This document shows, piece after piece, positions 1-27,395 of a stretch of DNA of 27,395 nt. The position numbers were made by a program, and so were the translations under genes. Below the pieces are notes generated by a model that saw only the letters and a program-made list of their open reading frames with translations, was not told the DNA's origin and did no database searches. Position 1 is the first letter of the stretch, and each line of letters starts with the position of its first letter. Origin of the DNA: an uncultured Bacteroidales bacterium (GTDB lineage Bacteria > Bacteroidota > Bacteroidia > Bacteroidales > UBA932); NCBI GenBank assembly GCA_946617545.1, contig CAMOKK010000001.1, positions 1-27,395 on the forward strand, read 5' to 3'.

Positions 1-368
1 ATCTTGGAAATCTCTGCCGGCTGGAAGCGGACAGGCCCCAGGTCGAACCACGAGTGGGAGCCCTTGACGTCGCTGGACACGAAGATAACCACCACCAGCA
101 GTCCCAGCACCAGGATGTAAAAGGGAATGCAGATGCTTTCCCACAGCCGGGACGGCAGCAGGAAAAGGATGGTGCCGGCCAGCCCAAGGGAGGTGAGAAT
201 CCAGACAAACTGTTTTCCGGCGCGGGAACTCCAGTCAAAGATGGAAGTGGAATCCGCGGAGTGGATGGAGGCATAGATATTGAGCCAGCCGATGAGCACC
301 AGCAGGAGGTAGGTCACGATGATGGACCAGTCGATGGACTGTCTTTTATGTGCTTGCTGCTCAGTCAT
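1..368 (-). CDS. rodA: RodA, SEDS-family peptidoglycan glycosyltransferase (N-terminal part, runs off the window)
   Basis: Polytopic membrane glycosyltransferase that polymerises lipid II during cell elongation, working with PBP2. Only about 122 N-terminal codons are in the window; the 3' end lies beyond base 1. The reading begins MTEQQAHKRQSIDWSIIVTY. Three hydrophobic segments follow, and then the SEDS signature GSHSWFDLGPVRFQPAEISK, the conserved FtsW/RodA loop. The start ATG (368-366) overlaps the last 8 bases of the PBP2 gene, so translation is probably coupled. It is the last visible gene of the mreBCD-mrdA-rodA operon. RodA rather than FtsW is inferred from that context. Confidence 0.93.
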   Translation of the reverse strand, partial: MTEQQAHKRQSIDWSIIVTYLLLVLIGWLNIYASIHSADSTSIFDWSSRAGKQFVWILTSLGLAGTILFLLPSRLWESICIPFYILVLGLLVVVIFVSSDVKGSHSWFDLGPVRFQPAEISK

Positions 369-2205
369 GTTTGACGCGGGACATCAGGTTGGCTTCTTTC
401 ATTCTCTTTTCCAAATCCGTGCGTTTCACAGCTCCCTTCAGGTACTTTTCTACCATGAGGGAGGCCATGGGAGCGGCGTAGGTGGCGCCAAATCCGCCAT
501 TCTCCACATAGCAGGCTACGGCAATCTTGGGCTTGTCCATGGGCGCAAAGCAGATGAACACGGAGTTGTCTGCTCCGCGCGGGTTCTGGGCCGTTCCCGT
601 TTTGCCGCAGATGTCTAAGGAATCCACGTGCGCAATCCAGGCCGTTCCGCCCATGCCCGGGCCGGAGTTCACGGCCCGCCACATGCCTTTCACCACTTTG
701 GGGAAGTGCAGGGTGTCCACCATGGTATACTGCTTCTCATAGAAGCGGGGCTCAATTTCTACGCCTTCAGAGGCCTTGATGATGTGCGGGATATAGTAAT
801 ACCCCCGGTTGGCGATGGTGGCACAGAGGTTGGCCAGGTGCATGGGCGTGGCCAGAATCTCGCCTTGGCCGATGGAAAGGGAAATCACGGTGGTGGAGTT
901 CCATCGGCCCTTCCCGTAGGAGCGGTTGTACGTCTTGGAGGTGGGGATGCTGCCCGAAAGCTCGGCGGGGAAGTCGCTCCCCAGTTTGCGCCCGAAGCCG
1001 AAACTTTCCACATATTCATGCCAGGCATCCAGGCCTTCGGCTACGTTTCCGTATTTCCGGTTGTCCAGGATGTTCTTGAGCACATAGCAGTAGTAGGCGT
1101 TGCAGCTCATCATGATGCTTTCCTCCATGTTCAGGGGAGACTTGTGCCCGTGGCAGCCCAGTTTGTGCCCGGCTCCAAAATGGTAGCCCCTGTTGCATGA
1201 ATACATCATTTCCGGACGCAAAACACCTTCCTGCAGGCCAATCAGGCCGTTCACCAGCTTGAACACGGAACCCGGCGGGTAGGAAGCCTGCACCGCCCGG
1301 TTATACATGGGCTTGTAAGGGTCCTGGGAAATCTCGTTCCAGTGTTTTCCGATATCGGCCAGCATGGAAACGTCTATGCCGGGGGCCGATACCAGCGCCA
1401 GAATCTCGCCGGTGGCGGGTTCGATTGCCACCAGCGAGCCCACCTTCCCCTGCATGAGCTCCTGCCCGTACTGCTGGAGGGTGGCATCGATGGTGGTGAC
1501 GATATTCTGCCCCGGAACGGCCTCTTTGTCCATTTCGCCATCCTTGTAGGGCTGCTCTATCTGGTTGAGGGAGTTGCGCAGGTAGATGTGGTATCCTTTC
1601 TCTCCGCGCAGCTCTTTTTCACGGGCCGCCTCGATGCCCGTCATGCCGGCGTAGTCTCCGCTCTTGTATTCTCCCGGATGGGCGTCCATGTAGGCCTGGT
1701 TCACCTCGGAAACATAGCCCAGCAGGTTGCCACCCGCGTTTACAGGGTAGTCGCGGATGCCGCGCACCTGGCCGCGGAAGCCGGGGAAGCGGTATTTCAC
1801 CTCATCAAAACGCATGTACGTTTCGGCCGGGAGGTTGCGGATCATGGTGACGGTTTGGAAGCCGATGCTCTGGCGGCGTTTGTTGTATTCCACCAGGCGG
1901 TTCCTGATAAAGCCGGGCTCCACATCCAGAACGGTAGCCAGCGCCAGGGTGTCGAAGGCCTTCACCTCGCGGGGCGTGACCAGAATGTCATAAGCCACTT
2001 TGTTGCCCACCAGGATGGTCCCGTTGCGGTCGTAGATGACTCCGCGGGTGGGGTAGATGGTCTCGTAGATGGTGGCGTTGCGGTCTGCGTCCTCCTTGTA
2101 GGAATTGTTCAGGATCTGGAGCGAGAATATCTTGCCCAGCAGCAGCAGTGCTGCCGCTCCCAGGCCGATGAGCAGGCGGATATGACGCCCTCCTTCGTCG
2201 TTCAT
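361..2205 (-). CDS. mrdA: Penicillin-binding protein 2 (elongation-specific transpeptidase)
   Basis: Class B PBP that cross-links peptidoglycan in the elongasome; a single-pass inner-membrane protein with a periplasmic catalytic domain. The 614 residues are normal for the family. A membrane anchor lies near residues 9-30 and the dimerisation domain covers roughly 45-220. The transpeptidase domain has all three active-site motifs: SVFK at 313-316 (catalytic Ser313), SCN at 367-369 and KTG at 535-537. A Cys/His-rich stretch at 337-354 lies where E. coli PBP2 has its zinc site, so metal binding is possible. The start ATG shares one base with the mreD stop (TAATG), and the 3' end overlaps rodA by 8 bases. 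Both junctions suggest translational coupling in one operon. Confidence 0.96.
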   Translation of the reverse strand: MNDEGGRHIRLLIGLGAAALLLLGKIFSLQILNNSYKEDADRNATIYETIYPTRGVIYDRNGTILVGNKVAYDILVTPREVKAFDTLALATVLDVEPGFIRNRLVEYNKRRQSIGFQTVTMIRNLPAETYMRFDEVKYRFPGFRGQVRGIRDYPVNAGGNLLGYVSEVNQAYMDAHPGEYKSGDYAGMTGIEAAREKELRGEKGYHIYLRNSLNQIEQPYKDGEMDKEAVPGQNIVTTIDATLQQYGQELMQGKVGSLVAIEPATGEILALVSAPGIDVSMLADIGKHWNEISQDPYKPMYNRAVQASYPPGSVFKLVNGLIGLQEGVLRPEMMYSCNRGYHFGAGHKLGCHGHKSPLNMEESIMMSCNAYYCYVLKNILDNRKYGNVAEGLDAWHEYVESFGFGRKLGSDFPAELSGSIPTSKTYNRSYGKGRWNSTTVISLSIGQGEILATPMHLANLCATIANRGYYYIPHIIKASEGVEIEPRFYEKQYTMVDTLHFPKVVKGMWRAVNSGPGMGGTAWIAHVDSLDICGKTGTAQNPRGADNSVFICFAPMDKPKIAVACYVENGGFGATYAAPMASLMVEKYLKGAVKRTDLEKRMKEANLMSRVKHD

Positions 2206-2717
2206 TATTTTCGGGAATCCGGGGCCAGGGCACCCAGGGTAAGGAGGGATATCAGGAAGCTGGCAACCAGCGAAGCGGAAAGGCGGATCCCGTTAAACCA
2301 CAGCGGCCGGGTTCCGGCGCCATCGGCCCAGATGTAGATGAGCAGGAACACCAGCAGCGAAAGGAACAAAGCGGTGGCCACTTTGCCGAAACCGAAGCGG
2401 GCCACGGAGAAATCTTCCTTGCGGGCGAAGAGTTCCGGGCCGAAAATCAGATTCACCAGACCCTTGCGCAGGTAGGCAACGGGTATGAGGGCTAGGGCGT
2501 TGAGGCCCAGCACCCCTTCTGAGAGGATGTCTATGGTGAGTCCGGACAGGCAGGCGATAAGCATGGCGCCGATGGTTCCGATGCGGAGGGGGATGCACAA
2601 GACCATCACGGGCAGAAGGGAGAGCGTGATGTACGGAGTGATATGGAAATAGTTGCTGAGCAGCAGTTGTGCCAGCAGCAGGAGGACATAGGCTATCCAG
2701 AATTCTCCGCGCTTCAT
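2205..2717 (-). CDS. mreD: Rod shape-determining protein MreD
   Basis: Small integral membrane subunit of the elongasome that associates with MreC. The 170-residue protein is almost entirely hydrophobic, with about five predicted membrane segments, beginning MKRGEFWIAYVLLLLAQLLL. MreD is weakly conserved, so the call rests on size, hydrophobicity and its place between mreC and mrdA. It overlaps mreC by 4 bases (ATGA) and mrdA by 1 base, as expected for tightly coupled operon genes. Nothing unusual is seen. Confidence 0.9.
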   Translation of the reverse strand: MKRGEFWIAYVLLLLAQLLLSNYFHITPYITLSLLPVMVLCIPLRIGTIGAMLIACLSGLTIDILSEGVLGLNALALIPVAYLRKGLVNLIFGPELFARKEDFSVARFGFGKVATALFLSLLVFLLIYIWADGAGTRPLWFNGIRLSASLVASFLISLLTLGALAPDSRK

Positions 2718-3523
2718 TCTGTAAATCCTTCTATTTCGTCCAGGGCGTCATTATGCACCACCATCACATAGCGGACGGCGCTGAAATCCTGGAACAGGGT
2801 TACTTTAATCTCGTTGGTGGCTCCGTTTACCACGCGGGCCTCCCCGGCAATTCCCAGCGGGATGTCCGGCGGGAAAAGGAGAGAGTGGCCGCTGGTATAT
2901 ACCGTATCTCCTACGTTGTAGTGGTACTGGAGCGGGATTTCCTTGAGGAGGGCTCCGTTGGAATGGATGCCGTCCCAAATCAGGATGCCGCTTCCGCCTT
3001 CGGTACCCAGGCGGGCACTGATGGAGATGTCATGGTTCTGAAGAGAAAGGGCGAAAGCATTGTTTTCGCTTACGGCGTCCACAATTCCCACCACGCCGGC
3101 CTGCGTGATGATTCCGGACTTTTCCTTGACGCCGTCCTCGAATCCGCGGTTCAGGATAATGTAGTTATGCTGCTTTCCGCGGCTCATTTTCACCACCTCC
3201 GCCGGGATGAGGGTGTATCCGGGGTGACGGCCTACACTCATGGTGTCTATACGCACCTGGCGCAGACGTTCCTTGGCCAGGGCCAGTTCCCGCTGAAGCT
3301 GTTCGTTTTCCCGGACCAGCTGTTTGTTCTCCTTGCCCAGCCGGAAGTAGTTGCTCACTTTTTCCGTGGAGCCCCAGACCGTTTCCATGAACGCATGACC
3401 AGCCCGCGCCACCCAGATGCGCTGCAGTTCCGAGCTGCGGGTAGTGAGATACAACATGGCCAGTTCCAGGGCGATGAACACCACCAGACTGGCCAGTTTA
3501 TACAGGAACCCCCGGCCCTTCAT
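2714..3523 (-). CDS. mreC: Rod shape-determining protein MreC
   Basis: Periplasmic scaffold of the elongasome that contacts PBP2 and links it to MreB/MreD. The 269 residues contain an N-terminal membrane anchor (about 9-27) and a charged coiled coil (about 55-92, including ENKQLVRENEQLQRELALAK). A beta-barrel domain follows, with the family hallmark NRGFEDGVKEKSGIITQAGV at 125-144 preceding VGIV. It begins only 3 bases after the mreB stop and overlaps mreD by 4 bases. It is transcribed from the mreB promoter; no internal promoter is seen. Confidence 0.94.
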   Translation of the reverse strand: MKGRGFLYKLASLVVFIALELAMLYLTTRSSELQRIWVARAGHAFMETVWGSTEKVSNYFRLGKENKQLVRENEQLQRELALAKERLRQVRIDTMSVGRHPGYTLIPAEVVKMSRGKQHNYIILNRGFEDGVKEKSGIITQAGVVGIVDAVSENNAFALSLQNHDISISARLGTEGGSGILIWDGIHSNGALLKEIPLQYHYNVGDTVYTSGHSLLFPPDIPLGIAGEARVVNGATNEIKVTLFQDFSAVRYVMVVHNDALDEIEGFTE

Positions 3524-3526
3524 GGC

Positions 3527-4543
3527 TTAACGGAGAAGGAAGGAGTAGTTGTCCGTGTTTTTGAGCGCGATGCAAGTACCGCGGGCCACGGCTCTCAGAG
3601 GGTCTTCCGCCACGTAGAACGGGATGTTCACCTTTTCAGAGAGGCGCTTGGCCAGACCACGGAGCAGGGCGCCGCCGCCGCTCAGGAAAATGCCGTTTTC
3701 CACGATGTCCGAGTAGAGCTCCGGAGGAGTCTGCTCCAAGACCTGCTGGATGGAGGCTTCCAAACGGGCGACGGATTTGTCCAGGCAGTGGGCAATCTCC
3801 TGATAGGGGATGAGGGCCTCTACCGGGTGGCCGGTCATCAGGTTGGGACCGCGCACCAGGAACGGTTCGGGTTCTTCGTCCAGCTGGGAAAGGACGGAGC
3901 CCACGGCAATCTTGATTTTTTCGGCCGTGGTTTCTCCCACCTTGATCACATGCTGCTGGCGGAGGTAGTTCTGGATGTCAGCCGTAAAGACGTCACCGGC
4001 TACACGGATGCTCTCCTGCTGCACGATGCCGCCCAGGGAAATGACGGCAATCTCCGTGGTGCCGCCTCCGATATCTACCACCATGTTGCCCTTTGGGGCT
4101 TCTACGTCCAGGCCGATACCCAGAGCGGCAGCCATGGGTTCGTAGATGAGATAGACATCCCGGCCTCCGGCATGCTCCGAAGAGTCACGCACGGCACGGA
4201 TTTCCACTTCCGTGGAACCGGAGGGAATGCCCACCACCAACTTGAGGTTGGGTGCGAAGAGACTGCGGCGGCGGGAGTTCACCTGCTTGATGAAGCCGCG
4301 GATCATCATTTCCGCCGCGTTGAAGTCTGCAATGACGCCATCCCTCAGCGGACGCACGGTCTTGATGCCGGGGTTGGTCTTTTCGTGCATGAGTTTGGCC
4401 TTCTGGCCCAAGGCTATGCACTTCCCTGTCTGGTTGTCGATGGCCACGATGGAGGGCTCGTCCAGGGCTATTTGTTCCCCTTGGAAGATGACGGTATTCG
4501 CCGTTCCCAGGTCAATGGCCAATTCTTGATTGAGGAATCCCAT
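3527..4543 (-). CDS. mreB: Actin-like rod shape-determining protein MreB
   Basis: Cytoplasmic actin homologue that forms membrane-bound filaments and orients the wall-elongation machinery. The start at 4543 gives MGFLNQELAIDLGTANTVIF and 338 residues, the usual MreB length. An in-frame upstream extension to 4735 is not used: it would run antisense into ispD and past the promoter. Actin-fold motifs are intact: phosphate-1 AIDLGTANT (9-17), phosphate-2 VDIGGGTTE (156-164) and the adenosine motif SGGGALLRG (288-296). First gene of the five-gene elongasome operon. A good -7 box (TAACTTTG) lies 33 bases upstream of the start. Confidence 0.96.
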   Translation of the reverse strand: MGFLNQELAIDLGTANTVIFQGEQIALDEPSIVAIDNQTGKCIALGQKAKLMHEKTNPGIKTVRPLRDGVIADFNAAEMMIRGFIKQVNSRRRSLFAPNLKLVVGIPSGSTEVEIRAVRDSSEHAGGRDVYLIYEPMAAALGIGLDVEAPKGNMVVDIGGGTTEIAVISLGGIVQQESIRVAGDVFTADIQNYLRQQHVIKVGETTAEKIKIAVGSVLSQLDEEPEPFLVRGPNLMTGHPVEALIPYQEIAHCLDKSVARLEASIQQVLEQTPPELYSDIVENGIFLSGGGALLRGLAKRLSEKVNIPFYVAEDPLRAVARGTCIALKNTDNYSFLLR

Positions 4544-4576
4544 ATCTGTAAGTTTCTGTTTCTGGCAATTATTCTC

Positions 4577-4584
4577 CAAAGTTA
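4577..4584 (-). promoter_or_regulatory. Probable -7 box of the mreB operon promoter
   Basis: The minus strand reads TAACTTTG, an exact match to the Bacteroidota -7 consensus TAnnTTTG, 33 bases upstream of the mreB ATG. A clear -33 TTTG is not present; TTTA at a spacing of about 22 is the nearest candidate. It would drive mreB-mreC-mreD-mrdA-rodA. Confidence 0.6.
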
Positions 4585-4596
4585 CGAAAAAATCCT

Positions 4597-4604
4597 TATA
4601 TTCG
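4597..4604 (+). promoter_or_regulatory. Possible -7 box for ispD
   Basis: TATATTCG matches TAnnTTTG except for one T-to-C change and sits 15 bases before the ispD ATG. If used, the 5' leader is only about 8-10 bases. It lies 12 bases from the oppositely oriented mreB -7 box, so the two divergent promoters would overlap. Confidence 0.4.
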
Positions 4605-4619
4605 CGTAAAGTTTTTGCG

Positions 4620-5324
4620 ATGGAGAGAAAAAAATATCTGGTGGTCACGGCGGGGGGCAGCGGAACCCGGATGGGCAGCGCCCTCCCGAAGCAGTTTCTG
4701 GAACTTCGGGGGAAGCCCATTCTGCGCCTTACCATAGAGCGTTTCCTGGAAGCTTGCCCGGACGTGCAGGTGATAACGGTGCTCCCTTCTTCTCATATGG
4801 GCACCTGGAGGGAGTACTGCGTAAGGGAAAGTTTCCTTTGCCCGCAGCGCCTGGTGGCCGGTGGATTCACCCGTTTCCATTCTGTCCAGAATGCCTTGGA
4901 ACAAGTGCCGGACGGGGCCGTCGTGGCTGTTCATGACGGTGTGCGTCCCTTCCTGTCGGCCAGGAGGATAGGCGAATTGTTCAATTTGGCCCGGGAGCAT
5001 CCTGCCGTAGTGCCGGTGATGCCGGTCACAGACACCCTGAAGGTGTTGGAAAAAAAGGCCGATGGTACCCTCGCCCTCGTGCCGGAGGTGGTGGACCGCA
5101 GCCGCATCTATGGTGCCCAGACCCCGCAGATTTTCCACAGCGAGCTGCTCAAGAAGGCTTATACCCAAGGGTTTGACACCCTTTTCACCGACGACGCTTC
5201 GGTAGCCCAAAAATATGGAATCCCTCTCACCTTCGTGGAAGGCGAGAAGCTCAATATCAAAATCACTACGCCGGAAGATTTAGTCCTGGCCCAGGCCATT
5301 CTCTCGCAGCTTTCCCAGAGGTGA
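4620..5324 (+). CDS. ispD: 2-C-methyl-D-erythritol 4-phosphate cytidylyltransferase
   Basis: Third committed step of the non-mevalonate (MEP) isoprenoid pathway: it joins CTP to methylerythritol phosphate in the cytoplasm. The start at 4620 gives MERKKYLVVTAGGSGTRMGS and 234 residues, typical for IspD. Visible motifs are the nucleotide-binding loop TAGGSGTRMG (10-19) with PKQFL just after it, HDGVRPF (105-111) and the C-terminal GEKLNIKITTPEDL signature. An in-frame upstream ATG at 4530 is rejected because it lies inside mreB on the other strand. The gene is monocistronic here and converges on the Lrp/AsnC gene with only two bases between stop codons, so no separate terminator fits between them. 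Confidence 0.94.
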   Translation: MERKKYLVVTAGGSGTRMGSALPKQFLELRGKPILRLTIERFLEACPDVQVITVLPSSHMGTWREYCVRESFLCPQRLVAGGFTRFHSVQNALEQVPDGAVVAVHDGVRPFLSARRIGELFNLAREHPAVVPVMPVTDTLKVLEKKADGTLALVPEVVDRSRIYGAQTPQIFHSELLKKAYTQGFDTLFTDDASVAQKYGIPLTFVEGEKLNIKITTPEDLVLAQAILSQLSQR

Positions 5325-5326
5325 TG

Positions 5327-5821
5327 TCAGTCCCGGCCCGTGTACGAGGTACTTTTGAAATCCTTCACCCACACCTGGCGCTCGATGGGCTCGTCCAGGG
5401 AAATCATGGTGTCCGTAGACTGGATGTAGGGAATCTTCTGGATGGTGTTCAGCAGCACCTCCATCAGGTGGTCGTTGTCTAAGCAGTAGAGTTTGGCCAG
5501 GATGGCGTACTTGCCGGTTACGAAATGACACTCCACAATTTCCGGAATCTTTTTCAGGTTGGCGATGACTTCCGGATACTTGGTGGATTCCGAAAGGGAG
5601 ATGCTCACGTAGGCGCATACGTTCAGGCCCAGGGCCTGGGGCTTGACCTGGAGGCGGGAACCGGTGATGACTCCGCCTGCTTCCAGCCTCTTGTAACGCT
5701 GATGGATGGCTGCACCGGAAACGCCGCACTCGCGGGCAATCTCCAGGAAGGGCATGCGGGCGTTCTTCACCAGGAAGGAAAGGATTTTCTGGTCTATCTC
5801 GTCAATGTGATAACTGGCCAT
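5327..5821 (-). CDS. Lrp/AsnC-family transcriptional regulator
   Basis: DNA-binding regulator of the feast/famine family, which usually senses an amino acid through a C-terminal RAM domain and forms dimers to octamers. At 164 residues the length is typical. The N-terminal winged helix-turn-helix spans roughly residues 5-60, with IDQKILSFLVKNARMPFLEI and the recognition-helix region VSGAAIHQRYKRLE. The RAM/ACT-like domain follows, with IVECHFVTGKYAILAKLYC. The effector and targets cannot be told from sequence. It has its own promoter-like box upstream and no operon partner in the window. Confidence 0.9.
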   Translation of the reverse strand: MASYHIDEIDQKILSFLVKNARMPFLEIARECGVSGAAIHQRYKRLEAGGVITGSRLQVKPQALGLNVCAYVSISLSESTKYPEVIANLKKIPEIVECHFVTGKYAILAKLYCLDNDHLMEVLLNTIQKIPYIQSTDTMISLDEPIERQVWVKDFKSTSYTGRD

Positions 5822-5848
5822 TTGCTTACAGTTTTAAACTAACCACAG

Positions 5849-5856
5849 CAAATTTA
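5849..5856 (-). promoter_or_regulatory. Probable -7 box of the Lrp/AsnC gene
   Basis: The minus strand reads TAAATTTG, an exact TAnnTTTG match, 27 bases before the start codon. No clean -33 element is seen because the region runs into the end of topA. Confidence 0.5.
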
Positions 5857-5867
5857 CGCAAATTTTT

Positions 5868-8171
5868 TTATTTTTTACGCCTGTAGAAAGATTTTTTTGT
5901 GGGAGCGCCCTGGCCGATAATCGCCTGACAATCAGCTTCCGTTAATTTTTCCGGGTCTGTTCCTTTGGGAATTTTGAAGTTGGATGCGCCCTGCTTAATG
6001 TATGGGCCATAGCGTCCGTTAAGCACTTTGATGTCCCCGAATTCGGCAATCGTGGTCTGGGCCGGTTTGGCCTCAGAGGACTCTTTGATGAGGGTTTCAC
6101 ATTCTTCCAGCGTGATGCGGAGCGGGTCTTTCCCGCGGGGTAATTTCACATTTTTATCCCCAAACTTCAAATACGGGCCGAAGCGGCCGCGGGTGGCCAC
6201 CACGTCCACGCCGTCCAGCTGTCCCACCACGCGGGGCAATTCCAGCAGTTTCAGGGCATCCTGGAGGGTGAGCGTCTCAATGAGCTGACCTTTTGCCAGC
6301 GAGGCACTCTGGCGCCGTTCCCCTTCGCCCTTCTGTACATAGGGGCCGAATTTCCCGAAGGCGGCTATCACCTTGTCTCCGTCGGGCGCTATGCCCAGTT
6401 CCCGGCTTACCTTGGTGTAGTTTCGGTCTTGCAGGACTTCGTCCACCTGGTGGTGGAAGGGGGTGTAGAAGGAGGCGATGACCTGGTTCCACACCTTCTT
6501 TCCTTCGGCCACCTGGTCAAAATCGGCCTCAACGTTGGCCGTGAAGTCGTAGTCCAGGATGTCGGCAAAATTCTTGACCAGGTAATCCGTCACGATGAGG
6601 CCTATCTCCTGGGGCAGGAGCTTGCCTTTCTCGGCCCCTACCACCTCCGTCTTCTGGCTGCTTTTGATGACACCGTCCTTGAGGCTCAAGTTGTTCACCT
6701 TAAAGCTCTTTCCTTCTTTGTCACCCTTGACGGCATAGCCGCGTCCCCGGGTGAGGGTGTCCACGGTGGCGGCATAGGTGGAAGGCCGGCCTATCCCCAG
6801 CTCTTCCAGTTTCTTGACCAGCGTGGCTTCGGAATAACGGAAGGGGGGTGCGGTGAATTTGCTCAAGGCGCTCACGCTTTCCTCAAGCAGGCGGTCTCCC
6901 TTTTTGAGGGCGGGCAGCACCACCTGGTCTTCGACCTCCGGCTCCTCGTCGCGGCCTTCCAGGTAAACCTTCATGAAGCCGTCGAAAAGGATTTCCACCG
7001 ACTGGATGCCATACAGCTCCGGCCGCTTGTCGGAAGCCACCTTGAGGGTGGTGTTCATCACGCGGCTTTCGGCCATCTGGGAGGCTACGGTGCGCTTCCA
7101 GATGAGCTCGTAGAGTTTTTTCTCCTGGGGCGTCCCCTCAATTTCCGCGTTGGAGATGTAGGTGGGACGGATGGCTTCGTGGGCCTCCTGGGCACCCTTG
7201 GACTTGGTGCGGTACTGGCGGGAATGGAGATACGCTTCTCCGAAGTTCTCCACGATATATTGTCCGGCCGTGGCTATGGCCAGACCGGACAGGTTGGTGG
7301 AGTCTGTTCTCATGTAGGTGATAAGACCTCTTTCGTAGAGCGTCTGGGCCACACGCATGGTGGTGGAAACGGGGAAGTGGAGCTTCCGGGCGGCTTCCTG
7401 CTGCAGGGTGGAGGTGGTGAAAGGGGCCGACGGCATCCTCACGCCTTCTTTCTTTTCGGCCGATGCGATGCTGTAGGTGGCTCCGATGCTGTCTTCCAGG
7501 AATTTCCGGGCTTCCTGTTCGGAGCCCAGGCGCGTGTCCAGGGTGGCCTTGACGGAGGTGCTCACCCCTTCCGGACGGAAGATGGCCTCTACCCGGTAAT
7601 AGGGCGTGGGCTCAAAGGCCATGATTTCCTTCTCCCGGTCTACAATCAGGCGAAGGGCCACGCTCTGAACGCGGCCGGCGCTGAGCTTGGGCTGAATCTT
7701 GCGCCACAGGATGGGGGAGAGTTCAAAGCCCACCAGACGGTCCAGCACACGGCGGGCCTGCTGGGCATTCACCAGGTTCATGTCGATGCCCCGGGGACGC
7801 TCAATGGCCTCCAGGATGGCACTTTTGGTGATTTCGTGGAAGACGATGCGGCGGGTCTTTGCGGCCGGAAGCTTGAGCGTTTCCAGCAGGTGCCAGGAGA
7901 TGGCTTCTCCCTCCCGGTCTTCATCGGAAGCCAGCCAGACCGTATCGGCCTCCTTGGCCAGCTTGGTGAGCTCCGCCACCACTTTCTTCTTGTCGGCGGG
8001 CACCACGTACTCCGGCTGGAAGCCGTTTTCCACATCCACGCCCAACTTATGCTCTTCCAAGTCCCGGATGTGGCCGATGGAGGCCTTCACCAGGTAATCT
8101 TTCCCTAAATACTGTTGGATGGTCTTTACCTTTCCGGGAGACTCTACAATGACTAAATTCGAACCCGCCAT
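5868..8171 (-). CDS. topA: DNA topoisomerase I (type IA)
   Basis: Relaxes negative supercoils by single-strand cleavage and passage. The start at 8171 (MAGSNLVIVESPGKVKTIQQ) gives 767 residues. An upstream in-frame extension of 16 codons is dropped because it contains the promoter. The Toprim domain has Glu9 (VESPGK) and the acidic DEDREGE at 83-89. The cleavage tyrosine is Tyr286 in LITYMRTDST. The C-terminus has no Cys4 zinc ribbons. Instead it carries repeats of the GRFGPYLKFG/GRYGPYIKQG type followed by a K/L-PRGKDP or KIPKGTDP motif, and ends in a basic tail (FYRRKK). This form is common in Bacteroidota. The gene is transcribed divergently from the class A PBP gene. Confidence 0.96.
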   Translation of the reverse strand: MAGSNLVIVESPGKVKTIQQYLGKDYLVKASIGHIRDLEEHKLGVDVENGFQPEYVVPADKKKVVAELTKLAKEADTVWLASDEDREGEAISWHLLETLKLPAAKTRRIVFHEITKSAILEAIERPRGIDMNLVNAQQARRVLDRLVGFELSPILWRKIQPKLSAGRVQSVALRLIVDREKEIMAFEPTPYYRVEAIFRPEGVSTSVKATLDTRLGSEQEARKFLEDSIGATYSIASAEKKEGVRMPSAPFTTSTLQQEAARKLHFPVSTTMRVAQTLYERGLITYMRTDSTNLSGLAIATAGQYIVENFGEAYLHSRQYRTKSKGAQEAHEAIRPTYISNAEIEGTPQEKKLYELIWKRTVASQMAESRVMNTTLKVASDKRPELYGIQSVEILFDGFMKVYLEGRDEEPEVEDQVVLPALKKGDRLLEESVSALSKFTAPPFRYSEATLVKKLEELGIGRPSTYAATVDTLTRGRGYAVKGDKEGKSFKVNNLSLKDGVIKSSQKTEVVGAEKGKLLPQEIGLIVTDYLVKNFADILDYDFTANVEADFDQVAEGKKVWNQVIASFYTPFHHQVDEVLQDRNYTKVSRELGIAPDGDKVIAAFGKFGPYVQKGEGERRQSASLAKGQLIETLTLQDALKLLELPRVVGQLDGVDVVATRGRFGPYLKFGDKNVKLPRGKDPLRITLEECETLIKESSEAKPAQTTIAEFGDIKVLNGRYGPYIKQGASNFKIPKGTDPEKLTEADCQAIIGQGAPTKKSFYRRKK

Positions 8172-8187
8172 AAAATCAAATTTTCTG

Positions 8188-8220
8188 CAAAGTAAAGCAG
8201 AATTGCGGGAATTATCCAAA
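8188..8220 (-). promoter_or_regulatory. Probable topA promoter (-33 and -7)
   Basis: On the minus strand TTTG (8220-8217) is followed after 21 bases by TTACTTTG (8195-8188). This fits the Bacteroidota TTTG-N19-21-TAnnTTTG pattern with one mismatch in the -7 box. The box ends 16 bases before the topA ATG. Confidence 0.55.
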
Positions 8221-8229
8221 TTTTCTCAC

Positions 8230-8237
8230 TACTTTTG
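8230..8237 (+). promoter_or_regulatory. Probable -7 box of the class A PBP/ddl/prmC cluster
   Basis: TACTTTTG is an exact TAnnTTTG match, 56 bases upstream of the PBP start. No good -33 element is at the expected spacing (ATTG occurs at a spacing of 24). The -33 zone overlaps that of the divergent topA promoter. Confidence 0.5.
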
Positions 8238-8253
8238 TAAGTTGAATTTTGTC

Positions 8254-8270
8254 CAAGACCTAAGGTCTTG
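8254..8270. repeat. 17-bp perfect palindrome in the class A PBP leader
   Basis: The sequence CAAGACCTAAGGTCTTG has two perfect 8-base arms around a central A. It lies between the predicted PBP -7 box and the PBP start codon, about 16 bases downstream of the box. The position fits an operator for a dimeric regulator or a short mRNA hairpin. No U run follows, so an intrinsic terminator is unlikely. Confidence 0.55.
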
Positions 8271-8293
8271 CGCGTAGAAGAAATTTTGACCGA

Positions 8294-10618
8294 ATGACAG
8301 AAGAAAAGAAGAAAAAAATCATCAAGTGGTACTGGATTCTTCTGACCGCTCCCTTCGCCGCCCTGCTGGTCCTGCTGTGTATCGTATGGGCCTTTGCCGA
8401 TATCCCCTCCATCGAGCAGCTGGAAAACCCGGACACCAAACTGGCCACCCAGGTAATTGCCCAGGAAGGGGAAATCCTCACCACTTATCATATAGAGAAC
8501 CGCACCTTCGTGTCCTATGAAGACCTGGCCCCTTCCCTGGTTCAGGCCGCCGTGGCCACGGAAGACAAGCGCTTCTACAAGCACTCCGGCGTAGATATCC
8601 AGTCCCTGGCCCGCGTCATGTTCAAAACCCTCCTGGGACGGGATTCCTCCCAGGGCGGCGGCTCCACCATCACCCAGCAGCTGGCCAAAACCCTCTACCC
8701 CCGCGGAGAGCGTGTGGGCAAGGTGAAGATGATTTGGATCAAGCTCAAAGAGTGGATCACGGCCATCAAGCTGGAGAAAAACTATACCAAGGAAGAGATT
8801 GTGGACATGTACCTCAATGCCATCTTCTTCGGCTCCAATTCTTACGGCATTTCCAGCGCCGCCTTCCAGTTCTTCGGCAAGCAGCCCGCAGACCTCCTCA
8901 CGGAAGAGAGCGCCGTGCTGGTGGGCATGGTGAACAAGCCCACGCGCTACAACCCCGCCATCAATCCGGAGCACGCCCTGCGCCGCCGCAACCTGGTGCT
9001 GGACCGCATGTGCTCCATGAAATACCTCACCAAGGCCCAGCGGGACTCCCTGCAGGCCCTTCCCATTGTGCTGCAGGAACGCCAGGGAGACCGCACCACC
9101 GGTGTGGGTCCGTATTTCCGCGACATGCTCCGCCGCACCATGGGCGCCTCCAAACCCAAACGTTCCTCCTACCTTTATCAGGAGGACTATCAGGCCGATT
9201 CCACCCTCTGGGCCGACGACCCCCTGTACGGCTGGCTCAACAAGAACTACAAGAGCGACGGCACGCCTTATGATCTGGAGGTGGATGGCCTGCGCATCTA
9301 TACCACCATCAATTACAAGATGCAGCGTTATGCCCAGGAGGCCATTGCAGAACACCTGGGGAAAGACCTCCAGCCCGCTTTCTGGAAAGAGCTTCGCAGC
9401 CGCCGCAACCCTCCTTTCACCGCGGACACGGACAAATCCGTCATAGAGACCACCATGAAGCAGGCCCGCCGCTGGAGCGACCGCACCCGCATGATGAAGG
9501 CTTCCGGCCACTCGGACGCCCAGATAGAGGCTTCTTTCTCCAAACCGGTAAAGATGCGCGTTTTCACCTGGGAGAAGCCCGGCTATCGGGACACCACCCT
9601 CACCCCGGACGATTCCATCCGTTACTACAAGTCTTTCTTCCGGGCGGCCTTCATGGCCATAGAGCCGGGTACGGGCCACGTACGGGCCTATGTGGGCGGT
9701 CCGGATTACCGTTATTTCAAGTATGACAACGTCCGTCAGGGCAAGCGTCAGGTGGGCTCTACCATCAAGCCCTTCCTCTATACGGAAGCCATGGAATCCG
9801 GCATGACCCCCTGTGACCCCGTTCTCAACGCCCCGGTGGTCATTGTGGTGAATGCGGACGGAGAAACCTGGTCTCCCCAGGACACCCATGCCGACGGAAC
9901 CATGGTAGACCTTAACTGGGGTCTGGCCCACAGCTCCAACTCCGTATCGGCCTATCTGATGAAGGAGCTGGGAGCGCCGTCCATGGTCTCCATGATGCGG
10001 AAGATGGGCATTACCGGCTTTGTGGATCCGGTGGCGTCGCTCTGCGTAGGATCGGCCGACCTTTCCGTCTACGACATGGTTACCGCCTACAACACCTACC
10101 CTTCGGGCGGTACCTATACCTCTCCCATCTTTGTCACCCGCATAGAAGACAGCGACGGAAATGTGCTAAGCCAGTTCAGCGACCGCAAGCGGGAAGCCCT
10201 CTCGCAGCGGGCTACCGGAGCCATGATTCAGATGATGCGCTCGGTGGTGGATGCCGGAGGTACCGGCGCACGCCTGCGTTTCCGCTACGGACTCAAAGGA
10301 GAGATAGCCGGCAAGACAGGCACCACCAACGACAACTCCGACGGCTGGTTCATCGGCTATACGCCTTCCATCACCGCCGGTGTATGGGTGGGTGCGGAAG
10401 ACCGTTATGTCCACTTCACCAGCACTTCTTTGGGGCAGGGAGCCAACATGGCCCTTCCCATCTGGGGCTTGTGGATGCAGAAAGTGCTAAAGGACGGAAC
10501 GCTGGGCATTTCGGAGGGAGACGTGTTCCCGGATGCCCTCAAGGGCACCTATTGCAATACGGACGGTGAGAATGTGACACCGGAGAAAACGGATTTGGAA
10601 ACTTATTATTTCGAATAA
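8294..10618 (+). CDS. Bifunctional class A penicillin-binding protein (PBP1A type)
   Basis: Inner-membrane enzyme that polymerises and cross-links peptidoglycan in the periplasm. The 774 residues have a short lysine-rich cytoplasmic N-terminus and one membrane anchor (about 11-34). The GT51 glycosyltransferase domain has catalytic Glu90 in EDKRFYKHSG and the GGSTITQQLAK motif (122-132). The transpeptidase domain has STIK at 489-492 (catalytic Ser489), SSN at 547-549 and KTG at 674-676, so both activities look intact. The start follows a promoter-like box. The stop codon shares one base with the ddl start (TAATG), so wall synthesis and D-Ala-D-Ala supply are probably translated together. Confidence 0.95.
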   Translation: MTEEKKKKIIKWYWILLTAPFAALLVLLCIVWAFADIPSIEQLENPDTKLATQVIAQEGEILTTYHIENRTFVSYEDLAPSLVQAAVATEDKRFYKHSGVDIQSLARVMFKTLLGRDSSQGGGSTITQQLAKTLYPRGERVGKVKMIWIKLKEWITAIKLEKNYTKEEIVDMYLNAIFFGSNSYGISSAAFQFFGKQPADLLTEESAVLVGMVNKPTRYNPAINPEHALRRRNLVLDRMCSMKYLTKAQRDSLQALPIVLQERQGDRTTGVGPYFRDMLRRTMGASKPKRSSYLYQEDYQADSTLWADDPLYGWLNKNYKSDGTPYDLEVDGLRIYTTINYKMQRYAQEAIAEHLGKDLQPAFWKELRSRRNPPFTADTDKSVIETTMKQARRWSDRTRMMKASGHSDAQIEASFSKPVKMRVFTWEKPGYRDTTLTPDDSIRYYKSFFRAAFMAIEPGTGHVRAYVGGPDYRYFKYDNVRQGKRQVGSTIKPFLYTEAMESGMTPCDPVLNAPVVIVVNADGETWSPQDTHADGTMVDLNWGLAHSSNSVSAYLMKELGAPSMVSMMRKMGITGFVDPVASLCVGSADLSVYDMVTAYNTYPSGGTYTSPIFVTRIEDSDGNVLSQFSDRKREALSQRATGAMIQMMRSVVDAGGTGARLRFRYGLKGEIAGKTGTTNDNSDGWFIGYTPSITAGVWVGAEDRYVHFTSTSLGQGANMALPIWGLWMQKVLKDGTLGISEGDVFPDALKGTYCNTDGENVTPEKTDLETYYFE

Positions 10619-11637
10619 TGGCAAAGTATCAATCGATAGCCGTCATTTACGGAAGCGACTCTTCCGAGTGGGAAGTCTCTTGCCGGAGCGGAGAATTCAC
10701 CGCCTCCCGCATAGACGAGTTCCAGTATGATGTATATGAGGTGTTTGCCCGCTTCGGCCAGTGGCGCCTGGTGGCCATGAGAAAGGCCAATTCCATGCGC
10801 CAGGCGTTCCCGGAAGGGGCCCAGCCGATGGTGGACAAGTCAGACTTCTCCGTTATGGTCCTGGGAGAAAAAATCAAGTTCGATTTTGCCTATATCATGC
10901 AGCACGGCGCCCCCGGAGAGACGGGCCTGCTGCAGGGCTATTTCGAGATGTTGGGCATTCCCCATTCCACCTGCAGTGCCTTTGTAACCACGGTGGCCTT
11001 CGACAAATACTCCTGCAAGAGCTACCTCCGTGGGCAGGGCCTCGTGAAACTGGCTCCGGACGCCGTCATCCGCATCGGAGAAGACATCGACGCCTTTTCA
11101 TCGGCCACCATCGAGAAGTTGGGCCTTCCCCTCTTTGTGAAGCCCACCCGCGGCGGTTCCAGCTTCGGCGTCACCAAGGTGGAGAAGGCGGAAGACCTGC
11201 CGGCCGCCATCCGTTTTGCCTTTACGGAAGGAGAGCAGGTGATTGTGGAGAAGGCTGTCAAGGCGCAGCACGAGCTCACCTGCGGCGTGTACCGTGACGG
11301 CAAGGAAATCAAGGCCCTTCCCATCATAGAGATTGTCTCCCAGACCGGCTGGTTCGACTACGATGCCAAGTACAACGGCCTCAGCCAGGAGATTTGCCCG
11401 GCTCCCGTATCCGAAGAGCTCACCACCCAGGTGCAGGAGACCAGCAAACGGATATACCGCTACCTGGGCTGCAAGGGCCTTGTGAGAATGGATTACCTGT
11501 CTGCCGAAGACGGCCTGTACTTCCTGGAAGTGAACATTATCCCGGGCATGACCAACGCCTCGCTGGTGCCCAAGATGATCCGCACTTCCGGCCAGACCAT
11601 CACGGACTTCCTCACCACCATCATCGAAAATTCATAG
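10618..11637 (+). CDS. ddl: D-alanine--D-alanine ligase
   Basis: ATP-grasp enzyme making the D-Ala-D-Ala dipeptide for the peptidoglycan stem. Of its 339 residues, the N-terminal domain has VIYGSDSSEWEVSCRSGEF (10-28), the Bacteroidota variant of the family N-terminus. HGAPGETGLLQ (96-106) is the conserved substrate-site segment. The ATP-binding loop KPTRGGSSFGV spans 175-185, and EVNIIPGMT (304-312) supplies metal- and D-Ala-binding residues. The start overlaps the PBP stop by one base and prmC starts six bases after the ddl stop, so the three genes look like one operon. Confidence 0.95.
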   Translation: MAKYQSIAVIYGSDSSEWEVSCRSGEFTASRIDEFQYDVYEVFARFGQWRLVAMRKANSMRQAFPEGAQPMVDKSDFSVMVLGEKIKFDFAYIMQHGAPGETGLLQGYFEMLGIPHSTCSAFVTTVAFDKYSCKSYLRGQGLVKLAPDAVIRIGEDIDAFSSATIEKLGLPLFVKPTRGGSSFGVTKVEKAEDLPAAIRFAFTEGEQVIVEKAVKAQHELTCGVYRDGKEIKALPIIEIVSQTGWFDYDAKYNGLSQEICPAPVSEELTTQVQETSKRIYRYLGCKGLVRMDYLSAEDGLYFLEVNIIPGMTNASLVPKMIRTSGQTITDFLTTIIENS

Positions 11638-11643
11638 GGAACC

Positions 11644-12519
11644 ATGCTCCTGACGGCTTTCCTGAAAGAGGGGACTGCTGCCCTGGAACCGCTGTACCCC
11701 AGCTCGGAGGCACGCTCGTTGCTTCTGATGCTCTGTGAGGCGCAGCTGGGTGTGCAGCGCCATACTCCCATCCTGGAACCGTCCTACGAGATTCCTTCTG
11801 GCCGCCTGCCTTCCCTTTTAGCTGCCCTTGAGCGCTTGAAGAAGGGAGAGCCCGTCCAGTATGTCCTGGGCTTTTCCGAGTTTATGGGCCGACGTTTCCG
11901 CGTTTCGCCCGCCGTCCTCATCCCCCGGCCGGAGACGGAGCAGCTGGTTATGGCGGCGGTGGACATCCTTCGGGGCCTGCCCCGCGGGGCGCGTGTGCTG
12001 GATCTCTGTACGGGCTCCGGCTGCATAGCCTGGTCGCTGGCCCTGGAAGTGCCCGGAACCTCCGTCGTGGGTGTGGATATTTCGCAGGAAGCCCTTCAGG
12101 TGGCCCGCAGCCAAGATTTTCCCTTGGATGCAGGCGCCCAGGCCCCCGTCTTTGTACAGGCCGATGTCCTGGCTCCGGCGGCGCAGCCTTTCCCCTTCGG
12201 CCCTTTCGATCTGATAGTGTCCAATCCTCCCTATATATTGGAAGCGGAGAAGGCGCAGATGCGGCGCAATGTACTGGATTTTGAGCCGCCCATAGCCCTC
12301 TTTGTCCCGGACTCGGACCCTTTGGTCTTTTACCAGTCCGTGGCGGCGTGGAGCGGCCGTCTGCTGGTCCCCGGCGGAACGGGGCTGGTGGAGATTAATG
12401 AAACCTTGGGAGCGGCCACTGCGGAGCTTTTTTCCTCCGCCGGATTTTCCGATGTGCGCCAAATGAAGGATTTTTTTGACAAAGATCGCTTTGTAGGCTT
12501 CCGGAAATCGGCCTCCTAA
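11644..12519 (+). CDS. prmC: Release factor glutamine methyltransferase
   Basis: SAM-dependent N5-methylation of the glutamine in the GGQ motif of release factors RF1/RF2, needed for efficient termination. Its 291 residues include an N-terminal helical domain and then IPRPETEQLV (93-102), the segment contacting the release factor. SAM motif I is DLCTGSGCIA (120-129) and the catalytic NPPY is at 194-197 in IVSNPPYILE. All family hallmarks are present. It is the third gene after the class A PBP and ddl, six bases from ddl. Its link to wall synthesis is probably only co-transcription. Confidence 0.93.
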   Translation: MLLTAFLKEGTAALEPLYPSSEARSLLLMLCEAQLGVQRHTPILEPSYEIPSGRLPSLLAALERLKKGEPVQYVLGFSEFMGRRFRVSPAVLIPRPETEQLVMAAVDILRGLPRGARVLDLCTGSGCIAWSLALEVPGTSVVGVDISQEALQVARSQDFPLDAGAQAPVFVQADVLAPAAQPFPFGPFDLIVSNPPYILEAEKAQMRRNVLDFEPPIALFVPDSDPLVFYQSVAAWSGRLLVPGGTGLVEINETLGAATAELFSSAGFSDVRQMKDFFDKDRFVGFRKSAS

Positions 12520-12543
12520 TATCCTCTAATGCATATTTTAATT

Positions 12544-12574
12544 TTATCCGTGTAACACTTTTTTACACGGATAA
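12544..12574. repeat. 12-bp perfect inverted repeat between prmC and the lipoprotein gene
   Basis: TTATCCGTGTAA (12544-12555) and TTACACGGATAA (12563-12574) are perfect complements around a 7-base CACTTTT loop. In the prmC direction no U run follows the stem (next bases GTATTC), so it is not a canonical intrinsic terminator. It ends about 9 bases upstream of the TACTTTGC box of the lipoprotein gene and covers its -33 area. An operator role is therefore equally possible. Confidence 0.6.
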
Positions 12575-12582
12575 GTATTCGG

Positions 12583-12590
12583 TACTTTGC
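12583..12590 (+). promoter_or_regulatory. Possible -7 box of the lipoprotein gene
   Basis: TACTTTGC lies 36 bases before the start codon. It lacks one base relative to TAnnTTTG but is identical, including the following AGAA, to the topA promoter box on the other strand at 8184-8195. That shared context is the main support. Confidence 0.4.
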
Positions 12591-12626
12591 AGAAAGGAAC
12601 CGGAGCCAAATTCCGGACATGGCAAA

Positions 12627-13796
12627 ATGAAGTACAAAAGTTTATTATTGGGGATGGCCGCTCTTGCTTTGGCAGGGCTCCTGGGCGGCTGCGAGAAAGT
12701 GATTGTTACCCCCGTCAATGAAGAGGATTCTCCCTCAGAGCCCGCCGTCCTCCTGGAAGATGTGGCCCGTCTGTTGTCTGTGCTTCCCCTTGAAAGCGAG
12801 CAGTTGGAAGAGGTTTATGATGCGGCCCGGGCATCGGCCACCAATGGCTACGATGAAGAATACCGCATGCAGGAGCTGTTTTCAGAGCCGGGTGCGGGCG
12901 TGGGAGACAAGGCTTCCACCAAGGCCGAGGGTTACAGCCGCCCCCTTCGCGAACTGCTCCGGGAGGCCGCCCTCTCCACCAAGGCCGACGGGATGTTGGA
13001 AGACCCGGAGGCTTGGTTGGAGGCCTTGGAAAGCTCCGACGTTCAGATTTACTGGCCTTTTTCCGAGGCCTGGGACGGAGACTCCTTCCCGGTGGTCACC
13101 TTCGACCCCGGTGGGGATGTGGGCTCCAATGAAGGCTATTCGCTGGGCCCGGACGGGAAGGTGACCAAGGTGCTGGTGACGGAAGAAATGGCCCGGGAGC
13201 AGCCCGTGTGGGTGGTAAACCGCAATTCGGATGCAGAGTACAAGACGCTGGAGATGCTCCGCCGGGAAGACCCTTCCTGGGGACAGGGCGGGGGAGACCT
13301 GGTGGTTTCCAAGGCCGATTCCGAGATTAAGACCCTGGTTCTGCGCAGTTTCAAGGCCAAGCGTCAGTTCGATTCCTGGTTTGCCGGGGCCAGTGAGTTC
13401 TGGGTCAAAATGGGCTCTGTAGAGGATTTCATAGCTTCTACGGAGGCGGAGCTGCGCCTGTACGAGCCCTCCATCACGGACTTCCTCATGGTGGTGCGGC
13501 GTGCAGAGGTGGGTATGGACCTCACGTTCAATGCCGTGCTGGTTTCCGAATGGACGCCGCAGTTGTCATCGGCCGCCCTGATGATTGTGGAAGATGACGG
13601 CGGTACGCAGACTTCCTGGAAGTGCAGTGCCACGGTCAAGTACAATTCCAAAAGTTATGGCTTTGATATAGACTTGCCCCTGCGCACCCGTGACGACATT
13701 GTCTGGCGCGGAAACCTCACCCGCTCCTATATTGAAAAATTTAACGGCCAGCAGGTGGGCCTGGGAGATGTGGAATTGGTGTTGGAACTGATATAA
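12627..13796 (+). CDS. Predicted lipoprotein of unknown function
   Basis: Not recognised. The 389-residue product has a lipoprotein signal peptide (MKYKSLLLGMAALALAGLLG) with Cys22 as the probable lipidated residue, so it should be anchored to the inner or outer membrane facing the periplasm or surface. The next residues (EKVIV) are not a clear surface-export signal. The middle is acidic and low in cysteine, and carries two STKA segments (DKASTKAEG and ALSTKADG) about 20 residues apart in a probably flexible linker. The last 100 residues look beta-rich (NAVLVSEWTPQLSSAALMIV; WKCSATVKYNSKSYGFDIDL). It stands alone: prmC ends 107 bases upstream across an inverted repeat, and the U32 gene converges 18 bases downstream. 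The reading frame itself is secure. Confidence 0.85.
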   Translation: MKYKSLLLGMAALALAGLLGGCEKVIVTPVNEEDSPSEPAVLLEDVARLLSVLPLESEQLEEVYDAARASATNGYDEEYRMQELFSEPGAGVGDKASTKAEGYSRPLRELLREAALSTKADGMLEDPEAWLEALESSDVQIYWPFSEAWDGDSFPVVTFDPGGDVGSNEGYSLGPDGKVTKVLVTEEMAREQPVWVVNRNSDAEYKTLEMLRREDPSWGQGGGDLVVSKADSEIKTLVLRSFKAKRQFDSWFAGASEFWVKMGSVEDFIASTEAELRLYEPSITDFLMVVRRAEVGMDLTFNAVLVSEWTPQLSSAALMIVEDDGGTQTSWKCSATVKYNSKSYGFDIDLPLRTRDDIVWRGNLTRSYIEKFNGQQVGLGDVELVLELI

Positions 13797-13814
13797 AGTC
13801 CGGAAGATTTGCAG

Positions 13815-15533
13815 TCAAGCTTTCACCGTCATTTCACAGACGGAGCAGTGGAAGTCTAAGCGCAGCCGCTCTTTCCCATTGCGCAGAAAGAGTGGCTGTG
13901 CGCTGCGGGCCTTCCCCTGTTTGGGGCAGAGGCCCAGCTGGTGCCGGATGCAGTATTTGCTGCGCATGAGCTCTCCGCCGGAGGAGTATTCCAAGCGGAA
14001 GGTGCTGTGGGGGTCTTTTACGCCGCGCCGCAGGGGAAGGGCATGAACCGGAAGGGCGTCAAGTTGTGCCGCCAGCTCCCTCCGGGCCCCGTTAAGGGCC
14101 GATGCGGCCAGGAACGGAACCGGTCCCTCCACCTGCACGGCAGGCTCTGAGAAGGCGTAGTGTCCGCTTCTTTTGGCCAGCTGGCCCCGGATGGTCTGGA
14201 GCATCCTTTCCGCGTCACGGGCCTCATCGAAGGGGCCTTCCAACACCACGGAGGCCTCCCGGCCGTCCTCCGACAGGGCGGAAACAAAAAGCCGGCCATC
14301 TTTCAAGTGTACATTAAGCCGCACGTCCATTTCCCGCACCGGTTTTCCGGCCTCAATCTGCCGCTCAAAGGCGGCGCTGATATTCCGGTACAGGCGGGCG
14401 CCTTCCTTCAGGCCGGAGGGCTTCTTGCAGCGGATGGCCAGGCCCTCGCACACATCGGCCCGGAAGCCGGTGATGCCGCCGTCGGCATTCACGAAGGCAA
14501 AGCCGTCTCCGTTGGAGAGAACCAGGCCCGGGAAGGCAGGTTTCAGCACAATGCCGTCGGGCCGCAGGGCCGCCACGGTGCCCACATATTCCCCCATGGA
14601 TTTGGGTGCATCCATGCAGGCCCAGTCTCCTCTTTCCCCGTCTAAAAACAGCTCTGTATAGCCCCGGTTGAAGGTTTTACGCACATCCGGGGTAAAGCCG
14701 CCCCGCACATGGCCGAAGGACGCGCGGCGGTAAAGCTCCGGGTGGCGGGAAACCAGGGCGTCCAAGGCCTCCGAATAGGCCTTCACCACGTTTCGCACAT
14801 AGGATTCTCCCTTGAGCCGGCCCTCAATCTTGAAGGAGCACACCCCCGCCTGGGCCAGGTCTTCCAAGCGCTGTAACAGGTTATAATCCTTAAGGGAAAG
14901 AAGCGCTTTGTTGCGCACCAGAACCTTGCCGGAGGCGTCTTCGAGGTCATAGAGATTGCGGCAGGGCTGGGCGCAGGCCCCCCGGTTGGCACTGCGGCCG
15001 GTGAGGTGTTCGGAGAGGTAGCACTGCCCGCTGTAGCACACGCACAGGGCGCCGTGAACAAAGAATTCCAGCTCGGCGTCCACAGCCTCCCGGATGGCCC
15101 GGATTTGTTCCAGGGAGAGTTCCCGCTCCAGCACCAATCGGCCAAAGCCCAGGCTCTCCAGCCCGCGGGCCTTAAGAGGCGTACGGATAGCGCATTGGGT
15201 GGAGGCATGCATCACCAGGGAACCGCTCATGGAGAGCACCGCCGGGTCCTGCACAATCAGGGCGTCCACCCCGGCTTTCTCCAATGCCTGGACCAGCTCC
15301 TGCGCCTGAGGTATCTCCTCCTGCTCCAGAAGGGTATTCACCGTGGCGTAGATACGGGCGCCGAAGCGATGGGCATACTCGCAGAGCCGGGCAATGTCCT
15401 CCACCGGATTTCCGGCGGCCTGCCGGGCTCCAAAGGCCGGCCCTGCGATATAAACGGCATCGGCCCCGCAGTCTATGGCTGCAAGGCCGATTTCTATGTT
15501 CCTGGCTGGAGCCAGCAGTTCCAGCGTCTTCAA
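13815..15533 (-). CDS. U32-family peptidase-like protein (RlhA/TrhP-type RNA hydroxylation factor)
   Basis: The U32 family includes collagenase-like proteins and the RNA hydroxylation factors RlhA (23S rRNA) and TrhP (tRNA U34). The window gives a TIM-barrel N-terminus (KTLELLAPARNIEIGLAAID). The family cysteine core begins FVHGALCVCYSGQCYL and ends ANRGACAQPCR, with Cys164, 166, 171, 187 and 191; such cysteines are thought to bind an Fe-S cluster. A DUF3656-like region follows. The C-terminal cysteine pairs are CIRHQLGLC and CSVC. RNA modification is more likely than proteolysis, but the substrate is unknown. Start choice: the reading opens far upstream inside the TPR gene, but homology begins at KTLEL. 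TTG at 15533, one base after the TPR stop codon (TAA-T-TTG), gives 572 residues and reinitiation-type coupling. Confidence 0.86.
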   Translation of the reverse strand: MKTLELLAPARNIEIGLAAIDCGADAVYIAGPAFGARQAAGNPVEDIARLCEYAHRFGARIYATVNTLLEQEEIPQAQELVQALEKAGVDALIVQDPAVLSMSGSLVMHASTQCAIRTPLKARGLESLGFGRLVLERELSLEQIRAIREAVDAELEFFVHGALCVCYSGQCYLSEHLTGRSANRGACAQPCRNLYDLEDASGKVLVRNKALLSLKDYNLLQRLEDLAQAGVCSFKIEGRLKGESYVRNVVKAYSEALDALVSRHPELYRRASFGHVRGGFTPDVRKTFNRGYTELFLDGERGDWACMDAPKSMGEYVGTVAALRPDGIVLKPAFPGLVLSNGDGFAFVNADGGITGFRADVCEGLAIRCKKPSGLKEGARLYRNISAAFERQIEAGKPVREMDVRLNVHLKDGRLFVSALSEDGREASVVLEGPFDEARDAERMLQTIRGQLAKRSGHYAFSEPAVQVEGPVPFLAASALNGARRELAAQLDALPVHALPLRRGVKDPHSTFRLEYSSGGELMRSKYCIRHQLGLCPKQGKARSAQPLFLRNGKERLRLDFHCSVCEMTVKA

Positions 15534-15534
15534 A

Positions 15535-16458
15535 TTAGAGGGCTTTGAGCTGAGCCTCGGCCTGGGCGGCATACTTGGTGCCGGCCAGTTTGCCGTAATA
15601 CTCCTTGGCGGTAGCCTTGTCTCCGGACTTCTGGGCGGTGGCGGCGATGGTGAAGATGATGTCGGCCGCATTCTTGGCATTGGGAGAGAGCTCCAGATAC
15701 TTCTTGTAGGCGTCGATGGCCTTGGCGCTCTTGCCGCTCTTGGTGAGGGCGCTGGCCATGAGGAGGTAGGCGTTGCCGCTCTCGGCATAGCTGTTGGATT
15801 TCTCGAAGGCTTCCACGGCCTCATTGTTCTTTCCTCCCTTCAGGAAGGCCTGTCCCTGACGCAGATAGGCGGTAGAAAGCAGCTTGGGGGCATTTTCTTC
15901 TCCCAGCTCATTAGCCTTGGTGAGGGACTCGATGGCGCCGTTCATGTTGCCGCTCTGCATGAGGGCCTGGCCCAGCAGCAGGTTGGCCTGTCCGTCTTCG
16001 GGGGTGAGGGCAACCAGCTCCTTGAAGGTGGCGGCAGCACCGGCTGCATCCTTGGCCTTGAGCTGGGTGGCACCTTTACGCATGTATACGTTGGGGATGA
16101 GGGTGGCAATCTCCTGGGCTGCTTCGGCCTCTTCATATTCGGCTGCGGTGGTCTTGGCCTCTGCGAGGGTGGCCAGGGCATCATCGTATGCGTCTTCGTT
16201 AATCTGATCCTTGGCAATGGACACAAGGGCGCCTACGATGGCACTCTTACATTTGGCCACAAATTCGGGAGCCTCTTCTTCCGTGCAGGCCTGGGCCTGC
16301 TCAAGGGCGGAACGGAACTGGGCCAGGGCCTCGGTCTTGTTGGTTTCCATAGCCTGGGCGCCTGCATTGAAAGCGTCAACAGCTGCGTTGAAATCTTGTG
16401 CACCGGCTACTGCGGCGCTCAGCCCCAGGGCTGCGAGAACAACAAAAAATCTTTTCAT
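15535..16458 (-). CDS. Secreted tetratricopeptide-repeat protein
   Basis: The 307-residue product has a clear signal peptide (MKRFFVVLAALGLSAAVAGA, cleavage near Ala20/Gln21), so it is periplasmic or outer-membrane associated. The rest is alanine-rich helical repeats of TPR type, for example NAVDAFNAGAQAMETNKTEA, ANLLLGQALMQSGNMNGAIE and AYKKYLELSPNAKNAADIIF. About six repeats cover residues 25-300. TPR proteins are protein-interaction scaffolds and the partner is not evident. It is the first gene of a two-gene unit with the U32 protein, whose start lies one base after this stop. Promoter-like sequence at 16507-16514 would drive both. Confidence 0.88.
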   Translation of the reverse strand: MKRFFVVLAALGLSAAVAGAQDFNAAVDAFNAGAQAMETNKTEALAQFRSALEQAQACTEEEAPEFVAKCKSAIVGALVSIAKDQINEDAYDDALATLAEAKTTAAEYEEAEAAQEIATLIPNVYMRKGATQLKAKDAAGAAATFKELVALTPEDGQANLLLGQALMQSGNMNGAIESLTKANELGEENAPKLLSTAYLRQGQAFLKGGKNNEAVEAFEKSNSYAESGNAYLLMASALTKSGKSAKAIDAYKKYLELSPNAKNAADIIFTIAATAQKSGDKATAKEYYGKLAGTKYAAQAEAQLKAL

Positions 16459-16502
16459 CTTCTTCTTTATTAAGCTAAGTTAGACATACGTTTAGCACGC
16501 GA

Positions 16503-16535
16503 ATTGCAAAATTAGCAAAATAGTTTGTAATTTTG
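16503..16535 (+). promoter_or_regulatory. Probable promoter of the M16-like gene
   Basis: ATTG (16503-16506) is followed after 21 bases by TAATTTTG (16528-16535), an exact -7 match with correct spacing. The ATG follows 18 bases later. Its spacer contains the -7 box of the divergent TPR gene. Confidence 0.55.
16507..16514 (-). promoter_or_regulatory. Probable -7 box of the TPR-U32 unit
   Basis: The minus strand reads TAATTTTG, an exact match to TAnnTTTG, 48 bases upstream of the TPR start codon. It lies inside the spacer of the plus-strand promoter of the M16-like gene, so both promoters cannot be occupied together. Confidence 0.5.
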
Positions 16536-16553
16536 TACGAAAATCTTGTAAAA

Positions 16554-19076
16554 ATGATTCCATCCAAGTTTCGCCATATCATCCTTCCCATTTGGGCTCT
16601 TGTTGTATTTTCAACAACTGTGCCAGCCCAGACGCTTCCGTCCCTTCCGGCGGACAGCCGCATCAAGAAAGGCAACCTTCCCTGCGGAGTGGCCTATTAC
16701 ACCGTAACCAACCCTTCGGACAAGGGATATGCCGACATCGCCGTCATCCAGCGGGACCAGCCCAGCTCCGCCGCGCCCCTGGACCAGTTCAGCACGTCCT
16801 TTCTTTCCCGCATGGGCGTGGCGCCCGGGCCGGAGGGCTATATCTGCGACGTGGACGGCTCCACCGTCTATCACTTCCGCGACATCCCCTTCTACAAGAG
16901 CGACGTGCTGGACTCCATGCTCCTGTACTCTTTCGTGCAGGTGGCCCTTTCCAAGGCCCAGCAGGCCGTGGTGGTGAGCGGAGACATAGACCCCGTGGAA
17001 ATCAAGAAGAAGATGGACATCTTCTCCATGATGGTGCCCAAGATGCTGGTGAAAGAGGCCCATCGGCCGGACTATGTATGGGAATCCTCTCCCGCTCCCT
17101 GGGTAGAGGCCTATCCCTCCGATTCTCCCGTGGCCCGCGTGTCGGTCACTTATTCGGGCGCCCGCGTCCCCTTTGAGTACATGAATACGGCCCAGGCTAT
17201 TGTGTCAGACCTGTTTGGAGATGAGCTGCAGCTTATCCTGCGGCATCGCCTGGAACGCAATCTGCAGGATGCCGGCATCCCGCACGGGCTCATAGACATC
17301 CATTCCCTCCGAAGCGACGACTATGGCTCCGACGAGCAGTACACCGTGGCCGTCACGGTAGCCAAAGAGAATACGGACGCGGCCATGTGTGTGCTTTCCA
17401 CCACGCTGGCAGAGGTGGACAGCCGCGGGGTCACGCCCCGGGAGTTCACGGATGCCAAGAAGGTGCTCACGCCTCTTGTACGGCACCGCGCCACGGACAT
17501 TCCTTCCCGCGAAAATGACATCCGGCGCTGCGCCGCCAACTTCCTGTATGGTGCCAACTTGGCTCCTTATTCGGAGACCATGCGTTATTTCTCCCGCAAA
17601 ACTCTGGCCGACACTACGGAAACGCGGTTTTTCAACAATTTTGCTGATGCCCTCCTGAACCAGCTGGAGAACCTCAAGCTGGAATTCACCGGTGCTCCGG
17701 ACTCCCTGGACAAGGACCAGGAGCTGTTCAACTACAACCTGGCCTACCTCTTCGGCTCGGTGGTTCCTACGGAAAAAGACCACAGCTGGAAAAGCGCAGA
17801 CACCCTGTCCCTTGAGGTAAGCTGCCCCAAGGTCCGGATCAAGACAGAGAAAAAAGAGGCCGTCACGGGCGGAACCCTCTGGACCTTCACCAACGGCATG
17901 CGGGTCATCTTCAAACCCGTTCCCGGCAGCGGCGTCTTCCACTACGGCCTGCAGCTGGGCGGCGGCCTGGCCCAGATTCCGGACCTGAAAGAAGGGGAGG
18001 GCGGCTATATAGGAGACATGCTTGGCCTGTATGATGTGGCCGATATTCCCGCCGCCGAATTCAGGGACCTGCTGGCCTCCGGCGGCGTAAGCGTGGAAAC
18101 GGAGCTTTCCGTCAACAGCTTTTCGCTCAAGGGGGAGGCACCTTCCGGCCAGCTCCAGTTTTTCCTGAAAGCCCTCCTGGCCATGGCCAACCGGCGCAAG
18201 GTGAATCCTTCCCAGTATCAGCTCTATAGCCAGAACCAGGCCCTGGCGCAGCCCTCCGTGCAGGACCTGCTGTATCAGAAACTGGTTCCGGGTTTTGTCT
18301 ATACCGCCAACAAGCTCCCCGGAAAACTTACCCTGGATACCCAGAAGAAGGCGGAGAAGTACTTTGAAGGGCGTTTTTCCCGGATGCAGGACGGCATCCT
18401 CATCCTCTCCGGAGATTTGAAGGAAGAGGAAGTAAAGCGCCTTCTGCTCCGTTATCTGGGCGGCTTCCGTACAGACAAGAGTTCGTTGCCCCGGCGTGCA
18501 GTACCCCTGCGCACCCTCAGCGGCACTACGCAGCAGACGCTGGAAGGTTATCCCTCGGGAATCTACTTCCTCCTGGATGCGGAATATGCCGTTACCTCAG
18601 ACCACTATTATACCTCCTTCGTGGCTCTTGAGGCCCTGCGGCGGTCACTAATCCGCCACCTGGCGCCTTACGGGTATTCGATTGAGCTGCAGGGGAACAA
18701 CTTCACCCAGCCCCAGGAGCGTTTCCAGATTGAGATTGCGCTGCGGCCCATCCCTTCGGACAACCTTCCCGGCGATGTCCGCACCCAGGACCCCGAGCGG
18801 GCCCTTTCCGCCGTCCAGGCCGCCCTCGCTTCCTGCGCCTCGGAGCCCCTGAGCGGAGCCGATATCAGCGGCTGGAAGGCCCGCACCCTCTCCCAGGTAA
18901 AGCGGGAGCTGGATTCCCCTTCCGGCTTCGTGACCACCCTCCTCACCCGCTACACCAGCAACAAAGACATTTACAGCCGTTATGCAGAGAGCATATCGGC
19001 CATTAACGAAGCCCAGGTAAAAGAGTACCTGAGCACCCTCACTTCCGGAGGGAAAATCATTCTGCTGGTGCCATGA
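16554..19076 (+). CDS. M16-family (insulinase-like) protein lacking the zinc motif
   Basis: The 840-residue product resembles two-half M16 zinc peptidases (pitrilysin/PqqL type). The halves begin around residue 40 (IKKGNLPCGVAYYTVTNPSD) and about residue 445 (LWTFTNGMRVIFKPVPGSGV). A signal peptide (MIPSKFRHIILPIWALVVFS...VPAQ) implies a periplasmic location. I find no HxxEH motif in either half: the first half lacks the usual metal-site helix, and the second reads EGEGGYIGDMLGLYD where a half-domain motif would sit. It is thus probably catalytically inactive and may act as partner or chaperone of an active M16 subunit elsewhere. Start at ATG 16554; an upstream TTG at 16533 lies in the -7 box. 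It overlaps DUF3109 by 4 bases (ATGA). Confidence 0.82.
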   Translation: MIPSKFRHIILPIWALVVFSTTVPAQTLPSLPADSRIKKGNLPCGVAYYTVTNPSDKGYADIAVIQRDQPSSAAPLDQFSTSFLSRMGVAPGPEGYICDVDGSTVYHFRDIPFYKSDVLDSMLLYSFVQVALSKAQQAVVVSGDIDPVEIKKKMDIFSMMVPKMLVKEAHRPDYVWESSPAPWVEAYPSDSPVARVSVTYSGARVPFEYMNTAQAIVSDLFGDELQLILRHRLERNLQDAGIPHGLIDIHSLRSDDYGSDEQYTVAVTVAKENTDAAMCVLSTTLAEVDSRGVTPREFTDAKKVLTPLVRHRATDIPSRENDIRRCAANFLYGANLAPYSETMRYFSRKTLADTTETRFFNNFADALLNQLENLKLEFTGAPDSLDKDQELFNYNLAYLFGSVVPTEKDHSWKSADTLSLEVSCPKVRIKTEKKEAVTGGTLWTFTNGMRVIFKPVPGSGVFHYGLQLGGGLAQIPDLKEGEGGYIGDMLGLYDVADIPAAEFRDLLASGGVSVETELSVNSFSLKGEAPSGQLQFFLKALLAMANRRKVNPSQYQLYSQNQALAQPSVQDLLYQKLVPGFVYTANKLPGKLTLDTQKKAEKYFEGRFSRMQDGILILSGDLKEEEVKRLLLRYLGGFRTDKSSLPRRAVPLRTLSGTTQQTLEGYPSGIYFLLDAEYAVTSDHYYTSFVALEALRRSLIRHLAPYGYSIELQGNNFTQPQERFQIEIALRPIPSDNLPGDVRTQDPERALSAVQAALASCASEPLSGADISGWKARTLSQVKRELDSPSGFVTTLLTRYTSNKDIYSRYAESISAINEAQVKEYLSTLTSGGKIILLVP

Positions 19077-19675
19077 GCCGGAAAGATTTTGGAACCATCG
19101 TTGAAATTGGGGATGTCCTGGTCTCGGAGGAGGTAATCCTGGAGTATTTTGCCTGTGATTATGAGCTCTGCAAGGGTAAATGCTGCATTATCGGTGACAG
19201 CGGGGCGCCCCTGAAGGAAGAGGAGCTGGACCCCATAGAAGCCAATTACGACTCCTTCAAAGGCCTCATGCGGGAGGAGGGCCGGGCCGCCGTGGAGGCC
19301 AAGGGCTTTTTCGAGATAGACCGCGACGGAGACCTGGTGACGCCCCTGGTGCCGGGCAGTGAAGAATGTGCCTACTGCCATTTTGAGAACGGAAGCTGCT
19401 TCTGCTCCATCGAGCGCCAGTTCTGCAAGGGACTGTCTTCCTTCAAAAAGCCCATCTCCTGCTCCCTCTATCCCATCCGGGTGGTGGATTTGGGCGGGGG
19501 CCGATGCGGGCTCAACCTCCACCGCTGGAACATCTGCGAAGACGCCTTCCGGAAAGGGCGCCGCGAAGGAATCCGGGTGTACCAGTTCCTTCGCGGACCG
19601 CTTACAGATGCCTTCGGGCAGGATTTTTATTCAGCCTTGGAGGCGGCTGCCAAGATGCTCATGGCGGCTTCGTAA
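19073..19675 (+). CDS. DUF3109 cysteine-rich protein
   Basis: Function unknown; a conserved Bacteroidota protein of about 190-200 residues (200 here) probably binding metal or an Fe-S cluster through cysteines. Family features visible are the N-terminal CDYELCKGKCCIIGDSGAPL (C-x5-C-x3-CC), then DGDLVTPLVPGSEECAYC, then CFCSIERQFCKG, and KKPISCSLYPIRVV followed by LNLHRWNICEDA. It overlaps the M16-like stop by 4 bases, so the two genes are probably translated together. Its last 49 bases overlap the 3' end of the DUF2007 gene on the other strand. No membrane segment or signal peptide is seen, so it should be cytoplasmic. Confidence 0.88.
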   Translation: MSRKDFGTIVEIGDVLVSEEVILEYFACDYELCKGKCCIIGDSGAPLKEEELDPIEANYDSFKGLMREEGRAAVEAKGFFEIDRDGDLVTPLVPGSEECAYCHFENGSCFCSIERQFCKGLSSFKKPISCSLYPIRVVDLGGGRCGLNLHRWNICEDAFRKGRREGIRVYQFLRGPLTDAFGQDFYSALEAAAKMLMAAS

Positions 19676-19854
19676 TCGTTTTCGTTCACTTTTACTTCAA
19701 TGGGGCGTGCATAGCCCAGAGAAGGGTAGGAGGAGTCGGCTCCGAAGACGCCGGCCGGAATGCCGTTGTCTCCCAGAAGGGCCACGGTCATATCGGCCTG
19801 AACCTTTTCCGTAAATGTGGCTACGGTTTTGAATCCTTGGGTATCAGTTTTCAT
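19627..19854 (-). CDS. DUF2007-type small protein
   Basis: A 75-residue cytoplasmic protein starting MKTDTQGFKTVATFTEKVQA. The pattern (two-strand start, helix VQADMTVALLGDNGIPAGVF, then PIEVKVNENDYEAAMSILAA) matches the DUF2007 'putative signal transducing' fold, which is related to ACT/PII-like ferredoxin folds. Its function is not established. The start at 19854 is preferred over one 18 codons upstream, which would lie within the preceding membrane-protein gene and adds no conserved residues. It overlaps that gene by 11 bases and the convergent DUF3109 gene by 49 bases. Last gene of the 22300-19627 unit. Confidence 0.72.
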   Translation of the reverse strand: MKTDTQGFKTVATFTEKVQADMTVALLGDNGIPAGVFGADSSYPSLGYARPIEVKVNENDYEAAMSILAAASKAE

Positions 19855-20314
19855 GGCTATTGAGTTTTCTGTCCAGGGACATAACCACGCGGACGAGGTC
19901 TCGGACAAGACCTTCTGCCTGGAAACCTCCCAGGACGGGGTTGATGGTGATGCTGTCTTCCCACAGGCGGGCGGCGCGGTTAAGCGTGCTGCCCAGATGG
20001 TATTTGCGGCCGCCTTCCGGCGTTTCCCCGGCCTTCACATACCCTCTTTGCGCCATGGCGCCGTCTATGGCGGGCCAAAGCTCCGCCGGGTCTCCTTTGG
20101 CGTTAATCTGCCTTGTGGCATAGCCGAAGCGGGGATACAGCAGGCTCATGGCGGCAAAGGCGGCCAGGATGAGTTCCACCGACTTCCAGCCGTTGCGGAA
20201 GGCTGTGCCGATATCCTTCGAGGCCAGGCCGCTGAGCATGAGAACGGCCATGATTACGGCAAAGATGAGCGTGATCTGGATAAAATATTTGAAGGCTCTT
20301 CTGAGGTAGGTCAT
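19844..20314 (-). CDS. Small membrane protein of unknown function
   Basis: Not recognised. The 156-residue product has two predicted membrane helices (about 10-30 and 44-60), followed by a soluble region of about 95 residues containing RQINAKGDPAELWPAIDGAM and ITINPVLGGF. The soluble part probably faces the cytoplasm, given the positive MTYLRRAFK start, but the topology is a guess. Its start overlaps the hemW stop by 4 bases (ATGA) and its end overlaps the DUF2007 gene by 11 bases, so it clearly belongs to the hemW operon. A link to heme handling is possible but rests only on position. Confidence 0.75.
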   Translation of the reverse strand: MTYLRRAFKYFIQITLIFAVIMAVLMLSGLASKDIGTAFRNGWKSVELILAAFAAMSLLYPRFGYATRQINAKGDPAELWPAIDGAMAQRGYVKAGETPEGGRKYHLGSTLNRAARLWEDSITINPVLGGFQAEGLVRDLVRVVMSLDRKLNSHEN

Positions 20315-21387
20315 ATTAGTTCTCTGATAATTTGGTCCGACACGAAGAAATGGTCTTCCGGGATGCGGTAGCGCCGCCCCGTTTTCTGAAGGGCGCCCTG
20401 GCTCATGAGGCGGTCAATGTCTTCTTTGAGGCAGTTGGCTTCTATGAATTCGGCATCGGCCCCGCGGGCAGTCCTAAGGGCCAGCATAAGGGTTTCCACC
20501 TTCTCGTCTTCCACGCTCAGCTCTTCGTGGGTGAGCTTGTAGCCCGTGAGTTCCTGCGAGTTCCAGCTCCGGCCTTTCCCGCTGAAGGAGTGGGCCGACG
20601 GACCCAGCCCCACATACGGTCTCCGTGCCCAGTAGCCGCCGTTGTGAACGGCCTGAAAGCCCGGACGGGCGAAGTTGGAGATTTCATAGTGCTCGTACCC
20701 GGCCCGGGCCAGGCGCTCGCAGAGAATCCGGTACTGACGGGCGCACACCTCGTCCGGGGCTTCCTCATATTCTCCGGCTTCCAGCCTCTCAGCCAGCACA
20801 TTGTCTCCTTCCACTGTTAGCTGATAGCAGGAGATGTGCTCCGGACCCAGTTCCAGCACCTGTCTGATGGTGTTTTCCCAGACGGCGTCCGAGAGATTGC
20901 TGAGGCCGAAGATAAGGTCTACGCTGATGTTCTCGAAGCCGGCTTCCCGGGCCAAGCGGAAGGCTTTGACAGCACCCTCCGCGTTGTGGCGGCGGTTCAT
21001 CCAGTGAAGAAGATCGTCGTCAAGGGACTGCATGCCGATGCTGATGCGGTTCACGCCCAGCGTCCGGAGGCTCTCCACATAGGGCAGGCCCTTTTCCACC
21101 AAATCTTCCGGGTTCACCTCCAGGGTGAATTCCTCGTACGGGCCGCCATGCCCCACTTCCTCCAAAGTGAGGAGGATGCGGGTAAGACTGCTTAGCGGCA
21201 GCACCGAAGGGGTGCCGCCGCCAAAGTACAGCGTTTTCAAACTGTCGTCCATTTCTGCGCTGCGCTCCCGGATTTCCCGGCAGATTTCGCGGGTATATGC
21301 CTCAACGGCGCCGTCTGCGGCTATCTCGGAATAGAAGTCACAGTAAATGCAAAAGCTTTTGCAGAAAGGGACGTGAATGTAAATCAT
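20311..21387 (-). CDS. hemW: HemW, radical-SAM heme chaperone
   Basis: Radical-SAM protein of the HemN/HemW group; HemW binds and delivers heme and is not a coproporphyrinogen dehydrogenase. The 358 residues start MIYIHVPFCKSFCIYCDFYS, with the C-x3-C-x2-C cluster motif at Cys9, Cys13 and Cys16 and none of the extra N-terminal region of true HemN. The absence of that region, together with GGTPSVL, NRISIGMQS and GGYWARRPYVGLGPSAHSFS, supports HemW. It lies one base after the coiled-coil gene stop and overlaps the next gene by 4 bases. SdhC in this window is a heme protein, a plausible but unproven client. Confidence 0.9.
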   Translation of the reverse strand: MIYIHVPFCKSFCIYCDFYSEIAADGAVEAYTREICREIRERSAEMDDSLKTLYFGGGTPSVLPLSSLTRILLTLEEVGHGGPYEEFTLEVNPEDLVEKGLPYVESLRTLGVNRISIGMQSLDDDLLHWMNRRHNAEGAVKAFRLAREAGFENISVDLIFGLSNLSDAVWENTIRQVLELGPEHISCYQLTVEGDNVLAERLEAGEYEEAPDEVCARQYRILCERLARAGYEHYEISNFARPGFQAVHNGGYWARRPYVGLGPSAHSFSGKGRSWNSQELTGYKLTHEELSVEDEKVETLMLALRTARGADAEFIEANCLKEDIDRLMSQGALQKTGRRYRIPEDHFFVSDQIIRELI

Positions 21388-21388
21388 A

Positions 21389-22300
21389 TTAACGGAGCAG
21401 GCATTCTGCGCGGCCCAGGAGGCTCTTGTCCGAGTACACCTCCAGGGTGTAAATACCCTTCACGAACTCTCCGGTGTCGTTGATGTAGATGGACATGTCC
21501 ACTTCCTGGCCTTCGTAGTCCACTTCACGGGAGGCGGTGGCCTGCAGGGTGAGACCGTTCACCGTGAACTCCACGGATTCGCCGTTCAGCAGAAGGATGC
21601 CATCCGGATCTTTCACACGGGCATAGATGCGTACGGGACCCTTGTCTGCGATGTTGTTCTCCAGCAGGGTGAGGTTGGCCACCATGTAACGCACACGGCT
21701 GTGGCGGTCTCCCACCTTGTCGTTGTTGTAGTGGGCGTTGAGGGAGATGGCGCGGGCCTTGAGCACCTTGCCGGCGTTCACCTGCTCGGAGAGGTTCTCC
21801 ACCTGCTGTGTGAGTTCCTCGCTCACGCGGCGGCTCTCCGCGGCTTCGCGGCGGGCGGCGGCGGCATCGGCCGTCAGTTTCTTGTTCAGGGTGTTCAGGG
21901 AATCTATCTGGACAATGTAGCCCTTCATGATGGCACGGAGGGTGCCCAGCTCTTTCTCATACTGGCGAATCTTGGCCCGGTTGGTGGCTTCCGTCTTGGA
22001 GAGTTTGTCAATGAGCATGGCCACCTGCTCACGGGAGGTGTCCAGCTGGTGGTTAATCATCTCGTAGTCTGAGCTCAGGTTGGAAAAATCGCTCTGGAGC
22101 TGGACCATCTGCTGGGCCAGGTCTGCCTTCTCCACTTCCAGTTCCTTTACCAAGGTGTTTCGCTGGTACAGGAGATAACCCAGTACCAGGGCCAGCACGC
22201 CGGCCACGATGGCCAGCACGGTCATGATGGTTCTGGGGCCTTTCTTCTCTTTTCTTTCGCGCTCTTCGCGCTCTATTCTCTCAAGGGGATCTTCAGTCAT
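21389..22300 (-). CDS. Membrane-anchored coiled-coil protein
   Basis: Function unknown. The 303-residue product has a highly charged cytoplasmic N-terminus (ERIEREERERKEKKGPR), one membrane helix (about 24-45), a long coiled coil (about 48-172) and a C-terminal beta-rich domain. Segments of that domain include YMVANLTLLENNIADKGPVR and DDTGEFVKGIYTLEVY-like strands (the exact reading is NDTGEFVKGIYTLEVYSD). The orientation suggests a periplasmic coil and head domain. Similar proteins occur widely in Bacteroidota. It is the first gene of an operon with hemW, the small membrane protein and DUF2007, starting from a strong -7 box 22 bases upstream. A structural role at the envelope is inferred only from architecture. 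Confidence 0.82.
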   Translation of the reverse strand: MTEDPLERIEREERERKEKKGPRTIMTVLAIVAGVLALVLGYLLYQRNTLVKELEVEKADLAQQMVQLQSDFSNLSSDYEMINHQLDTSREQVAMLIDKLSKTEATNRAKIRQYEKELGTLRAIMKGYIVQIDSLNTLNKKLTADAAAARREAAESRRVSEELTQQVENLSEQVNAGKVLKARAISLNAHYNNDKVGDRHSRVRYMVANLTLLENNIADKGPVRIYARVKDPDGILLLNGESVEFTVNGLTLQATASREVDYEGQEVDMSIYINDTGEFVKGIYTLEVYSDKSLLGRAECLLR

Positions 22301-22322
22301 GGCAAAAAGTTTTTAATTCATG

Positions 22323-22330
22323 CAAATATA
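22323..22330 (-). promoter_or_regulatory. Probable -7 box of the coiled-coil/hemW operon
   Basis: The minus strand reads TATATTTG, an exact consensus match, 22 bases before the start codon. ATTG at a spacing of 22 is the closest -33 candidate. It is the mirror image of the plus-strand box two bases away. Confidence 0.6.
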
Positions 22331-22332
22331 GT

Positions 22333-22340
22333 TATATTTG
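22333..22340 (+). promoter_or_regulatory. Probable -7 box of the Xaa-Pro aminopeptidase gene
   Basis: TATATTTG on the plus strand matches the consensus exactly. It would give a leader of roughly 95-100 bases containing a GC-rich hairpin. The box forms a perfect inverted repeat with the divergent box at 22323-22330. Confidence 0.5.
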
Positions 22341-22355
22341 TCAATAAATTGACAA
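22338..22355. repeat. 18-bp palindrome at the divergent promoter
   Basis: TTGTCAAT-AA-ATTGACAA has perfect 8-base arms. It begins within the plus-strand -7 box and covers the predicted start site, while also lying in the -33 area of the minus-strand promoter. The position is that of an operator able to affect both directions. No regulator is identified. Confidence 0.5.
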
Positions 22356-22386
22356 TTTTTGCTCACGTTACCCCTCCTTTTTCCCG

Positions 22387-22411
22387 TTTTCCCTCCCTCG
22401 GGGAGGGAAAA
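22387..22411 (+). repeat. 11-bp hairpin in the aminopeptidase leader
   Basis: TTTTCCCTCCC and GGGAGGGAAAA are perfect complements around a TCG loop, 33 bases before the start codon. A second GC-rich self-complementary stretch (CCGGCCGG) follows at about 22416-22423. There is no U run after the stem. It could be a structured 5' leader or a copy of a dispersed intergenic palindrome. Confidence 0.5.
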
Positions 22412-22443
22412 GCCGCCGGCCGGAGGCCGTCGATTTAAGAACC

Positions 22444-24249
22444 ATGGACAATCTTTATTCATACCGAATTGAGTCCTTAAGGGCTCTGATGAAAGAAAAT
22501 CATTGGGATATTGTGATTCTCACCGGCAGCGACCCCCATGCCAGCGAGTACCCGGCCGCCCGCTGGAAACAGGTGGAGTGGCTGTCGGGATTCACCGGAG
22601 AAGCCGGGGATTTGGTGGTTACCCAAGACCACGCCGGCCTGTGGACGGACACCCGCTATTTCATCCAGGCGGTAAAGCAGTTGGAGGGCAGCGGAATCCA
22701 GCTTCATAAGATGCGGGTTCCGGAGCAGGTCCCTATTCCTGAGTGGATAGCCTCGCTGGGCCTGGACGAACCTTGCATTGCCATAGATGGCCTGTGCCAG
22801 ACCGTGGAAGACATCCGTACGCTGCGGGAGGCTGTCCCGGATGCGGAGATTTTCCCCGTTCCGGACCTTCTGGACGCTCTGTGGGAAGACCGCCCCGCCA
22901 TTCCCACTTCACCCATCATTACCCTCGGGGAAGATTTGGTTGGGGAGTCGCGGGAGTCCAAACTCTCCTGGCTTCGCAAGTGGCTGGTGATGCAGGAGGC
23001 CGATGCCATCCTCCTCCCGGCCTTGGACCAGATTGCCTGGCTCCTGAATATCCGCGGGGCCGACATCGACTATAACCCCCTGGTCATCTCCTACCTGCTG
23101 GTGAGCCTGGAAGAAGTGCAGTGGTTTGTGCGGAAAGACGCCTTCGCTTCCGTAGATCCGGACACTCAGGACACTTTTGAGGAATTGCAGGCCGACGGTA
23201 TCCAGATCCGGGACTATTCGGACGTGAGTTTCTCCCTGGAGTCCTTGAAGGAAGCCGGTGTGGATATCCTCTGCCTGGATCCGGCTACATGCAGCATATC
23301 CCTTCGGCAGGCCATTGACGAAGGGGAACGGATTCCCCTTGTGCAGGAAAGACCTTCACCGGTGCCGCTTCGCAAGGCGGTGAAAAACGCCACGGAGGTG
23401 GACGGCATGCGGGAAGCCCATCTGGAAGACGGCCTGGTGATGGAACGGTTCCTTTATTGGCTGTCCCGGCATGCCGGCTCCGTGAACGAGTGGGAGGCAT
23501 CGGCCTGTCTGCACTCGCTGAGGGCCGAGGTGGCCGGTTTCCGTTCAGAAAGTTTCGAGACCATATCGGCCTACGGGCCTTCGGCGGCCCTGCCGCATTA
23601 TGTCACGCCTGCAGAGGGCTCTTCCCTCATCGGAGCATCCGGCCTGTATCTCTGCGACTCCGGCGGGCAGTATCTCTTTGGTACAACGGACATTACGCGC
23701 ACCGTGCCGATGGGCCCCTGTACGGCCCTGGAGCGGGAAGACTATACCCTGGCCCTGCGCGGGCATATCGGCCTGGCGACGGCCGTTTTCCCCCGTGGGA
23801 CGGCCGGCTGTCAGATAGATGCCTTGGCCCGGGAACCCCTCTGGCAGGCCAAGCGCAACTTCGGCCACGGGACCGGGCATGGCGTGGGCTTTTTCCTGGG
23901 TGTGCATGAAGGCCCGCAGGACATCCGGCAGAATTTCAATTCGCAGCCGCTGCTGCCCGGTATGATTGTGAGCGACGAGCCCGGCCTGTACCGCGAAGGC
24001 ATGCACGGCGTCCGCCATGAGAATCTGCTGCTGGTGCGGCCCGTAGGAGACAACGAATTCGGCTCCTGGCTGGGTTTTGAGCCGCTTACCCTCTGCCACT
24101 TCGACACCTCCTGCGTAGAGGTCTCCCTTCTCACGGAAGCGGAACGCGCCTGGCTCAACCGCTACAACGAGCTCGTTTACCGCACCCTTTCTCCCCGCCT
24201 TCCGGCCGAAGTGGCCGCCTGGCTCCGCTCCCAGACCCTTCCGGTGTAA
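22444..24249 (+). CDS. Xaa-Pro aminopeptidase (M24B, three-domain type)
   Basis: Metallopeptidase removing N-terminal residues that precede proline; probably cytoplasmic, since no signal peptide is seen. The 601 residues match the long, three-domain aminopeptidase P form rather than the roughly 440-residue E. coli PepP. Two creatinase-like N-terminal domains cover about 1-160 and 160-310, and the pita-bread domain about 315-540. The metal ligands appear complete: Asp405 (DSGGQY), Asp416 (TTDITRT), His479 (GHGTGHGVG), Glu512 (SDEPGLY) and Glu526 (RHENLLL). The VHEGP segment is also present. A C-terminal extension after 540 is typical for this form. Upstream lies a divergent promoter; downstream lies a large inverted repeat that could end transcription. 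Confidence 0.93.
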   Translation: MDNLYSYRIESLRALMKENHWDIVILTGSDPHASEYPAARWKQVEWLSGFTGEAGDLVVTQDHAGLWTDTRYFIQAVKQLEGSGIQLHKMRVPEQVPIPEWIASLGLDEPCIAIDGLCQTVEDIRTLREAVPDAEIFPVPDLLDALWEDRPAIPTSPIITLGEDLVGESRESKLSWLRKWLVMQEADAILLPALDQIAWLLNIRGADIDYNPLVISYLLVSLEEVQWFVRKDAFASVDPDTQDTFEELQADGIQIRDYSDVSFSLESLKEAGVDILCLDPATCSISLRQAIDEGERIPLVQERPSPVPLRKAVKNATEVDGMREAHLEDGLVMERFLYWLSRHAGSVNEWEASACLHSLRAEVAGFRSESFETISAYGPSAALPHYVTPAEGSSLIGASGLYLCDSGGQYLFGTTDITRTVPMGPCTALEREDYTLALRGHIGLATAVFPRGTAGCQIDALAREPLWQAKRNFGHGTGHGVGFFLGVHEGPQDIRQNFNSQPLLPGMIVSDEPGLYREGMHGVRHENLLLVRPVGDNEFGSWLGFEPLTLCHFDTSCVEVSLLTEAERAWLNRYNELVYRTLSPRLPAEVAAWLRSQTLPV

Positions 24250-24252
24250 ACA

Positions 24253-24363
24253 CCTTGACAACTAATCGCTTGACTGTGAGTGTGTTATAGAACATTTCTC
24301 GTTCAAATTTTGAACGAGAAATGTTCTATAAACGTATGAGGGACAGCAAGTTAGCTGTCAAGG
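24253..24363. repeat. 111-base nested inverted repeat between convergent genes
   Basis: The core is a perfect palindrome with 23-base arms (24285-24307 and 24309-24331) around T24308, AT-rich, starting TTATAGAACATTTC. Outside it, an imperfect outer stem pairs CCTTGACA (24253-24260) with TGTCAAGG (24356-24363), then CTAA/TTAG, CTTG/CAAG and CTGT/ACAG. Small bulges lie at 24261, 24266-24268 and 24273. On the plus strand the outer stem is followed by GTTTTTA, so it may terminate the aminopeptidase transcript. The size and perfection of the core exceed what a terminator needs; a miniature mobile element or a structured RNA is possible. Confidence 0.75.
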
Positions 24364-24367
24364 GTTT

Positions 24368-25732
24368 TTAGGCGTTCAGCTTATCGGCCGATTCCATGAA
24401 CTTGGCCAGTTCCGCGTCGGTGAGCTTGTAGTCCTGCAGCTCGCCTGAGATGTACTGGTCGTAGGCGCTCATGTCCACGAATCCGTGGCCGGAGAGGTTG
24501 AAGAGGATGGTCTTCTGCTCGCCGGTTTCCTTGCACCTCTGGGCCTCCCGGATGGTGGCGGCAATGGCGTGGCAGCTTTCCGGAGCGGGGATGATGCCCT
24601 CGGTCTGGGCAAAGAGTATGCCGGCCTTGAAGGTTTCGGTCTGCTGCAGGTCGATGGCTTCCATGTAGCCGTCCTTCATGAGCTGGGACAGGATGACGCC
24701 GGCGCCGTGGTAACGCAGACCGCCGGCATGGATGGTGGCGGGTTTGAAGGTGTGGCCCAGGGTAAACATGGGAAGGAGCGGTGTCATGCCTGCCTCATCG
24801 GCAAAGTCATACTCAAATTTGCCACGGGTGAGTTTGGGGCAGCTGGCAGGCTCGGCCGCAATGAAGCGGGTCTTTTTGCCGTCCTGGATGTTGTGACGCA
24901 GGAAGGGGAAGGCAATGCCGGAGAAGTTGGAACCGCCACCGAAGCAGCCGATTACAATGTCGGGATATTCTCCCGCGAGGGCCATCTGCTTCTCCGCCTC
25001 CAGGCCGATAACGGTCTGGTGCATGCACACGTGGTTGAGCACGGAGCCCAGGGTGTACTTACAGTTGGGCGTGGTCAAGGCCAGTTCCATGGCTTCCGAG
25101 ATGGCGCAACCCAGGGAGCCCTGGTCGTTGGGATTCTTGGTAAGGATGTCCTTTCCGGCACGGGTGCTCATGGACGGCGAGGGGGTGATGGCGGCACCGA
25201 AGGTCTGCATGATGGAACGGCGGTAGGGTTTCTGGTTGTAGCTCACTTTCACCATATAGACGGCGCAGTCCAGGCCGAACTTCTTGGCGGCATAGCTGAG
25301 GGCACCGCCCCACTGGCCGGCTCCGGTCTCGGTGGTAATGTTGGTGATGCCCTCCTTCTTGGCATAGTAGGCCTGTGCCAGGGCGGAATTGAGTTTGTGG
25401 CTGCCGGCCGGACTTACGCTCTCATTCTTGAAGTAGATGTGGGCGGGGGTACCCAGGGCCTCTTCCAGCTCGTATGCACGCACCAGCGGGGTGCAACGAT
25501 AGGCCGCGTACTGCTCGCGTACAGGCTCCGGGATGGGAATCCACTCATCGGTCTGGTTCAATTCCTGACGGGCGCACTCTTCCACAAACACCGGGTAGAG
25601 GTCTTCGGGCTTCAGGGGCTCTCTGGTGGCGGGGTTCAGGAAGGGCAGCGGCTTGTTGGGCATCACAGCCTGGATGTTGAAGTAATGGGTGGGAATTTCG
25701 CTCTCGGGGAGGATGTACTTTTTCTGTCTCAT
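24368..25732 (-). CDS. TrpB2-type tryptophan synthase beta chain
   Basis: PLP enzyme of the TrpB-like (TrpB2) group, making tryptophan from indole and serine. The 454 residues are longer than TrpB1 (about 400). The N-terminal extension PTHYFNIQAVMPNKPLPFLN and the insert VKVSYNQKPYRRSIMQTFGA are typical of TrpB2. The PLP lysine is Lys113 in SPAGSHKLNSA. The catalytic glutamate is Glu135 in TTETGAGQWGGAL. The PLP phosphate loop is FGGGSNFSG. No trpA or other trp gene adjoins. TrpB2 proteins generally bind TrpA poorly and are thought to use free indole. The upstream Trp-codon attenuator strongly supports a role in tryptophan supply. The start at 25732 is 38 bases after the leader terminator. 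Confidence 0.93.
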   Translation of the reverse strand: MRQKKYILPESEIPTHYFNIQAVMPNKPLPFLNPATREPLKPEDLYPVFVEECARQELNQTDEWIPIPEPVREQYAAYRCTPLVRAYELEEALGTPAHIYFKNESVSPAGSHKLNSALAQAYYAKKEGITNITTETGAGQWGGALSYAAKKFGLDCAVYMVKVSYNQKPYRRSIMQTFGAAITPSPSMSTRAGKDILTKNPNDQGSLGCAISEAMELALTTPNCKYTLGSVLNHVCMHQTVIGLEAEKQMALAGEYPDIVIGCFGGGSNFSGIAFPFLRHNIQDGKKTRFIAAEPASCPKLTRGKFEYDFADEAGMTPLLPMFTLGHTFKPATIHAGGLRYHGAGVILSQLMKDGYMEAIDLQQTETFKAGILFAQTEGIIPAPESCHAIAATIREAQRCKETGEQKTILFNLSGHGFVDMSAYDQYISGELQDYKLTDAELAKFMESADKLNA

Positions 25733-25770
25733 AATGCTAAGTGTTTTATTTGTTGATAATTAATTGTCAT

Positions 25771-25807
25771 AAAAAAACAGCACACTGTAAGTCAGCGTGC
25801 TGTTTCT
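25771..25807 (-). terminator. Intrinsic terminator of the trp attenuator (3:4 hairpin)
   Basis: In the RNA, AAACAGCAC (25805-25797) pairs perfectly with GUGCUGUUU (25783-25775). A G·U (25796/25784) and a C-G pair (25795/25785) extend the stem over a 9-base loop, and UUUU (25774-25771) continues the U run. It ends 38 bases before the TrpB2 start codon, so termination here would stop expression of the enzyme. Confidence 0.85.
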
Positions 25808-25831
25808 GTCTAATAACCACGGCGAAGCGAC

Positions 25832-25885
25832 TTACAGGTTTGAACTGCAAGTGCGCCACCAGTTGTTATTGTTATTGCGTTTCAT
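25832..25885 (-). CDS. trp leader peptide with tandem Trp codons
   Basis: A 17-residue reading frame, MKRNNNNNWWRTCSSNL, ends in TAA. The two adjacent TGG codons (positions 9-10) are the sensing codons, preceded by five alternating AAT/AAC codons and two basic residues. It lies in the 208-base gap between sdhC and trpB2. Its stop codon is embedded in the antiterminator segment, as expected for a ribosome-mediated attenuator. The peptide itself probably has no function beyond ribosome positioning. No Shine-Dalgarno sequence is seen, and the start is only seven bases after the predicted -7 box, so the leader may be translated from a nearly leaderless transcript. Confidence 0.85.
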   Translation of the reverse strand: MKRNNNNNWWRTCSSNL

Positions 25886-25892
25886 TCTTCTG

Positions 25893-25924
25893 CAAAGATG
25901 GAGAATCGGAATGAAAAATCCAAG
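25893..25924 (-). promoter_or_regulatory. Probable promoter of the trp leader-trpB2 transcript
   Basis: On the minus strand CTTG (25924-25921) is followed after 20 bases by CATCTTTG (25900-25893). This matches TAnnTTTG except for the first base, with normal spacing. The CTTTGCAGAA context is shared with the topA and lipoprotein promoters. It places transcription start within a few bases of the leader ATG. Confidence 0.5.
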
Positions 25925-25940
25925 TAATTTTTCAAAAATT

Positions 25941-26714
25941 TTAGTTGAGCGCGGCAATCTGTTCCAGCAGGGGAGCCGTCCATTGGGCCGATGCCGTTAC
26001 ATAGTGGGCTTCCACATAGGCGTTGACGGCGGTGCACAGGAACAGCAGCACGATGCAGGTGCTCAGGATAACGCCCAGCACACGCAGGCGGGGCAACCAC
26101 TTCTTGTTGTTCCAGCCGATGGTCTGGAACATGCTCCAGAATCCGTGGTTCAGGTGCAGCCAGATGGCCACGAACCATACGATGTACAGGGCCAGGACCC
26201 ACTCGTGACGGAAGGTGTTCACAAGCAGGTAATAAGGGTTCTCCGCCTCTCCGCCCATGAATTCCTGCAGCTGCATCTTGGCCCAGAAGTGGGTGAGGTG
26301 GAAGCAGAGGAACCCGAGGACGACGATACCCAGCACGAACATGTTCTTGGCGCTCCAACTGTCGTTCTTGGCCTTGGAGGACACCTCATAGCGCTTGACG
26401 CCGCCACGGCGCTGGAAGTTTTGTACGCTGAGCCAGATGCCGTAGCAGATGTGGATCAGGAAGCCAAGGGCCAGGATGGGGACCATGATGTCAATCACGG
26501 GAGAGGACATGAAGTCGCAGCCCAGCTGGAACCAGCCGTCTCCGTGGGTGTAGGGGAAGTTGTCGGCCGCCACCTTGCCGAAGTTTCCGTGCATGGAATC
26601 AATGACGGAGAAGAAGTTGATGGTGCCGTGCAGGAGCAAGAAGATGATAAGGAAAGCGCCACTGACGCTTTGGATGAATTTCTTGCCGATGGAAGAGGTT
26701 AGAAAATTAGCCAT
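25941..26714 (-). CDS. sdhC: Succinate dehydrogenase/fumarate reductase diheme cytochrome b subunit
   Basis: Membrane anchor of complex II, passing electrons between the quinone pool and the flavoprotein/Fe-S subunits. The start at 26714 (MANFLTSSIGKKFIQSVSGA) gives 257 residues, the size of the Wolinella-type diheme FrdC. A longer in-frame start at 26804 would run through the promoter. About five membrane helices are visible. Histidines placed to bind two hemes are His29, His88, His139 or His142, and His187 or His190. In this phylum the gene usually precedes sdhA and sdhB, but here the trp leader and trpB2 follow instead, so the catalytic subunits must lie elsewhere. In an anaerobe it would mainly serve fumarate respiration. 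Confidence 0.92.
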   Translation of the reverse strand: MANFLTSSIGKKFIQSVSGAFLIIFLLLHGTINFFSVIDSMHGNFGKVAADNFPYTHGDGWFQLGCDFMSSPVIDIMVPILALGFLIHICYGIWLSVQNFQRRGGVKRYEVSSKAKNDSWSAKNMFVLGIVVLGFLCFHLTHFWAKMQLQEFMGGEAENPYYLLVNTFRHEWVLALYIVWFVAIWLHLNHGFWSMFQTIGWNNKKWLPRLRVLGVILSTCIVLLFLCTAVNAYVEAHYVTASAQWTAPLLEQIAALN

Positions 26715-26744
26715 TATAAATGTTTTGATATTTTTCCAAGTATG

Positions 26745-26752
26745 CAAATATA
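26745..26752 (-). promoter_or_regulatory. Probable -7 box of sdhC
   Basis: The minus strand reads TATATTTG followed by CAT, an exact consensus match, 30 bases upstream of the sdhC ATG. No obvious -33 TTTG lies at the expected spacing. Confidence 0.55.
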
Positions 26753-26761
26753 GGAATCTTT

Positions 26762-26793
26762 CTTGGATTTCTAACATGAAAAGGGTACTTTTG
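26762..26793 (+). promoter_or_regulatory. Probable pyrH promoter
   Basis: CTTG (26762-26765) is followed after 20 bases by TACTTTTG (26786-26793), an exact -7 match with normal spacing. The pyrH start codon follows 10-20 bases later, so the 5' leader is very short. Confidence 0.55.
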
Positions 26794-26806
26794 TGCAAAA
26801 TCAATG

Positions 26807-27395
26807 ATGAATATGTACAAACGTGTCTTACTGAAACTCTCGGGCGAAAGCCTCGGCGGCCCTGCCGGAAAGGGCTTGGATACGGTCTGGCTGGAAAAAT
26901 ATGCCAAGGAAATAGCGGCGGCGGCCAAGGCCGGCCTGCAGATTGCCATCGTGAACGGCGGCGGAAATATCTTCCGCGGCCTGCAGGGTGTGGGCAAGGG
27001 CTTCGACCGCGTGGACGGGGACAAGATGGGCATGCTGGCCACCGTCATCAACTCCCTGGCCCTCAAGATGTTCATCAAGGCCGAGGGCGTAGAGGCCGAG
27101 GTCTTCACCTCCACCCCCATGGAGCCGCATGCCAAGTATTACATGAGGGACGAGGCCGTGAAGGTGTTGGAACGCGGCGGCGTGGCCCTCATCGCCGGCG
27201 GAACCGGCAATCCCTTTTTCACCACGGACAGCGGCGCCGCCCTCCGCGCATTGGAGATAGGGGCCGATGCCCTCCTCAAGGGCACCCGCGTGGACGGCGT
27301 ATATACGGCCGATCCGGAGAAAGACCCCTCGGCCAAAAAGTATGACGAACTGTCCTTTGACGAGGCCATCTCCAAGCACCTGAAGGTGATGGACC
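26807..27395 (+). CDS. pyrH: UMP kinase (runs off the window)
   Basis: Cytoplasmic amino-acid-kinase-fold enzyme that phosphorylates UMP to UDP in pyrimidine synthesis. About 196 of the usual 235-240 residues are present; the 3' end is beyond the window. The reading starts MNMYKRVLLKLSGESLGGPA, with the ATP-site LKLSGE, then AIVNGGGNIFRG, the UMP-site segment and FTTDSGAALRALEIGADALL. KGTRVDGVYTADPEKDPSAK follows as expected. In-frame ATGs at 26804, 26807 and 26813 cannot be separated by a ribosome binding site; 26807 is a compromise. It has its own promoter, divergent from sdhC. Confidence 0.93.
   Translation, partial: MNMYKRVLLKLSGESLGGPAGKGLDTVWLEKYAKEIAAAAKAGLQIAIVNGGGNIFRGLQGVGKGFDRVDGDKMGMLATVINSLALKMFIKAEGVEAEVFTSTPMEPHAKYYMRDEAVKVLERGGVALIAGGTGNPFFTTDSGAALRALEIGADALLKGTRVDGVYTADPEKDPSAKKYDELSFDEAISKHLKVMD

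What the first reader, a model, noticed from the sequence alone, without database searches (positions are those of the whole stretch)
25771..25885. Complete tryptophan attenuator controlling a stand-alone trpB2 gene
A 17-codon leader with tandem Trp codons is followed by 1:2, 2:3 and 3:4 pairings in the classical arrangement, with the leader stop codon inside segment 2. The 3:4 stem is a U-tailed intrinsic terminator. The controlled gene is not a full trp operon but an orphan TrpB2, a paralogue whose role is often uncertain. Trp-specific control links it to tryptophan supply, probably indole salvage. A Bacteroidota 'Bacteroid-trp' leader class is known from memory; what may be new is its use on an isolated trpB2.
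Basis: partly seen in the sequence, partly recalled or inferred. Interest (0 to 1): 0.85.

Follow-up and report, generated by a model that had tools for sequence, protein, structure and literature searches.

The report
Tryptophan attenuator on lone trpB2 gene
A gut bacterium that appears to lack the usual genes for making tryptophan from scratch keeps one lone enzyme gene, probably for turning scavenged indole into tryptophan, and most likely controls it with a short RNA switch that reads the cell's tryptophan supply.

Summary
On the minus strand, 25771-25885 holds a 17-codon leader (MKRNNNNNWWRTCSSNL*), the three competing pairings and a U-tailed terminator, 38 bp before a full-length TrpB2 gene. 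Relatives support it: a short ORF with a Trp doublet precedes 77 of 118 distinct TrpB2 upstream regions, against 0.9 in shuffles; in 41 aligned leaders the terminator co-varies and the 2:3 helix is 97.8% paired. trpE, trpD, trpC and trpA occur together in only 8 of 61 same-genus genomes, TrpB2 in 51; 36 of these have the leader, 34 of them without the pathway (hand tally). Best reading: classical ribosome-mediated Trp attenuation of an indole-salvage tryptophan synthase. It does not match Rfam Bacteroid-trp (RF01692), though Trp leaders also sit on the genus's trp operons, so I call it a new variant of a known kind. In 56 of 77 leaders the promoter's -7 TTTG starts 10-13 nt before the leader AUG, predicting an almost leaderless leader mRNA. 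No expression data exist, and 15 of 51 TrpB2 genomes lack the leader.

The parts
25921..25923 (-). -33 TTG element of the leader promoter
   Evidence: TTG starts 26-27 bp upstream of the -7 TTTG in 53 of the 56 leaders that have TTTG at -10..-13
25893..25900 (-). -7 element (CATCTTTG; consensus TAnnTTTG), ending 7 nt before the leader ATG
   Evidence: TTTG starts 10-13 nt before an in-frame leader ATG in 56 of 77 leaders; box position -12..-5 from PMC9723704, a Flavobacterium paper (passage)
25888..25888 (-). predicted transcription start, about 3 nt before the leader ATG
   Evidence: inferred from the -7 box position; not measured
25832..25885 (-). leader ORF MKRNNNNNWWRTCSSNL* (17 codons)
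25856..25861 (-). tandem Trp codons UGGUGG
25845..25860 (-). segment 1 (GGUGGCGCACUUGCAG)
   Evidence: 1:2 pairing in the MFE fold; 87.3% of cells paired over 41 leaders
25821..25837 (-). segment 2 (CUGUAAGUCGCUUCGCC), contains the leader stop codon
25785..25793 (-). segment 3 (GACUUACAG): loop and top of the terminator hairpin, pairs with segment 2
   Evidence: 97.8% of cells paired over 41 leaders
25771..25804 (-). intrinsic terminator (12-bp stem, 5-nt loop, U run), 3:4
   Evidence: 10 of 12 pairs show two-sided changes
24368..25732 (-). trpB2, stand-alone TrpB-like PLP enzyme, 454 aa, stop included
25941..26714 (-). sdhC-like cytochrome b558 gene just upstream; its reading frame ends 55 bp before the leader
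   Evidence: TIGR02046 149.5 bits, cut-off 96

Best explanation
This is a ribosome-mediated tryptophan transcription attenuator for a stand-alone TrpB2 that acts as an indole-salvage tryptophan synthase. Transcription starts about 3 nt before the leader AUG. With enough Trp-tRNA the ribosome reaches the UAA inside segment 2, so segment 2 cannot pair with segment 3, the 3:4 terminator forms and trpB2 is off. When Trp-tRNA is short the ribosome stalls on UGGUGG and covers segment 1; 2:3 then forms before the terminator's 3' arm is made, and RNA polymerase reads into trpB2. TrpB2 then joins indole, probably from neighbours, with serine or phosphoserine, into Trp. Shown here: the anatomy, its conservation and covariation, and the absence of the de novo pathway from most of the genus. 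Inferred: the switch itself, Trp as signal, the start site and indole as substrate.
For: WW doublet in short upstream ORFs in 77 of 118 regions against 0.9 in shuffles; the next doublets are S with 50 and N with 44 (NN runs are common in these same leaders). 1:2 plus 3:4 on 41 leaders: 99 cells changed on both sides against 29 in shuffles, 12 pairs with two-sided changes against 8.1 (6 of 500 shuffles as high). The 2:3 helix is 97.8% paired against 15-36% when slid, with 9 two-sided cells against 1.7. The stop codon overlaps segment 2 in 30 of 41 and lies before it in 11. In the window, RNA ending at segment 3 folds into 2:3 (-14.7) if a ribosome is placed on the second Trp codon with an assumed 12-nt footprint, but not if free or at the stop. 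Model R1 hits 19 of 61 genus genomes, one hit each; by coordinates all 19 lie just upstream of a TrpB2 match. trpA, IGPS and trpD pass their cut-offs in the same 8 of 61 genomes, and trpE has its only matches there (392-408 bits, below its curated 518). The motifs SHK, TETGAGQWG and GGGSN are conserved against solved chains 6hul and 4qys (reading of the motifs is mine).
Against: No expression or enzyme data exist. 15 of 51 TrpB2 genomes of the genus lack the leader, 9 or 10 of them without a trp operon. Two operon-bearing genomes (G001, G012) have it. R1 missed 17 of the 36 leader-bearing genomes (other subclasses, strict filters). Five of nine 2:3 pairs never vary, and the number of 2:3 pairs with two-sided changes (2) is not above shuffles (220 of 500 as high); pair-type diversity is not either (254 of 500). 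The alignment rows were picked by TGGTGG and TAAG...TTA motifs, so those columns are invariant by construction. With the whole leader present the terminator is the more stable fold even with a stalled ribosome, so antitermination must be kinetic. The spacer:hairpin duplex beat all 50 shuffles in only 41 of 77 (mean -20.0 against -12.0, automatic hairpin choice). The own genome is only 57% complete.
Confidence: 0.88

Rival explanations
1. The attenuator is real, but TrpB2's main job is not Trp supply from salvaged indole (for example indole detoxification, serine deamination or use of another indole-like acceptor).
For: TrpB2 activities differ between enzymes (recalled). No genome of 61 reaches the tryptophanase cut-off of TIGR02617; 17 have weaker matches and the own genome has none, so the indole source is not identified.
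Against: Control by Trp-tRNA fits a Trp-making enzyme; a detoxifier would hardly be induced by Trp shortage. Of 25 genomes at least 90% complete with at most 5% contamination, 14 have the leader and lack trpE, D, C and A.
Confidence: 0.09
2. The hairpin is only the terminator of the upstream sdhC-like gene, and the short ORF is accidental.
For: sdhC ends 55 bp upstream; several loci without the leader have sdhC and a plain hairpin before trpB2 (for example L027, L028, L147, L153).
Against: WW leaders 77 of 118 against 0.9 by chance, a conserved promoter before the leader, conserved 1:2 and 2:3 pairing. Leaders also occur at loci where no sdhC match was found in the fetched stretch (for example L011, L015, L018).
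Confidence: 0.02
3. It is simply a member of Rfam Bacteroid-trp, already described, with nothing new but the gene downstream.
For: Same phylum, WW leader and terminator. The trp operon leader of G012 (same genus) reaches RF01692 at 49.2 bits, cut-off 49. R1 also finds leaders of trpB1- and trpE-led operons in other Bacteroidales; three of its nine loci outside the genus score 42.6-46.3 bits with RF01692.
Against: RF01692 does not report this element at E up to 10, nor any of the 7 R1-hit trpB2 leader loci or 4 distant-TrpB2 leader loci given at E up to 1.
Confidence: 0.3

Closest known systems
Bacteroid-trp leader (Rfam RF01692; listed in Table 1 of PMC2864571, passage seen)
   Same: Bacteroidota tryptophan peptide leader; its one match in this genus is a WWW leader on a trpB1-led trp operon (G012)
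   Different: The covariance model does not report this element; here it sits on stand-alone trpB2, mostly in genomes without the operon
Trp operon leader (Rfam RF00513; enterobacterial by recall)
   Same: Same 1:2 / 2:3 / 3:4 logic; sub-threshold match of 32.5 bits, 30.0-39.4 bits in four relatives
   Different: Below the cut-off of 41; segment 3 here is the loop and top of the terminator; different gene and phylum
Attenuator upstream of trpB2A in Corynebacterium diphtheriae (PMC1262725, passages read)
   Same: Predicted classical Trp attenuator before a gene named trpB2
   Different: There trpB2 is with trpA and a trpB1EDGC operon is present; here trpB2 is alone and the pathway is missing from most genomes
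Leaderless trpL of Sinorhizobium meliloti (PMC7298713, passages read)
   Same: Leader RNA begins at the trpL start codon
   Different: Alphaproteobacterium, controls trpE(G); here about 3 nt of 5' UTR are predicted, not measured

Membership tests
Ribosome-mediated Trp transcription attenuator (mechanism) | Short leader ORF with regulatory Trp codons | tested here: met
   WW leader in the window and in 77 of 118 upstream regions; translation itself not shown
Ribosome-mediated Trp transcription attenuator (mechanism) | Mutually exclusive 2:3 antiterminator and 3:4 terminator, conserved | tested here: met
   on the 41 leaders of the window's subclass; 36 of the 77 leaders were not pair-counted
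Ribosome-mediated Trp transcription attenuator (mechanism) | Readthrough rises when Trp-tRNA falls | not testable with these tools
   Needs RNA or reporter data
Rfam RF01692 Bacteroid-trp | Score at or above the gathering score of 49 bits | tested here: not met
   No match in the window, none reported at E up to 10 in the region; 1 of 61 genus genomes matches, on its trp operon
Rfam RF00513 Trp_leader | Score at or above the gathering score of 41 bits | tested here: not met
   32.5 bits; best relative 39.4
TrpB2 (TIGR01415 / NF009057) | Score over curated cut-off, full length | tested here: met
   599.1 and 694.8 bits over residues 13-430 and 2-442
Stand-alone indole-salvage TrpB2 | No TrpA partner and no de novo pathway in the genome | tested here: met
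   Own genome: no match for trpA, IGPS, trpD, trpE and one TrpB only, but it is 57% complete; 34 of 36 leader-bearing genus genomes lack all four
Stand-alone indole-salvage TrpB2 | Makes Trp from free indole | not testable with these tools
   Enzyme assay needed

The most novel reading that the evidence does not exclude
When these gut Bacteroidales lost the trp operon, Trp attenuation passed to the indole-salvage gene trpB2, producing a distinct attenuator family outside the present Rfam models, whose leader mRNA is almost leaderless so that the ribosome loads as soon as the AUG emerges. Many gut bacteria scored as tryptophan auxotrophs would then be regulated indole salvagers.
Probability: 0.5. 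Interest if true: 0.65.

Novelty: new variant of a known kind. Interest (0 to 1): 0.52.

Why it matters
TrpB2's physiological role is often uncertain (recalled). A Trp-specific attenuator on it, in genomes where the other trp genes were not found, is independent evidence that it feeds Trp supply, and it makes the question testable with one reporter and one enzyme assay. A gut survey whose passages I saw (PMC9026213) lists Trp salvage variants only with TrpA and TrpB, so TrpB2-only species may be filed there as plain auxotrophs (my inference). The predicted near-leaderless start would be unusual for the phylum: only about 3.7% of 5' UTRs in B. thetaiotaomicron are under 10 nt (PMC7366714, passage).

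Tried and rejected
Plain sdhC terminator plus chance ORF: rejected by conservation. Simple RF01692 membership: tested, not met. A strict rule 'leader only where the trp operon is absent': not exact; 2 of 7 operon genomes with TrpB2 have the leader against 34 of 44 without an operon (Fisher p 0.018; 0.005 if G015, whose trpB1 match ends near a contig end, is counted as operon-bearing). The table was tallied by hand and is not corrected for kinship. A single origin of the leader on the TrpB2 tree: not supported, 13 changes needed, at least 7 forced by well-supported branches (quick tree).

Rows dropped: for the 118 regions I left out 5 duplicates (L042, L047, L049, L082, L085), L091 and L151 (too little upstream sequence), the fragment loci L154-L158 (3 of 5 have a leader), and L169 and L170 (both with a leader). 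For alignment A1, one search took 42 regions by motif and I dropped L077, leaving 41; so 36 of the 77 leaders, among them the CUCCGG-type and ACAACU-type subclasses, went through no pair count. MAFFT shifts segment 1 in L003-L005, so the 1:2 counts are probably too low there. For the TTTG count any in-frame ATG of a leader could score. A first upstream listing ignored strand and was redone; a first terminator finder gave leader plus terminator in 60 loci, one of them a GTG ORF (L084) not counted later. One search was given 20 of the 158 loci then in hand. No structure prediction and no search of the large protein database was run.

Full report
What is in the sequence. On the minus strand a 17-codon ORF, MKRNNNNNWWRTCSSNL*, runs from 25885 to 25832. 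UGGUGG is at 25861-25856. Segment 1 (GGUGGCGCACUUGCAG) pairs with segment 2 (CUGUAAGUCGCUUCGCC); the core of segment 2, CUGUAAGUC, is fully complementary to GACUUACAG at 25793-25785, which is the loop and top of a 12-bp, U-tailed terminator. The UAA is inside segment 2. The fold is 5.15 sd below shuffles. trpB2 starts 38 nt after the last U of the terminator; the protein passes TIGR01415 and NF009057 and aligns with the solved chains 6hul and 4qys from about residue 10 to 427 of 454.

More than chance. I took TrpB2 upstream regions from same-genus genomes (30 loci; others by coordinates) and from the 80 best public records (all titled as MAGs or uncultured isolates, many from ruminants). Among 118 distinct regions (drops listed under Tried and rejected) 77 have an ATG ORF of 10-30 codons with a Trp doublet; shuffles give 0.9 and the reverse complements 1. 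A U-tailed hairpin was found after all 77 (no shuffled control for that). On 41 aligned leaders of the window's subclass the terminator has two-sided changes in 10 of 12 pairs; the 1:2 helix is 87.3% paired with mostly one-sided changes; the 2:3 helix is 97.8% paired with two co-varying pairs, a number of pairs not above shuffles although the number of changed cells is (9 against 1.7). Those rows were chosen by motif, so the WW and UAAG columns are invariant by construction. In other subclasses segment 2 and the terminator have changed (CUCCGG types such as L020 and L024; ACAACU...AGUCGU types such as L061 and L070); these were inspected by eye only.

Gene context and pathway. trpA, IGPS and trpD pass their cut-offs in exactly the same 8 of 61 genomes (a ninth has a trpA match below cut-off), and trpE has matches in those 8 only, at 392-408 bits, below its curated cut-off of 518. 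All four searches rang in all 14 control genomes, trpE over its cut-off in 5 of them. TrpB2 is in 51 of 61; two more have only a TrpB1-like gene and 8 have neither. By my tally 36 of the 51 have the leader: 34 without and 2 with the operon; 15 have none. Of the 25 genomes at least 90% complete with at most 5% contamination, 14 have the leader and no de novo pathway. The own genome is 57% complete, so its own lack of the pathway leans on its relatives. In the operon-bearing genomes the trp operon carries its own WW or WWW leader in 7 of 8, and one of these reaches RF01692.

Spread. WWW leaders also precede a second TrpB2 type (53-56% identical to the window's; 4 of 5 loci) and 6 of the 29 public records of 76-80% identity (L092, L094-L121), 5 of the 6 labelled Prevotellaceae or Bacteroidaceae (L097, L100, L105, L109, L117). 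On a quick TrpB2 tree leader presence changes 13 times. In the order, R1 matches 43 of 295 genomes, the own one included; nine loci of other genomes were fetched, all nine show a Trp-doublet leader near the match, and the seven whose downstream gene I extracted read, by eye, as trpB1 or trpE.

How it most likely works. Folding the window's RNA up to segment 3 gives 2:3 (-14.7 kcal/mol) when a ribosome is placed on the second Trp codon with an assumed 12-nt footprint; free or at the stop it does not form. With the full leader the terminator is part of the most stable fold in all four cases tried, so the choice must be kinetic, as in known attenuators (recalled). TrpB2 would then convert scavenged indole to Trp. 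No genome reached the tryptophanase cut-off (0 of 61; 17 have weaker matches), so indole probably comes from neighbours; that is inference.

Promoter. TTTG starts 10-13 nt before a leader ATG in 56 of 77 leaders, and TTG lies 26-27 bp further upstream in 53 of those 56. The TAnnTTTG box spans -12 to -5 in Flavobacterium psychrophilum (PMC9723704, passage), which puts the start 2-5 nt before the AUG. The window's box reads CATCTTTG, without the leading TA. In B. thetaiotaomicron about 3.7% of 5' UTRs are under 10 nt (PMC7366714, passage). The other 21 of 77 lack that spacing; in several of them, inside and outside the window's clade (L058, L061, L068, L070, L075, L083, L087, L097, L100, L105, L117), a TTTG lies 23-36 nt upstream, so the near-leaderless form is not universal. 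A leaderless trpL is known in S. meliloti (PMC7298713, passages).

Known or new. My searches of the held open library listed no paper that, by title, abstract start or the passages I opened, describes a Trp attenuator on a stand-alone trpB2; the nearest is a predicted one before trpB2A in C. diphtheriae (PMC1262725, passages). I opened passages of only some of the listed papers, and subscription papers are largely not held, so this is a limited negative.

Noticed in passing
window about 24255-24365: A roughly 110-bp palindromic element between trpB2 and an aminopeptidase-like gene, with inverted ends TTGACARCTAA/TTAGYTGTCAA and a central palindrome ACATTTCTCGTTCAAA...; the 19-base core pattern hits 10 places in the own genome at up to 1 mismatch (2 of them the two arms in the window), against 0 for the reversed control. 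MITE- or REP-like.
   Followed up: partly
window 25941-26714 (-): A relative of this sdhC-like gene was found in 56 of the loci held, often just upstream of the leader; several loci without the leader have it with only a hairpin before trpB2. The attenuator terminator may double as its terminator.
   Followed up: partly
L137:1360-1670: Two Trp-doublet leaders with hairpins in tandem before a trpE-like gene in another Bacteroidales genome.
   Followed up: no
L167 (G018:C34): A TrpB1-like gene without a WW leader in a genome with no match for trpA, C, D and E.
   Followed up: no
L061, L070 downstream of the attenuator: Long inverted repeats with GGGGACAGACCCC-like arms between attenuator and trpB2.
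   Followed up: no
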